Shown: positions 1-64,000 of the stretch, piece by piece | Layout: each line of letters starts with the position of its first letter | How positions within the stretch are numbered: the stretch's first letter is position 1 | DNA from: Caulobacter sp. FWC26 | GTDB lineage: Bacteria > Pseudomonadota > Alphaproteobacteria > Caulobacterales > Caulobacteraceae | Length of the DNA: 64,000 nucleotides | Reading direction: 5' to 3' | NCBI RefSeq assembly: GCF_002742645.2 | Contig: NZ_CP033875.1 | Span: forward strand, 3,140,001-3,204,000 | Program-made: the position numbers and the translations under genes | The notes under the pieces: generated by a model | Seen by the model: only the letters and a program-made list of their open reading frames with translations | What the model was told of the DNA's origin: nothing | Database searches by the model: none

Positions 1-728
1 TTGCCGCCCGAAATGTCGAAGACATTGCCATTGAGGAAGTCGAAGACGCCCGCCTTGATCTCCCGGCCGACGATCTGCTTCTGGTACGAGGTGATGTCGA
101 CCACCTCTTGGGAGCGGGTGTCGATGAGCCGCAGGTCGATCGCGACATTGATGACGAACTTGCCGGTGGTCAGCGACGCCTTGAGGCCGGCCGTTCCCAC
201 ATCGCCGCCCCGGGCATCCAGGCCGCTGGAGCTGATGTTGTAGTTCAGCTCGGTGATGCCGCCGACGATGTAGTAGTCGGAGCCGGCGATCTGGCCGGCA
301 TAGATCGGCCGGGCGTTGTCCGCCACGGTTCCGGCCTGTTGGGGATTGTCCGAAAGAACCCGATCGCGCGCATAGGCGATCTCGACGTCGGAGATGCCGC
401 GATCGAACCGCTCGACGATGGGGACGCCGGCCTTGTTGAGCGCGGTCATCGCGAAGAGCGCGGCGCCTTGCGTCACCTTGGCGCCCGTCTCGATGTCCCG
501 CTTGCCTGTCAGGTCCGAGATCGCACCGACGGCGACGCGCGGTGGCGTCTGACCGGCGTTTTGCGTCAGGCAGCGCAGGGCCGAGGAGTAGGCGGTGTCG
601 TTGACGGTCGCCGGCGCGCCGCCGATGGGTTTGGCGTAAAGGCCGGTCTTGGGGTCGGCGCTGGTGGCGCAAGCCGCCAGAACAGGCAGAAGCGCGACCG
701 AAAGCAACAAGGGTTGGCGGAGCTTCAT
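1..728 (-). CDS. CsgG/HfaB-like outer-membrane secretion lipoprotein (C-terminus cut by window edge)
   Basis: Read from the ATG at 728 the protein begins MKLRQPLLLSVALLPVLAAC, a lipoprotein signal with lipobox LAAC, followed by CsgG-type sequence such as VAVGAISDLTGKRDIETGAK, DNARPIYAGQIAGSDYYIVG and VVDITSYQKQIVGREI. CsgG proteins form the outer-membrane channel for curli-like subunits, and HfaB is the Caulobacter member needed to export holdfast anchors. At least 242 residues are present and the reading frame is still open at base 1. It is the last visible gene of a same-strand cluster and lies 67 bases after its paralogue (stop at 796). Family call is strong from the motifs. Whether it serves holdfast or another fibre is inference. 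Confidence 0.8.
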   Translation of the reverse strand, partial: MKLRQPLLLSVALLPVLAACATSADPKTGLYAKPIGGAPATVNDTAYSSALRCLTQNAGQTPPRVAVGAISDLTGKRDIETGAKVTQGAALFAMTALNKAGVPIVERFDRGISDVEIAYARDRVLSDNPQQAGTVADNARPIYAGQIAGSDYYIVGGITELNYNISSSGLDARGGDVGTAGLKASLTTGKFVINVAIDLRLIDTRSQEVVDITSYQKQIVGREIKAGVFDFLNGNVFDISGG

Positions 729-795
729 CAAGGGGTCGTCCCAATCGCGGCCTGTGACGGGGCCGCGACCAAGCTTCACCCAAAGAAGCTAAGGA

Positions 796-1716
796 TTACT
801 GGATAGCGCCGCGGGAAACCCCGTTTTGGGCCAAGGCGCGCGCGCTGGCGTAGCGCGGCGGCGGCGGGCCTTCCGGCTCGGCTTCCGGCGGCAGGCAGCC
901 TTGCTTTAGGTCCTGGCCATAGAAGTTGGCGGTAAGTTCAAAGACGCCGCGTTCGACCAGGGTGCGCACGGCGGCCTGCAGCGGCTCCATCGCGCCGCGT
1001 CCACCTGAAAGAACCGCTGCGTTCTTGTCGCCGCCGGCGGTCAGACCCAGGTCGAAACTCGCGCCGCGCACCTGCTTTTGGTACGAGACCATGTCGACCA
1101 CTTCCTGCGTCCGCGAATTGACCAGGCGAAGGTCCATGGCGACGTTCATCACGAACCGCTGAGCATTGATCCCGCCGCGAACGCCGTCGGTATCCTTGGA
1201 CCCGGCCGTCGCGTTGACACCGCTCGAGGCGATATTGGTGTTCAACTCGGTGATGCCGCCGACGATGTAGTATGACGATCCCGCGATCTGACCGGCATAG
1301 ATCCGGCGAAAGTTGTTAGCGTCACGACCGGCGCGCTCGGGATTGTCCGAGAGAAGATGCTGGCGAGCGTAGTTGAGCTCGATCTCGGCCACCGTGTTGT
1401 CCAGGCGCTCCACAACCGGGAAGCCGGCCTTGCCCAGCGCCGTGATCGCGAACAGCGAGGCGCCTTGGCTGATCCGCGCACCGGTCTCGAACTCGACCTT
1501 GCCCGTGTAGTCGGCGATCCGGCCGACCGCGATCCGGGGTAGCGGCGTATGCGGACGCGCTTGCGCCAGACAGACCAGGGCGTCGGTATAACCCGTGGGG
1601 TTCCGCGTCGCGGGGGCCTCGTTGATCGGATTCGCATAGAGGTCGCCGGCTTGGGCCTGGCCGGCCAGAAGGCAGGTCGTGGCCAGGAGCAGCATCCAGC
1701 GTTTCATCGGGCGCAT
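796..1716 (-). CDS. Second CsgG/HfaB-like protein, without lipobox
   Basis: 306 residues from the ATG at 1716, which has GAGGA seven bases upstream; the longer open frame reaching 2244 overlaps the HfaA-like gene and is not used. It is a clear paralogue of the neighbouring gene (shared IAVGRIADYTGKVEFETGAR, RRIYAGQIAGSSYYIVGGIT and EVVDMVSYQKQ blocks). Its signal, MRPMKRWMLLLATTCLLAGQ then AQAGD, has no Cys at the predicted cleavage site, so it should be cut by signal peptidase I rather than lipidated. The C-terminus carries a Pro-rich stretch (PEAEPEGPPPPR). Lipidation matters for CsgG channel assembly, so this copy may be periplasmic or a partner subunit; that is inference. Confidence 0.8.
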   Translation of the reverse strand: MRPMKRWMLLLATTCLLAGQAQAGDLYANPINEAPATRNPTGYTDALVCLAQARPHTPLPRIAVGRIADYTGKVEFETGARISQGASLFAITALGKAGFPVVERLDNTVAEIELNYARQHLLSDNPERAGRDANNFRRIYAGQIAGSSYYIVGGITELNTNIASSGVNATAGSKDTDGVRGGINAQRFVMNVAMDLRLVNSRTQEVVDMVSYQKQVRGASFDLGLTAGGDKNAAVLSGGRGAMEPLQAAVRTLVERGVFELTANFYGQDLKQGCLPPEAEPEGPPPPRYASARALAQNGVSRGAIQ

Positions 1717-1751
1717 CGGGAGTCCTCGGAGCGGAGAAACAAAGAACAGAG

Positions 1752-2189
1752 CTAGTTGCTGGCGCTGGCGACGCCGTTCAGCACGGCGTTGGCCGAAACC
1801 GGGGCGTTGTTGATCTGGGTGCTGTTCAGAACCACCGTGTTGCCGGTGCCGTTGACATCGATCCGGATCATATTGCCGATCGCGGTGGCGGAGGCCGAAC
1901 CGGCCGCGCCGCTCTGAAAGTACTGAGCGCCGGCCAGACTGTTGGTCGAGTTGGTCGTCAAGGCGCTGTTGCCAACACCCGATTGGATGACGCCATCCGC
2001 CACGATCCGATTGCCGTTGGCGTCGCGCGTCGATGGGTTGAACGTCTTGTCCATCACATCGGCGCTGGAGCCGTAGCCGCGCTCGATCCGGTTGCTCAAC
2101 GCGCTGGTTTGCGCGCAGGCCAGTCCCGCCCAAACCATCAGAGCGATCGGCGCGAGGAGCGCGCCGCGAAGCGTGGAAACCTTGGTCAT
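1752..2189 (-). CDS. HfaA-like secreted curlin-type protein
   Basis: 145 residues from the ATG at 2189, chosen because GAGGG lies six bases upstream. A Sec signal peptide ends near residue 27 (LACAQ). The mature part is small, polar and rich in Asn, Ser, Thr and Gly. It holds RDANGNRIVADG (about 55-66) and ATAIGNMIRIDVNGTGNTVV (about 101-120), the pattern I recall for the Caulobacter holdfast anchor HfaA, an amyloid-like surface protein exported through HfaB. It is followed after 35 bases by the CsgG-like gene, which fits an export substrate plus channel operon. Assignment to the HfaA family is by recalled motifs. Identity with the true hfa locus is not claimed. Confidence 0.7.
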   Translation of the reverse strand: MTKVSTLRGALLAPIALMVWAGLACAQTSALSNRIERGYGSSADVMDKTFNPSTRDANGNRIVADGVIQSGVGNSALTTNSTNSLAGAQYFQSGAAGSASATAIGNMIRIDVNGTGNTVVLNSTQINNAPVSANAVLNGVASASN

Positions 2190-2209
2190 GCCATGCCCTC
2201 GCATGCTTG

Positions 2210-2240
2210 GTCTCGCCGACGGTCTTGCCGTCGGCGAGAC
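2210..2240 (-). repeat. Perfect 13-bp hairpin between two exported-protein genes
   Basis: GTCTCGCCGACGG (2210-2222) and CCGTCGGCGAGAC (2228-2240) pair perfectly around a TCTTG loop. It begins 10 bases beyond the stop of the ATAIGN-repeat gene and ends about 20 bases before the HfaA-like ATG. No T-run follows on the minus strand, so it looks more like an mRNA-stabilising or partly terminating element that sets subunit ratios than a full terminator. Confidence 0.6.
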
Positions 2241-2250
2241 ACAAAGCGGC

Positions 2251-2958
2251 TTAGAAGCCCTTGAGCGCGATCGAGTTGCCGATGGCCGTGGCGGCGACGT
2301 CGACAGCGCCGGCGGCGCGTTCGATGCCGACGCTCGCCGTCGCGATGACGGGCGTACCGATCGAGGTCTGCGACAGCTTGGCGGTGGCGAAGTCGCCGTT
2401 GATCGAGACGTTATTGGCCATGGCGGTGGCGGCGATGTTCACGTTGCCGTCGATGTCGCCGAGATAGGCGTTGATCTTGGCGGTCGGGTCGCGGTTCACG
2501 ACTTGGGTGACCTTGATGTCACCGATGGCGTCGACATTGGCCGAAACGGTGTTGCCGATCGCGGTGGCGCTGAGGTCGACATCGCCAACGACGCTGGGCA
2601 GCGTGGCGTTCAGCTCGGCGACGACGTCGCCGTGGGTCAGCGATTGATTCGCTTCCATCTTATCGAGCTCGCGGCCTTCCAGCTTCAGGCTGTTGGCGAC
2701 GGCGGTCGAGGCGGCCTTCACACCGTTCAGCGCCGCGTCGACTTGCAGGTCCAAGCGCGACAGCGCGGTGCCGTCGAACGACTGGTTGGTGACCGAGCTC
2801 TGGCTCGGCAGGACGTCATAGCAGGGGTCGGTCGGACGGCACGAGGTCGGCGCCGGATCGGTCGTGGCCGGGGTGGTGGTTTGGGCCAGGGCGGCGTTGG
2901 CGCCGGCAAAGCCAGCCGACAGAGCCACAACGGCGGCCAGGGTCTTCAGGTTCTTCAT
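2251..2958 (-). CDS. Exported protein with four ATAIGN-type repeats, putative curli/holdfast-like fibre subunit
   Basis: 235 residues from the ATG at 2958, which has GAGGG six bases upstream; the ATG at 2964 sits too close to that site. A signal peptide ends near residue 26 (AALAQ). The mature protein has one Cys pair (C40 and C46) and four copies of a block at about residues 82, 129, 175 and 221: AASTAVANSLKLEG, LSATAIGNTVSANV, IAATAMANNVSING, VAATAIGNSIALKG. Their spacing is 46-47 residues. The same ATAIGN motif is in the HfaA-like protein downstream. I do not recognise a named family. Signal peptide, repeats and CsgG-like neighbours suggest a secreted amyloid-like or adhesin subunit. Confidence 0.65.
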   Translation of the reverse strand: MKNLKTLAAVVALSAGFAGANAALAQTTTPATTDPAPTSCRPTDPCYDVLPSQSSVTNQSFDGTALSRLDLQVDAALNGVKAASTAVANSLKLEGRELDKMEANQSLTHGDVVAELNATLPSVVGDVDLSATAIGNTVSANVDAIGDIKVTQVVNRDPTAKINAYLGDIDGNVNIAATAMANNVSINGDFATAKLSQTSIGTPVIATASVGIERAAGAVDVAATAIGNSIALKGF

Positions 2959-3000
2959 GGTCATCCCTCACTGAACGCCGATGGTCTCGGCAAGGGCGTA

Positions 3001-3018
3001 ACCGCAAGAGCGATGCCG
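3001..3018 (-). promoter_or_regulatory. Candidate sigma-54 (-24/-12) promoter for the exported-protein cluster
   Basis: On the minus strand the bases read CGGCATCGCTCTTGCGGT, that is GG-N10-GC with GGCA and TTGC elements. This agrees with the sigma-54 pattern TGGCAC-N5-TTGC except at three positions. Transcription would start near 2993, about 35 bases before the ATG at 2958. It is a motif match only. Confidence 0.3.
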
Positions 3019-3244
3019 CAAGGTGCGCGGAAAACCTATTTTGAGTAACTTCGTTCTTTCAGAGATTTGCGAGACCAGGCGCCGTCGCGCGTGTCGCTCA
3101 AGGAGCACAAAACCCCGGAAGCGTGCCAAAACATGGCGCGCCGCTGTTTCAGAATCTTACAGCGCGAAAGCGCTCTGAGAGCGACCAGCCTCCGGCGACG
3201 GGACTCGGACAGCGGATTTGGCCGACCGGCCACTACGGCTTCTG

Positions 3245-3700
3245 TCAGGCCGCCAGCGCCGCCGAGCCGGGGACCAGCGCCGTCACCACCAGACGGCTGA
3301 GCATGCGACCTTCCAGCGGAATGATCGCGTCGACAAAGGCTTCGCCGTTCAACTCCATCGCCGGCGGCGCTTGGAGAACATCGGCGTCGACCATGAAAGT
3401 CTCTTGCACCGCGTCGACCAGCAGCCCCACCAGTTGGTTCGCCGAGCGAACCACGACAATGACATTGCGGGACGAAGGCTCCGTGCGTCCCAGACCCAGG
3501 CGGCTGCGAAGGTCGAAGACGGGCATGACCGCGCCACGCAGATTGATCACGCCGAGAATATAGCTGGGCGTATTGGGCATCGGCGTCGCTGGCGTCCAAC
3601 CGCGGATTTCGCGGACCACCGAGATGTCGATGCAGAATTCCTGACCGCTGATCTCGAAGGAGATCAGTTCCAATCGGCCCTGGGCCAAGACATCCTGCAT
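3245..3700 (-). CDS. cheW: CheW chemotaxis coupling protein
   Basis: 151 residues with the full CheW fold: LELISFEISGQEFCIDISVV at the N-terminus, then VREIRG, the ILGVINLRGAVMPVFDLR block around residues 49-66, and VGLLVDAVQE. CheW links chemoreceptor tips to the kinase CheA in the cytoplasmic array. Its ATG shares one base with the stop of the chemoreceptor gene upstream (TGATG), so the two are translationally coupled and probably work together. No cheA or other che genes are in the window, so it must join a kinase encoded elsewhere. Confidence 0.93.
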   Translation of the reverse strand: MQDVLAQGRLELISFEISGQEFCIDISVVREIRGWTPATPMPNTPSYILGVINLRGAVMPVFDLRSRLGLGRTEPSSRNVIVVVRSANQLVGLLVDAVQETFMVDADVLQAPPAMELNGEAFVDAIIPLEGRMLSRLVVTALVPGSAALAA

Positions 3701-5484
3701 CAGAACTCCTCCCAGCTTTCGGTCTTCAGCGCGGTGGCGCCGATCGTGCCCGGGCGGCTTTCAGCGAAGGTTTGGGCCTTACGCTGGGCGGCGTGGACGG
3801 GTGAGGTCTTTGACTGCGGCGCGGGGGCTGCCCGCGAGCCGCCGTAGCGGAACTTGCCGATCAGGTCTGCGAGCACCACCGTCTCTTCGCGGAGGGAATG
3901 CGCCGCCGCAGTGGCCTCTTCCACCATCGCGGCGTTCTGCTGTGTGACCTGGTCCATCTGATTGACAGCGGCGTTGACCTCGTTGAGGCCGACGGCTTGC
4001 TGTTGCGAAGAGGTGGCGATCTCCGAGATCAGCGCGTCGATCTGAGCGACCTTTTCCACGATCATCGTCAGCGCCTGACCGGTGTCGCCCACCAGCTTGA
4101 CGCCGCGGCCAACCTGCGAGGTGCTGCTGGCGATCAGCGTCTTGATCTCCTTGGCCGCGTCGGCCGAGCGCTGGGCCAGGGCGCGGACTTCCTGGGCGAC
4201 GACGGCAAAGCCGCGCCCCGCCTCGCCGGCGCGCGCCGCCTCGACCCCAGCGTTCAGGGCCAGGAGGTTAGTCTGGAAGGCGATCTCGTCGATCACCCCA
4301 ATGATCTGGGTGATCTGACCCGAGCTCTGCTCGATCTCGCCCATGGCCTGGACGGCCTCGCGCATCACCGCACCGGACTGCTCGGCGTCACTGCGGGTGC
4401 TGGACGCGGCCGACGAGGCCTGCTTGGCGTTCTCGGCCGCCCGCTTGACCGTGGCGGTGATCTCGTCGAGCGCCGCTGCGGTCTCTTCGAGGCTCGCGGC
4501 CTGTTGTTCGGTGCGTCGAGACAGGTCGTCGGACGAACTGCGGATCTCTTCGGTGCCCGACTTGATCGTTTCGGCGGTGTGACCGACCTGCTGCATCGCG
4601 TTCTGCAAGGTCTCCAGCGCGCGGTTGAAGTCCTGGCGCAACTGGTCGAGTTCGGGGATGAACGCCTTGTCGATGCGCTGCTGCAGATCGCCCTGCGCCA
4701 GCGCCGTCAGCGCTTCGCCGATCTCGCTCACCGCCTCTACGCGCTTGGTCACGTCGGTGGCGAACTTGACGATCTTCACCACCCTGCCCTGGTCGTCGAT
4801 GATCGGATTGTATGAGCCTTGGATCGTCACGCTCGCGCCGCCCTTGCCGATCCGCTTGAACTCGGCGGCCTTGTACTCCCCGCGCTTAAGTTCAGCCCAG
4901 AAATCCGCATAGTCCTGACTGTCGCGATAAGCGGGCTCGACGAACATGCTGTGCTTACGCCCGATCACTTCAGCGGACGTGTAGCCCATGGTGTTCAGGA
5001 AGTTCTCGTTCGCATCGAGGATCGTGCCGTCGAGGTCGAACGCAATCATGGCCTGAGACCGGCTGATCGCGGCGATCTGGGCAGTGTAGTCGACATTCAG
5101 CAGACGCTCCTTGGCGTCGGCCCACTCCACCACGAAGCCCGTGATTTTGCCGCCTGCCCGCAAAGGGGTCACCAGCAGGTCGAACGCCAGTTTGCCGACG
5201 CGAATGGTCGCCGCGTAGGGCTTGGTCAGCTTGGCCAGCATCCCGCGCTGGTGCGCGGGGTTCTTGTGGAACACATCGATATTGCTGCCGACCAGCTTGG
5301 CGACGCTGAAGTTCGGCAACTCCTTGCGGATATCGGCCTCGTTCTCGGTCAACAGTGCGGTGACCGCAGTGTTCAGATAGGTGATGTTGAGCTTGGCGTC
5401 CGCCACCATGACGTTGGCCCGCAGGGCCTCAAGAACTTGGACCCCCTCAAGGCCCTTTCCAGTTCTTGCAAATAAATTCAGCAT
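3700..5484 (-). CDS. Soluble PAS-PAS methyl-accepting chemotaxis protein
   Basis: 594 residues without a signal or membrane segment. Two PAS domains cover about 15-130 and 135-255 (the second has [18 protein letters not shown]), then a HAMP-like linker and a complete MA signalling domain whose hairpin tip is [20 protein letters not shown]. The C-terminus ends in SWEEF, resembling the NWETF pentapeptide that tethers CheR/CheB. PAS receptors of this type sense internal redox or oxygen state through a bound cofactor, but the ligand here is unknown. It is the first gene of a two-gene unit with cheW. The ATG at 5484 has GAAGG seven bases upstream. Confidence 0.9.
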
Positions 5485-5841
5485 TTCGAGGCCTTCGACT
5501 TCATGAATAGACAGGCAAAGCTATTCGTTAAGGCCAAGCTCGCGACGGCGGGTTAAAAATTTATTTCAGCGTTATCCCAGCCCAAAAATAATGACAATTT
5601 GACGCAGCATCCAACCGACTATTTCATACGTGCACTTCGAAACTGACTTTCCTTTAGTTGAACTTGCGAATGCAAAACATAAAAGGTCGCATAAATGAAA
5701 GCAGGGCTGGATGTTTCTACCCAGCCCTGACACGGCGAAGTAATGCGGCCTCGTCAGCGCCGAGGAGACCAGCAAGTTCGGCATGCTGTAGAGTAGGCGC
5801 CAAGCCACCGCGCGGAACGCGGGCGACTGGCGGCGGTTCGG
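5485..5841. other. Intergenic region, 357 bases
   Basis: No convincing gene. The part from about 5555 to 5700 is clearly more AT-rich than its surroundings and should hold the promoter of the chemoreceptor operon. A hairpin at 5702-5729 is annotated separately. A 78-residue open frame on the minus strand (5572-5808) has no ribosome-binding site and unusual composition and is not called. Confidence 0.6.
5702..5729 (-). terminator. Probable terminator of the gene ending at 5842
   Basis: CAGGGCTGG (5702-5710) pairs perfectly with CCAGCCCTG (5721-5729) around a 10-base loop. On the minus strand the stem is followed by CTTTCATTT, a modest T-rich tail. It lies 112 bases past the stop of the small gene at 5842. 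Confidence 0.4.
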
Positions 5842-6171
5842 CTAAGCCTCGCCTTGAATGGCCTGGCGCAGCCGGGCCGCGACGTCGCCCAGCGTAATCG
5901 CGTTCAGCGAGTCATTGACGTCCAACACGCCCTGCCCATGCTGCTGCGAGAGATTGCCCGTAAAGTCGGTCAGCGCAGTGACGTGCTGCGCTAGCAGGTC
6001 GACCGTGTGAAGTTCCTGCATCACCGAGAGGCGGTGCTCGTCGGGGACGACCTCAAGAATCTTGCCCAGCGCCACGTCCAGGTGCCCGCAGGCGACGGCC
6101 GCCAACGACATCTCCGCGGAAATCGCCTTCAACACCGTCTCAACGCTCGCCAGTGCCATCTTATCCGACAT
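5842..6171 (-). CDS. Small helical hypothetical protein
   Basis: 109 residues starting MSDKMALASVETVLKAISAE, with no signal peptide or membrane segment. The sequence reads as amphipathic helices (VLKAISAEMSLAAVACGHLD, ALGKILEVVPDEHRLSVMQE, LHTVDLLAQHVTALTDF). I do not recognise the family. It sits upstream of the PAS chemoreceptor on the same strand, separated by 357 bases, and helical bundles of this size occur among chemotaxis adaptors, but nothing in the sequence proves such a role. Clean composition and a sensible start at 6171 support a real gene. Confidence 0.6.
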   Translation of the reverse strand: MSDKMALASVETVLKAISAEMSLAAVACGHLDVALGKILEVVPDEHRLSVMQELHTVDLLAQHVTALTDFTGNLSQQHGQGVLDVNDSLNAITLGDVAARLRQAIQGEA

Positions 6172-6283
6172 CTCGACCCCCTGATTCCTTATGGCGAAGT
6201 CAGCATGCGAGAGGCGGGCGCTGCAAGGCCTTGATTCCTGCGACGAATTATCACGTCAGGTAACAACAATCGGAGCGGCGACC

Positions 6284-7039
6284 TCAGATAGCGGTGCGAC
6301 GGAGCAGTTCGTCACGTCGATAGGCCATATCGCGCCGGGTTCGCTCCAGCGCATCCCGCTCGGCCATAGCAAGGAGCGCCTCGACGGTGCGGTTCAGGTG
6401 ATCGTGGATAACCCGCCGGGCCGATTTGGGGTCTCGCGAGCGAAGCGCGTCGACAATCCTACGATGATCGTCCGCGAACGCTTCAGGCGCGGAGAGGCGC
6501 GCGCGCCGCAGGCCGTTCGCGCACTCTGGAAACTGGCGACGCAGCATCCAGATCTCTTCGACCGCCGCGACGATGGCGGCGTTGCGCGTCGCGTGGGCGA
6601 CGGCGATGTGGAAGTCGTGCTCCAGTCGCTCGCCCTCCTCCCCCGCCGCATGCCGCCCTAACTCACGCGCCATGCGATCCAGGGCCGCGAGTTGCTCGTC
6701 CTCCACAGCCGCCGCCGCCAAGGCGCAGGCTTCACCTTCGAAAAGCCGGCGCGCCTCCGTCAACTCCAGAGCAGACACCTCGGCTTCCGAGGGATCCTTC
6801 TCAAGGTCGCCGCGCGCGGTGACATAGACGCCCGATCCCTGGCGCGCCTCCACCAGACCTTGGAACTCCAGGGCGATCATCGCGTCCCGGATCGTGGGTC
6901 GGCTCACCCGGAACGAGTCGGCGAGCGCCCGCTCCGAGGGCAAGCGATCGCCCGGCGCGTAACGCCCTTCGGCGATCGACGCGGCGATGGACCGAGCCAC
7001 CTGCTGGTACAGCTTCTGGGGGTCGGGCGCGCCGCTCAT
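6284..7039 (-). CDS. GntR-family regulator, FadR/FCD subgroup, of the uronate module
   Basis: 251 residues. The N-terminal winged helix (about 8-75) contains PGDRLPSERALADSFRVSRP and EARQGSGVYV. The rest is an FCD ligand domain (EARRLFEGEACALAAAAVED, LEHDFHIAVAHATRNAAIV). Regulators of this group repress hexuronate or pectin genes and are released by a sugar acid. The gene lies 31 bases after the GH105 gene and two genes after kduI, so it probably controls them. GAGG lies four bases before the ATG. It is a close paralogue of the GntR gene at 9382-10164, sharing LYQQVA, EARQGSGVYV and EARRLFEGEA. Confidence 0.9.
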   Translation of the reverse strand: MSGAPDPQKLYQQVARSIAASIAEGRYAPGDRLPSERALADSFRVSRPTIRDAMIALEFQGLVEARQGSGVYVTARGDLEKDPSEAEVSALELTEARRLFEGEACALAAAAVEDEQLAALDRMARELGRHAAGEEGERLEHDFHIAVAHATRNAAIVAAVEEIWMLRRQFPECANGLRRARLSAPEAFADDHRRIVDALRSRDPKSARRVIHDHLNRTVEALLAMAERDALERTRRDMAYRRDELLRRTAI

Positions 7040-7050
7040 CCAGCCTCGCT

Positions 7051-7068
7051 TGGGATTCTATGATCCCA
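7051..7068. promoter_or_regulatory. Inverted repeat upstream of the GntR gene
   Basis: TGGGAT (7051-7056) and ATCCCA (7063-7068) are separated by six bases. The repeat fills the short gap between the GH105 stop (7071) and the GntR start (7039). Size and position fit an autoregulatory GntR operator, but a small mRNA hairpin is equally possible. Confidence 0.4.
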
Positions 7069-7070
7069 TC

Positions 7071-8258
7071 TTAGCGATTGGCCTGACCTTTGGAAGCGGC
7101 TCCCAGCCGGCGCACCTCGCTGGCCGCGAGCAGGAAGGCGCCGACGCCATACAGTTGCGTGTCGTCGCGCCCGACCTGGTCGGGCGCGACGCCGACACGC
7201 TGCACCCAGCCCAGGCGGCCGTCGGGCTCCACCGCCGCTTCCAGCGCTTTCCAGCCCCTGTCGATGGTCCGCGCGTACTGGGTGCGCGGCAAAAGGCCGT
7301 GGTTCACGCCCCAGGCCAGGCCATAGACAAAGAACCCCGTGCCGCTGGTCTCCGGCGTCTTCTGAGGCTCGAGCAGCGACACCGGCCAGTAGCCCTGCTC
7401 GCCCTGCAGCGACGCGATCTTGGCGGCCATCTGACGGAAGACCTTTTCGTAGCGCGGGCGGCTCGGATGGTTGGCGGGGAGATCTTGCAGAACGCGCGCA
7501 AGGCCCGCGAAAGCCCAGCCATTGCCGCGTCCCCAGAAGATCTTGCGGCCGTTCGCATCGCGTCGCGTGATGAAACGGCTGTCGCGGAAATAGAGGTGGT
7601 CGGTCTTGTCGAACAGGTAGTCGTGGGTCGCCCAGAACTCCCGGTCCGCGTGCGCCAGATAACGCCCGTCGCCAGTCACCTTCGACAAGGCCGTCCACGC
7701 CGGCGGCGCCATGAAGATCGCGTCGCTCCAGCACCAGCGGGCCTGGCAATAGGGATCGCCTTTGGCGGGCTTGGGCTCGAAGTCCAACGATACCGTCGAG
7801 GGATTGGCCAGCACGGCGTCGAACCGGCTCCGCGTGGGACCGAGCTTGGACGGATCCTTCGTACGGTTGGACGCCCAAATCCATACCGCGGCCGTCGCGT
7901 CGGCGTCGGCGTGGCGCGGCCGGTGATCAAAACTCCACTGCTCGGCTTGGCCATGCGCGAGCACGGCCTGCGTCAGGTAGGGGTCTTGGGTGGCGTCGGC
8001 GAAGGTGTAAAGGCCGATGTAGAACGCCGCCTGCACCCAGTCGCGCGGTGCTTCGGTGTCCTTGCGAAACGAAGCCACCGGCACGTAATCGAAGTTGTCC
8101 ATGTGGGCCAGTTGCCAAGCGGCCACCCTGCGGGCAGCCGCGTCCACCGAGGCGGCCGAGACGCTTACCGAGCCCTGTATCGGAGCCGCCAAAGCGGGCG
8201 CCGCAGCGCTGGAGATCAAAACCGCAGCGAGCGCCGCCTTGAGAAACTTGGAGGTCAT
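7071..8258 (-). CDS. GH105 unsaturated rhamnogalacturonyl hydrolase, exported
   Basis: 395 residues with a Sec signal (MTSKFLKAALAAVLISSAAA, cleavage near ALA-AP). The body has the YteR/GH105 pattern: RDWVQAAFYIGLYTFADATQ, WCWSDAIFMAPPAWTALSKV, FWGRGNGWAFAGLARVL and GTGFFVYGLAWGVNHGLL. These enzymes remove the 4,5-unsaturated uronic acid left by pectate or rhamnogalacturonan lyases by hydrating the double bond. The released sugar opens to 5-keto-4-deoxyuronate, the substrate of KduI encoded 12 bases upstream in the same operon. A periplasmic site is expected from the signal peptide. Confidence 0.9.
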   Translation of the reverse strand: MTSKFLKAALAAVLISSAAAPALAAPIQGSVSVSAASVDAAARRVAAWQLAHMDNFDYVPVASFRKDTEAPRDWVQAAFYIGLYTFADATQDPYLTQAVLAHGQAEQWSFDHRPRHADADATAAVWIWASNRTKDPSKLGPTRSRFDAVLANPSTVSLDFEPKPAKGDPYCQARWCWSDAIFMAPPAWTALSKVTGDGRYLAHADREFWATHDYLFDKTDHLYFRDSRFITRRDANGRKIFWGRGNGWAFAGLARVLQDLPANHPSRPRYEKVFRQMAAKIASLQGEQGYWPVSLLEPQKTPETSGTGFFVYGLAWGVNHGLLPRTQYARTIDRGWKALEAAVEPDGRLGWVQRVGVAPDQVGRDDTQLYGVGAFLLAASEVRRLGAASKGQANR

Positions 8259-8270
8259 CGTGGGGGTCCC

Positions 8271-9119
8271 CTAAGCGCGCGCGCCGAGATCGGACACGGC
8301 CAGAACGTCCATGTCGTCGAACTCGAGGTTCTCGCCGCCCATGGACCATACGAAGCTGTAGTTTGCGGTGCCCACGCCGCTGTGGATCGACCAACTGGGC
8401 GAGAACACCGCCTCGCCTTCATCCATGAACACCGCGCGAGGGTCTGACGGCTCGCCCATCAGATGCATCACTCGCCCGGGCGAGGCGTCGAAATACATGT
8501 AGATCTCGCTGCGGCGCCGGTGGGTGTGGGGCGGCATCGTGTTCCACACATTGCCGGCCTCCAGCTCCGTAAAGCCCATCACCAGCTGACAGCTATCGAC
8601 GAGGCCAGGCCGGATCGCTTGGCGGATCACCCGCCGATTGGCGTTGAGAGCTTCACCGGCCACGATGACGCGCGCCTCATCGCGGCGCACGCGTCGGCTG
8701 GGGTGGTTGGCGTGGGCTGGATAGCTGACGAAATAGAAACGAGCCGGACTTGCCGGGTCGCCGCTCTCGAAACTGACCGTCTGGACGCCCCGACCGATGT
8801 AAAGGCAGTCGTGGCGCGTGAGTTCGAAGCGACATCCATCCAAGGTCACCACACCCGTCTCGCCGATGTTGATCACTCCGACCTCGCGGCGCTCGCAGAA
8901 GAACTTGGACGCCAGCTCAGGATGCGTCGAAAGCGTCAACGGAGCCGTCGTGGGAACTGCGCCACCGACCACCGCGCGCTCGACCTCAAGATAGCTGAGA
9001 CGAAGCGCGCCAGCCTGAAACAGGTCAGCGATGACGAACGTGTCGCGAAGCTGCCCCGCAGACATTCGCGCCATGCCCGCACGATCGGCGCTCTCGCGAT
9101 AATCCATGTCGACGCTCAT
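8271..9119 (-). CDS. kduI: 5-keto-4-deoxyuronate isomerase (4-deoxy-L-threo-5-hexosulose-uronate ketol-isomerase)
   Basis: 282 residues, the usual KduI length. The cupin zinc site is visible: WNTMPPHTHRRRSEIYMYFD supplies HxH and Glu, and FSPSWSIHSGVG supplies the last His. The N-terminal DMDYRESADRAGMARM also fits the family. KduI converts 5-keto-4-deoxyuronate to 3-deoxy-D-glycero-2,5-hexodiulosonate in the cytoplasmic pectin pathway. The ATG at 9119 has GGGGAGG upstream. It leads an apparent kduI-GH105-gntR operon. kduD, kdgK and kdgA are not in the window and must be elsewhere. Confidence 0.95.
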   Translation of the reverse strand: MSVDMDYRESADRAGMARMSAGQLRDTFVIADLFQAGALRLSYLEVERAVVGGAVPTTAPLTLSTHPELASKFFCERREVGVINIGETGVVTLDGCRFELTRHDCLYIGRGVQTVSFESGDPASPARFYFVSYPAHANHPSRRVRRDEARVIVAGEALNANRRVIRQAIRPGLVDSCQLVMGFTELEAGNVWNTMPPHTHRRRSEIYMYFDASPGRVMHLMGEPSDPRAVFMDEGEAVFSPSWSIHSGVGTANYSFVWSMGGENLEFDDMDVLAVSDLGARA

Positions 9120-9161
9120 CGACCTCCCCGTCGCGCGTCCGCTTCCGTTCGAGCGGCTTCT

Positions 9162-9180
9162 AAATTGACATTACCAATTT
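9162..9180. promoter_or_regulatory. Candidate GntR operator in the kduI promoter
   Basis: AAATTG (9162-9167) and CAATTT (9175-9180) form an inverted repeat with seven bases between, 43 bases upstream of kduI. The form AAATTG-ACATTAC-CAATTT resembles UxuR/ExuR-type sites (AAATTGGTATACCAATTT) but is one base longer. Either nearby GntR regulator could bind it. Confidence 0.45.
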
Positions 9181-9381
9181 TAGGCTTCGAACGTAAAGCG
9201 ATCTGTCGACAACGGGCGATCGCACTCGCAGCCGAGCACTTAGACCAGGAGAGAGCGTCCAACTAATATTGTTGCAATACAAAGGTATAGAAAGAAATAC
9301 GACTGACCCGACCAATCGGATTTTTGGCTAGGCCATCCGAGAAAAACCGAAGCCTATGGGAGGGGCGTACCTTGATCGAAC

Positions 9382-10164
9382 CTACTTGGCGGCGCTGGCG
9401 GCGCGGAGCGCGATTTCCTCGCGCTTGGCGGCGAGACTTTCCCGTGTGCGCTCGATCGCCTCGAGTTCGGCGGTCAACAGCAGGTTCTCGATCAGTCCGC
9501 CAAGGTGCGCCTGCATGGCCGTGCGAGCCGCCTTGGGATCTCGGGTGCGCAGGGCCTCAATGATCTCCTGATGCTCGTCATGCAGCGGCCGCTTCCGGAC
9601 AAGGCGAGCTTTCTCAAGCATCTGCATGCACAGCCGTGAGCGATAGCGGAGATCCCACATGCTCTCGACGATGCGCACCACCGCCGTGTTTCGCGTCGCT
9701 TGGGCGATGGTGATATGAAACTGCCGGTCGGCCAGTTCGCTCTGCTCCTTGGTCGACGCCTCGCTGTTCATCTCGACGACCAGCGTCTCCAAGTAAGCCA
9801 GTTCATCGTCGGTGATCAGCGTCGCGGCGAGTGCCGCAGCCTCGCCTTCGAACAGGCGCCGCGCCTCGGCTTGCTCGAAGGCGCCGATGTCCAGATCCTT
9901 CACCGGCGGCGGCGGTTGGTCTAGGCGCACATAGACGCCCGAGCCCTGACGCGCTTCCAGCAGCCCCCGCATCTCCAAGGCGATGATCGCGCGGCGAACA
10001 GTGGGACGACTGACCCCGAACTCATCCGCAAGATCGCGTTCGGAAGGCAAACGGTGACCAGGCGTGTAGACGCCGTCGGCGATCGCTGCGCTGATCGACG
10101 CGGCCACCTGCTGATAGAGCCGGGTGGCGTCGGGAGACGAGGTGTCCAGCGAAAGGGTCGACAT
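9382..10164 (-). CDS. Second GntR-family regulator, FCD subgroup
   Basis: 260 residues from the ATG at 10164 (MSTLSLDTSS). An open frame extends to 10332 but the extension is low-complexity and matches no GntR start. The winged helix (about 12-80, LPSERDLADEFGVSRPTVRR and EARQGSGVYV) and FCD domain (EARRLFEGEAAALAATL, DRQFHITIAQATRNTAVV) parallel the GntR at 6284-7039, so the two look like a duplicated pair flanking kduI-GH105. It is on the same strand, 262 bases upstream of kduI. Likely ligand is a uronate derivative; division of labour with its paralogue is unknown. Confidence 0.87.
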   Translation of the reverse strand: MSTLSLDTSSPDATRLYQQVAASISAAIADGVYTPGHRLPSERDLADEFGVSRPTVRRAIIALEMRGLLEARQGSGVYVRLDQPPPPVKDLDIGAFEQAEARRLFEGEAAALAATLITDDELAYLETLVVEMNSEASTKEQSELADRQFHITIAQATRNTAVVRIVESMWDLRYRSRLCMQMLEKARLVRKRPLHDEHQEIIEALRTRDPKAARTAMQAHLGGLIENLLLTAELEAIERTRESLAAKREEIALRAASAAK

Positions 10165-10494
10165 CGCAGCGCCAGAAGCAAGCGCCCGGAAACGGCGCAA
10201 TGTAACGACTAGCGCGCGCCCGCCCTCCTCACAAGGCGTCGCGGTCGAAGTGGCCTTACCAAGAGTCGGGGCGACCGGAGGGTAAGGACTCCGGCCGCCA
10301 TCGCCGTCCGCTCCGGGAGGAGGTTGGCGCAAGGTACGCAGCGCCTTGGTCGACGAGTCTGCGATCGCCGCCGGTATGCCGGACGGGTCGCGCAGGATCA
10401 GAGTAGCAAAATTGGCTTAGCCTGCAACGAAAAATGGCCTGACCAAATAGATGATTTTAAGCAGAAGTTGTTGACCCAATCTGCGCTGACGCTC
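10165..10494. other. Intergenic region, 330 bases
   Basis: No gene supported. It carries the promoter side of the second GntR gene and the 3' flank of the GST gene. TGGCCTGACCA at 10435-10445 differs by one base from the FCD-GntR consensus form TGGTCTGACCA and is a possible operator. The stretch from about 10400 to 10475 is AT-rich for this genome. Confidence 0.5.
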
Positions 10495-11223
10495 TCAGGC
10501 CGCCTCACGCAGGCCCCACGGATGCGCAGGATAGAAGCGGGCCATCATGCGTCCTGCATAGTCTGTCAGCCTAGGGTAGCTCTCAGCCTCTCGACGCAGG
10601 GGGGAGTCGAAGAACGGCGTCATGATGGCCGCCAGCATGGCGAAAGCCGTGGCGTCCACGCCTACGGGGTGAGAGTCCCGCATAAGATAGGTCTTATCCT
10701 CCAGAAGCTCGTCCAACGCCCGCAACGAGAGCGCGCCTAGCCAAGCCACCTCCTCACGCAGATGCCGGCCGACACCGACCGCGCGGACATTGGCGCCAAC
10801 TGCGTCCTTCAACCCCCTTCGGAGCTCATCGCGCAGGTGCGGCGGCGCCTGATCGAACCACCGTGCGGGGCCCTTCTCGAAGTTGGCGGGCTCCAAAAAC
10901 CGAAAGTAGCTCGAAACCCACCCCAGTTGGTTCTCGATCATGCGTTCGATGGCCCAAGCCTGAGCCCGTTCCTTGCCGCTGAGGCCGAGATCGAGGTCGA
11001 TGTCGTACTTCCGTTCGAGGTGAACGCGAATGAAGGTAGAGTCCCCGATCGCCTGGGCGGCGTCTTCAATCCAGGGCAACTGCCCCTTCGGGGCGGTCTC
11101 GCGGCTGCCGATGGTCTTTCGATAATCCAGACCCGCCATCATCAACTGGACCTCGGTCTTGGTGACGTAGGGGCTGATCTCAGGCAGCCCAAATCCGGCT
11201 CCAGCGGCGAATAGCGTGATCAT
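10495..11223 (-). CDS. Glutathione S-transferase-like protein
   Basis: 242 residues from the ATG at 11223, which has GAGGGACA before it; the longer open frame to 11943 runs through the WYL regulator on the other strand and is rejected. The N-terminal thioredoxin-like half (MITLFAAGAGFGLPEISPYV, GQLPWIEDAAQAIGDSTFIR) matches GST_N with the PW and D-S substrate-loop features. The C-terminal half is helical (LSLRALDELLEDKTYLMRD, VDATAFAMLAAIM). It resembles FAX-1/metaxin-type GSTs, so glutathione binding is likely and the substrate unknown. It is divergent from the WYL regulator at 11317, which may control it. Confidence 0.8.
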   Translation of the reverse strand: MITLFAAGAGFGLPEISPYVTKTEVQLMMAGLDYRKTIGSRETAPKGQLPWIEDAAQAIGDSTFIRVHLERKYDIDLDLGLSGKERAQAWAIERMIENQLGWVSSYFRFLEPANFEKGPARWFDQAPPHLRDELRRGLKDAVGANVRAVGVGRHLREEVAWLGALSLRALDELLEDKTYLMRDSHPVGVDATAFAMLAAIMTPFFDSPLRREAESYPRLTDYAGRMMARFYPAHPWGLREAA

Positions 11224-11272
11224 TGTCCCTCTCCATCCCGAATGTCGCGATGACGACTTGCTACCGCCAGCC

Positions 11273-11294
11273 TGCTGCCAGCATGCTGTCAGCA
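11273..11294. promoter_or_regulatory. Palindromic operator candidate between GST and WYL regulator
   Basis: TGCTGCCAGCATGCTGTCAGCA is a 22-base palindrome broken at one symmetric pair, with a perfect CAGCATGCTG core. It is also two copies of GCTGnCAGC. It sits between the divergent starts at 11223 and 11317, where a regulator could control both genes. Confidence 0.5.
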
Positions 11295-11316
11295 ACGGTC
11301 CTGGATAGTGAAGCCC

Positions 11317-12045
11317 ATGAGACGCGCCGAACGCCTTTTCCAGATCATCCAGATCCTTCGCCGCAGCCGCGCTCCGGTGACTGCGGACGCCATCGCGGCC
11401 GAGCTGGAGACCTCCAAGCGCAGCGTCTATCGCGACATCGCCGCTCTCGTGGGCCAGCGCGCGCCCATCCGGGGCGAGGCTGGCGTCGGCTATGTGCTGG
11501 AAGCGGGCTTCGACATGCCGCCCCTCATGCTGACGCCCGACGAGATCGAGGCGGCGGTGCTCGGCGCCCAGTGGGTTGCGGGTCGCGGCGACCCGGTCCT
11601 CGCCAAGGCGGCGCGGGACCTGATCAGCAAGATCGCGGCAGCCGTCCCTGACCGCCTCCGCCCCTATGTGCTGGAACCCGCCGCCGCCGCCGCGCCGGCG
11701 TGGAAGCCTCAGACTGACCGGATCGACGTGGCACAGGTGCGCGCTTGGATCCACGCCGGCCGCAAGATCCGCCTGAACTACAGCGACGAGGCTGGCGCGG
11801 TCAGCGAGCGTGTCATCTGGCCGGTCACGGTCGGCTATCGCGAGACGATCCGCATGATCATCGCCTGGTGCGAACTTCGGTCTGCGTTCCGCACCTTCCG
11901 GACCGATCGGGTGGTCGGAGCTGAATTCATGGACGAGCGCCATGGCAAGCGGCCCGCCGTGCTACGGGCCGAGTGGCTACGCTTCCGCGACGCCGAGATC
12001 GCCGCCTGGGAGGCGCGGGCCATGGAGAATTGCTCGGGAGGCTAG
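11317..12045 (+). CDS. WYL-domain transcriptional regulator (YafY/DeoR-like)
   Basis: 242 residues from the ATG at 11317; a GTG at 11308 is an alternative. An HTH_11 domain opens the protein (RRAERLFQIIQILRRSRAPV, ADAIAAELETSKRSVYRDIA). The WYL domain follows (about 135-220), with RKIRLNYSDEAGAVSERVIW, then YRETIRMIIAWCELRSAFRT and FRTDRV. WYL domains sense nucleotides or small ligands. The gene is divergent from the GST gene across a palindrome, a usual arrangement for a local regulator and its target. Confidence 0.87.
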   Translation: MRRAERLFQIIQILRRSRAPVTADAIAAELETSKRSVYRDIAALVGQRAPIRGEAGVGYVLEAGFDMPPLMLTPDEIEAAVLGAQWVAGRGDPVLAKAARDLISKIAAAVPDRLRPYVLEPAAAAAPAWKPQTDRIDVAQVRAWIHAGRKIRLNYSDEAGAVSERVIWPVTVGYRETIRMIIAWCELRSAFRTFRTDRVVGAEFMDERHGKRPAVLRAEWLRFRDAEIAAWEARAMENCSGG

Positions 12046-13028
12046 ATCCCGTGCCGCTTGGCGAAGGTCTCGAACAGATGGGGCCAAGCGGCGACAGGCT
12101 TGCCCGCGACGAACCGCAGCCCAAAGCCGTGGCCGCCCTCCTCGAAGATGTGCATCTCCGCCGACACGGCCTTGGCCTTTAGCGCCGAGAACATCAGCAG
12201 GGTGTTCTCGACCGGAACAGACTTGTCGTCGGCCGCGTGCAGCTGAAACACCGGTAAGAGGCCATTTCGCACCTGCTTTTCCGGTGAGAGTTCGGCCACC
12301 CGCTCAGGTGTGTTCCGCTGGGCCAGGAGTTGCTTGCGCGAGCCGCCGTGCGCAAAAGCGGGATCCATCGTGATCACCGGATAGATCAGGGCCGACAGGT
12401 CCGGCTTGGTCGCAAGCGCGTCGGTGGCGTCGATCGCCTGATAGGTCTCGACGTCGAAGCGGGTCATCAAATTGGCGGCCAAGTGCCCGCCGGCCGAAAA
12501 GCCCATGACGGCCACGCGATCCGGTGAGAACTTCATCGCGCCGGCGCGGGCGCGGATGAGACGGATGGCGCGTTGGGCGTCCTGCAGCGGCGCATCGCCA
12601 CCGGCAGCCCAGCCATCGGCCGGCATGCGATAGAACAGGACAAAGCAGGTGTAGCCTCGCGCGGCGAGCCACCGCCCGGTCTCATAGCCTTCCTTGTCCA
12701 GGACGACACGCTCGTAGCCGCCGCCGGGGATCAGCATGACGGCGGCGCCGTTTGGTGTCTTGGGGCGAAACACGACCAGCTTGGGAGACCGGGTGTGGAC
12801 TTGGGCGCGATCTCTCAGGCCCTTGGGGTCGCCCCGCTCGACGATCTGCTCCTCGACCCTGACGTCTTCGCCGCCCGGCGCACCATTCGGCCAAAGCCGA
12901 ATGGTCTCGACAGGATCCGGCGGCGTGATCGCTGGATTGCGCCTCTGCGCTGCCCTCGCCTCGCTTGCGGCCAAGGACCCGAGTATGCCCGAGACAAAGA
13001 CACTGAAGGCGCCGCGCCGGTTCATCAT
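12042..13028 (-). CDS. Exported alpha/beta hydrolase, acetyl-esterase-like
   Basis: 328 residues from ATG ATG at 13028. The start MMNRRGAFSVFVSGILG looks like a Tat signal. The esterase features are an oxyanion loop (AAVMLIPGGGYERV), nucleophile elbow GFSAGG (about 180), an acid residue in LHAADDKSVPVENTLLM and the catalytic His in FEEGGHGFGL. This is the BD-FAE/acetylxylan or pectin acetylesterase type of cluster enzyme. The neighbouring uronate genes suggest removal of acetyl groups from plant polysaccharide, which is inference. The stop overlaps the convergent WYL gene by four bases. A LacI-type operator precedes it at 13086-13099. Confidence 0.82.
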   Translation of the reverse strand: MMNRRGAFSVFVSGILGSLAASEARAAQRRNPAITPPDPVETIRLWPNGAPGGEDVRVEEQIVERGDPKGLRDRAQVHTRSPKLVVFRPKTPNGAAVMLIPGGGYERVVLDKEGYETGRWLAARGYTCFVLFYRMPADGWAAGGDAPLQDAQRAIRLIRARAGAMKFSPDRVAVMGFSAGGHLAANLMTRFDVETYQAIDATDALATKPDLSALIYPVITMDPAFAHGGSRKQLLAQRNTPERVAELSPEKQVRNGLLPVFQLHAADDKSVPVENTLLMFSALKAKAVSAEMHIFEEGGHGFGLRFVAGKPVAAWPHLFETFAKRHGI

Positions 13029-13085
13029 GGGGCCCAAGACCTGATCGTTGACGTCTCGCGACCCTAGATCCGGTTGCGCGCCTTT

Positions 13086-13099
13086 GGAAACCGGTTTCC
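13086..13099. promoter_or_regulatory. LacI-type operator upstream of the esterase gene
   Basis: GGAAACCGGTTTCC is a perfect 14-base palindrome with the central CG and GAAA/TTTC arms typical of LacI-family operators. It lies 58 bases before the esterase start and touches the stop codon of the methyltransferase gene. The LacI regulator at 15355 is the nearest candidate to bind it. Confidence 0.6.
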
Positions 13100-13905
13100 T
13101 AATCCCCTGCGAAGCGCAGGTGATGCAAGACGATGCCGCTGGTCGTGGCCACGTTCAGCGAGTCGAAGCCATTGGCCATCGGAATGCCGATCCTGCGCGC
13201 CCTGGCCATGACCTCCGCCGTCAGGCCCGGCCCTTCGGCCCCGAGCAGCACCGCCGTCCGAGGCGCGGGCTTGAGCGTCGCCAGCACCTCGTCGGCGGCG
13301 GGACTAAGCGCCAGAGCCTGAAAGCCGGTTGTCGAAAGCAGATCCGCGATCGGCTCGCCCCGGGCGAGTCTGGCCGTCGGGACCGACAGAACCGCGCCTA
13401 CCGAGACGCGGATGGCCTTGCGGTAAAGAGGATCGCAACAGTCGGCGTCGAGGATCACGGCGTCCGCGCCAAAGGCTGCGGCGTTGCGATAGATGCCGCC
13501 GATATTGTCGTGGTTGGCGATGCCGCAGAGGACCAAAACCACCGCTCGCGCGGGCAGGCTCGACAACAGGTCGCGCGCGTCGAGAGACGGCGGCTTGCGG
13601 CCTAACGCGAGAACGCCCCGATGCAGGTGAAAGCCGGCGATCGCGTCTAGAACCTCTTGGTCGGCCAGGTGAACCGGCGTGTCTTGGGGCAGTCCGGTGA
13701 GAACATCATCGAGCTTGTCACGCCGCTTCGGGTCGATCAGCAACGAAAAAAGGCGTTCGGGCGCGTCGCGCGCGAAGGCCCGCAGCACGGTTTCCCCCTC
13801 GGCGATGAAAAGACCTTCGCGGCCGACAAGGTCGCGCTCCTTGATCGCACGAAATGGTGCGACGGCGGGATCGTCAGGGTGCGAGACACGATGAAACTGG
13901 GGCAA
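13099..13905 (-). CDS. SpoU/TrmH-family RNA 2'-O-methyltransferase
   Basis: 268 residues if it starts at the TTG at 13905, which has GAGG five bases upstream; the open frame reaching 14040 would overlap the MFS gene. The SPOUT domain is complete: VLVLCGIANHDNIGGIYRNA (motif 1), LLGAEGPGLTAEVM (motif 2) and IPMANGFDSLNVATTSGIVL (motif 3). The N-terminus (FIAEGETVLRAF) is the usual substrate-binding domain. Such enzymes methylate ribose 2'-OH groups in tRNA or rRNA using S-adenosylmethionine; the target nucleotide is not evident. It is a housekeeping-type gene between two sugar genes and may be co-transcribed with the MFS gene. Confidence 0.88.
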   Translation of the reverse strand: MPQFHRVSHPDDPAVAPFRAIKERDLVGREGLFIAEGETVLRAFARDAPERLFSLLIDPKRRDKLDDVLTGLPQDTPVHLADQEVLDAIAGFHLHRGVLALGRKPPSLDARDLLSSLPARAVVLVLCGIANHDNIGGIYRNAAAFGADAVILDADCCDPLYRKAIRVSVGAVLSVPTARLARGEPIADLLSTTGFQALALSPAADEVLATLKPAPRTAVLLGAEGPGLTAEVMARARRIGIPMANGFDSLNVATTSGIVLHHLRFAGD

Positions 13906-13931
13906 GACGGCCTCTGGAGATGGCGCGTTGG

Positions 13932-15188
13932 TCAGCGCACGCCTCGTATCGGCAAGATCGCCAGACCGCCAGCCAGAGCCAAGGCGCTGGCCACCAGAAA
14001 GAACATACGGAAATCGCCCTGCGTAGGCCCGAGGCTCCATACGGCGAGCGCCGGCGCCAAAGCCTGCGGCAGCGTGTTGGCGAGGTTGATCACGCCCAGA
14101 TCCTTACCCGCGTCCCTTTGGGAGGGCAGCACTTGCGTCACCAGCGCGATATCGACGGCGGAGAAGCACCCCACTCCGCAGCCGTAGACGATGAAGGTCG
14201 CCACCAGCACTGGCCATGCTGGGGACATGGAAAAAACGATCAGCGAAAGCGCGACCGTCAAAGCGGCGCCGAAGGCGAAGAGTTTGCGACGCCGAAGGCG
14301 GTCGGAAAGCACCCCGCCCACCATGGCGCAGGTCACATTGAAGACGGTCGAGATCGCCGCCAGGATCGCGAAGCCCTCCTCGGCCCGGCGACCAGGGAAC
14401 AGATGCGGATAGTCGACCTCGTCCTTCAGAAAGTAGAGCATGTAGCTCTGCACCAGACTGAAGGCGACCAGAACGAGGAAGCGTCCCAGCCACGCGAACG
14501 CGAAGTCTGGGTGCTGTCGCGGACTGACCCAGAGACCCGAGACGAAGGCGCGAAAGTTGAACGGCGGTACGGCGCTCTTGGGCAAAGGGGGATCACGGAG
14601 GCGTAGCACGAAGGGGGCGAGACCCAGCAGCAACGCCGCCGAGATTGCTGCGTATCGATAGCTTTCGGTGACGAGAAGGCCGCCGACCACTACGGCGCCG
14701 ATAGCGGTGCCGATGGGATTTCCGAGGCTCAAGAACGCGGCCACCATCCCCTTTTGCGTATCCGGCACTCGATCAGGCATGACGGCCATCAGCGCCGAGA
14801 AGCAGAGATTGAAGGTCAGCTGGAACAGGATGATCCCGCCGATCAGCGCCACCGGCGTCTTGGCGTGCATGATCGCCAGATAGGCCAAGGCGGCGCCGAT
14901 GGCCCCGACCACCATCCACGGACGACGACGCCCGAACCGGGAGGTGGTGCGGTCGCTGATCGCCCCGGCCAGCAGGTTGGCGATGCTGGCGGCGATGGCG
15001 CCGTAGAAGGCGACCTGAGCAAGAACGATCGCCTTGCCGCCAGGATCAATCGCCTCGGCCTTCAAGGGAAGAAGAACCTGCAGCAAAGGCTGGAAGGATA
15101 CGAAGGCGGCGATCTGCGCGAGCGTATACGCCGCGATGAAATTCGCGCGCACCGGTTCCCTGGGTCGCGCCCCATCATCGGCCAGCAT
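13932..15188 (-). CDS. MFS sugar transporter
   Basis: 418 residues from the ATG at 15188, which has GGGGAGGTGAG directly upstream. About twelve hydrophobic helices are visible. The loop-2 motif SDRTTSRFGRRRPWM and the repeat SDRLRRRKLFAFG are typical of GPH/sucrose-type or general MFS sugar porters. It is divergent from a LacI regulator across 166 bases containing a LacI operator, so it is probably induced by its sugar substrate. Nearness to the uronate and esterase genes suggests a plant-derived oligosaccharide, but the substrate cannot be read from the sequence. Confidence 0.85.
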   Translation of the reverse strand: MLADDGARPREPVRANFIAAYTLAQIAAFVSFQPLLQVLLPLKAEAIDPGGKAIVLAQVAFYGAIAASIANLLAGAISDRTTSRFGRRRPWMVVGAIGAALAYLAIMHAKTPVALIGGIILFQLTFNLCFSALMAVMPDRVPDTQKGMVAAFLSLGNPIGTAIGAVVVGGLLVTESYRYAAISAALLLGLAPFVLRLRDPPLPKSAVPPFNFRAFVSGLWVSPRQHPDFAFAWLGRFLVLVAFSLVQSYMLYFLKDEVDYPHLFPGRRAEEGFAILAAISTVFNVTCAMVGGVLSDRLRRRKLFAFGAALTVALSLIVFSMSPAWPVLVATFIVYGCGVGCFSAVDIALVTQVLPSQRDAGKDLGVINLANTLPQALAPALAVWSLGPTQGDFRMFFLVASALALAGGLAILPIRGVR

Positions 15189-15259
15189 CTCACCTCCCCG
15201 CGCGATCTGTCGCCGCGTCTGCCTGCACACTGGCTGCGCGAACGGCCCGATACAAGGCC

Positions 15260-15273
15260 TGGTAGCGCTTTCA
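15260..15273. promoter_or_regulatory. LacI-family operator between MFS and LacI genes
   Basis: TGGTAGCGCTTTCA fits the LacI-family pattern TGnnAnCGnTnnCA at every fixed position. It lies 72 bases upstream of the MFS start and 82 bases upstream of the LacI start, so one bound repressor could act on both divergent promoters. Confidence 0.65.
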
Positions 15274-15354
15274 AGCCTGGAGTTTCCTTCCTCCACGCGA
15301 AGGCACTAGGTTGTCGGGAATGGGCGTGAGTCTGAACGAAGTCGGGGCCAAAGA

Positions 15355-16407
15355 ATGGGTTCGGTGACGATCTACGACGTCGCCGCGAAAGCGGGCGTCT
15401 CGATCAAGACCGTTTCACGCGTGATGAACAACGAGCCGAACGTTCGGCCCGTCATGCGAGAGCGCGTTCTGGAAGCGGCGGGCGAGCTCGGCTACAGCCC
15501 CAACCTGTCGGCGCGAAGCCTGGCAGGATCGCGATCGTTCGTCATCGCCGTATTCGTCGACGCGGCCTTGACCATTGATCACTGGCAGAGCGAGCGCGGC
15601 GCCGACTATCTGAGCCGCATTCAACTGGGCGCGACGCTGGTCTGCCGCGACGCGGGCTATCACCTGTTGATCGAACTCATCGACCACGAGGGACCGCAGG
15701 TTCGCCAGGAGGTGGCCGCGCTGCTGGCGGCGCTCAAACCGGACGGGGTGATCCTGACCCCGCCGTCCTCTGACAACGCCGTGGTGCTTGAACTGCTGGA
15801 CAAGGCCGGCACGCCCTATGTTCGTGTCGGCCCGGAACGTGCGGAAGGCCTGGGCCCGCGCGTCCACATGGACGACGTCGCCGCCGCGCGCGAGATGACC
15901 GAACACCTGATCAGCCTCGGGCACAAGCGGATCGGCTTCATCGTCGGCGAGCCTCGCTATGGCGCCAGTCAGGCCCGCCGAGAAGGATATTTCGAGGCGA
16001 TGAAGGCCGGGGGCCTACCGATCTCGAGCGCGTGGATTCGGCAAGGAGATTTCACCTTCCAGTCTGGCCTAGACCAGGCGAAAGCGCTTTTGGCCCTACC
16101 GGATCGTCCGACCGCGATCTTCGCCAGCAATGACGACATGGCGCTGGGTTGCATCGCCGCGATAGCCGAAACGGGCCTGATGACGCCCGGAGACGTGTCG
16201 GTCGCCGGATTTGACGATAGCCCCAGCTCGCGGTTCAGCCGACCTCAATTGACCACGGTCCGTCAGCCTGTCGCGGAAATGTCCTCGGTGGCGGCCAAGC
16301 TGCTCATCGAGCGGTCGCGGAACGGCGCGGCTGCGGAACGGCCGGTGGACGAACTTTTGCCGTTCGCACTGATCCACCGCGCCTCGACGGCGCCGCCGCC
16401 GCGCTAG
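15355..16407 (+). CDS. LacI-family transcriptional repressor
   Basis: 350 residues. The HTH and hinge are clear: VTIYDVAAKAGVSIKTVSRV at residues 4-23 and LGYSPNLSARSLAGSRS at the hinge helix. The periplasmic-binding-like sensor domain follows (EHLISLGHKRIGFIVGEPRY, PTAIFASNDDMALGCIAAI, VAGFDDSPSSRFSRPQLTTV). It probably represses the divergent MFS transporter through the operator at 15260-15273 and responds to a sugar. Its stop is one base from the stop of the convergent chemoreceptor gene. Confidence 0.93.
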   Translation: MGSVTIYDVAAKAGVSIKTVSRVMNNEPNVRPVMRERVLEAAGELGYSPNLSARSLAGSRSFVIAVFVDAALTIDHWQSERGADYLSRIQLGATLVCRDAGYHLLIELIDHEGPQVRQEVAALLAALKPDGVILTPPSSDNAVVLELLDKAGTPYVRVGPERAEGLGPRVHMDDVAAAREMTEHLISLGHKRIGFIVGEPRYGASQARREGYFEAMKAGGLPISSAWIRQGDFTFQSGLDQAKALLALPDRPTAIFASNDDMALGCIAAIAETGLMTPGDVSVAGFDDSPSSRFSRPQLTTVRQPVAEMSSVAAKLLIERSRNGAAAERPVDELLPFALIHRASTAPPPR

Positions 16408-16408
16408 A

Positions 16409-17965
16409 TCACCGACCGGGACGCGCGAAGGCCGCGACTCGCGCACGCGCCGCGTGGACAGGGTTTTCCGCCAATCGTGCGTGATGGTCGGGGGCTTGCA
16501 TCGACGGCTCGCGACCGCCAAGGCGGAAAGCGCCTACGCGGTTCGAGAGGTCCGCCGCCTCGACACGGAGCGCATGGGTGGCGTCGGTCGATTGGGAGAC
16601 CATCGCCGCGTTGCGCTGAGTGACCTGATCCAGCTGGGTGACCGCCGCGTTCACCTGCCCTAGAGCCGTAGCCTGTTCACTCGCCGACGCCGCGATCGCA
16701 TTCACAAGCTCGTCGATACCACCCACCTTCTCGTGGATTCCGCGCAGCGCCTCCCCGGTCTGACCGACAAGGTCGACGCCCTCGCTGACCTGGCGGCTGC
16801 TCTCGGTGATCAAAGACTTGATGTCACTGGCGGCCTGAGCCGAGCGTTGAGCCAGGGCGCGCACTTCCTGAGCGACCACCGCAAAACCCTTGCCCGAGTC
16901 GCCAGCGCGTGCGGCTTCGACACCCGCGTTGAGCGCCAACAGGTTCGTCTGGAAGGCGATCTCGTCGATCATGCCCAGGATTTGGTTCACCTGCTGCGAT
17001 TGAGCCTCGATCTTGGTCATCGCTTGCGCGGCGCGGGTGACGATGTCGCCAGAGCGTTCAGCCTCGGCCGAAGCCTCGCCCACCCGAGACGACACTTCTC
17101 GGGCGCTTCTGGCTGTCTTGCCGACGGCGCTCGTCAACTGCTCGACGGCCGCGGCCGTCTGTTCCAGCGTCGCGGCCTGTTGCTCGGTGCGCTGGGACAG
17201 GTCCTCGGCGCTCCGGGCGATCTCGTCAGCCCCTGCCCTGATGCCGCCCGAGGCTTGTTCGACCGCCCGCATGGCCTCGGCCAGCGCATTGGCGGCCTGC
17301 TCGAAGTCCACCTTCAGGCTTTTGAACTCCGGCGCCAGATCGCCCTCGACACGCGCGGAAAGGTCGCCGGCCGCCAACCGCGCCAAGGCTTCGCCAACGG
17401 CCTTCACCGCCACCGCCTGGCGATGTTCGACCTCTTCGCGCTCGCGCTCCATCGCCTCGCGCTCCTCGAGGAGCACATCGATGTAGGTCGAGACCGATAG
17501 GTCCATGTCCAGAAACGCCGCCTTGATCAGCGCCGAAAGGCTATCAGCCAGATCAGCGTCCGCCTTGGCGCTGCTGAACAGCCCCTTGGCGCGCTTGGTC
17601 ACGATTGCGCGGGTGAGTTCGTCGACAACGACGGCGTAGCCGCCGATGTACCATCGCGGCGCGATATCAAAGTCGGCGTGCGCTCGCCCGATGCGCTCAA
17701 CGTCCCGCACATACCCCTCGCCATAATCGGCTTGCGCGATACGACGCCAATGCGCGCTCTGCGCTCGCTCGGCGCTGGCCATATGGCTATCGTCGCGGAA
17801 CTTGGCGCGCGTGTCCGGAGACAGCCGAACCTGGCTGTAGAACTTCCCCAGGGCCGCGCCGATCTCAGCGTCGATCACCGGTTTGATCGCGCGCAGGTGA
17901 GCGCGAGACCGCTCGTCGAAGCGCATAAAGGCCATCCGCTGATCAAGCTTGGCGTGGGCGCTCAT
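16409..17965 (-). CDS. Globin-coupled methyl-accepting chemotaxis protein (HemAT-like aerotaxis receptor)
   Basis: 518 residues from the ATG at 17965 (MSAHAKLDQR), with GGAG seven bases upstream. There is no membrane segment. Residues about 15-165 form a protoglobin-type heme sensor: FDERSRAHLRAIKPVIDAEI, FYSQVRLSPD and the heme-ligand helix ERIGRAHADFDIAPRWYIGG, whose His is the probable proximal ligand. A HAMP-like linker and full MA domain follow ([20 protein letters not shown]). Receptors of this class direct oxygen taxis from the cytoplasm. The C-terminus lacks a CheR/CheB pentapeptide, unlike the PAS receptor at 3700-5484. A weak CtrA-like TTAA-N7-TGAA occurs near 18023. Confidence 0.92.
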   Translation of the reverse strand: MSAHAKLDQRMAFMRFDERSRAHLRAIKPVIDAEIGAALGKFYSQVRLSPDTRAKFRDDSHMASAERAQSAHWRRIAQADYGEGYVRDVERIGRAHADFDIAPRWYIGGYAVVVDELTRAIVTKRAKGLFSSAKADADLADSLSALIKAAFLDMDLSVSTYIDVLLEEREAMEREREEVEHRQAVAVKAVGEALARLAAGDLSARVEGDLAPEFKSLKVDFEQAANALAEAMRAVEQASGGIRAGADEIARSAEDLSQRTEQQAATLEQTAAAVEQLTSAVGKTARSAREVSSRVGEASAEAERSGDIVTRAAQAMTKIEAQSQQVNQILGMIDEIAFQTNLLALNAGVEAARAGDSGKGFAVVAQEVRALAQRSAQAASDIKSLITESSRQVSEGVDLVGQTGEALRGIHEKVGGIDELVNAIAASASEQATALGQVNAAVTQLDQVTQRNAAMVSQSTDATHALRVEAADLSNRVGAFRLGGREPSMQAPDHHARLAENPVHAARARVAAFARPGR

Positions 17966-18199
17966 GCCAGGGCTCCGACTCATTGGTAAGGATTGATTGA
18001 CCACGTTGGTGAACGGAATCTGTTAACCAAGATTGAAGTCCGCCACGATGCGCCGCGTGGCCGCACCATCGCGCGGTTTGAGGACCCGCTTCTCGCAATC
18101 TTCGCCGCGAACAGAACCAAGCTGCGCCTTGGCGCGTTTTGGGCTTGTCAGGGCCGTGGCGGCGCTTGGATATAACCGGGACTTAACCCCAAGGACTTC

Positions 18200-19315
18200 A
18201 TGGCGCTTCCGGCGGACTTCACCTTGACCGAACAGGACGGACGCTCCGCGGTCATCCTCAGCGGCGACTGGACCGCGCGGGGACTTTTTGACGCGGGGCC
18301 CCGGCTGGCCAAAGCGTTGGAGGACCACCCCGACCTAAGCCTTGACCTGACCGGGGTGAACCGCTGCGACACCGCAGGCGCCTATGCGATCCTGCGCGCG
18401 ACTGGCGACCGGCTCCAAGTCGACAGGATCAACGCTCGAAAGCAAATCCTTCGCCTCCTAGAACTGGTCGGCGCAGCAATTCAGGTCGAGCCGGAGCACA
18501 CCGCGCAGCGGGGCGGCCTTTACGCCTTGCTTGAGCGGATCGGGCGCGGCGTGTTCGGGCTGTTCGCCGATGGCTATGGCACCCTGATCTTCCTGGGGCA
18601 CCTGCTGGTCGCCCTAGGCCGTAGCGTCGTTTCGCCGCGCCGCATCCGTTGGGCGCCGATCATTGCGCTCTGTGAGCGGGCCGGGCTGGACGCCATGCCC
18701 ATCGTCGCGACGACTACGTTCTTCATCGGCGCGGTAGTGGGCCTCCTCGGCGCCAACATGCTCACCGACTTCGGCGCCCAGGTTTATGCCGTCGAGCTGA
18801 TCGGCATCTCGGTCATGCGGGAATTCAACATCCTGATCACCGCCATCCTGCTCGCAGGCCGGTCGGCCTCCAGCTTCGCGGCCGAGATTGGTTCGATGAA
18901 GATGAACCAGGAGATCGACGCCATGCAGGTCATGGGCGTCGACCCCTATGAGGCGCTGGTGCTGCCGCGCTTTGCGGCGCTGTTGTTCACGATTCCCCTG
19001 CTCACCTTCGTGGCCACGATCGCCGGTCTGGCGGGCGGCATCCTCGTGGTCTGGAGCGTCCTGGACCTTTCGCCAACCTTCTTCCTCCAGCGCATCGTCG
19101 ACTATGTGGGCGCGACCCACTTCTGGATCGGCCTCTCCAAGGCGCCGGTCATGGCCATGGTCATCGCCGCCATCGGCTGTCGCCAGGGGATGGAGGTCGG
19201 CAACGACGTGGAGTCGCTGGGGCGTCGCGTGACGGCGTCAGTGGTCCACGCCATCTTCGCCATCATCCTGATCGATGCGATCTTCGCCCTGATCTACATG
19301 GAGCTGGACATATGA
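18200..19315 (+). CDS. mlaE: MlaE-type lipid ABC permease with N-terminal STAS-like domain
   Basis: 371 residues. The first ~100 residues are STAS-like (VILSGDWTARGLFDAGPRLA, LDLTGVNRCDTAGAYAILRA), the domain that in other bacteria is separate MlaB. The rest is the MlaE permease with about five or six helices and the conserved LAGRSASSFAAEIGSMKMNQ and EIDAMQVMGVDPYEALVLPR. It works with MlaF and MlaD encoded next to move phospholipid between the inner and outer membranes. The next gene starts four bases before this stop, so the genes are translationally coupled. Confidence 0.93.
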   Translation: MALPADFTLTEQDGRSAVILSGDWTARGLFDAGPRLAKALEDHPDLSLDLTGVNRCDTAGAYAILRATGDRLQVDRINARKQILRLLELVGAAIQVEPEHTAQRGGLYALLERIGRGVFGLFADGYGTLIFLGHLLVALGRSVVSPRRIRWAPIIALCERAGLDAMPIVATTTFFIGAVVGLLGANMLTDFGAQVYAVELIGISVMREFNILITAILLAGRSASSFAAEIGSMKMNQEIDAMQVMGVDPYEALVLPRFAALLFTIPLLTFVATIAGLAGGILVVWSVLDLSPTFFLQRIVDYVGATHFWIGLSKAPVMAMVIAAIGCRQGMEVGNDVESLGRRVTASVVHAIFAIILIDAIFALIYMELDI

Positions 19316-20148
19316 CCGGCTCGGCCGCCTCCGCGCCGCTCGCCGAAGCGCCGGACGTTGACAAGTATCCGATCGAGGTCCGAGGCCTTGTCTCGCGGTT
19401 CGGCGACAACGTCATCCACGACGGCCTCGACCTGAAGGTCGAGCGCGGCGAAATCCTGGGAGTCGTCGGAGGTTCGGGCACCGGAAAATCGGTTCTGCTC
19501 AACAGCATCATCGGCTTGAAGACGCCGGACGACGGCCATGTCCGCCTATTCGGAAGCGACATGCGCACCGCTTCCAGACGTCGCTGGTCATCGGTCGAGC
19601 GCCGATGGGGCGTCCTCTTCCAGCAGGGCGCGCTGTTCTCCAATCTCACGGTCCGCGAGAATGTGTCGGCGCCCCTTTTCGAGCACACGCAACTTCCGCG
19701 CAGCGAAGTCGAAGCGATCGCGGACTTGAAGATCGCGATGGTGGGTCTGCCGGCTCGCGCAGCGACGTTGAAGCCTGCGGAACTGTCAGGCGGTATGCGA
19801 AAGCGCGCAGGCCTCGCCCGGGCTCTGGCGATGGACCCGGAACTGTTGTTCCTGGACGAACCGACCGCAGGCCTCGACCCGATCGGCGCCCAAGCGTTCG
19901 ACGCCCTGATCCAGGACCTATCCAATAGCCTGGAACTGACGGTGTTCATGATCACCCATGACCTGGACAGCCTCTACACGATCACCGATCGCGTGGCGGT
20001 GCTGGCCGACAAAAAGGTGGTCGCCGTGGCGCCGGTTCGCGAACTGGAGCGTTCGGAACATCCCTGGATCAAGCAATACTTCCTAGGCCCCCGAGGGCGC
20101 GCCGCCGCGGCCGCCGAGGAACTGGCCGAGTCGAGGACCGACTACTGA
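19312..20148 (+). CDS. mlaF: MlaF-type ABC transporter ATPase
   Basis: 278 residues. Walker A GGSGTGKS (about 53-60), signature LSGGMRKRAGLARALAMDP, Walker B LLFLDEPTAGLDP and the switch His in FMITHDLDS are all present. GMRKR in the signature is typical of the Mla/MCE ATPases. It energises the MlaE permease encoded upstream. It overlaps both neighbours, four bases with mlaE and one base with mlaD (TGATG), consistent with a single mRNA. Confidence 0.95.
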   Translation: MTGSAASAPLAEAPDVDKYPIEVRGLVSRFGDNVIHDGLDLKVERGEILGVVGGSGTGKSVLLNSIIGLKTPDDGHVRLFGSDMRTASRRRWSSVERRWGVLFQQGALFSNLTVRENVSAPLFEHTQLPRSEVEAIADLKIAMVGLPARAATLKPAELSGGMRKRAGLARALAMDPELLFLDEPTAGLDPIGAQAFDALIQDLSNSLELTVFMITHDLDSLYTITDRVAVLADKKVVAVAPVRELERSEHPWIKQYFLGPRGRAAAAAEELAESRTDY

Positions 20149-21086
20149 TGGAAAGAAACGCCAACTACGCCCTTGTCGGGGCTATTTCGCTGGCGCTCTT
20201 CATGGGCCTGGTGATCTTCGTCGTCTGGCTCGCGAAACTGAGCTTCAATCGCGACTACGACCTCTACGATGTCCTGTTCGTCGGCCCGGTGCGCGGGCTC
20301 TCGGAGGGCGGCGAGGTCCACTTCAATGGCATCAAGGTCGGCGAAGTGACGCGGATCGAACTCGATAAGACCGATCCCAATCGGGTCATCGCGCGCGTGC
20401 GCGTCACTTCGGACGTACCGATCAAGGTGGACAGCTTCGCCACGCTGGAACCGCAAGGGATCACGGGCGTGAACTACGTGCAGATCACGGCGGGCTCGCC
20501 CAACAAGGAGCTGCTGAAGGACACGGTGAAGAACGGCAAGGTGCCGGTCCTTCGCAGCCAGCGCAGCGCCCTGTCGGACTTGCTGGAAGGCGGCGGCACC
20601 GTACTGACGCGGACCATTGAGGCGCTGGATCGCGTCAACCGCGTGCTATCGGACAAGAACATCAAGAGCTTTGGCGCGACGATGACCAACGTCCAGGCCG
20701 TCACCCAGGAAATGCGTGATCGCAAGGCGATCTTCGCCGACGCGCAGAAGACGTTGCAGAGCATCGACCAGACCGCGCAGTCGATCACCGAGCTCTCCAA
20801 CAGCGCCAACCGGCTGGTCGATGGCGACGCCAAGCGCACCCTCCAGGAGTTGGGCGACGCTGCGACCGAACTGAAGGCCGCCACCAAGGATGCTCGCGGC
20901 ATGGTCTCAAAGCTGGAAGGCCCGACCAGCGACTTCGCCACGACCGGCCTGCCGCAACTGTCGGCCGCCATCGTCACCCTGCAGTCGGCCGCCGAGTCCT
21001 TGGACCGTCTGGTCGGCGAGGTGGAACAGAACCCTCGCGGCGTTGTCGGCAAGGCGCCCGCCAAGGAAGTGGAGGTCAAGCCGTGA
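20148..21086 (+). CDS. mlaD: MlaD-type MCE-domain protein
   Basis: 312 residues with one N-terminal membrane helix (about 8-28, YALVGAISLALFMGLVIFVV) and a single MCE domain (about 40-118: VRGLSEGGEVHFNGIKVGEV, ATLEPQGITGVNYVQI). A long helical tail follows (about 150-290, ITELSNSANRLVDGDAKRTL) that would bridge the periplasm. MCE proteins hold lipids between permease and outer membrane. It is longer than E. coli MlaD and more like the PqiB/LetB-related single-MCE forms of alphaproteobacteria. No mlaC is present in this operon. Confidence 0.93.
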   Translation: MERNANYALVGAISLALFMGLVIFVVWLAKLSFNRDYDLYDVLFVGPVRGLSEGGEVHFNGIKVGEVTRIELDKTDPNRVIARVRVTSDVPIKVDSFATLEPQGITGVNYVQITAGSPNKELLKDTVKNGKVPVLRSQRSALSDLLEGGGTVLTRTIEALDRVNRVLSDKNIKSFGATMTNVQAVTQEMRDRKAIFADAQKTLQSIDQTAQSITELSNSANRLVDGDAKRTLQELGDAATELKAATKDARGMVSKLEGPTSDFATTGLPQLSAAIVTLQSAAESLDRLVGEVEQNPRGVVGKAPAKEVEVKP

Positions 21087-21733
21087 TCCCGATGAACCGC
21101 AAGATCGCGCGTGGCGCCATCAAGGCCGTAATTGTGGTGGCGGCCGCCGCCAGTCTTTCGGCCTGTATCAGCGTCTTCCCGAAGACCGATCCGGTCAGCC
21201 TGTACCGCTTCGGCCAAGCTGAGGTCCGCGCCGAGAAAGCCCCGGCCGGCGCCATGTTCGGCGTGATGAAGGCGCCCACGGTGTTCACCCGCCCCTCCGC
21301 CGGCGATCGGCTGTTGACGAGCACCAACGGCGAAGTCGCCTACATCGCCGACGCCCGCTGGGTCTCGCCGGCCTTCGTGCTGTTTGAAGAGGCCGTCGCC
21401 AGCGCTTTCCAGAACGACGCCGGTCGCGCGCGTCTGATCGGTCGGGGCGAGATCGCCAAGGCCGACCTTGTTCTCCGTCTGGAGGTTCGGACCTTCGAGG
21501 CGCAGTACGTCAACGGCCCAAAGTCGGCGCCTGAGATCGTCGTACGCGTACGCGGCGTGCTCAACCGCAACCAAGACCGGGCTCTCGTGGGCGACCAGAT
21601 CTTCGAGGCCCGCGTAAAGGCCACCGACAACCGCGTCTCGGCGATCGTGCCCGCCTATGATCAGGCCGTGGCCAAGGTGCTGGGCGACGTCGTGACCTGG
21701 GTGAACGCGTCAGGATCCGGGATCCAGAACTAA
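21083..21733 (+). CDS. ABC-type transport auxiliary lipoprotein (PqiC-like)
   Basis: 216 residues. A signal peptide with lipobox LSAC (Cys28) makes it a lipoprotein. The body (TDPVSLYRFG, SPAFVLFEEAVASAFQNDAG, DLVLRLEVRTFEAQYVNG) matches the PqiC/ABC-auxiliary family that sits in the outer membrane and docks with MCE proteins. It overlaps mlaD by four bases and ends the operon. Its stop overlaps the stop of the convergent NUDIX gene by three bases (21731-21732 shared, span 21730-21733). With no MlaC or MlaA nearby, it may provide the outer-membrane end of this system. Confidence 0.85.
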   Translation: MIPMNRKIARGAIKAVIVVAAAASLSACISVFPKTDPVSLYRFGQAEVRAEKAPAGAMFGVMKAPTVFTRPSAGDRLLTSTNGEVAYIADARWVSPAFVLFEEAVASAFQNDAGRARLIGRGEIAKADLVLRLEVRTFEAQYVNGPKSAPEIVVRVRGVLNRNQDRALVGDQIFEARVKATDNRVSAIVPAYDQAVAKVLGDVVTWVNASGSGIQN

Positions 21734-22494
21734 AGCGCTTCCAAGGGCTCCGTGACGGCGCCGTAGCCGGCGTCGTCGGGGATACGCAGAACGCGCCCGT
21801 CGACCCACGGCTCTACCGTCACGAGCGGTCGACTCAGCGAGCGCGACACCGCGTCGACGGGATCCCGGCTCTCGGCGAGCAGCTGGAGATTCATCCGTGT
21901 CGGGAAGATTACCTTGCGCTGGCCGGACGCCGCCAGTTCCAGCGCCTGGCTCGGCGCGATCCATTCGGCGTCCACAGCCTCATGCCCGTCGCAGATTGCC
22001 TGCTGCGCCAGCGGCGCGTGGGCGACATAGAACCAGGTGTCGAAGCGCTTGGGCATCAGCTTGGGCGTGATCCAGCGTGCAAAAACCGTCAGCGCCGACA
22101 GGTCGAGCTTAAGCCCCAGGTCCTCGACCACGTCGATAAAGGCGACCTTGTCGTCGGCGACAGCGGCGCGAATGTCCTTGGCCGCCTCGCCCGCGTAAAA
22201 GGCTCCGTCGCGATCGCGGGCCAGGAGTATGCCCGCCTCTTCATAGGCTTCGCGGATCGCGGCGATGCGCAGGGCCGCGCCATCAAGATCGTCTGCATCG
22301 AAGCCGATCGCGAGATCGCGCCAGCGCGGGTCACTGTCGCCTTGGTGGCTCTTGCCGCCCGGAAAGACCAGCGCCCCGGCCGCGAAGTCGATCTGGTGAT
22401 GCCGCTTCACCATCAGAACCTCGAACGTCGGCGCGTCTCGAAGCAGCAGTATGGTGGCGGCGGGGCGGATCACCCCTGTTGATGACTCAGGCAT
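21730..22494 (-). CDS. NUDIX hydrolase (NUDT19/NUDT7-like)
   Basis: 254 residues from the ATG at 22494 (MPESSTGVIRPAATILLL); an extension to 22647 is not supported. The NUDIX box is split by an insertion as in NUDT19/RP2-type proteins: GALVFPGGKSHQGD, then AAIREAYEEAGILLARD. The REAYEEAG metal-binding core is intact. NUDT7/19 relatives cleave CoA derivatives, but this bacterial member could act on other nucleoside diphosphate compounds. The gene is convergent with the Mla operon and its stop overlaps that operon's last stop. Confidence 0.85.
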   Translation of the reverse strand: MPESSTGVIRPAATILLLRDAPTFEVLMVKRHHQIDFAAGALVFPGGKSHQGDSDPRWRDLAIGFDADDLDGAALRIAAIREAYEEAGILLARDRDGAFYAGEAAKDIRAAVADDKVAFIDVVEDLGLKLDLSALTVFARWITPKLMPKRFDTWFYVAHAPLAQQAICDGHEAVDAEWIAPSQALELAASGQRKVIFPTRMNLQLLAESRDPVDAVSRSLSRPLVTVEPWVDGRVLRIPDDAGYGAVTEPLEAL

Positions 22495-22564
22495 GGCATG
22501 AAGTCTGGCGCCGGCGGCGACGCTTGCCCAGGCCTCTTTCGAACAACCGTTCGGCGGCGTGACG

Positions 22565-23698
22565 TCAAGCCGACTGGGCTCGACGCTTGGTGGCGCTGCG
22601 GTCCATCCGCTCCAGCAGGTACTCGCTGTCCTCACGCGACGCCACATGTGTCGAGGTCAGGAAGCGCTGGATCATGTGCTCCTGGAACCGCTCGCGGTCA
22701 TGCGCGCCGCCATCGAATTCCAGGCCATGGAAGGCGTCCACGCCCGCCCGGAACGCCGAATAGAGGCGCGGCGGAAGACCCGCGCGCTCGCAGATGGCCT
22801 TCAGCCCCAGGGGGCCGGCGTCGTGGATCATCAGCCAGGTGCGGTGATGCGGAACCCCGGCAAGCTCGGCGACGGCCCACTCGAAAAAGGTCATGTGGCC
22901 ATGCGCCAAGGCGCGCAGGATCAGGGATGGGGACAGCCGCCCCATCTTGTTGAGGTGAGCCACGAACGCCTTGGGATCGCTCGTGCGACCAGCCTGATCG
23001 ACCAGATCGATCGTCGCCCGCTCCTTGGCGCCCAGGACCAACTCCATGGTCCGCTCAGGGGAAAGCGCGTGGGCGGTCAGGATGTGGTCGCGCAACTGCT
23101 CGCCGACCATGTCGATCAGACGCTCGGTGACCGCCAGCGGCAAGGCCGAGCGATAGGCCACCGCCTGCAGCACCTGCTCGGACTTGGCGAAGCGGTCGAG
23201 CGCCTTCTGCAGAGTCACCTCGGAGAAGCGGGCGTTGTCGTTGGCGCAAACCGTCGCAACGACGTCCTCGCCGCCCTGCTCCACCAGCAGCGTCGTGATC
23301 TTGCTCGACAGTTTCGGGCGCTTGGCGACGGCCATCTGGCGCACGGGCCCACCCACCTTCACGATCTCGGCGAGGTCGGCGTCAGTGAAGACCGGCGAAA
23401 AGCTGATGATCGGCAGGCTGACGCTCTCGACATCGCGCGCCAGCCGCATAGCGACGTCGGGCGGCAGGGCCAGAGAGTTCTTCAGCGTCACGGCCATGGC
23501 CCGCCGGACCAGCTCGGCCGCGTCTGCGGCCATGACCCGCAGGATGTCGTGCGCAATCTGACGCTCGTCCTCGCTCAGGACCGTGCGGTCAATGCTGCGA
23601 CAGAGCTTGTGCGCCGCCAGGGCGCGCTCGTCGGGCGTCGCGCCCTTCACGAGCATGCGGATGTCGGCGTCGGTGAGTGCAGCGCGTGTGGTGGCCAT
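22565..23698 (-). CDS. DUF2336 protein
   Basis: 377 residues from the ATG at 23698; a GTG at 23731 with GAGG close by is an alternative. The whole length reads as alpha-helical repeats typical of the alphaproteobacterial DUF2336 family, for example HKLCRSIDRTVLSEDERQIA, VRRAMAVTLKNSLALPPDVA and PVFTDADLAEIVKVG. Function is unknown; the family is common in Caulobacterales and Rhodospirillales. It is divergent from the hybrid histidine kinase at 23852, which suggests shared control. No membrane segment or signal peptide. Confidence 0.8.
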   Translation of the reverse strand: MATTRAALTDADIRMLVKGATPDERALAAHKLCRSIDRTVLSEDERQIAHDILRVMAADAAELVRRAMAVTLKNSLALPPDVAMRLARDVESVSLPIISFSPVFTDADLAEIVKVGGPVRQMAVAKRPKLSSKITTLLVEQGGEDVVATVCANDNARFSEVTLQKALDRFAKSEQVLQAVAYRSALPLAVTERLIDMVGEQLRDHILTAHALSPERTMELVLGAKERATIDLVDQAGRTSDPKAFVAHLNKMGRLSPSLILRALAHGHMTFFEWAVAELAGVPHHRTWLMIHDAGPLGLKAICERAGLPPRLYSAFRAGVDAFHGLEFDGGAHDRERFQEHMIQRFLTSTHVASREDSEYLLERMDRSATKRRAQSA

Positions 23699-23851
23699 GG
23701 GTCGCCCGCTGGGAGCTATGCGTTGAGTCACATCCTCGACGGTTAGGCTTAATGATTGTTTGAGCCAGGAAGCTGTGGATTAACGATAAGCCGTAACGCG
23801 ATGCAAACCACGCTCGCCTAGGGTTCGCCCTCAACCGAGAGGAGCGCGACC

Positions 23852-25642
23852 TTGCTCGCCGAGCGCCGCCCAACCATGTCACCGACGGACGGCGCCCAGT
23901 TGGTCAAGGCCCTGGACGCGCAGGCCGCGCTGTTGCCTTACGCGCTGGCGGTTTTCGCGGTCAGCCTGCCCCTATTCGTCTGGGTCGGATCCTTCGCGGC
24001 CAACCCGCTATGGATGACCGCGAGCTTCGCCATCTTCGCCATCAACTGGGGCGTGTTCTACGCCGCCGTGAACTGGTTGCGCGACGAAGGGTCGCTGGAC
24101 CTGGCGCGCCGCGCCCGCGTGCAAGTGATGTGCGGCGTGCTCTGGTCGCTGGCGGTGATCCAGATTTCGGCTTTCGCCCAACATGCCGGGCCCGCCCGCG
24201 ACACGCTGCTGCTGATGGCGACCGCCGGCGCAGTGCTCTGCGCTTTCTTCGCCGCGCCCTACCTGCCAGGCCTGCTGATCATCGCGCCGCTGGCCGCCGC
24301 CGGACCGCTGACGGCGCAATTCTCGCGCCCTGACAGCCACCAGGCCGGCGAGCTGACCTGGGGCGCCACCGCCTTGGCGATGACGCTGGCCCTGATCCTC
24401 AACCGGATGTTCCGCCGCCAACACGACCTGGCCGTCGCGCACGAGCACCTGGTCGAAGAACGACTTCGGGTGCTGGACGAGGCCGAGCGCACCGCGCGCT
24501 CGAAGTCCGATATCGTCGCCACGCTCAGCCATGAGATCCGCAACGGCCTGACCGGCGTTACGCACGTCTTGGCCGCCGCCGCGGGACGAGGCGGGCGCGC
24601 CGCGCCTTCGCGCGAGCAGTTGAACGCCGCGCTCGACGCCGCCCAAGACCTTATCGCCGTCCTCAACGCCACGCTCGACTCCGAGACTGCCGAGACCGGG
24701 CGCCTGACGGTCGAGTCGCAGCCCTTCAACCCCGTCCGCCTGGTCCAGGACCTAGCCCTTCTCGACAAGCCTCACGCGGCGGCCAAGGGCCTGGAGCTGT
24801 CGGTTCACATCGACCCGCTGCTGCGCGGCGAGATCGGTGCGGCCGTCGCCGATCCGCTTCGCACCCGTCAGATCATCGCCAACCTTCTGGGCAATGCGGT
24901 GAAGTACACCGTTCGCGGCCGGATCGAAGTGCGGCTGGAAGTCCGCGAGGGGGTCGTCGCCATCGAGGTCGCCGACACCGGTCCAGGCCTGTCGAACGAG
25001 GAGATGGAGCAGGCTTTCGAGCCCTTCCGCCGGATCGAGCGCACCGGCGCGGGCGTCAATGGCGCGGGCCTTGGCCTGTCGCTGTCGCGCCAGCTCGCTC
25101 GCCTGATGGGCGGCGCTCTGGAGGCCCGTAGCGCGGTCGGCGTCGGCAGTTGCTTCACCCTCACCCTGCCCTTCGATCCGTCGGCGCGCTGTGAACTGGA
25201 ACAAGATCTCGACGCGGTCGTCACCGAGACGCCCGGCGCTCCGCGAATGCTCCGCGTGCTGATCGCTGAAGATGATGCTCTGAATGCAGCCATGCTGCGC
25301 GCGATCCTGGAACAGCTTGGGCACCAGGTGGTGCACGCCCAAAACGGTCGACGCGCGGCGGATCTGGCCAAGATCGCCGAGTTCGACCTGCTGATGCTCG
25401 ACCATCGGATGCCGATGATGGACGGCCCCGCCGCAGCGGCGACGCTGCGCGAAAGCGAAGGCCCCAATCAACTGACTCCGATCGTCGCCGTCATCGACGG
25501 CGAGGCCGAAGAAGCCGCCGAATTCCTGGAGGCCGGAGCCGATATCGTCCTGCGCAAGCCGGTCAGTGTGGCCGGCGTGGCGCGCGCCCTCGCCGACGCC
25601 GCCGCCCTGCATCGAAACGACCCCACCAGAGCCGCCGCCTGA
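23852..25642 (+). CDS. Membrane hybrid histidine kinase with C-terminal receiver
   Basis: 596 residues from the TTG at 23852, chosen because GAGGAG lies seven bases upstream; ATG at 23876 is the alternative. Up to six N-terminal helices (about 28-190) form a membrane module with no recognisable ligand domain. The kinase core has the H-box SHEIRNGLTG (His about 227), N-box NLLGNAVKYT, DTGPGLSNEE and GAGLGLSLSRQLARLMGG. The receiver carries IAEDD and LLMLDHRMPMMDG (phospho-Asp about 517) and a conserved Lys in VLRKPVS. It probably passes phosphate to a histidine phosphotransferase. Target unknown. Confidence 0.9.
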   Translation: MLAERRPTMSPTDGAQLVKALDAQAALLPYALAVFAVSLPLFVWVGSFAANPLWMTASFAIFAINWGVFYAAVNWLRDEGSLDLARRARVQVMCGVLWSLAVIQISAFAQHAGPARDTLLLMATAGAVLCAFFAAPYLPGLLIIAPLAAAGPLTAQFSRPDSHQAGELTWGATALAMTLALILNRMFRRQHDLAVAHEHLVEERLRVLDEAERTARSKSDIVATLSHEIRNGLTGVTHVLAAAAGRGGRAAPSREQLNAALDAAQDLIAVLNATLDSETAETGRLTVESQPFNPVRLVQDLALLDKPHAAAKGLELSVHIDPLLRGEIGAAVADPLRTRQIIANLLGNAVKYTVRGRIEVRLEVREGVVAIEVADTGPGLSNEEMEQAFEPFRRIERTGAGVNGAGLGLSLSRQLARLMGGALEARSAVGVGSCFTLTLPFDPSARCELEQDLDAVVTETPGAPRMLRVLIAEDDALNAAMLRAILEQLGHQVVHAQNGRRAADLAKIAEFDLLMLDHRMPMMDGPAAAATLRESEGPNQLTPIVAVIDGEAEEAAEFLEAGADIVLRKPVSVAGVARALADAAALHRNDPTRAAA

Positions 25643-25725
25643 CCTCAGATACCGTAGGGTAAGCCTTCCCTCGACGTTCCGTGTCGCCCATCCTCTCCGG
25701 TAACGAGAACAGATGGGAGGGAGCG

Positions 25726-26916
25726 ATGCTGGAAGGCTTGCGCGTCGTTGAACTGGCGACCTACATCGCCGCCCCCGGCGCCGCCGGCGTGATGGCCGAC
25801 TGGGGCGCGGACGTCATCAAGGTCGAGTCGCCCGAGGGCGATCCGATGCGGCGGTTCTTCGACACGATCGGCTCGGACCAGGACGCCAATCCCGTCTTTG
25901 AACTCGACAATCGCGGCAAGCGCGCCGTGGTTCTCGATATCCGCAGCGACCTTGGGCGGGAGGCTCTAAAGGCGCTCGTCGCGACCGCCGACGTTTTTCT
26001 CACCAATGTCCGTCCTGCGGCGCTGGCCCGCGCCGGCCTCGACTACGACACACTGAAGGCCGTCAACCCGCGCCTGATCTACTGCGCGCTTACCGGCTAT
26101 GGATTGACCGGTCCCGACGCCGACAAGCCCGGCATGGACGTGGCGGCTTTCTGGTCTCGCGCAGGTGTCGGCGCCATCACCGCGCCCAAGGGCGCCGAGC
26201 CCTTCCCGATCCGAACTGGCATGGGCGACCACGTGACATCATTGGCGACCGTCTCGGCCATCCTTGCGGCGGTCCACGAGCGCACCCGAACCGGTGTCGG
26301 CCGACTGGTGGAGACCTCCCTGCTGCGCGCCGGCGTCTACGCCATCGGCTCCGACATGGCCATTCAGCTGCGCTTTGGAAAACTGGCCTCGACGCGCGGC
26401 CGCCGGGAGTCTGTCCAGCCACTGGCCAATTTCTACAAGACCGCCGATGGGCGGTGGATCTGTCTGCTGCCGCGTCAGGGGTCGGTGGACTGGCCCCGCA
26501 TCGCTGCAGCCGCCGGCCGTCCCGAGCTGGTGGACGATCCCCGGTTCGTATCAGCCAAGGCCCGCCGAGAACACGGTCAGGCGCTGGTCGACATCCTCGA
26601 CGAGGCGTTCGGCGCCATGAGCTATGAGACCGCCGCCGCCGCACTGGACGCCGGCGACATCACCTGGGCGCCATACCAGACCCCACGAGAACTGGCGGAG
26701 GACGCCCAAGCCGAGGCGGCAGGATGCTTTGTCGATACGCCAGACGGCGCGGGCGGCACGTTCAAGGCTCCCGCCGCTCCGGCGCGTTTTCCGGGGGCGG
26801 ACGACGGTCCTCGCGGTCCTGCGCCAAAGTTGGGGGCCGACACGGCGGTGGTGTTCCGGGAACTGGGATGGTCCGAAGACCAGATCAGCGCGCTGACCCG
26901 CGTCAGCGCTGCTTGA
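25726..26916 (+). CDS. Class III CoA-transferase (CaiB/BaiF family)
   Basis: 396 residues from the ATG at 25726 with GGGAGG upstream. Family features: LEGLRVVELATYIAAPGAAG at the start, MADWGADVIKVESPEGDPMR, LDIRSDLGREAL, and GPDADKPGMDVAAFWSRAGV, whose Asp is the catalytic residue. It moves CoA between carboxylic acids; the acids are not evident. The gene stands alone between the kinase and a convergent lytic transglycosylase, overlapping the latter's 3' end by 14 bases. Confidence 0.9.
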   Translation: MLEGLRVVELATYIAAPGAAGVMADWGADVIKVESPEGDPMRRFFDTIGSDQDANPVFELDNRGKRAVVLDIRSDLGREALKALVATADVFLTNVRPAALARAGLDYDTLKAVNPRLIYCALTGYGLTGPDADKPGMDVAAFWSRAGVGAITAPKGAEPFPIRTGMGDHVTSLATVSAILAAVHERTRTGVGRLVETSLLRAGVYAIGSDMAIQLRFGKLASTRGRRESVQPLANFYKTADGRWICLLPRQGSVDWPRIAAAAGRPELVDDPRFVSAKARREHGQALVDILDEAFGAMSYETAAAALDAGDITWAPYQTPRELAEDAQAEAAGCFVDTPDGAGGTFKAPAAPARFPGADDGPRGPAPKLGADTAVVFRELGWSEDQISALTRVSAA

Positions 26917-27769
26917 CCTTGTCGTTGGCCTCGGCCAGCACGCGCAGCATCTCGGTGGAGAACAGCGAACTGGCCAGGCGTTGACCCGCGCCCATGGCGC
27001 TTCCGGTCGACTCGCCGAAGGGACTGCCGACATCCTGCGACCCGCGAAGGATCAGGTCGACCACCGCTTCCTGTTGGCGAATTCGCTCAAGCCGACGGCC
27101 GGTGGCGTACTGGATAAAGCCCTGATCGTCGGTTTCACGCGGTCGCGCGTTTTCGGTAATGCGGGTGGCGCCGCCGGTCTTGGTCAGGTTGGCGTAGAGT
27201 TCGCCAACGGTGGTCGGGCGCCCATCGCGGTAGAAGATCGAACGGTTGGCCTGGGCGGCCTCAGGGAACATCGCTGCGGCGTTGGCGGTCGGTGAAACCG
27301 TAGCCGCCTCGATCAGCCGCGCCGAGCCCTGCGGACCCAGGAAGTGCGCGGCGTAGAGCTCACCTGAGGTCGGTGTGCGGCCCACGCGACCGCGCAGGTA
27401 TGAGGCATGGTCGGAGGCCAGTTCCCCAGCCATCAGCGAGGCGGCGTGGGGGTCCATCTTCAGGCCCAGCACCGCCTTTCGCGCCTCATCGCCTTCGACC
27501 CGGTATCGACCGTCGGCGCCCTGACTGATCAGGTCGGCGTAGCGAGCATAGCCGTACTTCGAGCCATGCTTCTTCAGGGTGGCCAGCCAGGTTTGGTCGA
27601 CGAACTGAAACAGGCCCGACGCCGATGACGTCCTGGCCTTGGCGCCGGGATTGAAACCGCTCTCGCGCTTGGCCGTGCCCATCAGAAACGTGAAGTCGAC
27701 CCCCGTCGCGTTCGACGCGCGCTGGATCGCCGACTCGACGACATTACGGATGGAGCTGACCGCAGGCAT
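26903..27769 (-). CDS. Lytic transglycosylase (SLT domain), CtrA-controlled candidate
   Basis: 288 residues. The SLT domain (about 15-160) has the catalytic Glu in GTAKRESGFNPGAK (Glu36), SASGLFQFVDQTWL and YAAHFLGPQGSARL. There is no signal peptide, so export would need another route, as with some polar or flagellar/pilus transglycosylases. A perfect CtrA box lies 25 bases upstream and no Shine-Dalgarno sequence precedes the ATG, suggesting a leaderless, cell-cycle-controlled mRNA. Caulobacter PleA is a lytic-transglycosylase homologue needed for pili and flagella; identity with it is possible but not shown. Confidence 0.85.
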   Translation of the reverse strand: MPAVSSIRNVVESAIQRASNATGVDFTFLMGTAKRESGFNPGAKARTSSASGLFQFVDQTWLATLKKHGSKYGYARYADLISQGADGRYRVEGDEARKAVLGLKMDPHAASLMAGELASDHASYLRGRVGRTPTSGELYAAHFLGPQGSARLIEAATVSPTANAAAMFPEAAQANRSIFYRDGRPTTVGELYANLTKTGGATRITENARPRETDDQGFIQYATGRRLERIRQQEAVVDLILRGSQDVGSPFGESTGSAMGAGQRLASSLFSTEMLRVLAEANDKVKQR

Positions 27770-27790
27770 GGCGCCAGGAGTCGTCGATCA

Positions 27791-27811
27791 TGGTTAATCG
27801 CCGATTAACCA
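27791..27811 (-). promoter_or_regulatory. CtrA-binding box
   Basis: TGGTTAATCG (27791-27800), C, CGATTAACCA (27802-27811) form a perfect palindrome containing TTAA-N7-TTAA (27794-27808), the full CtrA recognition sequence, followed by C on both strands. It is 25 bases before the transglycosylase ATG, about where a -35 element would lie for a leaderless transcript, and 150 bases before the divergent tonB. Confidence 0.75.
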
Positions 27812-27853
27812 CGTCACGTCCGGGGTGCGACCGGAGCGCGCGCCGCCGCCGAG

Positions 27854-27869
27854 TCTTACGAATGTAAGA
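27854..27869. promoter_or_regulatory. Inverted repeat in the tonB promoter region
   Basis: TCTTAC (27854-27859) and GTAAGA (27864-27869) flank GAAT. The repeat opens an AT-rich segment reaching to about 27955 that precedes tonB. It could be an operator for an iron- or nutrient-responsive regulator, but it does not match a Fur box closely. Confidence 0.35.
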
Positions 27870-27963
27870 AAATTCGACGACGAGATTACGATTGTCAATT
27901 TACAACACTCATCACCCATGTTGACTTGATCCTACACTCGTAATTTTCGCTCAGGAGATCGAG

Positions 27964-28683
27964 ATGGCCCTGGCTCTGCATCCCAACGGTTCTGGCATCC
28001 CAGGCTTGGACGACGCGCCGCGCAAACCTGGCAAGGCGCTCCTGGTCGGGCTCGGCGTATCCGCCGCGCTGCATGTCGCTCTGATCGGTTATCTCGCCTA
28101 TCAGAAATGGACACAGCCATTGCCGACCATGGCGGCCGATACCGGCTTCATTGTCGAAACCGTACCGGTAGCACCCAAGGCGCCTCCTCCACCGCCTCCG
28201 GAGGAAAGACCCCCGACGGTCACCGCGCCGAAGCTACACATCCCGGTTCCAACGGCGATCGAGACCCCGCCGCCGCTTCTGACCGATCCTCGGATCATTC
28301 CGGAGGGACCGCCCACGGCGGGCCCGGTCACAAGCCTTACGCCAGCGGTAAGCACACCACCGCCCCCCCCTCAACCGCCGCCAAAAATGATCACCCGCGC
28401 CAACTGGCAGCGCATCCCTTCGGCCGACGAGATGGCGCGCTACTATCCGGAAAGCGCGCAGCGCCGGGGCCTGTCAGGTCAGGCGACCCTCAGTTGCGGC
28501 GTTGCGCTCAACGGAACGGTTCGCGACTGCGTCGTGCTCAGCGAAACGCCCGTCGACGAGGGCTTCGGAACAGCCGCCCTGAAAATCTCGCGCTTTTTCA
28601 AGATGAAGCCCCAGACCGAGAACGGCGAACCGGTCGACGGCGCGACGGTCCGCATCCCCATCCGCTTCAACGCGGGCGCCTGA
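27964..28683 (+). CDS. tonB: TonB energy transducer (copy 1)
   Basis: 239 residues. One N-terminal membrane helix (about 25-46) carries the SxxxH motif (S33 and H37 in [10 protein letters not shown]), the residues known to couple TonB to ExbB-ExbD. A Pro-rich spacer follows (about 62-145, with runs such as [15 protein letters not shown]). The C-terminal TonB domain (about 150-237) has [20 protein letters not shown] and [25 protein letters not shown] lies before the ATG. It is single, with its own AT-rich promoter, and differs from the operon-encoded TonB at 35328-36059 in keeping the Ser of SxxxH. Confidence 0.93.
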
Positions 28684-28725
28684 AAGCCCAGCCAAGCCGG
28701 CGCCCTCCTCCAACGTTGCAGCGGA

Positions 28726-28757
28726 GGCCGGACCGCAGCCTTCCTTGCGGTCCGGCC
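28726..28757. terminator. Bidirectional terminator between tonB and the acyl-CoA dehydrogenase gene
   Basis: GGCCGGACCGCA (28726-28737) pairs perfectly with TGCGGTCCGGCC (28746-28757) over 12 bases with an 8-base loop. It lies between the convergent stops at 28683 and 28766. There is no poly-T tail on either side. Confidence 0.7.
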
Positions 28758-28765
28758 ATCTCTCA

Positions 28766-29929
28766 CTAGTAGCTTTTGGGCAGGCCCAGAACGCGCTCGG
28801 CGATGAAGTTCAGGATCATCTCACGACTGACGGGCGCGATGCGGGCGATCATCGCCTCGCGGAAGTAGCGCTCGACATCGTACTCCTTGGCGTACCCCAT
28901 GCCGCCGTGCGCGAGCACCGAGGCTTCGCAGGCGTGGAAGCCCGCCTCGGCGCCCAGATACTTCGCGGCGTTGGCTTCAGCGCCGCATTCCTTGCCCTGG
29001 TCGTAGAGCGACGCGGCCTTGAAGGCCAACAGATTGGCGGCCTCAAGTTCGGCCCACGACTTGGCCAGCGGATGGGCCACACCCTGGTTCTGACCGATCG
29101 GACGTCCAAAGACGATCCGCTCATTGGCGTAGGTGGTGGCCTTGGCCAGCGCCGCGCGACCCAGGCCGATGGCCTCAACGGCGAACAGGACCCGCTCGGG
29201 GTTCAGACCGTGCAGCAGGTACTGGAAGCCCTTCCCCTCTTCGCCGACCAGATCATGCGCGGGCACGAACAGGTCCTCGATAAAGAGCATGTTACACTCG
29301 ACGGCCTTGCGCCCCATCTTCGGGATTGGCTTGGCTTCGATGTTCTCACGGTCGGTATAGAAAAGGGACAAGCCTTGGTGCGGCTTGGCGCACTGGTCCT
29401 TTGGCGTCGTGCGGGCGATGATCAGGATCTTGTTGGCGCGCTGGGCGCCCGTCGTCCAGATCTTGCGGCCGTTCAGACGGTAGCCGCCGTCGACCTTCTC
29501 AGCCCGGGTCTCAAGGCTGGAGGTGTCGAGGCCTGAGTTCGGCTCCGTGACGGCGAAGCACATCTTGTCTTCGCCGGAGATGATCCGGGGCAGAAGACGC
29601 GTGCGCTGCTCGTCGGAGCCGAACTTCACCAGCGGCATCGGGCCGAAGATATTCAGGTGGATCGCGGACGCCCCGGAGAACCCCGCGCCGGACTGAGCTA
29701 CCGTCTGCATCATCACCGCGGCCTCGGTCAGGCCCAGCCCTGCGCCGCCGACGCTTTCCGGCATGGCCACGCCCAGCCAGCCGCCCTCGGCGATGGCGGC
29801 GACGAACGCCTCGGGAAACTCCCCGGTCTCGTCGGTGCGGCGCCAATATTCGTCATCGAACGCGGCGCAGACCTTGGCCACGCCTTCGCGAATGGCCTCC
29901 TGTTCCTCGGTCAACCAGAATCCGGACAT
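28766..29929 (-). CDS. Acyl-CoA dehydrogenase
   Basis: 387 residues of full family length. FAD and substrate features: KMCFAVTEPNSGLDTSSLET, GRKIWTTGAQRANKILIIAR, and the C-terminal AHGGMGYAKEYDVERYFREA with the GMG(Y/F)-x4-VERYFR signature. It oxidises an acyl-CoA at the alpha-beta bond, passing electrons to ETF; chain length and physiological substrate are not evident. It is followed on the same strand, 29 bases upstream, by the FAD oxidoreductase gene, so the two may be co-transcribed. Confidence 0.93.
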   Translation of the reverse strand: MSGFWLTEEQEAIREGVAKVCAAFDDEYWRRTDETGEFPEAFVAAIAEGGWLGVAMPESVGGAGLGLTEAAVMMQTVAQSGAGFSGASAIHLNIFGPMPLVKFGSDEQRTRLLPRIISGEDKMCFAVTEPNSGLDTSSLETRAEKVDGGYRLNGRKIWTTGAQRANKILIIARTTPKDQCAKPHQGLSLFYTDRENIEAKPIPKMGRKAVECNMLFIEDLFVPAHDLVGEEGKGFQYLLHGLNPERVLFAVEAIGLGRAALAKATTYANERIVFGRPIGQNQGVAHPLAKSWAELEAANLLAFKAASLYDQGKECGAEANAAKYLGAEAGFHACEASVLAHGGMGYAKEYDVERYFREAMIARIAPVSREMILNFIAERVLGLPKSY

Positions 29930-29958
29930 TCGGCCACTCCCCTGCGTGTTCTTGTTGG

Positions 29959-30975
29959 TTAGGTCTGGGACGCCTCGAAGCGTCGCGCGTTCATCGCCTC
30001 AGCGTCGGAGCCCAGGTTATCACCTGTCAGATACGCCGCGACCAAGTCAGCCACAAGCGGCGCGAACAGCCAGCCGTTGCGGCGTGCGCCGGCCGCCAGC
30101 AGCACGCCAGGCTTGCGGCTCCACCCCACCAGCGGCAGTCCGTCCGGGGTCGTGACCCGAACACCCACGTCGATCTCGGCGGCCTCGAGATCAAGATCGG
30201 GACGCAGAACCTTGGCCGCATCGCACAGCGGCCGCGTCGCCTCAGGATCGGGCGCGAGGTCGTCGCGCCCGTGCTCCATGGTCGCCCCGATCGCTAGCGA
30301 CGCGCCGGGCGCAAGGTAAACGCCCTCGCCCCTGATCACCGGCCGATCAGCGCCGCCCTCGTAAGGCGCGCGCAGAATCTGCCCCTTGATCGGCGACAGA
30401 TGGTTGGTCTCGGGCGCAAGCGCTCCATCAAGAGCGCCAGGTCCGGTCGCCAAAACCAGCACGTCGAAAGGCTCTGTACGCCCATCGGCGAGGCGCAGGG
30501 CGCCCGGCTCGAACGACTCGACCGCCACCGCCTCGAATACCGCGCCCGCCTTCTCCGCCGCCGCCCGCAGCGTGGTCAGCGCCTGTCGCGCGTCCAGGCG
30601 CCAGTCTTCGGCGATAAAGGTAGCCTGAGGCGCGCCCAAGGCGCGCATCCGCGCCAAAACCTCGTCGCGCCAAGCCGGACGGCCCTCTACGCGGACTCCG
30701 CTGCGCGAGAGCTCGATACCAAGCGCCAGGGCGAAGTCTGGCCACAGGTCACGCGCGCGGCGCATCAGATCCAGGTGTTCGCGGGACGACGGATCGAACA
30801 GCGCCTCGCTCATCGGCGCCAGCATGCCGGCCGCCACGCCCGACGCATTGGCGCCAAGCGGGGCCGGATCGAAGACCGTGACGCCGAACCCTAGGCGCGC
30901 CAGGCGCAAGGCTACAGTCGATCCCAACGCCCCGGCTCCCGCCACGGCGACGTGCGCGCCCGATCTAGGTTTCAT
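29959..30975 (-). CDS. FAD-dependent amine oxidase, glycine oxidase (ThiO)-like
   Basis: 338 residues from the ATG at 30975. The N-terminal dinucleotide fold is VAVAGAGALGSTVALRLARL. The block FDPAPLGANASGVAAGMLAP and LSPIKGQILRAPYEG are characteristic of ThiO-type glycine oxidases, and the C-terminus has TTPDGLPLVGWSRKPGVLLA plus GARRNGWLFAPL. ThiO makes the iminoglycine used in thiazole synthesis, but no other thi genes are near, so a general D-amino-acid or sarcosine oxidase role remains possible. Confidence 0.82.
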   Translation of the reverse strand: MKPRSGAHVAVAGAGALGSTVALRLARLGFGVTVFDPAPLGANASGVAAGMLAPMSEALFDPSSREHLDLMRRARDLWPDFALALGIELSRSGVRVEGRPAWRDEVLARMRALGAPQATFIAEDWRLDARQALTTLRAAAEKAGAVFEAVAVESFEPGALRLADGRTEPFDVLVLATGPGALDGALAPETNHLSPIKGQILRAPYEGGADRPVIRGEGVYLAPGASLAIGATMEHGRDDLAPDPEATRPLCDAAKVLRPDLDLEAAEIDVGVRVTTPDGLPLVGWSRKPGVLLAAGARRNGWLFAPLVADLVAAYLTGDNLGSDAEAMNARRFEASQT

Positions 30976-31187
30976 GGCGCGCAAACACCCCTCTGGCCGG
31001 CGCACGTCAAGTCCGGGCCCGCGCTTAAGGCTCCAAAATCAACCATAAAGATAAACTAAGTATCGCGACACTTCAGCGCGAAGACCCGTTCCGTGCATGC
31101 ATGCGCGTGACGACGCAGCCAAGCTCGGTCTATATCCGTTAAGACTAGCATTGAGCCGTTTATCGGTGTTCGAGGGAATAAAGGCGG

Positions 31188-31610
31188 ATGAACGATCGAC
31201 TCGCAGCCGAACAGGCCCATCCCGTTGATCTCTATGTCGGGGCCCGGCTGAGAATTCGTCGCAAGATGATGGGTCTCAGCCAGACTCAGGTCGCCGACGC
31301 GCTCGGCATTACCTTCCAGCAGATCCAGAAGTACGAGCGCGGCGCCAACCGGATCAGCGCCAGCAAGCTCTACGACGCTGCGAAGCTGCTTCAGGCCCCC
31401 GTCTCTTACTTCTTCGAAGGACTGGATGAGACGGACGGCGGCGTCGATGATGGGTTCGCCCAGCGCATGACGGAATTTGTGTCCACGCCGGAAGGTCTTG
31501 AGCTCGCCAGCCTGTTCCCGCGTCTGGCCGATCGTCGCCTTCGCCGTCGCGTGGTCGATCTCGTCCGGGCCATGGTGGACGATGACGGCCCCGACAACGG
31601 CGCCGCCTAG
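31188..31610 (+). CDS. XRE-family transcriptional regulator
   Basis: 140 residues. The Cro/C1-type HTH spans about 18-72 (VGARLRIRRKMMGLSQTQVA, LGITFQQIQKYERGANRISA). A short helical C-terminus follows (LASLFPRLADRRLRRRVVDL). This type of protein is widespread in alphaproteobacteria (PraR/SinR-like), often acting on quorum sensing, redox or motility genes. It is transcribed alone and ends in a clear terminator. The target cannot be deduced. Confidence 0.9.
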   Translation: MNDRLAAEQAHPVDLYVGARLRIRRKMMGLSQTQVADALGITFQQIQKYERGANRISASKLYDAAKLLQAPVSYFFEGLDETDGGVDDGFAQRMTEFVSTPEGLELASLFPRLADRRLRRRVVDLVRAMVDDDGPDNGAA

Positions 31611-31629
31611 TCGAACCGCTGGCTCCACG

Positions 31630-31656
31630 ACCCCGCCGACAGCGGGGTCTTTTTTT
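31630..31656 (+). terminator. Rho-independent terminator after the XRE gene
   Basis: ACCCCGC (31630-31636) pairs with GCGGGGT (31642-31648), loop CGACA, followed by CTTTTTTT. It begins 20 bases after the XRE stop. Confidence 0.9.
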
Positions 31657-31732
31657 GAGCCTCACGTCGCGAGAATCGAGCGGTGCGCACGGCTCAGCTT
31701 TCCCGCCTTGAAGGGGGTGCGAGGGCCAATCG

Positions 31733-31760
31733 GGCGCTACTCGAAGCTTCGAGAGGCGCC
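31733..31760. repeat. 28-bp near-perfect palindrome upstream of the HU gene
   Basis: CTCGAAGCTTCGAG (31740-31753) is a perfect palindrome. It is flanked by GGCGC (31733-31737) and GCGCC (31756-31760), so 24 of 28 bases are self-complementary. It lies 135 bases before the HU start. It could be a large operator or a cruciform. Confidence 0.5.
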
Positions 31761-31895
31761 ATAATTGTAAAAAACCCCGCGCTACGGGCGTTTTGTCCCC
31801 GTGAATCGGCGTTTTAACCTTTCCTAACGGGTGACAAACGCGATCGGTGTCGTCAGGCTCGAATTTCCCTGATTCACAGGAATGAGCTTGAGAAG

Positions 31896-32174
31896 ATGAA
31901 CGTTTCCGATCTGGTCGACGCCGCTGTCGCCGCCGACGAAAAACTGACGAAGACCCAGGCCAAGGCCATCATCGACGGCGTCTTCAAGTCGATCTCCGAC
32001 GCTGCCGTGAAGGGTGAAGAAGTCTCGATCCCGGGCTTCGGCAAGTTCAAGGTCCAGTCCAAGCCGGCTCGCACCGGCCGTAACCCGGCCACGGGCGCGA
32101 CCATCGAAATCGCCGCCAGCAAGAAGGTCGCCTTCACGCCGGCCAAGCAACTGAAGGACGCCGTCAACGGCTAA
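31896..32174 (+). CDS. HU-family DNA-binding protein
   Basis: 92 residues, the normal HU length. Features: MNVSDLVDAAVAADEKLTKT at the start, VSIPGFGKFKVQSKPARTGR and the DNA-arm core RNPATGATIEI, then AASKKVAFTPAKQLKDAVNG. HU bends and compacts DNA and supports replication and transcription. It is monocistronic, with a 285-base upstream region after the XRE terminator. A hairpin at 32186-32212 follows it. Confidence 0.96.
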   Translation: MNVSDLVDAAVAADEKLTKTQAKAIIDGVFKSISDAAVKGEEVSIPGFGKFKVQSKPARTGRNPATGATIEIAASKKVAFTPAKQLKDAVNG

Positions 32175-32185
32175 ACCTTTGGGCG

Positions 32186-32212
32186 GAAGGCGACGCCTGG
32201 CGCTTCGCCTTC
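32186..32212 (+). terminator. Candidate terminator after the HU gene
   Basis: GAAGGCGA (32186-32193) pairs with TCGCCTTC (32205-32212) across an 11-base loop. It starts 11 bases past the HU stop. The tail is not T-rich, so efficiency is uncertain. Confidence 0.45.
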
Positions 32213-32274
32213 TCGCAACGGCTTCGGGGTGCGACGTTACGCCAAAGGCAAACGTTGCACCCTAAGGCTTTTCG

Positions 32275-32289
32275 GAACAAATCAAGAAC
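32275..32289 (+). promoter_or_regulatory. LexA (SOS) box
   Basis: GAAC (32275-32278), seven bases, GAAC (32286-32289): an exact match to the alphaproteobacterial SOS box GTTC-N7-GTTC read on the other strand. It is 14 bases before the radical SAM start codon at 32304, inside the expected promoter. It implies DNA-damage induction of the repair pair downstream. Confidence 0.8.
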
Positions 32290-32303
32290 GATACCATGTG
32301 TTC

Positions 32304-33523
32304 ATGGCCGTTCTCGATCTCCGGCGCAAGCTCGCCATTCTCTCCGACGCCGCAAAGTACGACGCGTCGTGCGCGTCATCCGGCGCCACCAAGCGCGACT
32401 CCCTTGGCGGCAAGGGCGTGGGTTCCACCGAGGGCATGGGCATCTGCCACGCCTACGCGCCGGACGGGCGCTGCATAAGTCTGCTCAAGATTCTTCTGAC
32501 CAACTTCTGCATCTACGACTGCGCCTACTGCATCAATCGTGTGTCGTCGAACACCCCCGGGCGCGGTTCACGGTGAAGGAGATCGTCGATCTCACGCTCA
32601 ATTTCTATAAGCGCAACTACATCGAGGGCCTGTTCCTGTCGTCAGGTGTTATCCGGTCGGGTGACTACACGATGGAGGAAATGGTCCGCGTAGCGAAATC
32701 ACTGCGCCTGGACCACGACTTTCGGGGCTATATTCACCTGAAGCTGATCCCCGAAGCCTCGCCAGAACTGGCGGCCGAGGCCGGTCTCTACGCCGACCGC
32801 GTGTCGATCAACATCGAGCTGCCGCGCGACGATAGCTTGAAAACCCTGGCGCCGGAAAAGAACCCGACAGACATCAAGCGCGCCATGGGCCGTATGCGCC
32901 TGGCGATCGACGACCATGCGGAGCCCGCTCGACGAACGCGACCTCGGGTCTTCGCGCGCAGCCAGTCCACTCAGTTGATTGTCGGCGCGGACGAAGCCCG
33001 AGACGGCGATATCCTGGCACGCAGCGCCAATCTTTATGGGGCGTACCGCCTAAGCCGGGTCTACTACTCGGCCTTCAGCCCGATCCCCGACGCCAGCCAC
33101 CGACTGCCGCTTGTGCGCCCGCCGCTCCTGCGCGAACACCGGTTGTATCAAGCGGACTGGCTTATGCGCTTCTACGGCTTCGAGCAGTCGGAGATCGTGG
33201 CGACGGGCGAGGACCTGGACCTCTCGGTCGACCCCAAGACGAATTGGGCGCTTAACAACCGCGCCAAGTTTCCGGTCGATGTGCAGACCGCAGATCGCGA
33301 GACCTTGCTGCGTGTGCCAGGCCTCGGCGCCAAAGCCGTGGAGCGTGTGTTGACCGCGCGGAAGGTCGCGCGACTGACCTTGGAAGACCTCAAGCGCGTA
33401 GGCGCGGTCCTGAAACGCGCCAAAGCCTTCGTCGTGACCGCCGACTGGACACCGGGCGCCTTGACCGACCAGGAGAGCCTCAAGTCCGCGCTCGCCCGCC
33501 CCCAGCAGTTGAGCCTGTTCTAA
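32304..33523 (+). pseudogene. Radical SAM DNA-repair/modification protein (UdgX partner), frameshifted
   Basis: The family is the SplB-like radical SAM protein found next to UdgX. Start ATG at 32304 (MAVLDLRRKLAILSDAAKYD). The iron-sulfur motif CxxxCxxC is intact at C69, C73 and C76 (NFCIYDCAYC). At about codon 85 the frame runs into a TGA at 32574-32576. The remainder, from RARFTVKEIVDLTLNFYKRN to a helix-hairpin-helix (LLRVPGLGAKAVERVL) and the stop at 33523, continues in another frame. One missing C in the C5 tract at 32554-32558 would restore it (N-T-P-R-A-R-F). It could be a true mutation, a sequencing error or a slippage site. An SOS box precedes it. Confidence 0.85.
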
Positions 33524-34993
33524 TGCGGGTCGTGCGACTGACGTCCGAGATCGATTTCGCCGGGTGGCGGTCTGCGGCCAGGGCCCTACGAGCGCAGGGC
33601 GTCGAGCCGCAAGCGTTGGTGTGGACGGTGGAACGAGACCTGTTCTCGCCCCCCCCTGGCGGGGGATGGGGGAGACGGTATCCACGCCGCCCGCTCAACC
33701 TCCGCCCCGCAGGACGAAAAGGGCTTCACCGTCCCCGCCGCCTTTCTCGAACTTGCCGAGCAGGTGATCCTGCATCGGTCGCCCGACCGCCTCGCCCTGC
33801 TTTATCGTATCCTCTGGCGGCTGGGACGCGAGCCTCGCCTGATCGAGAATCCCGCCGATCCTGACTTGGCCCGCGCCCGGGACATGGCCAAGGCCGTCAG
33901 TCGCGCCGCGCACAAGATGAAGGCCTTCGTCCGCTTCCGCCTGATCGAAGGTCCCCCCAAAGAGACTTACGCGGCGTGGTTCGAGCCGGCTCATCGTGTG
34001 ACCGAAGCCACGGCCCCCTTCTTCGCGCGTCGTTTCTCAAACATGGACTGGACGATCCTGACACCGGACGCCTGCGTGGCGTGGGACGGCGAACGCCTGA
34101 CGGTCTCTGAAGGCGCCGATCCCGCCGACGCGCCGTCCGAGGACGCGCAGGAAGCGCTTTGGCGAACCTACTACGCCTCCATCTTCAATCCCGCCCGCCT
34201 GAACCCTCGGCAGATGCGCCAGGAGATGCCAAAACGCTATTGGCGGAACCTGCCGGAGGCGACGCTCATTCCGGCCCTCATCGAAGCGGCCGAGCACCGC
34301 GCCGCCGCCATGGTCGAGACACCGCCCCGCCCTCCCTCCGTGCGCGTGCTCAAGGCAGCCCAGCGCCATGCGCGGGACGCATCATTCGGCGCGGGGACGC
34401 CGACGACGCCGGAGGCGGTCGAGGCGGGGGTGAGCGTTTGCCGCCGATGCGATCTCTGGCGTGACGCGACCCAGGGCGTCCCGGGCGAAGGCCCATCGAA
34501 CGCGCCCCTGATGTTTGTCGGCGAACAACCCGGCGATCAAGAAGACCTTGCGGGCCGCCCCTTCGTAGGCCCCGCAGGACAGCTCTTTGACCGAGCACTG
34601 GCCGAGGCCGGCGTTCCGCGCGAACGCGTCTACGTCACAAACGCGGTCAAGCACTTCAAGCACGACGCTCGCGGCAAGCGCCGTGTTCACAAGACACCGA
34701 CACAGGGCGAAGTCAGCGCCTGCCGTTGGTGGCTGGACGCCGAGCGGAGGCTCGTGAGGCCCCGCGTCACCGTGATGCTCGGCGCGACCGCGGCCCTTGG
34801 CGTGATCGGCCGCCCAACGCGGGTCGTCGAAGCAAGAGGACAGCCTTTGGGCTTGCCGGATCACACCCAGGGCTTGGTGACCTTTCACCCTGCCTATCTT
34901 CTCCGGCTTTCGGATCCGGCAGCGCGGCGCGCGGCCTACCAGAGCTTCGTCCACGATCTGAGGCTGGCGGGCGAACTGTCCGGAATGACCTGA
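33523..34993 (+). pseudogene. udgX: DUF4130-UdgX fusion (uracil-DNA glycosylase superfamily), frameshifted
   Basis: The start ATG at 33523 shares a base with the radical SAM stop (TAATG). The first part (VVRLTSEIDFAGWRSAARAL, PQALVWTVE) is in one frame. From about 33690 onward the protein continues in the next frame (FTVPAAFLELAEQVILHRSP) through DUF4130 (SNMDWTILTP, RQMRQEMPKRYWRNL) and a complete UdgX domain: GEQPGDQEDLAGRPFVGPAG, the R-loop KRRVHKTP (His is the covalent uracil acceptor in UdgX) and HPAYLLRL. The break is at a C8 tract and G-rich palindrome near 33649-33672. One extra base explains it. The UDG half could still be made from an internal start. Confidence 0.83.
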
Positions 34994-35080
34994 GCCCCGC
35001 CCTTCCCCACGAGCGAAAGAGGCCCCGCCTATGACCTCTCGCCTCAAACCCGACGCAAGCGCCCAGTCAGTCCGAAAACG

Positions 35081-35109
35081 AAAAAAGCCCGGACAAACGC
35101 CGGGCTTTT
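35081..35109 (-). terminator. Terminator of tRNA-His
   Basis: Read on the minus strand, AAAAGCCCGG and CCGGGCTTTT (35083-35092 and 35100-35109) form a stem with a 7-base loop, followed by TTTTTTCG. It lies 14 bases after the tRNA 3' end. Confidence 0.85.
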
Positions 35110-35122
35110 CAAAGGCTTGCGA

Positions 35123-35199
35123 TGGTACCAGCTCTCGGGCTCGAACCGAGGACCTCTAGATCCACAATCTAGCGCTCTAACCAACTGAGCTAAGCCGGC
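35123..35199 (-). tRNA. tRNA-His (GTG)
   Basis: 77 bases with encoded CCA. D-arm GCTCAGTTGGTTAGAGC, anticodon stem CTAGA/TCTAG around TTGTGGA giving anticodon GTG, T-arm CTCGG-TTCGAGC-CCGAG. The acceptor pairs GCCGGCT with AGCTGGT and includes G1-U72 and G4-U69. The discriminator is A73, and the base before position 1 is A, so no G-1 is encoded. This matches the unusual alphaproteobacterial tRNA-His class in place of the near-universal G-1:C73. Confidence 0.96.
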
Positions 35200-35266
35200 T
35201 CATCGCGAGGCGTTGTCTTTAGTGGGATCGTTCGCCGGGATCAAGCACCGATCCCGATGTTTTGAA

Positions 35267-35301
35267 CGGAAAACGCCCCGGAGCCGAAACTCCGGGGCGT
35301 T
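35267..35301 (-). terminator. Terminator of the exbB-exbD-tonB operon
   Basis: AACGCCCCGGAG (35272-35283) pairs perfectly with CTCCGGGGCGTT (35290-35301). On the minus strand the stem is followed by TTCCG. It lies 27 bases after the tonB stop. Confidence 0.8.
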
Positions 35302-35327
35302 CCTTAACTTTCGCCTTGCTCCAGGCC

Positions 35328-36059
35328 CTATTGCGGGACTTGGAACACCAGCGGGACGGTCACCTGGCCACCATCGACGGGCGCGCCGTCGAGGGTCTTC
35401 GGCTTCATCCGGAACAGGCGCGACAAGCGGATAGCCGCATCGCCGAAGCCCATGTCCGCCGGCGATTCGGAAACCACCGAGCAGCCTTCCAGAGTGCCCT
35501 TGGCCGTCACGGTGCACGAGATCGTCGCGCGACCGCTGACTTCCATCCGCTGAGCACGGTCCGGATAGTACCGGGCCATGTCGTCGCCGGAGGGCTTACG
35601 AGCCCAGTCCGGACGGGTGATGACCGAGGCGCGCGCCGGCGGGTTCGAAGGAACCGGCGGAGCGGCCGAGATCACCGGCGGAGCCGTCTGTTCCACACGC
35701 TTTTCAACGGGCGGAATCGGCAGCGGCGGCGGCGGCGTCACGTCCGGCGGCGGAGCCACCGGGGGACGCGGCTGAACCACGGCCGGAGGCGGCGGAGGTT
35801 CGTTGGTCGGAGGCGGCGGCGGCGGAGGCGGCGGCGGCGGCGGAGGCGGAGGCGGAAGCTCCACCACCGTCGCATCGTCCGAGTACTCCTGGAACACGGC
35901 TTCGAACTTTTGCTTCGCGAGGTACGCGAAGAGAAGCGCGTGCAGACCAACCACCACAGTCAGGGCGACACCGAAAGGACCGAAGCCCTTCTTGCGACGC
36001 GGACCATCCGAAGTGAGCGGATCGTAACGGCGATGCTCGGGCGTATTTTGATCAGCCAT
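35328..36059 (-). CDS. tonB: TonB energy transducer (copy 2, exb operon)
   Basis: 243 residues. The single membrane helix (about 27-49, FGPFGVALTVVVGLHALLFA) keeps His40 but has Val in place of the Ser of SxxxH. Then comes a run of 16 prolines near residues 70-85 and further Pro-rich spacer, and a TonB_C domain (about 155-243: ARYYPDRAQRMEVSGRATIS, VTAKGTLEGCSVVSESPADM). It follows exbD by 10 bases, so it should form the TonB-ExbB-ExbD complex that energises outer-membrane receptors such as the one at 49757-52705. Confidence 0.93.
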   Translation of the reverse strand: MADQNTPEHRRYDPLTSDGPRRKKGFGPFGVALTVVVGLHALLFAYLAKQKFEAVFQEYSDDATVVELPPPPPPPPPPPPPPPPTNEPPPPPAVVQPRPPVAPPPDVTPPPPLPIPPVEKRVEQTAPPVISAAPPVPSNPPARASVITRPDWARKPSGDDMARYYPDRAQRMEVSGRATISCTVTAKGTLEGCSVVSESPADMGFGDAAIRLSRLFRMKPKTLDGAPVDGGQVTVPLVFQVPQ

Positions 36060-36069
36060 GCATCACCCC

Positions 36070-36504
36070 CTACTGACTATCATCCCGCCCGACGAGCGCC
36101 ACGCTGTAGAAGCCGTTATCCTGGAGAGTGTTCATCACCTCCATGAAAGCCCCATAGCGAACCTTTTCGTCGGCCCGGATGAAAATGCGCTCCTTCGTCG
36201 GATCGCGGCGGCCCATGCTCTTGGTGATGTCGTAGCCCAGCTCATCGATGCTGGTCTCGTTATCACCAAGGTAGAGCTGCCCCGACTGCTTGATCGAGAC
36301 GTAAACCGGCTTGGATGGTGGCGGCGATGACTTCGCCACCGCCGGCGGCAGGTTCACTTCGACCGACACGGAGGCCAGCGGAGCCGCCACCATGAAGATG
36401 ATCAGGAGCACCAGCATAACGTCCACGAAGGGCGTAACGTTGATCTCGCTGTTCTGTTCGACGTTGAACCTGTCGCCACCACCGCCTGAAAGTTTGGCGG
36501 CCAT
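36070..36504 (-). CDS. exbD: ExbD proton-channel protein
   Basis: 144 residues. One membrane helix near the N-terminus contains the essential Asp (INVTPFVDVMLVLLIIFMVA). The periplasmic domain follows (VEVNLPPAVAKSSPPPSKPV, YVSIKQSGQLYLGD, RIFIRADEKVRYGAFMEVMN). With ExbB it uses the proton gradient to move TonB. It is five bases after exbB and ten bases before tonB in one operon. Confidence 0.95.
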   Translation of the reverse strand: MAAKLSGGGGDRFNVEQNSEINVTPFVDVMLVLLIIFMVAAPLASVSVEVNLPPAVAKSSPPPSKPVYVSIKQSGQLYLGDNETSIDELGYDITKSMGRRDPTKERIFIRADEKVRYGAFMEVMNTLQDNGFYSVALVGRDDSQ

Positions 36505-36509
36505 GGGTG

Positions 36510-37418
36510 TTACGCCCCCTTGTCGAGCTGGCGCGAGATGGCGTTCATCAGTTCAGCAACGAAACCTTCCGAACGCGTGCCGTAGGCCGAGATGCGGGTC
36601 TGGAAGTAGTTGTAGAAGATAACGGCCGGGATAGCGGCGAACAGACCGATACCGGTGGCGAGCAGGGCTTCAGCGATACCCGGCGCGACGACGGCGAGGT
36701 TGGTCGTGTTGGTGTTCGCGATGCCGATGAACGAGGTCATGATGCCGTACACGGTACCGAACAGACCGATGAACGGACCACCCGAACCGACCGAGGCCAG
36801 GAACACCATGCCGCCCGACAGGCGCTTGGCCAGCGAGGCTTGAACGGCGTTGATGGCGTAGGTGGCGCGAGCCAGCGTCGAGTCGCGGTGTTCGCCGCCA
36901 ACGGCGAGGCCGGCTTGGCGCGACAGCTCAACTTCCTGCGAGGCGGCGGCGGCCATGTCGGCCATCGGGTTGCCTTCGAATTCTTCCGACGAGCTGATGC
37001 GCGCGATGTCGGCGATCGAGCGAGCGCCGCGGAAGGCTTCCAGGAACTTGTCCGACTGCTTGTTCAGGGCGGCGAACTCGAAAATCTTGGTGAGCAGCAG
37101 CACCCACGAGAAAACCGAGGCCAGGATCAGGCCGATCATGACGACCTTAACGACCACGCCGGCGGCCAAGAACATGCCGACCGGGGTCAGCGAGTGGCTG
37201 GGCTTCGCCTCGCCGCCTTCTTCGGCGGGAGCGGCTTCCGGAGCCGGGGCCGGAGCAGCGGCGTCCGCGGCCGGAGCGGCGGCGGCGTCGGCGGGCTTAG
37301 CTTCCGCGGAGGCGGCGGCGGGAGCCGCGGCGTCCTGAGCAAAAGCCGGGGCGCTCGCCATCAGCGCCACGGCGCCGACGAGAGCGATGAGGGGGGTCTT
37401 CCGTTTAATGTCGAGCAT
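36510..37418 (-). CDS. exbB: ExbB/TolQ/MotA-type proton channel with Ala/Pro-rich N-terminal extension
   Basis: 302 residues from the ATG at 37418; the open frame to 37679 is not credible. A signal peptide (LVGAVALMASAPAFAQ) is followed by about 45 residues rich in Ala, Pro and Glu, then three membrane helices with GSGGPFIGLFGTVYGIMTSF and AEALLATGIGLFAAIPAVIF. The cleaved N-terminal extension is typical of alphaproteobacterial ExbB. It leads the exbB-exbD-tonB operon and powers TonB-dependent uptake. Confidence 0.93.
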   Translation of the reverse strand: MLDIKRKTPLIALVGAVALMASAPAFAQDAAAPAAASAEAKPADAAAAPAADAAAPAPAPEAAPAEEGGEAKPSHSLTPVGMFLAAGVVVKVVMIGLILASVFSWVLLLTKIFEFAALNKQSDKFLEAFRGARSIADIARISSSEEFEGNPMADMAAAASQEVELSRQAGLAVGGEHRDSTLARATYAINAVQASLAKRLSGGMVFLASVGSGGPFIGLFGTVYGIMTSFIGIANTNTTNLAVVAPGIAEALLATGIGLFAAIPAVIFYNYFQTRISAYGTRSEGFVAELMNAISRQLDKGA

Positions 37419-37986
37419 CTGTCGCCAGTTCCTGATTGGTCTAGCACGTTTGGACCGAGGGTCGTCGCGCGAGAGCGTCTCCACCCTAACTCTGAATAGC
37501 CCGCCTGGAGGTCGATAACTCTCCCCCCGGACGGACCCGCTTCGCTGCGCTCGACCCGTTACGCCCCTCACGAGGACCAAGCCTCCAGAAGGATCGTTTC
37601 GAAGCGCGTGCAACCGAAGCCTCCAATGAGGCTTCGGCCTTACCGCAATGTTAGAATTGCGGCTGGGGTCCTTTGGCAACCCCTTTTCGCACCGTCAAGG
37701 GTCTGAATTGGGCACAAATTCATCGTCAGCCCCCCACGCCCCCGGGCTTTGCCGCGCTGCACAAAAGAGTTTTCCGGATTTAAGGGCGGTTTTTCCCTAC
37801 CAACGAGAAAAACCATGCTGCACTGCAGCAAGGCAACAAAACGCGGGTCTGTGAAGAAAGGCGCCTGTCTCTGCGGCAGGTAGGCCCCCGAAGCCCGGCG
37901 ATCAAGCGTCGCGGTCATAAAAATGAGATATCGGCCAACGGGCGAGCCCGGCGGCCTGAACTTCCAAAATCAGGAAGATTGGAAGG
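37419..37986 (-). promoter_or_regulatory. Long leader and promoter region of exbB (568 bases, no gene)
   Basis: No gene is supported; a 92-residue open frame (37640-37918, minus) has no family features. Two structures stand out: a perfect 10-bp hairpin (CCGAAGCCTC 37614-37623, loop CAAT, GAGGCTTCGG 37628-37637) and an inverted repeat CCGCAAT-N6-ATTGCGG at 37643-37662. On the minus strand, TTGCCA (about 37675-37680) and TCTAAC within the second repeat could be -35 and -10 elements, giving a leader of about 220 bases before exbB. The promoter call is tentative. Confidence 0.4.
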
Positions 37987-38062
37987 TGGTGCCTGGGGCC
38001 GGAATCGAACCAGCGACACGCGGATTTTCAATCCGCTGCTCTACCAACTGAGCTACCCAGGC
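37987..38062 (-). tRNA. tRNA-Phe (GAA)
   Basis: 76 bases with encoded CCA. Acceptor GCCTGGG/CCCAGGC, D-arm GCTCAGTTGGTAGAGC, anticodon stem GCGGA/TCCGC around TTGAAAA giving anticodon GAA, T-arm GCTGG-TTCGATT-CCGGC. A short CTTCC/GGAAG hairpin follows on the minus strand (about 37961-37977) and may terminate it. Confidence 0.97.
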
Positions 38063-38161
38063 ATCCGGGCTTTGACGGGCAAACCCGCCGTGGCGAACTC
38101 GCTGTGCAGCGAGGAGCCGGGTCTATAGGGGAGGCGCGAAAGGAAGTCCAGCGCCGTTTTA

Positions 38162-38335
38162 TCATTCCCTGTTGATGTCTTCGGATAGCGGATTTTCCAC
38201 GTCGTCATCCCCGCCGGCGACGACATAGCGACCATTCAGCCAACGCTGCAGATCGACGTCAGCGCAGCGTTTGGAGCAGAAGGGCCGAAAGCCCGGATCG
38301 ACGGGTTTCGCGCAGATCGGACACTTGGCGCTCAT
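38162..38335 (-). CDS. yacG: DNA gyrase inhibitor YacG, zinc ribbon
   Basis: 57 residues. The four zinc-binding Cys are in MSAKCPICAKPV and FCSKRCADVD; the DLQRWLNGRYVV block is the YacG signature. In E. coli YacG binds GyrB and inhibits gyrase. Its ATG overlaps the RNase stop (ATGA), placing it last in an infA-maf-RNase-yacG group, an order I recall as common in alphaproteobacteria. Confidence 0.93.
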   Translation of the reverse strand: MSAKCPICAKPVDPGFRPFCSKRCADVDLQRWLNGRYVVAGGDDDVENPLSEDINRE

Positions 38336-39393
38336 TCGGCGTGCACCTCGATACGGTCGGCGGGCCAAGCGGAATCGGCTTCAACGGTGAACCGCCTGCC
38401 GAGCCGTTCGGCGACCCCCTCGTCGAGTTCCGCAAGAAAAGCCTGGGCCGCGCCCGGCGCACAACGCGCCCTGAGTCGGCCGCCGGGATTGGCTCGTCCC
38501 TCGCGCTCCAAGGCCCGCGCGAGTCGCCGCGCGACGTAGCGGGGATTGGGTTCGCCTTGCGCCCCAATCATACGCTCGAGAATCGGAGGAGACCGCCGAG
38601 GGACGATCATCTCCAGAGTGCCAAATTTGCTGATCGCACCGATTCCCACGCCCGGGTTGTCCGGCGCGAAGGCGTTGCGCGCCGCCGTGGTCAGCGCTTG
38701 GGCGTCGTGGCCGCGTCCGACGAGATCAAACACGACGATGCCGGCCAGGCCTTTCAAGCGCAGGACCCGCGCGGCCACGTTGATCGCCGCCATATTGGCC
38801 AGGCGCGCGGCCCGCTTTGAATCGCCTCCTTCGCGCGCGCCAAGATCCACATCGATCGCGGTGAGCGCCCGAGTCGGCTCGACGGCGATGTCGCCGCCCC
38901 CAGGCAGACTGAAAATCGTCGCCAGCACATCGGCCTCTGCGGCCTCGACGGCGAGCAGGGCCTTGTCGCCGGTGGTCGGGGAGCCCGCTTTCACGGCGTG
39001 TCTAAGACGTTCCTCGATGGTGGGCGCTTGCGCGACGATGCGCGGCTCGCCCTGCCCCTCGGCCATGAAACGCGCCACCCCCGCCTTGTCGGCGCGCGAT
39101 GGCGTCTTGACCTCGATCTCGACGAGACCGCCCTCGATCAGGCTTGGCATGTCCAGACGCAGCGGCAGCAAGAGATCCGCCCCGCCGGGCAGTTGAACGA
39201 AGGCCGATGCGAAGGCCTTTTCGATCTTTCGCACCCGCGCGACGCCCCGCACGCCCTCGGCGTTCAACGGATCATCGCCTGGCCACTCGACCATCAGGCG
39301 CTCGGGACGTCCGTCCAGCGTCACCACGCCAACGGTCTCTCCCACGCCCTTATGAAGATAGGCGCGACGCTCGCTGGGGCCCTTGGTGGTCAT
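38332..39393 (-). CDS. Short ribonuclease E/G family protein
   Basis: 353 residues from the ATG at 39393; the upstream extension overlaps maf and is rejected. An S1-like N-terminal region (VGVVTLDGRPERLMVEWPGD) precedes the RNase E/G core, with LAGIVVFDLVG matching the first catalytic Asp block and APDNPGVGIGAISKFGTLEM matching the second, where the Asp is kept. In the first block the second Asp of RNase E (IDFIDM) is Gly, and the CPxC zinc-link is absent. It is much shorter than RNase E, so activity may be restricted. It overlaps both maf and yacG by four bases. Confidence 0.85.
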   Translation of the reverse strand: MTTKGPSERRAYLHKGVGETVGVVTLDGRPERLMVEWPGDDPLNAEGVRGVARVRKIEKAFASAFVQLPGGADLLLPLRLDMPSLIEGGLVEIEVKTPSRADKAGVARFMAEGQGEPRIVAQAPTIEERLRHAVKAGSPTTGDKALLAVEAAEADVLATIFSLPGGGDIAVEPTRALTAIDVDLGAREGGDSKRAARLANMAAINVAARVLRLKGLAGIVVFDLVGRGHDAQALTTAARNAFAPDNPGVGIGAISKFGTLEMIVPRRSPPILERMIGAQGEPNPRYVARRLARALEREGRANPGGRLRARCAPGAAQAFLAELDEGVAERLGRRFTVEADSAWPADRIEVHAE

Positions 39394-39995
39394 GGGCGGT
39401 ACCCCAGTCCGGACAGGAGATTGAGCGTCTCGTACAGCGGCAGCCCCACCACGCTGGGATAGGAGCCCTGCAGGTCGGTGATGAAACCGCCGGCCAGACC
39501 CTGGACGCCATAGCCGCCCGCCTTGCCGCGCCATTGACCGCTCGCGACATAGCTGTCCCTTTCGGCCTCGGAGAGCCGCTTGAAGCCGACCTTGGTCTCG
39601 ACCAGACGAGTCGCTGTCCGCCCGCCGGGAGCGATCAGCGCGACCCCGGTCAGAACCTTGTGGTTCCGGCCAGACAGCAGCCTGAGACAATAGAGAACGT
39701 CGGCTTCGGTCTCGGCCTTGGGCAGAATACGCCTGCCAACGGCCACCACGGTGTCGGCGGCGAGGACGAAATCCTCCGGCGCGCGCGCGGCGACCACACG
39801 GGCTTTCTCAAGCGCGAGTCTCAGCGCGTGACGACGCGGGGTTTCGTCGCGAAGAGGCGTTTCGTCGATGTCGGCGGGATCAACACGGTCGGGGGTGACA
39901 CCGACCTGGGCGAGCAGATCAAGGCGCCGGGGGCTCGCACTGGCCAGCACCAGCGCCGGCCCGGCGGCCACTTGGGCGGCCGTCGTCGGAGCCAT
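39390..39995 (-). CDS. maf: Maf-like nucleotide pyrophosphatase
   Basis: 201 residues. Motifs of the family: LVLASASPRRLDLLAQVG, the catalytic AADTVVAV, LSGRNHKVLTGVAL and GKAGGYGVQGLAGGFI. Maf proteins hydrolyse non-canonical or methylated nucleoside triphosphates and delay septation in some bacteria. The gene begins eight bases after the infA stop and overlaps the RNase gene by four bases. Confidence 0.95.
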   Translation of the reverse strand: MAPTTAAQVAAGPALVLASASPRRLDLLAQVGVTPDRVDPADIDETPLRDETPRRHALRLALEKARVVAARAPEDFVLAADTVVAVGRRILPKAETEADVLYCLRLLSGRNHKVLTGVALIAPGGRTATRLVETKVGFKRLSEAERDSYVASGQWRGKAGGYGVQGLAGGFITDLQGSYPSVVGLPLYETLNLLSGLGYRP

Positions 39996-40002
39996 CGGCG
40001 TC

Positions 40003-40221
40003 TTACTTGAAGCGGTAGGTGATACGGCCCTTGGTCAGGTCGTAGGGGGTCATCTCGACCAGCACCTTATCTCCCGCCAGGACGCGAATACGATTCTTGC
40101 GCATCTTGCCGGCGGTGTGCGCGATGATCTCGTGGTCGTTTTCCAGCTTCACGCGAAACGTGGCGTTCGGCAGCAGTTCGCTGACCGTACCGGGAAACTC
40201 GAGCAGTTCTTCCTTAGCCAT
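40003..40221 (-). CDS. infA: Translation initiation factor IF-1
   Basis: 72 residues, the exact IF-1 length: [40 protein letters not shown] and [20 protein letters not shown]. It binds the ribosomal A site during initiation. It leads the infA-maf-RNase-yacG operon and has a 96-base gap to the phosphatase gene. Confidence 0.98.
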
Positions 40222-40317
40222 CAGGCCTCTCAAAGGGACGAATCGGATAGCCGCGAGCGTACGCCCGACAGGGTTGTCGGGGCGAGCCGTTCGCGGCGAG
40301 GCGCCTCTATAGCGCAA

Positions 40318-40776
40318 TTACCCCCCGAACGTCGATGGCGCGCCGAAACGTTGCTTGATCGCGGCCGCGAGGGCGTCTCGCACCTCGCGATAGGCCTCTA
40401 GGCGGGCCTCTCGCGAACCGTCGCTCAGAGTGGGATCGTGTGTCGGCCAGTACTCGATCTCGACCGATCGGTCGCGAGACAGCTCAACCGCGCGGTGCTG
40501 GGCTTCGGGCGTGAGGGAAACCACCACGTCGAAGCTGTCGTCCTCGAGCTCAGCAAAGGTCTTGGGCTTGTGGCCAGAAACGTCCAGGCCCAGTTCGTCC
40601 ATGACCGCTACGACAAAGGGATCTATCCCCTCCCCCGCCGGATCGGACTTGAGGCCGCACGAGTCGACGAAGGCGCGCGTCCCGTAGAACCGCTTGAACA
40701 GTCCCTCGGCCATCGGCGAGCGCACGCGGTTGTAGTTGCAGGTGAACAGCACCGCGTCCGGCAACGGCTGCGACAC
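40318..40776 (-). CDS. Low-molecular-weight tyrosine phosphatase/ArsC-like protein
   Basis: 152 residues. The catalytic P-loop CNYNRVRS (Cx5R) is at residues 13-20 and the general-acid block is EYWPTHDPT. It contains a further Cys in VDSCGL, so thioredoxin-linked arsenate reductase chemistry or protein-tyrosine phosphatase activity are both possible. It follows the UPF0262 gene by two bases, in the order hisD-UPF0262-phosphatase, and no ars genes are near, which favours a housekeeping phosphatase. Confidence 0.88.
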   Translation of the reverse strand: MSQPLPDAVLFTCNYNRVRSPMAEGLFKRFYGTRAFVDSCGLKSDPAGEGIDPFVVAVMDELGLDVSGHKPKTFAELEDDSFDVVVSLTPEAQHRAVELSRDRSVEIEYWPTHDPTLSDGSREARLEAYREVRDALAAAIKQRFGAPSTFGG

Positions 40777-40778
40777 GA

Positions 40779-41258
40779 TCAGCCCCGCCAGTGCAGCGCG
40801 CAGATCAGGGTGAACAGGCGACGCGCTGTATCGAGGTCCGTCTTGACCTTGCCCTCCAGTCGCTCGCGCAGAAGGTTGGAGCCTTCGTTGTGCAGGCCCC
40901 GCCGCCCCATGTCCAAGGCTTCAATCTGCTGGGGCGAAGAGTTGCGGATCGCCGAATAGTAGCTGTCGCAGATCAGGAAATAGTCCTTGATCACGCCGCG
41001 AAACGGCGAGAGCGACAGCAGGTGCCGGCGCTCGTAGCCCGCCCCGGCGATATCGAAGGCCAGGCGGTTCTCGATCAGCGACAGCCGCACGTCATAGGGC
41101 CCCTCGCCGGCCTCGGCAGGCTCGAAATAGTTGCCCTCGAGCAGGTCGAAGATCGCCACCTGGCGCTCCTGCTCTTGATCGCGCGAGGCGGCCGCAAGGC
41201 TCTCCTCGTCGATCTCGATCGACTTGATCCGTTGGCTGGCGCGGGCGTCTGTGTTCAT
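40779..41258 (-). CDS. UPF0262 family protein
   Basis: 159 residues. The sequence matches the alphaproteobacterial UPF0262 family usually encoded after hisD: RIKSIEIDEESLAAASRDQE, IFDLLEGNYFEPA, LLSLSPFRGVIKDYFLICDS and YYSAIRNSSPQQIEALDMGR. No function is known and no cofactor motif is visible. It lies 21 bases after hisD and two bases before the phosphatase gene. Confidence 0.9.
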   Translation of the reverse strand: MNTDARASQRIKSIEIDEESLAAASRDQEQERQVAIFDLLEGNYFEPAEAGEGPYDVRLSLIENRLAFDIAGAGYERRHLLSLSPFRGVIKDYFLICDSYYSAIRNSSPQQIEALDMGRRGLHNEGSNLLRERLEGKVKTDLDTARRLFTLICALHWRG

Positions 41259-41279
41259 CTGGCGCGGGAGGTTCGCGCG

Positions 41280-42566
41280 TCAAACGTCGCTTGGCAACCT
41301 CACCGACGCCGATAGGGCGTGAGCGGGCAGCCCCTCGGCCTCGGCGAGGGCCACTGTGTGCGGTCCGAGCACGGCGAACGAGGCCGTATCGCACTTCACG
41401 ATCGAGGTGCGCTTGATGAAGTCGTAGATCGACAGGCCGGACTGGAAGCGCGCCGCCCGGCTAGTGGGCAGGACGTGGTTGGAGCCGGCGACATAGTCGC
41501 CGATGGCTTCCGGCGTGAGACGGCCCAGGAAGATGGCGCCGGCGTGCCGCACCCGGTCGGACAGGCGCTCGGGGTTGTCGAGCGCGAACTCGACGTGCTC
41601 GGGCGCAATGGCGTCGACCAGGGCCGGGCTGTCGTCCAGCGGCGCGATGATCACCGCGCCGTGGTCGCGCCACGAGGCAGCAGCGTCCTCGCCTGTGGAG
41701 AGGGTCTTGAGGCGCTCGGCGATGGCCTGTTCAACCGCCGCGGCGAAAGCCTCGTCGTCGGTGATCAGGATCGACTGGGCGGCCGGATCGTGTTCGGCCT
41801 GGCTGAGCAGGTCGGCAGCGATCCAGTCGGGATTGTTGTTGCGGTCGGCGACCACCACAATCTCCGAGGGGCCGGCCAAGGCGTCGATGCCCACCACGCC
41901 GTACAGGCGGCGCTTGGCGGCGGTGACATAGGCGTTGCCGGGGCCGACGATCTTGTCGACCGGCTGGATCGGACCCGCGCCATAGGCCAGGGCGGCGACG
42001 GCCTGGGCTCCGCCCACGCGCCAGATCTCGGTGACCCCGGCTTCCTTCGCGGCGGCCAGCACGGCCGGCTGCAGCTTGCCGGGCGGGGTGACCATGGCGA
42101 TGCGATCGACGCCGGCGACCTGGGCCGGGACGGCGTTCATCAGTACGGTCGAAGGATAGGCCGCGCGACCGCCCGGAACATAGACGCCGACGGCTTCCAG
42201 CGGCGTCCAGCGCCAGCCAAGCTCCACGCCGGCCTCGTCGGTCCAGGCCTGGTCGGCGGGACGCTGGCGGCTGTGATAAGCGCGGATACGCGCGGCGGCG
42301 AAGGCGATGGCGTCGCGCACATCGGCCGGGGTCTCCGACGCGCCGGCCTCGATCTCCTCGGCGGTCACGCGGATCGTCTCGGCCGTCAGTTCGACCTTGT
42401 CGAAGCGCCGGCTGTAGTCGAGCACCGCCTCGATTCCCTGCGTGCGGACCGCCTCCAGCACGGCGGCGGCGGCGGCGTCGACATCGGCCGGCGAGCCACG
42501 ACGCTCGTCGAGGAAGGCCTTGAAGGCGGCCTGGAAATCGGGATCGGAGAACTTAAAGCGGCGCAT
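41280..42566 (-). CDS. hisD: Histidinol dehydrogenase
   Basis: 428 residues of normal length. Key blocks: YVPGGRAAYPSTVLMNAVPA, AGPSEIVVVAD, the zinc ligands in LLSQAEHDPAAQ, and the catalytic Glu-His in IAPEHVEFAL. The C-terminus has AGAIFLGRLTPEAIGDYVAG. It performs the last two steps of histidine synthesis, oxidising histidinol to histidine with two NAD. It heads hisD-UPF0262-phosphatase. Confidence 0.97.
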   Translation of the reverse strand: MRRFKFSDPDFQAAFKAFLDERRGSPADVDAAAAAVLEAVRTQGIEAVLDYSRRFDKVELTAETIRVTAEEIEAGASETPADVRDAIAFAAARIRAYHSRQRPADQAWTDEAGVELGWRWTPLEAVGVYVPGGRAAYPSTVLMNAVPAQVAGVDRIAMVTPPGKLQPAVLAAAKEAGVTEIWRVGGAQAVAALAYGAGPIQPVDKIVGPGNAYVTAAKRRLYGVVGIDALAGPSEIVVVADRNNNPDWIAADLLSQAEHDPAAQSILITDDEAFAAAVEQAIAERLKTLSTGEDAAASWRDHGAVIIAPLDDSPALVDAIAPEHVEFALDNPERLSDRVRHAGAIFLGRLTPEAIGDYVAGSNHVLPTSRAARFQSGLSIYDFIKRTSIVKCDTASFAVLGPHTVALAEAEGLPAHALSASVRLPSDV

Positions 42567-42611
42567 GGCCTGCTAGATGCGGCTTTTTCCGACCAAGGCA
42601 AGCCCGAAAGC

Positions 42612-44078
42612 CTACGGAATGGCGGGGTCGCGCATGACAGCACGCCGCATCAGGAGTCCGTAGACGACCGCCGCGATCGCCAATCCGACGAACCAGGCAT
42701 AGGTGTATAGCCCCGTCCAGATATTCCCAACGCCCCCGAACAGATGCGGCGCGGCGGCCGCCAAGAAACCCGGCAGATTGGGAGCGACGCCGAGGAGCAG
42801 CGCCACGACGGCGGCAATGTTCCAGCCCCCGCGATAGGCGTAGGTCCCGTCGCGGACATAGAGGTCATCGACCGCCAACCGAGCCTTACGGACGATCCAG
42901 TAGTCCACGATCAGCACGCCCGCGATCGGCCCCAGAAGCGCGCCGTATCCGACCAGCCAGGTGAAGATGTATCCCTGGGTCGTCTCAAGGAGCTTCCAGG
43001 GCATGATCAGGACGCCGATGACCGCCGTGATCCAGCCGCCCATCCGATAGCTGATCTTGCTGGGCCATAGCGCGGAGAAGTCGTAGGCCGGGCCCACCAG
43101 GTTGGCCGCGATGTTACAGCACACTGTGTCGAGGCTGATGATCAGCAAGCCGACCACCACCGCGATCCCGCCGATGTCGCCGGCCAGTTGGACCGGATCC
43201 CAGATCGCCTTGCCGAAGATGATCGTGGTCGCCGAGGTCGTCACCACGCTGACCACGGCCAGCAGCCCCATCGGCACGGGGAGTCCAACCGCCTGGCCGA
43301 TGATCTGATCGGACTGGCGACGCGCGAAACGGGTAAAGTCGGGAATGTTGAGCGCAAGGGTCGCCCAGAAGCCGACCATGGCCGTCAAGGCGGGCGCGAA
43401 AACCGTCCAGAACTGGCCGGCCTTGGCGCCGCCCGCCGCGAAGGCCGAAGGCTGGTGCAGGATCGGCCCCAGGCCTCCCGCCTTGTCCACGGCCCACCAC
43501 ACCATCAAGGCGCAGATCAGGATCTTGATCGGCGCGGTCCAGGTCTCCAAACGGCGGATCGCCGTCAGGCCCTTTGTCACGAAGAGTAGTTGCACGCCCC
43601 AGAAGGCGAAGAACGCCAGAAGTTGCCCAACACCGATCCCCAATAGCGGCAGCGGGGCTCCTTCCAGTTTCCGGCCGGCGATGACGCCCAGCAGGGTCAG
43701 CAACGCTCCGCCGCCGATCCAGGTCTGGATGCCGTACCAACCGCAAGCAACGACCGCGCGCGCCACCGCCGGGATCCGCGCGCCCTTCCAGCCGAATGAA
43801 GCCCTGGCCAGGACGGCGTAAGGCACGCCCCAGCGCGCCCCGGCGTGTCCGATCAGCAGCATCGGGACCAGGACGATCACATTGCCGAGCAGAACGGTCA
43901 GCACCGCCTGCATCGCCGACATGCCCTGCTCGATCAGACCCGACGCCAGCATGTAAGCCGGCACGCAGATGACCATACCCAGCCACAGCGCCGCGAAATG
44001 CCACCAACGCCAGTTGCGCTGCGCCTCAGTGGTCGGCGCTAGGTCTTCGTTCCAGAGCTCATTGTCGGGCGCGCGCAT
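42612..44078 (-). CDS. NCS1-family nucleobase/allantoin/hydantoin permease
   Basis: 488 residues with about twelve membrane helices. The start NELWNEDLAPTTEAQRNWRW and the helix-1 to helix-3 sequence (GLIEQGMSAMQAVLTVLLGN, ARWGVPYAVLARASFGWKGA) are typical NCS1 features, as is IAGVLIVDYWIVRK. These are proton- or sodium-coupled importers of purines, pyrimidines, allantoin or hydantoins. No degradation genes are adjacent, so the substrate stays open. Confidence 0.9.
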   Translation of the reverse strand: MRAPDNELWNEDLAPTTEAQRNWRWWHFAALWLGMVICVPAYMLASGLIEQGMSAMQAVLTVLLGNVIVLVPMLLIGHAGARWGVPYAVLARASFGWKGARIPAVARAVVACGWYGIQTWIGGGALLTLLGVIAGRKLEGAPLPLLGIGVGQLLAFFAFWGVQLLFVTKGLTAIRRLETWTAPIKILICALMVWWAVDKAGGLGPILHQPSAFAAGGAKAGQFWTVFAPALTAMVGFWATLALNIPDFTRFARRQSDQIIGQAVGLPVPMGLLAVVSVVTTSATTIIFGKAIWDPVQLAGDIGGIAVVVGLLIISLDTVCCNIAANLVGPAYDFSALWPSKISYRMGGWITAVIGVLIMPWKLLETTQGYIFTWLVGYGALLGPIAGVLIVDYWIVRKARLAVDDLYVRDGTYAYRGGWNIAAVVALLLGVAPNLPGFLAAAAPHLFGGVGNIWTGLYTYAWFVGLAIAAVVYGLLMRRAVMRDPAIP

Positions 44079-44195
44079 GCCGCTCTCCGCGGGTGCGATC
44101 CATCCCCAGCGCGCCGGCCCCCGCCTCGACGCGACCTGACCTTACGGGCGGATCGCTCCGGCTGGCAATTGAGGTCGCCCTGGTCCTGAGCCGCG

Positions 44196-44390
44196 CTAAC
44201 CCAGAGCTGCGTAAGCCAGCGTGGCCAGTCCGGCGCAGAAGACAAAGCTCAGCGCGACCAGCGTCGCCCGTCCCCAATCGAAACAAGGCCCGCCATGCCG
44301 CAGAACCGGCGGCGCGGGCTTGGTGATGTCGCAGGCACGAAATAGCACGGACTGGGATTCGCCCGTCGCGTAGGCGGTCTTCCTGGCCAT
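44196..44390 (-). CDS. Small single-pass membrane protein, hypothetical
   Basis: 64 residues from the ATG at 44390, which has a perfect GGAGG five bases upstream. The C-terminal third is one hydrophobic helix (ATLVALSFVFCAGLATLAYA), preceded by a basic and Cys-containing segment (RACDITKPAPPVLRHG, GGPCFDWG). I know no family. The ribosome-binding site and clean composition support a real gene. It lies 117 bases upstream of the NCS1 permease gene on the same strand, but coupling is not shown. Confidence 0.6.
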   Translation of the reverse strand: MARKTAYATGESQSVLFRACDITKPAPPVLRHGGPCFDWGRATLVALSFVFCAGLATLAYAALG

Positions 44391-44530
44391 GTGGGCCTCC
44401 CTGACGTTCACGCCTCTTCTGAGCGCGTGGCGTTAGGTTAACACCGCTCGCCTGTCCGGCGAATTGGCTGGGCGATCACTAGCGCGTGGGACGAATCTCC
44501 GGCGCCGCTCCTGCTTGCGGAAAGATCAGG

Positions 44531-44562
44531 AAAAAGGCGCCGCTCAGAGTTTGAGCAGGCGC
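44531..44562 (-). terminator. Rho-independent terminator of murA-DUF2948
   Basis: On the minus strand GCGCC(T)GCTCA pairs with TGAGCGGCGC, with one bulged T and loop AACTC, followed by CTTTTTCC. It starts 16 bases past the DUF2948 stop. Confidence 0.85.
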
Positions 44563-44577
44563 CCAAATCGGAGGCCT

Positions 44578-45018
44578 TTAGTCCTTGTGCCCCGGCGTTC
44601 GGGGCGTGGACCAGGGATCGGACACATCCGCCAGCGCGACGTCGAGACAATCGACCGTCACGCGCATGTCGCCGCCGCCCGCGAAGGTCAACGTTACGAC
44701 GCCGGCCGGAGGCTCCTCGGCAGGCTCGAAGCCAATGGACAGCAACTCGACGACGGCGCCCTTGGCGTCCCGGCGCAGATTGCGCGCCTGGACGCTCGAG
44801 ACATCGCCGAACTGAAGCGCCGAACGCACCCGCTCGCCCTGCTTGCCCTTCCGCGCTTCCCAACGGAAGCGATTGCAGGCGATGGTCAGGGTGCGAGCCT
44901 GAGCGTCCCATCGGATGTCGCCGATCTTGGCGATGGCGTCCTGAAGCGCTGCAGACAGGACCCCCAGGTCGTCGGCGTCGTGCGCCAGCAGGCGCAAGGG
45001 CTTGGCGGCCTCGGCCAT
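44578..45018 (-). CDS. DUF2948 family protein
   Basis: 146 residues from the ATG at 45018. The alphaproteobacterial DUF2948 pattern is clear: LRLLAHDADDLGVLSAALQD, GDIRWDAQARTLTIACNRFR, WEARKGKQGERVRSALQFGD and LDVALADVSDPWST. Function is unknown. It starts two bases after the murA stop, in line with the murA-DUF2948 pairing seen in this class, and a strong terminator follows. Confidence 0.9.
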   Translation of the reverse strand: MAEAAKPLRLLAHDADDLGVLSAALQDAIAKIGDIRWDAQARTLTIACNRFRWEARKGKQGERVRSALQFGDVSSVQARNLRRDAKGAVVELLSIGFEPAEEPPAGVVTLTFAGGGDMRVTVDCLDVALADVSDPWSTPRTPGHKD

Positions 45019-45020
45019 GA

Positions 45021-46310
45021 TCAGAGTTCCGCCTCGCCGTCGCCCTTGATGCGCCGCACCTGAGCCCCGCAGGCGCCCAGTTTCTCTTCCAGGCGCTCGA
45101 AGCCCCGGTCGAGGTGATAGATGCGACTGACCGTGGTCTCGCCGCGCGCGACCAAGCCCGCAATCACCAGGCTGACCGAAGCCCGCAGGTCGGTGGCCAT
45201 GACCTCGGCGCCTTCCAGTTGTTCCACGCCGCGCACCCGCGCCTCGCCGCCCGACACCGAGATGTCGGCGCCCAGGCGCATCAGCTCCGGTGCGTGCATG
45301 AACCGGTTCTCGAAGATGGTCTCGCGGATCCGGCTCTCGCCCCTGGCCGTCGTCATCAGCGCCATGAACTGGGCCTGCAGGTCGGTGGCGAACCCGGGGA
45401 ACGGCGCGGTTTCGATATCGACGGCGGTCAGGCGCTGGCCGTCGCGGCGGATGATGCACCCGTCAGCCGTCTCCTCAACGCCCGCGCCGGCTTCCTTCAG
45501 CTTGTCGAGCAAGGCGTCGATCAGGCCCGGACGCGCGTTGCTGAGACGCACCTCGCCGCCGGCCATGGCGGCCGCCACGGCGTAGGTGCCCATCTCGATC
45601 CGATCCGGAATGACAGCGTGCGTCGCGCCGTGCAGACGCGGAACGCCGGTGATCGTCACCGTCGGGGTGCCGGCGCCCTCGACCTTGGCGCCCATGGCGT
45701 TCAGGCACTCCTGGAGGTCGACGAGTTCCGGCTCGCAGGCGGCGTTGTGGATCACCGACACGCCGTCGGCCAGCACAGCGGCCAGCATCGCATGCTCTGT
45801 GGCGCCCACCGACACGAACGGGAAGGTGATCTCCGCGCCCTTCAGGCCACGCGGGGCCTGTGCGTAGACATAGCCTTCGTGCAAGTCGATCTTGGCGCCC
45901 AGGGCCTCGATGGCCTGCAGGTGCAGATCGACGGGCCGGGCCCCGATCGTGCAGCCGCCCGGCAGCGAAACCTTGGCTTGGCCCGAACGCGCCACCAACG
46001 GGCCCAGCACGTTGAACGAGGCGCGCATCTGGCGGACCAGGTCATAAGGCGCGAAGCCGCTGGTGATCTCCGGCGCATGGAGGAGGGTCTGCTGGCCGTC
46101 GGAGCCGTCGCTTTCGGTCACCTCCACGCCCAGACGCGTCAGCAGCTTGCCCAGAAAACGGGTGTCGGCCAGACGCGGCATGTTGGTCAGGCGCAGCGGC
46201 TCGTCGGTGAGCAGGCTGGCCGCCATCAGCTTGATGGCCGAGTTCTTGGCGCCGCTGACCGGGATCGTCCCGTTCAACTGCGCGCCGCCGATGATGGCGA
46301 TGCGATCCAT
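45021..46310 (-). CDS. murA: UDP-N-acetylglucosamine 1-carboxyvinyltransferase
   Basis: 429 residues, normal MurA length. [20 protein letters not shown] with [13 protein letters not shown] at the start, the catalytic Cys in [34 protein letters not shown] and [16 protein letters not shown]. It transfers enolpyruvate to UDP-GlcNAc, the first committed step of peptidoglycan synthesis and the target of fosfomycin; the Cys kept here is the fosfomycin-sensitive form. Confidence 0.98.
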
Positions 46311-46406
46311 TAAGGTCCCTCGAACGCGCGGGGTGGGGACGCCGCGCGGTCAACATGTGAGGCGCGCCTTCTATCCGTTGCAAGAGGGCTTGCAAGGCCC
46401 TGCCGC

Positions 46407-46856
46407 TTAAATCGGCGCTGAGAGATCATAGGGACGCTCGTCGGGCCAGAACAGCGCGTGTGTGGTGCTGGCGAGGTCGATCGCCACCTGGGCCAGATCG
46501 ATCGCCTTGCGAACCGCCGCCAGGCCATCCTCGCCGAACGCCGCCCTGCCATACTGGGTGTCGAACGGGCCGCCGTCGCCCGCGAGCCTCACCGCCACGG
46601 CCCAGCCTGCGCCGACAGGATTCGGAAACGGCGCAGACAACGCGAGGGTCAGGATTCGCCGCTGCCCGGTCGCGTGAGTTATCCCCAGCAACTTTCGAAC
46701 GTCGTTATACGGCCCTGGCGCGGCTTCGGCCGCCGTGATCGCTGCGTCGTCTTCGCCAGAATCCTTGCGCGACGCGGCTTTTCGCTTCCGGAGATTGGTT
46801 CGGAGGGCCTCCGCGAGCTTGGCTTCACGGGCCATCTTGTCGTCGTTGATCGGCAT
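46407..46856 (-). CDS. Hypothetical protein near tRNA-Thr
   Basis: 149 residues from the ATG at 46856. The first half is basic and helical (MAREAKLAEALRTNLRKRKA), the second looks globular (ILTLALSAPFPNPVGAGWAV, DGLAAVRKAIDLAQVAIDLA). No signal peptide or membrane helix. I do not recognise the second part; the first resembles the short basic alphaproteobacterial modules of the form ALRxNLRRRKxQ. It is upstream of murA, with 96 bases between, on the same strand. Confidence 0.6.
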   Translation of the reverse strand: MPINDDKMAREAKLAEALRTNLRKRKAASRKDSGEDDAAITAAEAAPGPYNDVRKLLGITHATGQRRILTLALSAPFPNPVGAGWAVAVRLAGDGGPFDTQYGRAAFGEDGLAAVRKAIDLAQVAIDLASTTHALFWPDERPYDLSAPI

Positions 46857-46946
46857 GTTCCGGGGGTGCGGCGACAAAGTTGTTCGGTCAAGACGATTTT
46901 GGGCTTGGCGTTCGCGATTCTCCTCGCTATACGCCCCCTCCTCGTC

Positions 46947-47021
<75 letters not shown>

Positions 47022-47022
47022 T

Positions 47023-47056
47023 GGGGACCCAAGCAAGTTTCGTTGCTTGGGTCCCC
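47023..47056 (+). terminator. Long hairpin directly after tRNA-Thr
   Basis: GGGGACCCAAGCAA (47023-47036) and TTGCTTGGGTCCCC (47043-47056) pair perfectly over 14 bases with a GTTTCG loop, beginning two bases after the tRNA 3' end. No T-run follows. It may stop transcription or guide 3'-end processing. Confidence 0.6.
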
Positions 47057-47090
47057 GCCATTCCGACGAGACTTCCAGATACAGTTTCAG

Positions 47091-47174
47091 GTACCCAACG
47101 CTCCCCAGCGTCGCCTTGCGGCTTGGGTACAGTCACAGGCGCGCCAAGAGATCGCGGCCAGGGACTGGCCGCGA
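47091..47174. repeat. Two further inverted repeats between tRNA-Thr and the MFS gene
   Basis: GTACCCAA (47091-47098) pairs with TTGGGTAC (47123-47130). TCGCGGCCAG (47152-47161) pairs perfectly with CTGGCCGCGA (47165-47174) around a three-base loop. The second lies 35 bases past the MFS stop (47209) and could terminate it. The first shares the CCCAA/TTGGG arms with the hairpin at 47023. Confidence 0.5.
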
Positions 47175-47208
47175 CGCGGGCGTGACACCGGCGTCCGTGG
47201 CGCCTCGG

Positions 47209-48501
47209 CTATGCGGTCTGATTGACGCGCTTCAGCCTCGCCATGGCGGCGAAAATCAGCACGCTGGTGACCAGCAACACCGCCGCCAGCGCCAGCATGG
47301 GCGCGAGATCGCTGCCGGTGGCGTCCCGCACCACGGGCACCAGATTCTGGGCGATGAAGCCGCCCAGGTTGCCCACCGCGTTGATCGCCGCGATACCGGC
47401 AGCGGCGCGCGGGCCGCTGAGGAAGCTGGGGGGCAAGCTCCAGAACACCGGCTGGGCGGCGAAGATCGCCGGCGCGGCGACGCACAGCATGGCGAACTTC
47501 AACGGCGCGCCAGGCACAATGACGCTCAGGCTCAGCGCCACCGCGCCCAGGAGGACAGGACCAGCGATGTGCCAGGCGCTGGCGCCGTGCCGGGCGGCGT
47601 GACGCGGCACAAACCAGAGCGCCACGGCGACGAATAGCCACGGAATGACGTTGATGAAGCCATTCACCGCGTTGGAGACCCCAAACGACTTTACGATCGT
47701 TGGAAGCCAGTAGCTGAGGCCGTAGGCGCCCAGCGGCATGCCGATATAGAGCCCGGCCAGCATCAGGACACGCGGATCAAAGATCGCCTTCCAGGCGCCG
47801 CGATGATCGTCGACCTCGCCCCCCCGCTCGGTCGCCAGCACCGAAGCCAGCCAGGACTTCTCGGCCTGGGGCAGCCAACCCGCCTGTTCGGGGCCGTTCG
47901 GCAGCTTCCAGAGCACGTAGGGCGCCAGGAGAACCGCCGGCATTCCGGTAACCAGAAAAACCCATTGCCAGCCCGCCAGCTCGAGAAAACCGTCCAGCCC
48001 GAGCAGAAGCCCGCCGACCGCCGCGCCGACCGCATTGGCCAGTGCGGAGGCGATCATGAAGAGACCCACCATCCGCGCACGATGCGCCTGAGGGTACCAG
48101 AGGGTCAGGACGTAGAGCACGCCGGGGAAGAACCCCGCCTCTGTCGCCCCCAGCAGAAAGCGCAGCACGTAGAACATCGCCGCGTTCTGGGTGAAGCCGA
48201 GCGCCAGGGTGACGAGGCCCCAAGAGAACATGATCCGGGCGAACCACACCCGGGCGCCCACACGCGCCAGGATCAGGTTCGAGGGCGCCTCGAAGAGGAA
48301 GTAGCCGATGAAGAACAGCGACGCGCCCAGGCCATAGGCGGCCTCGCTGAGTCCCAGCGCCTGCACCATGTCCAGCTTGGCGTAGGAGACGTTCTGCCGG
48401 TCGATATAGGCGATCAGGTACATCAGGCAGAACAGCGGCATCAGCCGCCGCGTCACGCGCCCGACGGTGGCGCGCTCCAGGTCACCGGAGGGATCGGACA
48501 T
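47209..48501 (-). CDS. MFS transporter, anion:cation symporter (ACS) type for sugar acids
   Basis: 430 residues with twelve helices. ACS-family features are YLIAYIDRQNVSYAKLDMVQ, LGATEAGFFPGVLYVLTLWY with RARMVGLFMIASALA, and ANAVGAAVGGLLLG. Known members carry galactonate, glucarate, tartrate or gluconate with protons. It is 28 bases downstream of a LacI regulator on the same strand and near gluconokinase, so a gluconate-like sugar acid is a reasonable guess. Confidence 0.88.
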   Translation of the reverse strand: MSDPSGDLERATVGRVTRRLMPLFCLMYLIAYIDRQNVSYAKLDMVQALGLSEAAYGLGASLFFIGYFLFEAPSNLILARVGARVWFARIMFSWGLVTLALGFTQNAAMFYVLRFLLGATEAGFFPGVLYVLTLWYPQAHRARMVGLFMIASALANAVGAAVGGLLLGLDGFLELAGWQWVFLVTGMPAVLLAPYVLWKLPNGPEQAGWLPQAEKSWLASVLATERGGEVDDHRGAWKAIFDPRVLMLAGLYIGMPLGAYGLSYWLPTIVKSFGVSNAVNGFINVIPWLFVAVALWFVPRHAARHGASAWHIAGPVLLGAVALSLSVIVPGAPLKFAMLCVAAPAIFAAQPVFWSLPPSFLSGPRAAAGIAAINAVGNLGGFIAQNLVPVVRDATGSDLAPMLALAAVLLVTSVLIFAAMARLKRVNQTA

Positions 48502-48529
48502 CGAAGGTCTCCTAGGAAGCGCGACCCGC

Positions 48530-49561
48530 TTATGAGGCGCCGGGCGGCGGCGCGGTCGATTCGCGCTCGATGAGGTGGTGGTCGAGGATGTGGTCGGCGG
48601 CGAAAGGCGCGTCCGAGCGCAGCGCGCGGATCAGGCGGTCCAGCGCCACAGCGGCCATTTGTCGGACGGGCTGACGGATGGTCGTCAGGGGCGGCCAGAG
48701 CGTGGTGGCGACGGTCGTGTCGTCGAAGCCCACCACCGTCAGATCCGCCGGCACGTCGAGATGTCGCCGATGCGCAACCGAGACCGCTGCGGCCGCCATA
48801 TCGTCATTGCTGGCGAAGATGGCCGTCGGCGGCGTATCGGCGCCAAGCAGGGCTTCAGCCGCCGCCAGCCCTGAGACGTAGGTGAACCCGCCTTGGGCAA
48901 CGACCAGCTCGGCGCCGTCCACAGCCGCAATGGCCGCCCTGGCGCCCTCGAGACGCTCCGCGCTGGCCGTCTGGTCGGGGTTGCCCGTGATGAAGCCGAT
49001 ACGCCTGTGCCCCAGCGCCAGCAGGCGGCCGGTCATGGTGAGGCTGGCTTCTCGATCATCGATTCGCACATTGATGGCGTCAGCGACGGGCCGGGCCGCC
49101 GCAACCACCGCGATCGGAAGACCGGCGGCGCGCAAGATGTCGCGCGCCAAGGCGGACTCGCCGAGCGGAGGGGCCAATACGACGCCCTGCACGCCAGCGC
49201 TCACCAAGCTCTCCAGTTCGGGCGCGGACGGCGGGCGCCCTCCCTCCCCTCGAACGAGGATCAGGCGCGCGCCCGCGCTGGTCGCTTCCTCGAACACGCC
49301 GATCAGGAAGTCGCTCATGAACGCGGCGCTGGGATTGGAGTAGACCACGCCGATCCGGAGCTCGCCGTCCATGACGAGATTCCGCGCTGTGAGATTAGGC
49401 TGGAAGTTCAGCTCGCGGATCGCCGCCAGAACCGCTTGGCGTGTGTCTTCGCGAACCTTGGCCTCGTGGTTCAGGACGCGTGAGACAGTCATTCGCGAGA
49501 CGCCCGCGCGCTGCGCGACGTCGGCCATGGTCGCCCCCCGGACGCGCTCCGGGCGGCTCAA
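48530..49561 (-). CDS. LacI-family repressor of the sugar-acid locus
   Basis: About 343 residues if the TTG at 49561 is used. The ATG at 49528 falls inside the HTH (the M of ATMADVAQRAGVS sits where LacI proteins have TIKDVA), so the start must be upstream; TTG at 49621 is another option. HTH: MADVAQRAGVSRMTVSRVLN. Hinge: NFQPNLTARNL. Sensor: LLALGHRRIGFITGNPDQ, TAIFASNDDMAAAAVSVA, VVGFDDTTVATTLWPPLTTI. It is co-directional with and immediately upstream of the MFS gene, and downstream of the TonB receptor gene. Confidence 0.88.
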   Translation of the reverse strand: MSRPERVRGATMADVAQRAGVSRMTVSRVLNHEAKVREDTRQAVLAAIRELNFQPNLTARNLVMDGELRIGVVYSNPSAAFMSDFLIGVFEEATSAGARLILVRGEGGRPPSAPELESLVSAGVQGVVLAPPLGESALARDILRAAGLPIAVVAAARPVADAINVRIDDREASLTMTGRLLALGHRRIGFITGNPDQTASAERLEGARAAIAAVDGAELVVAQGGFTYVSGLAAAEALLGADTPPTAIFASNDDMAAAAVSVAHRRHLDVPADLTVVGFDDTTVATTLWPPLTTIRQPVRQMAAVALDRLIRALRSDAPFAADHILDHHLIERESTAPPPGAS

Positions 49562-49661
49562 GGGCTCACCCCGAAGAGGCGCTGGGCGCTGATCGCTCCG
49601 GTGTCCAGAATCGTCATCCAAACCTCGGTTCCCCCAATATCGAACAGCGGGGAATCCTTAG

Positions 49662-49715
49662 CGCAAAGAAAGGCGCCCGGACCACGGCTCGACGCAGGTC
49701 GACCGGATCCGGGCG
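49662..49715 (-). terminator. Terminator after the TonB-dependent receptor
   Basis: CGCCCGGA (49674-49681) pairs with TCCGGGCG (49708-49715). On the minus strand the stem is followed by CCTTTCTTTGC. It lies about 42 bases after the receptor stop. The loop is long (26 bases), so the call is moderate. Confidence 0.5.
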
Positions 49716-49756
49716 AGGCCGCCCAGGGGAGGTGAAGGCGGACGGCCCTGGACGTC

Positions 49757-52705
49757 TTAGAAGGCGTAGCGGACACCCACGTGGTAGAAGCGACCCAGCA
49801 GGTCATACAGCGCGGGGTTGGCGTCCAGCCCCGTATTGGTCTGCGGAGATGGCGTCGGGTCACGGTTCAGCAGGTTGTCGACCTTGAAGTAGGCTTGAGC
49901 CCCATTGCCGAACTTGTAGGACGCGCTGACGTCGACATAGGTCGCGCCGCTCATCTTGTTGTAGTCGATCGTCGGCCTGTTGACCGTCGAGACCGGGCAG
50001 CTGCCCGCCTTGCACTCGACGTACTGGTTGCCGAACGTGCCATCGCTGAACCACCGCTCCTGGACGCTGAGGGCGAACTTGTCGTTTTCCCAGGACTGGA
50101 TCGCCAGGAATTTCCAGTCCGGCGTGGCGCCGGAGTTCTGCCCCGCCGCGTCCGTCGCGATCGCGCCCGGGATGCCCGGATTGGTCACGAACTTGTGGGT
50201 GTTGGTCGCGAGACCCCGCACCGTGAAGCGGCCCGGAATGCTGGGCAACTCGAACCGATAGCTGCTCTCGATATCGAAGCCGCTGGTCTTGATCGAGGAC
50301 AGGTTGAACACCTGCGCGTTGACATAGGGCGTCCCGGCCGACGGCGTGAAGTTGAACGCGCCGCAGAACTGCGAGAGTCCTGAGTAGCAGAAGTTGACGA
50401 TCTGCTGCGCGCCGAGGCTCGAAATGCCGCCGTTCAGCACGATGTTGTACCAGTCGACCGAAACGCTGAAGCCCGGCAACCACTGCGGGTTGGACAGCAC
50501 CGCGCCGACCGTGAAGTTCTTGGCGATCTCGGGCTTCAGGTCAGGATTGCCGACGACGTTCTGCAGCACCAGCAGCGCACCGCCCGTGAACGGGTTGGTG
50601 AAGTTAGGCAGCGTGGTGGTGACCGGCGCGGCGTACAGCTCCGACAGGTTCGGCGCGCGGACGTCTCGCGAAGTCACCGCGCGCAGGCGCACGCCGTCGA
50701 TGGGAGTATCCCAGGTGCCCCCGACCTTCCACGTATAGACCGTGCCCGAGGTGCTGTAATCGGTCCAGCGACCGGCCATGTTCAGGTTGGCCCGGCCCGC
50801 GGCTTCGGAATTGACCAGCGGGATGTTCACTTCGGCGTAGGCTTCCTTCACCGAGTACTTGCCGGCGCCCGAGTGATAGTTGCCAGCGTACCAGTTGGCG
50901 CCAGCCACGTTCAGGATCGGATCGGCGGGATAGTCGGCCGTGTACGGCGAGTCCGCCGCGCCGTCGCCATAGGGGTCGCCCTTGACGTGATACTGCTCCT
51001 GCCGCCACTCAGCGCCGAAGGCCAGCGAGATCGGGCCGGCCCAGCCGGTGAACGGTTCGCCGCTGAAGTTGATGCTGGCGACGTCCTGCTTCTGCACCGA
51101 GTGCTGATACGGGCCGTTCTTGGGCGTGATGTAGGCGAGCGCGGCCTCGCTGGGGCGCTGGCCGCCGAAGATGTTGATTGGAACGCAGCCGTTGGCGCGG
51201 GCCACGGGATCGGCGCAGACGATCTGGCCGCCGATCGTGGTAGCCTGGATGGCCTGACGGTAGCGCGGGTTCAGCATGATGTCGCGGACATGGATGTCCG
51301 TAGTGTTCTCGCCATGCTCGAAATAGGCGTCGTAGCGCCATTCCTTGCCGAGGGCGTTGAACTTGCCGTCAGCCCCGATGACGCCGCGATACTGCGTACG
51401 GGTGGGGTGGACGTTGATGTTGCGTGGCAGGAGGGCGTTGCTGGTGCCGTAGGTGAAGGTCGTGATGCCGTTGGCCGCGCACGCCGCGACGACCGACGCC
51501 GGCAGGTACGGGTTCGAGCAGGACATGGTCAGGCCGGTCGTGGCCGCGCCCGGATTGGGCTGGTTCATGCTCTCGACGCGCGCGGCGTTGAAGGTGGCGT
51601 AGATCTGGTTGTTGTCATCCAGGTCATAGCCGATGCGCGCGTAGCTGTTCATCCGCTTCAGGCGCGATTGCAGCGATGTGCCGATGCCGACATTGCCGGA
51701 CAGATCGCCGCCGATACAGAAACCGCCAGACGAGAAGCAGCCGATCACCGCGCCGTTCGCGGCCTTGGACGGCGTACCGCCACCGTATTGGAAGGTGAAC
51801 GGATTGCCCGCCTGGTCGAAGGCGGTGCCCTGCAGCGGCCCCGCGCTGATCAGGCCGTACTTGGTGTACTGATAGGCTTGCGCGTGCTCGCGATAGAGGT
51901 ACTGCGGCGAGCCGTCGTTGGTGATCCCGCGGTTGATCAGGGTGGCGGTGGTGTACCAGTCGCGGCTGCCGGGTGCGTCTTCGCCGAAGCCGCCGGCGGG
52001 AACGCCCTCCTCCCAGTCATATTCCGCGCTGACCTGCACATGCAGGCGATCATCCATGAACGCCTTGCCGGCCGCCACCTGCGCCAGCCACTGGTGATTG
52101 TCGCCATAGGTGGTGACGCCCGCCATGGCGTTGGCCTTGAAGCCCACGAAGCGCTTGTTGGTGATGAAGTTGACCACGCCGCCGACGGCGTCCGAGCCGT
52201 AAGAGGCGGAGGCGCCGCCGGTCACCACATCGACCCGCTCGACCAGAAGCTGCGGGAACAGGCTGATGTCGGGAACACCGGTGACGTTGGCGGGCACCAC
52301 GCGCTGGCCATCAAGGAGCGTCAGGGTACGGATGGTGCCCAGCCCCCGCAACGAGAAGGAGGAAAGGCCCTGTTGGCCGCTCGATGTGCTGAAGGTGCCC
52401 GTCGTGGCGCCCGTCGACCCCTGCAGCGATGGCAACTGCGTGATGGCGGTGAAGATGTTGGGCTGAGCGGCGCGTTCCAGGTCGGCCTGCCCCATGACCT
52501 GGGTCGGCGTCGGCGCGGTGAAGCCGGTCGACCGGATCCGCGTCCCGGTCACGACCACTTCAGAGACCGAACTCGCGCTGTCCGAAGGCGTCTGGACCGA
52601 CTGGGCGTGGACCGATCCCGCCGCCATGACCGTTGCGAACGCGCTCGTCGCGAGCAAGGCGCTCAAGAAGGCCGATCCCCCTCGCGTGCTACCGACAGCA
52701 CTCAT
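49757..52705 (-). CDS. TonB-dependent outer-membrane receptor
   Basis: 982 residues with a Sec signal (LLATSAFATVMAAGSVHAQ). A TonB-box-like VSEVVVTGTRI follows, then the plug (ITQLPSLQGSTGATTGTF, LLDGQRVVPANVTGVPDISL, VERVDVVTGGASASYGSDAV) and a 22-strand barrel ending in VGVRYAF with the terminal Phe required for assembly. This is the large GxxAS-type receptor common in Caulobacter, used for sugars as well as iron. GGGAGG precedes the ATG. Position between LacI-MFS and the large exported enzyme points to import of an oligosaccharide. A 16-base palindrome lies at 52789-52804. Confidence 0.95.
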   Translation of the reverse strand: MSAVGSTRGGSAFLSALLATSAFATVMAAGSVHAQSVQTPSDSASSVSEVVVTGTRIRSTGFTAPTPTQVMGQADLERAAQPNIFTAITQLPSLQGSTGATTGTFSTSSGQQGLSSFSLRGLGTIRTLTLLDGQRVVPANVTGVPDISLFPQLLVERVDVVTGGASASYGSDAVGGVVNFITNKRFVGFKANAMAGVTTYGDNHQWLAQVAAGKAFMDDRLHVQVSAEYDWEEGVPAGGFGEDAPGSRDWYTTATLINRGITNDGSPQYLYREHAQAYQYTKYGLISAGPLQGTAFDQAGNPFTFQYGGGTPSKAANGAVIGCFSSGGFCIGGDLSGNVGIGTSLQSRLKRMNSYARIGYDLDDNNQIYATFNAARVESMNQPNPGAATTGLTMSCSNPYLPASVVAACAANGITTFTYGTSNALLPRNINVHPTRTQYRGVIGADGKFNALGKEWRYDAYFEHGENTTDIHVRDIMLNPRYRQAIQATTIGGQIVCADPVARANGCVPINIFGGQRPSEAALAYITPKNGPYQHSVQKQDVASINFSGEPFTGWAGPISLAFGAEWRQEQYHVKGDPYGDGAADSPYTADYPADPILNVAGANWYAGNYHSGAGKYSVKEAYAEVNIPLVNSEAAGRANLNMAGRWTDYSTSGTVYTWKVGGTWDTPIDGVRLRAVTSRDVRAPNLSELYAAPVTTTLPNFTNPFTGGALLVLQNVVGNPDLKPEIAKNFTVGAVLSNPQWLPGFSVSVDWYNIVLNGGISSLGAQQIVNFCYSGLSQFCGAFNFTPSAGTPYVNAQVFNLSSIKTSGFDIESSYRFELPSIPGRFTVRGLATNTHKFVTNPGIPGAIATDAAGQNSGATPDWKFLAIQSWENDKFALSVQERWFSDGTFGNQYVECKAGSCPVSTVNRPTIDYNKMSGATYVDVSASYKFGNGAQAYFKVDNLLNRDPTPSPQTNTGLDANPALYDLLGRFYHVGVRYAF

Positions 52706-52788
52706 CCTGAAAACCTCCCAAATTTCTCGTTGAGACCATCGTTCGATGACCTGAGGAGGACTGTGTCAGACGATGTGACCGCTAACTA

Positions 52789-52804
52789 TACGACCATGGT
52801 CGTA
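52789..52804. promoter_or_regulatory. GntR-type operator upstream of the TonB receptor
   Basis: TACGACCATGGTCGTA is a perfect 16-base palindrome, 84 bases before the receptor ATG. The same core, AnGACCATGGTCnT, occurs at 55964-55977 before the enzyme gene. The shape fits the FCD-GntR operators, and a GntR gene is nearby at 56636. Confidence 0.65.
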
Positions 52805-52893
52805 GGCGCTCCGGGCCTGGTCTAAGGGCGCGCGCGAAGGCCCGGAGCCGACTTGGGATCCGTTGAAGCAGGCCGATAGACGCCGCCTGCGGA

Positions 52894-55800
52894 CTAGCGA
52901 ACGGCGTAGAGCGAGTGATGGGTCAGAACGAACAGGGTCCGCCCGTCCTGCCCCCCGAAAAGGAGTTGCAGCGGCCGTTCCGGAACGTCGATACGCCCGA
53001 TCTCCCGTCCGTCGGGGCCGTACTGGAAGATCTGGCCGTTGGCGACGAACACATGGCCGTCCGCATCGACCGCGACGCTCTCGCCTCCCCGATTGGCGAA
53101 GACGCGCAAATCGACCAGCGCGCCGCCGGGCGCGACCTTACCGCTGTAGGTCTTGTTCTCAGAGGCGTTGGTCACGAAGACCCGTTCGCCGACCGCCCCG
53201 GTGATCAGACCATGGGCCTGCAGCGAGTCAGCCCAGCGCCAGCCGACTCGGTCGACCGGCCCCTGCTTCCAGATGCGGAAGGCCGGCAGGGCAAGGCTCC
53301 CGTCGGGCGACACATAGGCCTTGGCTTTCGGCGTCCCGACGTCTCGCGCGAACATCTCGGCCAGGGTCGTGAACTGATCCTTGGAAGGATCGTATTGGTC
53401 CCTGAACTCGCCGTTGTTCCACCAGTTCGCGGGGAGCAGGGTCTGGGCCTTCTTATCCGTGGCCCAGGCGGTCGGGGCGATCATCGTGATCTGGTCGTGC
53501 GGACCGCGCGGATCGATCGAATAGACGCTGGCGTCGGGTCCGTACGAGGAGACAACCAGCAGATTGCCGGAGCGATCGACCGCCAGATTGGTCGGGTCCA
53601 AGGACTGGTCGCGCACGATCTCCAAGCCCTTGGCCTCGGTCCAGCGGTAGATGCGCTGGAAACGCTTCTCGATGAAGTACAGCGCGCCGTCGGAGGCGAC
53701 GGCGGCGCCGGAGATTGACCAGAAGCCGGTCTCAAGCTTCTTCACGCGCGGATCGGCCGCTGGCGACACACTTGGAGACGGGGCGCCGGTCACGTCGAGA
53801 ACCGCGAACTCGCGCTCACGCACCTCCAACTTGCGGGTCTTGTCCTGAATGGCGTTTTCGAACGGGAACTTGCTCGCGCGGAGATAGGTCCCGCAGCCTT
53901 GCGCGTCGCACAGCGCCACACCGCTCTCGGCGTTGATGTGAACATTGCGGAAGCGGATGTCGGTGGAGTTGAACAGCTTCACCGCCGTCTCGGCCGGATG
54001 ATACGATCGCGTCACCCGATAGCCGTGATAGTTGGCGAACAGGATGTTGCGCGAGTTGCGCACCTCCAGCGAGACCGCGTCCGGTCCGTCGCCGACCTCC
54101 TGTTCGGTCTGCGGCGCGAGGAACTCCCAGTTCTCCACATTGTCGAGCACGAACTCGTTGCGAACGTGGTGCTCGACCGAAACCTCATAGACGCGGCCCG
54201 GCGTCTTGGTGTCGCTGATGTAGAACCCCGCCGAGGCGAAGGTGTTCGGGCTCCAGACGTTGGCGAAGGTCCCGCCGCCGCCGTCGGTCACCCAGATGCT
54301 GGGGTACTGGGCGTCCCATCGCCCGTCAGCCACGGGATCGCCGCTGCGCGCTTGCGCCGCGCTGAGGGGCTTTCCGTCGGCGGTGGGCGTGCCGCCACCG
54401 CCCATGATCTTGACGTCGGTGACGAGCGAGGCCTCGCCCGACCGCCATAGCAGCGCCGAGGCTCGGGGATTGATGCGGCCGGTGAACAGGCCAATCCCGG
54501 AGACGATGTTGTCGCCGCCCTTGGGACTCTCAAGGATCGGCCGCACCGCGCCCACCCCGGCGTGGCGGGGATTGTTGTCCGGAATGACCAACTGGGTCAG
54601 GGCTGGATGCAGCCCGATCAGCACGGTGTCCGGTCGCAGCTTCAGGGTGTCGGAGACCTTGTAGAAGCCGAACGGCAGATACAGCACGCGGTGGGTGTCG
54701 ATCGCGCTTTGCAGCGCGGCGGTGTCGTCGGTGGCGCCGTCGCCCTTGACGCCCAGCATCTTGACGTTGGTCCACTCGCGCATCGGCGGCGTCGACCGCA
54801 AGGCGGGCGCCGACAGTGGGGGCAGCGCCTTGAGCGGCGCGATGTCGGCGATGGTCTTGTACTGCCCCATCTGACCCAGGCCCGGCAGGGTCAGGCCGTA
54901 GGTGAAGGATCCCACCCGATAGGCGCGCCCCTTCCCCGCGACGGTGCGACCGCTGTCGCGGAAGCGGGCGAAGGTCGGGGTGTTGGCGGCGACGGCGTTG
55001 TCGAAGCCCACCTGCGTGAAGACGTTGTCCTCGCTGGAGATGACGACGCCGGCCTTGGAGACGTTCTCGAAGCGGACGTTCTTGCCCCACAGGCTGTCGC
55101 TATAGCCACGGTCGATATCGATCCCAATGGGCGTGTTCTTGATCGCGACGTTGATGAGGGTGAGGTCGACCTCGTGCTCCCGGATCGCAGCGTCGCGTTG
55201 CCCATCGAACGTGGAGTCCATCAGCGTGAACTGCCAGGCCGGCGAGGTCTTTTCGGTGACGATGCCGTACCGACCACCGCGGAAGTGAACGTCCTGCATG
55301 ACGTTTCCCGCCTGATAAACCCCGGCGAAGCCCGACCCGATGCGGAACTCCATGTGGCTGAGAAAGGCGTGCTGCGCCATGCGGAACCGAGCGCCTGCGG
55401 CCGCCGGGTTCCCCTCGCCGATCTCGATGTCGATGTTGCTCATCGACGAGTAGAAGGTTCCCGAATTGGCGTCGCGGACCTTCGCGCCGACAGGACGGGC
55501 GGTCGGGACAGGTACGGGTATGTCACCGACCGCGTACTGGTCGTCGCCGGTGAAAATGACCATGGTTCCAACGCCTTCCTGAAACCCGGGCGTCTTGGCG
55601 CCGAGCAGCAGGACGGGGCGCGTGGGGCCGACGCCAAACACGCGAACGCCCGGCGGGACCAGCAGGCTGCGGGTCAGCCGGTAGCGACCTGAGGGCAGCA
55701 AGACCAGCCCGTGCCCGGTCTTGTCGCGCGCCGCGCTGAGCGCACTCTGGATGGCGTCGGTGTCGTCGGCGCGACCATCGCCGATAGCCTTGACCCTGAT

Positions 55801-55905
55801 CGCGCGCGGTTCGTCGGGCGCAACGGGAAAGACGGAGTCCGCCGCGAGGGCCAGGGCCGTCGGACTGGCGGTGGCCAGGAACGCCGCCAACAGGATCGCT
55901 TTCAT
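52894..55905 (-). CDS. Exported tandem pectate-lyase-3/GH55-like protein fused to a beta-propeller
   Basis: 1003 residues from the ATG at 55905, which has GGGGGGCGAG in front; the extension to 56127 is rejected. Signal peptide MKAILLAAFLATASPTALAL. Two right-handed beta-helix units start with the same pattern: IRVKAIGDGRADDTDAIQSA (about 34) and VKMLGVKGDGATDDTAALQS (about 375), the paired arrangement seen in GH55 glucanases. From about 720 a six-bladed SGL/gluconolactonase-like propeller follows (NLAVDRSGNLLVVSSYGPDA, ESVAVDADGHVFVANGQIFQ). It probably cleaves a polysaccharide outside the cytoplasm; a lactonase role for the propeller would link to the gluconokinase. Both are inference. Confidence 0.8.
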   Translation of the reverse strand: MKAILLAAFLATASPTALALAADSVFPVAPDEPRAIRVKAIGDGRADDTDAIQSALSAARDKTGHGLVLLPSGRYRLTRSLLVPPGVRVFGVGPTRPVLLLGAKTPGFQEGVGTMVIFTGDDQYAVGDIPVPVPTARPVGAKVRDANSGTFYSSMSNIDIEIGEGNPAAAGARFRMAQHAFLSHMEFRIGSGFAGVYQAGNVMQDVHFRGGRYGIVTEKTSPAWQFTLMDSTFDGQRDAAIREHEVDLTLINVAIKNTPIGIDIDRGYSDSLWGKNVRFENVSKAGVVISSEDNVFTQVGFDNAVAANTPTFARFRDSGRTVAGKGRAYRVGSFTYGLTLPGLGQMGQYKTIADIAPLKALPPLSAPALRSTPPMREWTNVKMLGVKGDGATDDTAALQSAIDTHRVLYLPFGFYKVSDTLKLRPDTVLIGLHPALTQLVIPDNNPRHAGVGAVRPILESPKGGDNIVSGIGLFTGRINPRASALLWRSGEASLVTDVKIMGGGGTPTADGKPLSAAQARSGDPVADGRWDAQYPSIWVTDGGGGTFANVWSPNTFASAGFYISDTKTPGRVYEVSVEHHVRNEFVLDNVENWEFLAPQTEQEVGDGPDAVSLEVRNSRNILFANYHGYRVTRSYHPAETAVKLFNSTDIRFRNVHINAESGVALCDAQGCGTYLRASKFPFENAIQDKTRKLEVREREFAVLDVTGAPSPSVSPAADPRVKKLETGFWSISGAAVASDGALYFIEKRFQRIYRWTEAKGLEIVRDQSLDPTNLAVDRSGNLLVVSSYGPDASVYSIDPRGPHDQITMIAPTAWATDKKAQTLLPANWWNNGEFRDQYDPSKDQFTTLAEMFARDVGTPKAKAYVSPDGSLALPAFRIWKQGPVDRVGWRWADSLQAHGLITGAVGERVFVTNASENKTYSGKVAPGGALVDLRVFANRGGESVAVDADGHVFVANGQIFQYGPDGREIGRIDVPERPLQLLFGGQDGRTLFVLTHHSLYAVR

Positions 55906-55963
55906 CTCGCCCCCCAAGAACTGCCTCAGGGATTGATAGAGCCCCGGACGGCCTCCACCACCC

Positions 55964-55977
55964 ACGACCATGGTCTT
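55964..55977. promoter_or_regulatory. Second copy of the ACGACCATGGTC operator
   Basis: ACGACCATGGTCTT, one base different from the perfect palindrome at 52790-52803 (ACGACCATGGTCGT). It is 59 bases upstream of the large enzyme gene (start 55905) and 98 bases before the divergent gluconokinase start at 56075, so it could regulate both. Confidence 0.65.
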
Positions 55978-56074
55978 AGTTACCCGCCGCCGATGCGCCG
56001 GTAGAAATCCTGACCGAACCCCGCGTGTCGCCTTGTCGACACGTCCGTCGCCCCGCAAACACCAGGGACGCCGC

Positions 56075-56668
56075 TTGTCGCCGCCATCCAGTCCTCTCGC
56101 GCCGTCCGGGCTCGCCGTCATCGCCATGGGCGTGAGCGGCAGCGGAAAATCGACCTTTGGGCCGCTCCTCGCTCAGAGGCTGGGGTGCCGCTTCCTCGAA
56201 GGCGACGCATTCCATGATCCCGCCGCGATCGCCAAGATGCGAGCCGGCCGCCCGCTGACAGATGACGATCGCTGGCCATGGCTCGATCGCCTGGGCGCCG
56301 CCGTTGGCGAGGCCGTCCGCTCGGGCGGGACGGCGGTCGCCGCCTGCTCGGCCCTGAAGCGCCGCTATCGCGAGCGCCTCGTCGCGGCGATCGACGCCCC
56401 GACCCGGTTCATTCTGCTGGAAACAGAGCCTGAGGAGCTTATCAGACGCCTCACCCAGCGCGCTGGACACTACATGCCGTCCAGCCTGCTGGGCAGTCAG
56501 TTAGCGACACTGGAACGCCCTGGCGCGGACGAACCTGTGCTCTGCGTGGACACGACCGTTTCGCCAGAGCGCCCGTGCGAACGGGTAGAGGCCTGGCTGA
56601 CGCGCGAAGCTGCGGACGTTCGCCCACGCCCCAGCCTAGGGCATCAGCCGCTTTCGCCCGCAGGATAG
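56075..56668 (+). CDS. gntK: Gluconokinase
   Basis: 197 residues from the TTG at 56075 with AGGGA six bases upstream; the open frame to 55970 would include the operator. P-loop GVSGSGKST, then FLEGDAFHDPAAIAKMRAGR with PLTDDDRWPWLDRL and ACSALKRRYRERL, the diagnostic GntK blocks. It phosphorylates gluconate to 6-phosphogluconate. It is divergent from the large enzyme and convergent with the GntR gene, overlapping the latter by 33 bases, so it belongs to this sugar-acid locus. Confidence 0.9.
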   Translation: MSPPSSPLAPSGLAVIAMGVSGSGKSTFGPLLAQRLGCRFLEGDAFHDPAAIAKMRAGRPLTDDDRWPWLDRLGAAVGEAVRSGGTAVAACSALKRRYRERLVAAIDAPTRFILLETEPEELIRRLTQRAGHYMPSSLLGSQLATLERPGADEPVLCVDTTVSPERPCERVEAWLTREAADVRPRPSLGHQPLSPAG

Positions 56669-57313
56669 ATGCCAGCGCATGGCCAGCGCCGCGCTGTCGC
56701 CGTCCTGAGCCCGGATCGCGTCCACGATCATCTCATGCTCGCGCATCATCTCGCGGATGACCTCCGGCGGCCGCGAACGGGAGATGTCGACACCGGCCCG
56801 CATGATCTTGTCCACGTCGGCCTCCAGCGCCTCGAAAGCGACGAGGAAGGCCGGGTTGGCGGTGGCGCACACGATCCGGCGGTGCAGTTCCATGTCCTCG
56901 GCGTGCGCGGGGGCGCTCGACAACAGGGCCGAGCGTAGATCCTCCAACGCCGCCTCGATCAATCCCATTTCCTCGGGCGAGCGCCGCACCGCCGCTAGCC
57001 GCGCAGCCTCGGCCTCAAGCACAAAACGCACCTCATAGCTGCCCAGCGTCGCCGGCAGCTCGGAAAGCGGCATATAGGCGCCGAGCTTGTCGGACGGACG
57101 GTTCTTCACATATGAGCCCGCCCCCCGGCGAGCCTCGGTGATGCCGTCGGCGGCGAGGCGGACCAGCGCCTCGCGGATCACGGCCCGCGACATGCCGAAC
57201 ATCTCCGCCAACCGCGCCTCCGACGGCAGACGGTCGCCCGTCTCAAGGCCATCGCGATTAATCAGCTCGACAATGCCCGTATAGGCTCGATCCGCCAGAC
57301 GGCCTTCGCTCAT
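56636..57313 (-). CDS. GntR-family regulator, FCD subgroup, of the gluconate-type locus
   Basis: 225 residues from the ATG at 57313, preceded by AGGAGG. Winged helix (about 5-75): TGDRLPSEARLAEMFGMSRA, VIREALVRLAADGITEARRG and AGSYVKN. FCD domain: EVRFVLEAEAARLAAVRRSP, ELHRRIVCATANPAFLVAFE, REMMREHEMIVDAIRAQDGD with the metal-binding His of the family. It is the best candidate to bind the ACGACCATGGTCGT sites and to sense a sugar acid. The GntK 3' end overlaps its 3' end. Two TGTnTGACAGAT repeats lie upstream. Confidence 0.92.
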   Translation of the reverse strand: MSEGRLADRAYTGIVELINRDGLETGDRLPSEARLAEMFGMSRAVIREALVRLAADGITEARRGAGSYVKNRPSDKLGAYMPLSELPATLGSYEVRFVLEAEAARLAAVRRSPEEMGLIEAALEDLRSALLSSAPAHAEDMELHRRIVCATANPAFLVAFEALEADVDKIMRAGVDISRSRPPEVIREMMREHEMIVDAIRAQDGDSAALAMRWHLSCGRKRLMP

Positions 57314-57411
57314 GCGCACCTCCTTTGCATCTCACCATCGGGCCGTTTGCGTCGCACGCAAAGGGCTCGCGCGCCCTGGGTTCCGCCCCTCGTTCCCGAA
57401 GCTCCGAAACC

Positions 57412-57497
57412 TGTATGACAGATTTTCACCCCAAAAGGCACTTGAGCGAAATGTTCGCGCGAACATTGCTCACCACCCTTGAATTTGTCTGACAGAT
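57412..57497. promoter_or_regulatory. Repeated TGTnTGACAGAT motifs in the GntR/LuxR intergenic region
   Basis: TGTATGACAGAT (57412-57423) and TGTCTGACAGAT (57486-57497) are direct repeats of a 12-base element 74 bases apart, each containing a TGTnTGACA or TGTC-T-GACA inverted core. That core is like GntR-FCD sites (TnGTCnGACnA). They lie between the divergent GntR (57313) and LuxR (57605) genes and could serve either. Confidence 0.45.
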
Positions 57498-57563
57498 ATA
57501 GCATTCATCTGCAGGACGATCCGGAATCGCCCACGCTTGGGCGAGCAAACAAGCAGCGGACGC

Positions 57564-57597
57564 GAGGCCGCGAGGCCTCTGGGTGGAGACAGAGGGG
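57564..57597 (+). promoter_or_regulatory. Competing leader hairpins covering the ribosome-binding site of the LuxR-type gene
   Basis: Hairpin A: GAGGCC (57564-57569), GCGA tetraloop, GGCCTC (57574-57579). Hairpin B: CCTCTG (57576-57581) with CAGAGG (57590-57595). They share bases 57576-57579, so they exclude each other. Hairpin B covers the Shine-Dalgarno sequence AGAGGGG (57591-57597). Confidence 0.4.
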
Positions 57598-57604
57598 TTC
57601 GGGA

Positions 57605-57847
57605 ATGACGATGGAAATCCGCGCCGCCGACCGAGATTTGGGCACGGTGCTGGGCGGGCTGACCCCGACCCAACTGAAAGTCCTTGAGGGTGTGAACTCA
57701 GGACGGCTCAACAAGCAGATCGCCTATGATCTCGGGATCGCCGAAGCCACGGTCAAGGCGCACATGACGGCGCTGATGCGCAAGCTCAACGTCCAAAACC
57801 GCACCCAGGCAGCCTTGGCCGTACGGGCTCTCCGCGCGGCCGACTGA
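57605..57847 (+). CDS. HTH-only LuxR-type regulator
   Basis: 80 residues consisting almost wholly of a LuxR/FixJ-type DNA-binding domain: LGGLTPTQLKVLEGVNSGRL, NKQIAYDLGIAEATVKAHMT and ALMRKLNVQNRTQAALAVRA. There is no receiver or ligand domain. AGAGGGG lies seven bases before the ATG at 57605. Stand-alone domains of this kind (GerE-like) act as direct activators or as antagonists of full-length response regulators. Target unknown. Confidence 0.88.
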   Translation: MTMEIRAADRDLGTVLGGLTPTQLKVLEGVNSGRLNKQIAYDLGIAEATVKAHMTALMRKLNVQNRTQAALAVRALRAAD

Positions 57848-57887
57848 ACGGACGCGACGCCCAAAAAGCGCGCGAGGTAGACCCCGT

Positions 57888-57921
57888 CGCCAGGCTCGGG
57901 TGACACCACCCAAGCCTGGCG
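57888..57921. terminator. Bidirectional terminator between LuxR-type and dienelactone hydrolase genes
   Basis: CGCCAGGCT-C-GGGTG (57888-57902) pairs with CACCC-A-AGCCTGGCG (57907-57921), 14 base pairs with one C-A mismatch and loop ACAC. It lies between the convergent stops at 57847 and 57928. Confidence 0.75.
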
Positions 57922-57927
57922 GAGACC

Positions 57928-58791
57928 TTAGCCCAGCGACGTCTTGTAGAGCGTAAGCAGCTCGGTCCAGGCCTTCTCGGCCGCAGGCTCGTTGTAGGCT
58001 TGGCTGCCCGGGACGGTCCAACCGTGGTTGGCGCCCACATAGACCTCGACCGTGGCCTTGATCTTCGCTTCGGCGAAGGCGGCCCTGAGTTTGTCTTTCG
58101 AAGCCGGATCGCGCTTGTCGTCGTTGTCGGCGACGGCGACGAGATAGTTGGCTTTCGTCTTCGGAATCAGCAGCTGCGGGCTATCGGGTCCCTCTGCGGT
58201 CAGGCCGCCACCGTGGAAGCTGGCCACCGCACCGATCCGCGAGGGGTTCGCGCCGGCGGTGCGGAAGGCCAGCGGGCCGCCCATGCAGTAGCCCTGGACG
58301 CCGACCCGCTTGGCCTTGTTGGTCTGCGGCTGGGCGTCGAGGAAGGCCACAAAGGCCACGGCGTCGGTGACCGCCGTGGTCGGCGTCACCGTCCTGGCGA
58401 GGGCCGAGATGGTTTCGCGATCCTGCGGATTGGCGAAGCTCATCGCCCCCTCCATCACCGGCGCCTTCTTGGTCCGGTAGTAGAGGTTCGGGACCAGCAC
58501 GACATAGCCCGACGAGGCCAGACGACGAGCCATCTGGCGGAAGACCGGGCGCAGGCTCCAGATATCGGGCCACACGAGCACCGCCGGCCACTTGCCCTTC
58601 CCCTTGGGGTGGAACAGCACCGCATCCGCCAGGCCGTCCGGCGTCTTCACCTCGACATCCTTCTCGACGACGGAGTCGTCGGCGTGCGCGACCGTGGCCA
58701 CGCCGGTCAGCGCGGCGGTCAGCAGGCCAAACCTGCGGCGCGAGATCGTCGGATCCTGAATGAGGCCGGGATGGATTTCGTCATCGCACAT
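57928..58791 (-). CDS. Dienelactone hydrolase family protein, Tat-exported
   Basis: 287 residues. The N-terminus has a twin-arginine signal (TISRRRFGLLTAALTGVATV). The hydrolase core has the Cys nucleophile in GVQGYCMGGPLAF, an Asp in YLVAVADNDDKRDPA and His in VGANHGWTVPG, the Cys-Asp-His triad of dienelactone hydrolases. Export makes degradation of chloroaromatics unlikely, and the natural ester is unknown. It follows a convergent LuxR-type gene. Confidence 0.88.
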   Translation of the reverse strand: MCDDEIHPGLIQDPTISRRRFGLLTAALTGVATVAHADDSVVEKDVEVKTPDGLADAVLFHPKGKGKWPAVLVWPDIWSLRPVFRQMARRLASSGYVVLVPNLYYRTKKAPVMEGAMSFANPQDRETISALARTVTPTTAVTDAVAFVAFLDAQPQTNKAKRVGVQGYCMGGPLAFRTAGANPSRIGAVASFHGGGLTAEGPDSPQLLIPKTKANYLVAVADNDDKRDPASKDKLRAAFAEAKIKATVEVYVGANHGWTVPGSQAYNEPAAEKAWTELLTLYKTSLG

Positions 58792-58853
58792 GGCGGTCTC
58801 CTCCTGATTGGGACCGGCACGCTATAACCGCGTTATCCGTTCGCCTATCCACT

Positions 58854-59885
58854 TTACCCAGGCGCTGAGTAGGTCGCCTTGCCGGGCACGAGCAGGTCCT
58901 GTTTACGAGCGTCGCACACCGCGTAGCTGAAACCGGACTGGATCGCCCAGGCTCCCACCTCGCCTGCCTTGTTTACGGCCAGGAAGCCGACCTGGATGTC
59001 CTTGGCGTGAGGCTTCTTCTTCAGGATCCGCTCGACGGCTTCGCGACAGGCCGCCTCGGGCGACCGCCCCTGCCGCATCAGCTCCACCACCAGGAAGCTG
59101 CCAACGTTGCGGATGACTTCCTCCCCCACCCCGGTTGAGGTCGCGCCGCCGACCTCGTTGTCGACATAGAGACCCGCGCCAATGATCGGACTGTCACCGA
59201 CGCGACCACGCATCTTCCAGGCCATGCCGCTGGTCGTACAGGCGCCGGCGACATTCCCCTTCGCGTCGATGGCCAGCATGCCGATGGTATCGTGATTGCC
59301 CGCCCCGCCAGGCGTGCCGAGCTGCCCGGTGGTCTTGCCGTAATCGGAGACCTCGCTGTTAGCGCGAGGCTGATACTTGGCGTCCCTCTTCCACGCCTCC
59401 CAGGCGGCGCGAGACTCCGCTGTCAGAAGCTCCTCGCGGGGGAATCCCTGCTCAAGGGCGAACTGCAGCGCGCCGGCGCCGACCAGCATGACGTGAGGCG
59501 TCTTTTCCATCACGCGACGCGCCACCGAGATCGGGTGCGCGATATGCTCCAGCGCCGCGACAGCGCCGCAGTTGCCCAGCTCGTCCATGATGCACGCGTC
59601 CAGCGACACATGGCCGTCCCGGTCGGGATATCCGGCGCGTCCGACGCTGTGGTTCTTCAGGTCCTGCTCGGGAACCCGCGCGCCCGCCTCGACGGCGTCG
59701 AGCGCTCGGCCGCCTGCCGACAGCACGGACCAGGCCGCTTGGTTCGCCGCGACGCCAAAGTCCCAGGTCGAGATGACGCCAGGCCCAACCAAGCGGACGG
59801 CGCTTTCCGCGCCGCGTGCGCTCGCGGTGCTCAATATCGCCGAACCCGCAAGGGAAGCGCCGATCAGACCTCTACGATTCAACAT
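58854..59885 (-). CDS. N4-(beta-N-acetylglucosaminyl)-L-asparaginase-like Ntn hydrolase, exported
   Basis: 343 residues from the ATG at 59885 with GGAG seven bases upstream. Twin-arginine-type signal MLNRRGLIGASLAGSAILST. The autocleavage site GNHDTIGML gives Thr200 as the new N-terminal nucleophile. WSVLSAGGRALDAVEAGARV, RRVMEKTPHVMLVGAGALQF and RVGDSPIIGAGLYVDNEVGG are the family blocks. This family removes Asn-linked GlcNAc from glycopeptides and includes isoaspartyl peptidases. Periplasmic location suggests scavenging. Confidence 0.93.
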   Translation of the reverse strand: MLNRRGLIGASLAGSAILSTASARGAESAVRLVGPGVISTWDFGVAANQAAWSVLSAGGRALDAVEAGARVPEQDLKNHSVGRAGYPDRDGHVSLDACIMDELGNCGAVAALEHIAHPISVARRVMEKTPHVMLVGAGALQFALEQGFPREELLTAESRAAWEAWKRDAKYQPRANSEVSDYGKTTGQLGTPGGAGNHDTIGMLAIDAKGNVAGACTTSGMAWKMRGRVGDSPIIGAGLYVDNEVGGATSTGVGEEVIRNVGSFLVVELMRQGRSPEAACREAVERILKKKPHAKDIQVGFLAVNKAGEVGAWAIQSGFSYAVCDARKQDLLVPGKATYSAPG

Positions 59886-59938
59886 CCATGTGCTCCAAGA
59901 AAGCCGGATCGAATCCGTAACACGGCCTGGAGTTGACC

Positions 59939-60676
59939 ATGACCGCCAAGCGCGTTCTTCTCGAAGTCTGTGTGGATACGCCCGCAGGACTAGCGGCGGC
60001 GATCGCCGGGGGCGCTGATCGGATCGAACTTTGCGCGGCGCTGACACTTCAAGGCCTGACGCCGGCGCCGGGATTGATGGCTAAGGCCGCCTCGGCGCCG
60101 ATCCCCGTCTATCCGATGATCCGGCCGCGCAACGGCGACTTCTGCTACGACGACGGCGACCTTGATGCGATGCTGCGGGACATCGACGCGGTGCGGCGCT
60201 ACGGCCTCGCCGGGGTCACGATCGGCGCCAGCCGCCCCGACGGGGCCCTGGATATCGAGACCCTGCGCGCGCTGGTCCGACAGGCTGACGGGATGGGCAT
60301 GACGCTGCACCGGGCGTTCGATCTGGTTCCCGACATGTCCGAAGCGCTGGAGATCGCCGTGGAGATGGGCTTCGAGCGGGTCCTGACCTCTGGCGGCGCC
60401 CTGACCGCCGAGGCCGGCGCAGAACATATCGCTGCTCTGGTCGAGCAGGCCGCCGGCCGCATCGGCATACTGGCCGGCGCGGGGGTCAGGCCTGGAAACA
60501 TCGCCGAACTTGTCCGCCGCACGGGCGTTCGTGAAGTCCACGGGTCGTTCGGCGGCCCGATCCCGGGCGCCGAACCGGGTTCGAAGCTGGGCGCGATGGG
60601 CTTCGTGCCGCCCGAACTGCGCGACACCGATCAGGCGGCGGTCACGGAGGCCGTTCGGATCCTCCGCGCGCTCTAA
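59939..60676 (+). CDS. cutC: CutC family protein
   Basis: 245 residues. LLEVCVDTPAGLAAAIAGGA then DRIELCAALTLQGLTPAPGL, and PVYPMIRPRNGDFCYDDGDL, FDLVPDMSEALE, VLTSGGALTAEAG and LAGAGVRPGNIAELVRRTGV give a clear CutC TIM barrel. It was named for copper homeostasis, but that role is disputed and the enzymatic activity uncertain. GGAG precedes the ATG. It overlaps the convergent GSP-synthase-like gene by four bases. Confidence 0.94.
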   Translation: MTAKRVLLEVCVDTPAGLAAAIAGGADRIELCAALTLQGLTPAPGLMAKAASAPIPVYPMIRPRNGDFCYDDGDLDAMLRDIDAVRRYGLAGVTIGASRPDGALDIETLRALVRQADGMGMTLHRAFDLVPDMSEALEIAVEMGFERVLTSGGALTAEAGAEHIAALVEQAAGRIGILAGAGVRPGNIAELVRRTGVREVHGSFGGPIPGAEPGSKLGAMGFVPPELRDTDQAAVTEAVRILRAL

Positions 60677-61836
60677 CCTTCGATGATGTGCGGAATGAAC
60701 CGCGAGCGGTCGCGGGTCACGCGGCCACGATCCTCGCGCACGCCGACGCCGGCGGGCTGCTCGCCAATGACCCACGAGCCGATCACTGGATAGTTCACGC
60801 CGAACTTGGGCGGCGGCTTCAGCGCCTGACGGATCCAGCCTTCAGCGCCGTAGCCCTGGTCGAGCACCCTGCCCTTGCGGCCATCTTTCCACAGCTCGAT
60901 GTTCGCGCCCTCGCGGCTAAACAGCGGCTTGCGGGCGTAGCTGGTCCCCAGACGTTCGATCTTGGGATCGTCGTCGAAATAGGTCTCCAGCAGGTTCGGG
61001 TGCCCCGGATACCGCTCCCAAAGCAGAGGCAGCATCGCCTTGTTCGACAGAACCGCCTTCCAGGGCGGCTCAAGGAACAAGGTCTTGGAGCCCGCGATAT
61101 TCGCCGCGTACGGCTCTCGCAGCATGTCCTCCCAGGGATACAGCTTGAACAGCGCGCCAATGATGTAGTTGTCCTGGTCGACGAAACGGCCGTCAGCGTC
61201 GAGACCAATCGCCGTCGTCGGCACGAACTTCGGTTCAAGCCCCGCCAGCCGCCCCATGTCCTCCAGGAAGCGCACCGTCTGACGGTCCTCGACGAAGTCG
61301 GGGTCGCTGGCGAAGTGGACGAAGCCGCCGCTCGGGAAGATCGCCTTGAACTGTTCGGCGAGTTGATCGTGCAGGCTGTTGAACTGGTCAGTATCCGCAG
61401 ACAGCGCGCCCTGCTGGATCATGTCCTCCAGCCACAGCCACTGAAACACCGCCGCCTCATAGATGCTGGTCGGCGTGTCTGCGTTGTACTCGTAGAGCTT
61501 GGGCGGCCCAGCCCCGTCGTAGAAGAAGTCGAACCGGCCATAGAGCGACGGATCGCGCGCCTTCCACGAAGCCGCGACCAGGTCACGTGCGGCCTCCGGG
61601 ATCTGAAGGCGCGCCATCAGGGCGTCGCTTTTGACCGCGTCATCCACCAGATCCAGGCACAGCTTGTGCAGCGCCTCGGTCGCGGGCTCCAGATGCCCCT
61701 CGACCTCTTCCAGCGTGAAGGCGTAGGCCGCCCGCTCGTCCCAGTAACGACGGCCATCGGCGTGATGCCAGGTGAAGCCGACCGCCTCGGCCTTGGACTT
61801 CCAGTCCCGCCGAGGCTTGAGGGTCAGACGGCGCAT
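60673..61836 (-). CDS. Glutathionylspermidine synthase-like ATP-grasp enzyme (YjfC type)
   Basis: 387 residues. Core features: DFFYDGAGPPKLYEYNADTP, TSIYEAAVFQWLWLEDMI, KAVLSNKAMLPLLWERYPGH, LLETYFDDD and RKPLFSREGANIELWKDG, with PVIGSWVIGEQPAGVGVRED near the end. The E. coli relatives YgiC and YjfC are similar to the synthetase half of Gss and lack the amidase; their substrate is unknown. Its ATG overlaps the PspA stop (TGATG), and with DUF2170 and DUF2491 genes beside it the locus matches the enterobacterial yjfIJK-yjfC set. Confidence 0.88.
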   Translation of the reverse strand: MRRLTLKPRRDWKSKAEAVGFTWHHADGRRYWDERAAYAFTLEEVEGHLEPATEALHKLCLDLVDDAVKSDALMARLQIPEAARDLVAASWKARDPSLYGRFDFFYDGAGPPKLYEYNADTPTSIYEAAVFQWLWLEDMIQQGALSADTDQFNSLHDQLAEQFKAIFPSGGFVHFASDPDFVEDRQTVRFLEDMGRLAGLEPKFVPTTAIGLDADGRFVDQDNYIIGALFKLYPWEDMLREPYAANIAGSKTLFLEPPWKAVLSNKAMLPLLWERYPGHPNLLETYFDDDPKIERLGTSYARKPLFSREGANIELWKDGRKGRVLDQGYGAEGWIRQALKPPPKFGVNYPVIGSWVIGEQPAGVGVREDRGRVTRDRSRFIPHIIEG

Positions 61837-62594
61837 CAGGCGTTCGAGCCGTCCCGACCAACCTTCTGCTTGTCCTCGATGGCCAGCATCGGCGCCGGCA
61901 GGGCCTCGTCCTTCGGAGCCATCAAGCGCGCCAGCACGTCCTCGGCGCCGCTCGCGCCCGGCAGGATGCCCGCCGCCGCGAGCTTGGCGTCCAGATCGGC
62001 GCCGGTCTTGCGGTCCTCCGACTCGCTGTGCAGCCGGAACTGCTCTTCCCGAACCGCCTGACGCTCCTTAATGCGCTTGAGGCTATCGGCAGCCGAGCCT
62101 ACCACGCCGCTGGCCGAACCCGAGCGCGAGATGACGGCGGCCTGGGCCTTCTGGACGCTTTCGTTGACCTTGACGATCTCGATCTCGCGACGAAGCGCCT
62201 CGACCTTGGTGTCGGTCTGGGCGATCACCGTGCGCAGCTTTTCCTCGGCCGCGCGCAGCTCGTTCATCTGCGTCGCCTTCTGGCCCGCGTCCTTTTCAAG
62301 GTCGGCGATGCGCTGAGCAACTTCCAGAGCCAAGGCCTGGTCGCCCTTGTTCATCGCCGCGCGGGCCGAGGACTCGTACTTGCGCGACTGATCGGTCAGT
62401 TGGGCGACCTCGGTCTCCAGCGAACGGCGGCGCGCGACCAGTTTGGCCAGCTCGTCGCGGGCCTTGCCTTGGGCGGTGTCGGCGTCGCGGATCTCCTGGT
62501 CCAGGATGCGAAGGGCGTTGGCGTCCACCACGGTCTGCGCGCCGTCATGCGCCGCGCCGCGGAACAGGGCCGAGAGCTTGCTCCAGATCGACAT
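61836..62594 (-). CDS. PspA/IM30 family protein (YjfJ type)
   Basis: 252 residues. Nearly the whole protein is coiled coil: IWSKLSALFRGAAHDGAQTV, LDQEIRDADTAQGKARDELA, LETEVAQLTDQSRKYESSAR, ADLEKDAGQKATQMNELRAA and KVEALRREIEIVKVNESVQK. PspA/Vipp1 proteins polymerise on damaged membranes. The C-terminal part after about 190 is longer than E. coli PspA. It sits between DUF2170 and the GSP-synthase-like gene and probably acts in an envelope-stress response. No pspF or pspBC is nearby. Confidence 0.9.
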   Translation of the reverse strand: MSIWSKLSALFRGAAHDGAQTVVDANALRILDQEIRDADTAQGKARDELAKLVARRRSLETEVAQLTDQSRKYESSARAAMNKGDQALALEVAQRIADLEKDAGQKATQMNELRAAEEKLRTVIAQTDTKVEALRREIEIVKVNESVQKAQAAVISRSGSASGVVGSAADSLKRIKERQAVREEQFRLHSESEDRKTGADLDAKLAAAGILPGASGAEDVLARLMAPKDEALPAPMLAIEDKQKVGRDGSNA

Positions 62595-62619
62595 TCGAAG
62601 TTCTCCGGTCTCTGTCGTT

Positions 62620-63291
62620 TTAGGCAGCCGCCACGCGGCTCTTTTCGAAGGAATCGCGCAGGTCGCTGGCGGCGGCGATGGCGTTGTCGGCCAGGGTGCG
62701 CAGCTCGATGACCAGTGTTTGCAGGGTCGTCTTGGACGAGATCTCTCCCATGAGCTCGTAGTAGTCGCGGCCCTCCACCGTGGTGATGCCGAAGTTCGAC
62801 AGCGGCACGATCTTCTGGGCCTTGAGCAGGAATTCGTTGAACGCCGCGCGATCATTCTGTTCGTCGCACGCCCACAGCAAGGTCGAGACGACCAGTTGCA
62901 GCGCGCCGCCGCTGACATAGATCGGCAGATCGCCGAACTCGTGCATGACCACCATCAGCACGGGCTCCACGCCCTCGACGACCGTCACGGTCATCTCGTC
63001 CTCGCGCACGAGCGCGCTTTCCACCAGCGCATCGCGCAGGGTGTGGATCGTCCAGGCGGTGTCGATAACGGAGTCCATGTGTCTGACGCCCTTGGGGGGA
63101 TGGGGATTGGTCTGCAGCGTCGGTCCGCGAACCGACTCCACGACGATGGCCTGTACGGCTGAAAGAATGTCGGGCTTGCACGCCGCCGGCGCCCAGACCT
63201 CGATTTTCACGAAGCCGGCGTTCCGACGGGCTTCACGCCACGCTCGGGTTCTTTGAGCGGCCTGAGCGCTTCTCGTCGGTTTAGCAGGCAT
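62620..63291 (-). CDS. DUF2170 (YjfI-like) protein with an extra N-terminal domain
   Basis: 223 residues from the ATG at 63291; ATG at 63300 or an internal ATG at 63078 are alternatives. Residues from about 75 (DSVIDTAWTIHTLRDALVES, ALVREDEMTVTVVEGVEPVL, VMHEFGDLPIYVSGGALQLV, YYELMGEISSKTTLQTLVIE) are the YjfI domain. The first 70 (RSAQAAQRTRAWREARRNAG, FVKIEVWAPAACKPDILSAV) look like a small domain with the R-x-x-R and GxxxVEVWxP pattern of ribbon-helix-helix or DUF3018 proteins. It is 25 bases upstream of the PspA gene. DNA binding is a guess. Confidence 0.75.
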   Translation of the reverse strand: MPAKPTRSAQAAQRTRAWREARRNAGFVKIEVWAPAACKPDILSAVQAIVVESVRGPTLQTNPHPPKGVRHMDSVIDTAWTIHTLRDALVESALVREDEMTVTVVEGVEPVLMVVMHEFGDLPIYVSGGALQLVVSTLLWACDEQNDRAAFNEFLLKAQKIVPLSNFGITTVEGRDYYELMGEISSKTTLQTLVIELRTLADNAIAAASDLRDSFEKSRVAAA

Positions 63292-63295
63292 GCGC

Positions 63296-63319
63296 AACAT
63301 GTACGCATAACATGTACGC
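63296..63319. promoter_or_regulatory. 13-base-period direct repeat in the yjf divergent promoter
   Basis: AACATGTACGC occurs at 63296-63306 and again at 63309-63319. Each copy contains the palindrome ACATGT. The repeats abut the start of the DUF2170 gene, with no Shine-Dalgarno sequence between, and lie 127 bases from the divergent DUF2491 gene. They may be a regulator-binding site. Confidence 0.5.
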
Positions 63320-63445
63320 TTGACAACCCATCGTTGGGCGTCATCCTGCGGCCGACTTCACCCGAGAGCAAGCCCGCTTTCGGCAGCCCGGCGTCGCCCT
63401 GCAGATAAGCGACCCGGCCCAGTATTCGAGGGCTCGCGGATCGCG

Positions 63446-64000
63446 ATGTTCGGAAAACTCTTCGGCCGCAAGGACGAGCCCTCGCGTCTCGCCCTGCCCA
63501 TCATCCGCAACGTGACGATTGGCCGGACTGTGGTGCTGGACCCGCTGGCCTGGCGACGGCTGGGCGCGGAGACCAAGTTCGCCCTCGACCGCGATACGCT
63601 GGAGATCACGGCGCAAGGCCTGATCCAACTGAACGACGGGGCCTTCGTTCATCGGTTCTACACCGACGACGAGATCCTGTTCCAAGTCGTGTCGGACGAC
63701 CGTGAGGGACAGAAAGCCAACGACTTCACGCTGTTCGCGCCGTGGGCCAGCGAATACCCCGCCGACCGGACGGACCATGAGCTCTGGAACCAACGCCTGC
63801 GGTCTCGCACGTTTCAACCCGAAGGCCTGCCGGCCTACACGCGCCTTTGGTTCGGCGACGACGCGGAGCAGCAGGAACCCGTGACCCTTTGGGAAGACGT
63901 TTATTACGCGCGCGATGCCGACATGCCCGACCGCCGTCTGTTCCAGACCGCTATGCTGTTCCACCGAGACCTGCTCGGGGGTGACGGGCGCGAGCTGCTG
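63446..64000 (+). CDS. DUF2491 (YjfK-like) protein, C-terminus cut by window edge
   Basis: 185 residues visible from the ATG at 63446. The sequence MFGKLFGRKDEPSRLALPII, GRTVVLDPLAWRRLGAETKF, FVHRFYTDDEILFQVVSDDR and AYTRLWFGDDAEQQEPVTLW fits the YjfK family. E. coli YjfK is about 219 residues, so about 35 residues are lost. It is divergent from the DUF2170-PspA-GSP-synthase operon, and its presence confirms a yjf-type locus. Function unknown. Confidence 0.82.
   Translation, partial: MFGKLFGRKDEPSRLALPIIRNVTIGRTVVLDPLAWRRLGAETKFALDRDTLEITAQGLIQLNDGAFVHRFYTDDEILFQVVSDDREGQKANDFTLFAPWASEYPADRTDHELWNQRLRSRTFQPEGLPAYTRLWFGDDAEQQEPVTLWEDVYYARDADMPDRRLFQTAMLFHRDLLGGDGRELL

Follow-up and report, generated by a model that had tools for sequence, protein, structure and literature searches.

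Both genes of a predicted SOS-controlled DNA-repair operon in Caulobacter sp. FWC26 are frameshifted in the genome assembly, and we asked whether the operon has really been lost, and what could have broken it. The window analyzed here is a stretch of 64,000 nucleotides (positions 3,140,001 to 3,204,000 of contig NZ_CP033875.1), part of a 4.53-Mb contig in a 4.87-Mb genome that we call G000; the nearest relative found is called G008. A LexA box, a radical SAM gene and a gene for a DUF4130-UdgX fusion follow one another on the plus strand (Table 1), flanked on one side by an HU-type gene (31896-32174, named from reading the sequence) and on the other by the tRNA-His gene (35123-35199). An Rfam scan of 31500-36000 gave nothing besides the tRNA. 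The two frameshifts, known from one assembly because a second genome of the species was looked for and not found, probably reflect a very recent loss of the operon in this lineage.

Table 1. Features of the radical SAM-UdgX operon, in positions of the window
Feature	Position	Strand	Remarks
LexA box GAACAAATCAAGAAC	32275..32289	+	exact motif, 14 bases ahead of ATG 32304
Radical SAM gene, first piece	32304..32576	+	CxxxCxxC cluster motif; ends at a wrong-frame stop; TIGR03916 positions 1-77
C5 run	32554..32558	+	point of the radical SAM frame change
Radical SAM gene, second piece	32558..33523	+	barrel and helix-hairpin-helix tail; TIGR03916 positions 79-397
UdgX gene, first open frame	33523..33864	+	conserved only over about 33523-33648, remainder out of frame
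79-nt linker	33646..33724	+	C8 run and CCCCCTGGCGGGGG palindrome (33652-33665); frame change here; likely a decayed palindromic repeat
UdgX gene, second piece	33671..34993	+	DUF4130 and UdgX domain, with GEQPG and KRRVH

The first-pass annotation of this DNA had placed an exact LexA box just before the radical SAM start codon, and the comparison with relatives bore this out. A motif match alone carries no significance in this genome, where GAAC-N7-GAAC has 147 exact matches and the reversed control 129, and we rejected an argument on that ground. The position of the box, in contrast, is conserved: all 22 same-genus loci have it 14-15 bases ahead of the ATG. A box in either orientation occurs in five of the six loci from other families in the order and, among the 76 named loci with a radical SAM match, in 64 within 150 bases. 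The box is intact in the window. We take COG4277 to be the radical SAM protein of TIGR03916. An SOS-regulated two-gene operon of a uracil-DNA glycosylase, COG1573-COG4277, is reported in Alphaproteobacteria and Verrucomicrobia in the pertinent passages of PMC8565304, which give the alphaproteobacterial LexA motif as GTTC-N7-GTTC and cite the Caulobacter crescentus SOS regulon paper as the source for the regulation. The operon described here has this direct repeat, in one of its two orientations, conserved at its promoter. Because those passages state the SOS regulation of COG1573-COG4277, the operon and its control are already published for Alphaproteobacteria and are not new here; the window holds the same kind of operon, but with both genes broken.

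The radical SAM gene is read in one frame for its initial 84-85 residues from 32304 and in another for the remainder (32558-33520), with the switch at the C5 run. No single uninterrupted TIGR03916 frame was found in the window, although both pieces match the family, the second alone with 403.3 bits (cut-off 343.5). The cluster motif of the first piece is FCIYDCAYC, and its three cysteines are invariant across 33 aligned relatives. A structure model made from the radical SAM protein of an intact relative (pLDDT 76.6, pTM 0.78, low around the cluster motif) resembles radical SAM barrels, HydE and lipoyl synthase among them. Residues 260-379 of the intact G008 protein match RuvA by sequence (E 1.6e-4), which fits DNA binding. 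The enzyme thus appears to combine a radical SAM barrel with a helix-hairpin-helix tail of the RuvA type, and we know of no reaction for this natural partner of UdgX. It had been called SplB-like in the first pass, a label that was also applied to DUF4130 partners in a 2013 paper. This label found no specific support, since spore photoproduct lyase was absent from the four PDB sequence matches of the radical SAM protein and from the best 50 matches listed in each of two structure comparisons.

Base editing and uracil mapping make use of UdgX to trap uracil. In the window, the N-terminal 42 residues of the fusion are read from 33523 and the DUF4130-UdgX part in another frame (33671-34990). This main piece scores 314.3 bits against TIGR03914 (cut-off 189.95), lies above the cut-off of TIGR03915 as well, and matches solved UdgX structures. 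A model of the piece has a mean pLDDT of 85 and a pTM of 0.48, at which the arrangement of the domains is not to be trusted, and the structure matches listed for it are all UDG-type chains. Motif A is GEQPG, and KRRVH corresponds to the R-loop KRRxH with its nucleophilic histidine. Motif B reads HPAYLLR, whereas the definition has HPS(S/A)(L/V)(L/V)R; of its residues, the His, Pro and Arg do not vary among 33 relatives. The relevant part of PMC10359453 defines UdgX by motifs that include KRRxH and describes the bond that the histidine of Mycobacterium smegmatis UdgX forms with DNA. The window protein has GEQPG and KRRxH in common with that enzyme and is about 48-50% identical to it over the domain by structure comparison, but differs from it in motif B, in its fusion to DUF4130 and in sharing an operon with a radical SAM gene. 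The coupling of the two genes in an operon, proposed from the sequence, was supported. The pieces match all three families, TIGR03916, TIGR03915 and TIGR03914 (rSAM_link_UDG, SAM_7_link_chp and UDG_fam_dom). These names already record a link between radical SAM and UDG proteins, and the window differs from them in its interrupted frames. No paper naming both UdgX and radical SAM was found in the literature searched.

The operon is intact in relatives. Of the loci that were read, 22 belong to the same genus and six to other families of the order. All 28 have a radical SAM stretch without a stop, and none of the 22 same-genus loci has a stop in the UdgX gene as translated from its start almost to where the match ends. 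A separate search flagged one stop each in the matched UdgX stretch of G034 and G002, which must lie at the extreme end or outside the stretch translated for the stop count. In the six loci from other families, tblastn showed the fusion only in pieces, the short N-terminal piece being missing in one (L064). A radical SAM gene is present in 30 of 61 genomes, with the copy of G023 a contig-edge fragment, and is split in mid-gene only in G000; all 30 carriers also have the fusion. Among the matches listed from 5.8 billion proteins, the closest radical SAM protein (P0001, 406 aa, 96% identical) and the closest UdgX protein (P0121, 489 aa, 94% identical) are both full length, and the 120 matches listed per query hold none closer. 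The module is dispensable: the radical SAM gene is missing from 13 of the 37 genomes of the genus, a number that takes in some incomplete assemblies. A strict pairing of the two genes was considered and rejected: in 190 genomes of the class, ten lie above the TIGR03916 cut-off and 16 above that of TIGR03914, and seven have both (one of them on different contigs). Two contigs, G036:C24 and G012:C11 (L067 and L068), carry a UdgX domain without DUF4130 in a genome without the radical SAM gene.

A further set of 80 named loci, which partly overlaps the other locus set, was also examined. All 80 UdgX genes keep at least 400 of the 487 fusion query residues in one frame. The radical SAM gene is whole in 73, was not found in the flank in four, is cut by the locus edge in one (L240) and changes frame in two. 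These two, at about 2000 in L200 (Mesorhizobium loti DSM 2626) and about 2439 in L204 (Ramlibacter terrae H242), have one frame change each and stand beside an unbroken UdgX gene.

To place the two breaks against a background, 440 kb of G000 was compared with a 299-kb contig of G008, in which 156 genes, 3% of the genome, matched at 70% identity or more. Within-gene frame changes occurred only in the radical SAM and UdgX genes of these 156 orthologs (155.8 kb). The window holds 45 of the 156, both broken genes included, and the statement that no other window gene appears broken therefore held. At the upper 95% limit of the rate estimated from the remaining 154 genes, the probability of two frame changes in one 2.8-kb operon is 0.0014, which makes random error unlikely but does not argue against error specific to the two tracts. 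The first-pass preference for a coordinated loss over random error thus stands in so far as a real loss is favored; it does not describe a rule, since the two named radical SAM genes above are broken beside unbroken UdgX genes.

Several candidates were discarded on the way to this count. A first survey with open reading frames chosen by length gave 31 and 43 candidates, mostly shadow frames, and codon-scored genes were used instead. These gave 13 candidates in G000: the two operon genes, four pairs of neighboring paralogs (about 52% identity) and seven genes with in-frame stops. In five of the seven the stop lies within the first 45 residues and was taken to mean an over-long start; the other two (76% and 72% identity), with deeper stops, were judged to be shadow frames and left uncounted. 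A G008 gene call that matches 13084-13743 of the window with two in-frame stops runs antisense to the gene called there and was likewise judged a shadow frame. The reverse comparison of G000 genes in G008 gave 17 candidates, the radical SAM gene and two frame changes at N-terminal ends among them, and stands outside the count.

Selection bears on the age of a loss. The dN/dS values of the pieces against G008 are 0.029, 0.049 and 0.131, and those between two intact relatives are 0.031, 0.063 and 0.096. A split of these distances over the three genomes, made by hand, assigns the second radical SAM piece about 0.06 on the branch to the window and 0.04 on that to G008; for the UdgX piece the values are 0.12 and 0.15. 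A neutral phase can therefore take up no more than a few per cent of the branch. Strong purifying selection is still visible in both genes, so that a real loss would be very young.

The same selection would be expected of genes that are really intact and were misread at the two tracts by sequencing or assembly. Tract-specific error of this kind, which we consider rather unlikely, could draw further on the C8 run and the hairpin at the UdgX break and on the fact that every same-genus relative is read unbroken. The C8 run is rare, one of only four G or C runs of eight in the 440 kb, and sequencing can go wrong in a G/C-rich hairpin; both points count against a loss, as do the two independent breaks, both of which need to be young. 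On the other hand, 154 further orthologs lack a within-gene frame change, the other C8 run that falls inside a called gene leaves that gene open, and C5 runs are so common (458 in 440 kb) that an error at just one of them would be unexpected. Reversible phase variation, with tract lengths that vary within the population, turning the module on and off, appears highly improbable. It would require two separate tracts to switch jointly, the C runs at the radical SAM break are no longer than four in relatives and the run is not conserved, and the linker sequence differs among the nearest intact UdgX proteins, even though a C8 run with a palindrome does mark one break and linker length and state do turn over between species.

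Partial function is compatible with a loss of the operon. The UdgX piece, with most of DUF4130 and the whole UdgX domain, could still be made from an internal start, for example GTG 33764, from which a 409-residue open frame with both domains extends. UdgX is found without the radical SAM gene in G036, in G012 and in nine of the 16 class genomes above the TIGR03914 cut-off, which counts in favor, but the long single fusion frame kept in all 80 named loci speaks against a shortened protein, and we think it quite unlikely that such a protein is in use. We retain a very recent loss of both genes as the preferred reading.

How did the UdgX gene break? The first-pass annotation described single-base breaks in both genes. 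There is indeed one frame change per gene, and that of the radical SAM gene is at the C5 run, but the UdgX break is not a plain slip of the C8 run: it falls in a palindromic linker of 79 nt, and a break of one base close to C8 is just one possible way to read it. Between the conserved parts the linker of the window has 79 nt, which is not a multiple of three; that of G008 has 75 nt, and that of P0121 has 26 residues, encoded by 78 nt. In the best alignment to G008 the difference in length falls in the G-rich arm of the hairpin.

In 22 same-genus UdgX proteins the linker, which follows TVERDLF or a variant of it, ranges from 12 to 52 residues. Classed by eye, seven have a full palindromic insert, three (G008, G018 and G007) and the window a partial one, and 12 none; the G007 linker, only 14 residues long, was classed as partial by resemblance. 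On a tree of both proteins without the linker, seven changes of state are needed, six of them forced by well-supported branches, a count for one genus in which gains and losses are not distinguishable. Shuffled labels need about eight changes, indicating that linker state is hardly clustered on the tree. The relatives' UdgX genes stay open through the insert, whereas that of the window does not.

The inserts of G020, G004, G010, G031, G034 and G002 are each a copy of a family dispersed in its own genome. Raw matches to the inserts, which may count one palindrome on both strands and come from a search that left the insert of G032 outside, number 25 in G020, 36 in G004, 28 in G010, 20 in G031, 25 in G005 and 0 in G022, and in a second set 66 in G034, 54 in G002, 31 in G007 and 7 in G018, with 0 in G000 and G008 for that query. 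G005 has its 25 matches without an insert in the linker. Searches with the window's own linker remnant gave no dispersed family for it; the linker nevertheless keeps CCCCCTGGCGGGGG, and its ends align with the insert of G031. Palindromic DNA thus likely entered the UdgX linker, in frame, in related species, and by its sequence the window linker likely descends from a dispersed palindromic element. G000 has a dispersed palindromic family of its own, of about 125 bp (G000:C3:1910811-1910935, L250), with 43 raw matches there, 80 in G008 and 81 in G001; G001 has no linker insert.

Inserts were also looked for in other genes. We fetched 60 insert loci, some of them two strands of one place, and four outside UdgX were open and coding-like on both sides in some scan: L116 and L125, in a helicase named Lhr-like from reading its sequence, L123, probably in a methyltransferase, and L136, likely in a shadow frame. 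From the palindromic family loci of G000, G008 and G001, only L274 passed the open-frame scan. In the helicase the stretch concerned lies at one site, after the GLSATVDDP motif. At 30 helicase loci of the genus (L280-L309), the stretch after W(L/M)(G/S) is 37-59 residues long in 22, 4-19 in seven and masked in one. The 37-59-residue stretch is mostly rich in proline and glycine, and in G031, G007 and G020 its sequence resembles that of the insert in the UdgX linker.

That dispersed palindromic elements can lie within reading frames is known. The relevant sections of PMC3733652 place REPs inside many DNA synthesis and repair genes, and these intragenic REPs and the palindromic elements of Rickettsia, as outlined there and in PMC10969869, resemble the Caulobacter inserts; in Xanthomonas, recB genes are hit at about one site, much like the UdgX linker. 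Caulobacter is not named in PMC3733652, and the repeated turnover at one UdgX linker, seven changes of state on a one-genus tree, sets the present case apart. The CIR elements of Caulobacter crescentus are dispersed repeats too, but are given as strictly intergenic in the part of PMC10969869 that deals with them. As far as the open-licence literature searched goes, UdgX and Lhr in Caulobacter are additions to the list of genes with intragenic REPs. We tentatively propose, as a possibility, that in Caulobacter dispersed palindromes insert again and again, in frame, at fixed positions in repair proteins (the UdgX linker and the Lhr-like helicase), rewriting some 20-40 residues each time, that leftover hairpins become slippage sites which later switch the gene off, and that the window shows an SOS repair operon just after such a switch-off.

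These observations allow a sketch of how the module would work and fail. LexA would repress the operon until DNA is damaged. In intact relatives, UdgX would then remove uracil and form a covalent bond to the abasic site by way of the histidine of KRRxH, as demonstrated for the M. smegmatis enzyme. The radical SAM protein with its DNA-binding-type tail may work on DNA at that lesion, close to it or on the trapped complex. In the window strain, the frame changes just after the iron-sulfur cluster motif and the barrel cannot follow in frame, so no complete radical SAM enzyme would be produced, and UdgX would be made at best in shortened form from an internal start. The UdgX break was likely made by slippage in the linker hairpin, and once one gene had failed its partner would have been free to decay. 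The strain has likely just lost the pair, and together with intact relatives under the same LexA box it would offer a natural control for the role of the pair. The linker, in turn, suggests a way in which palindromic repeats could add length to the repair proteins of a free-living genus and could also mark the points where they fail.

The short palindromic match at L123 (G004:C218, about 1500) lies in frame inside a methyltransferase-like open frame. On the 7.9-kb contig G004:C382, the Lhr-like helicase match (99-989) stands about 2.3 kb before the radical SAM-UdgX operon (3267-5962). In G020 and G031 the helicase and the operon are on different contigs.
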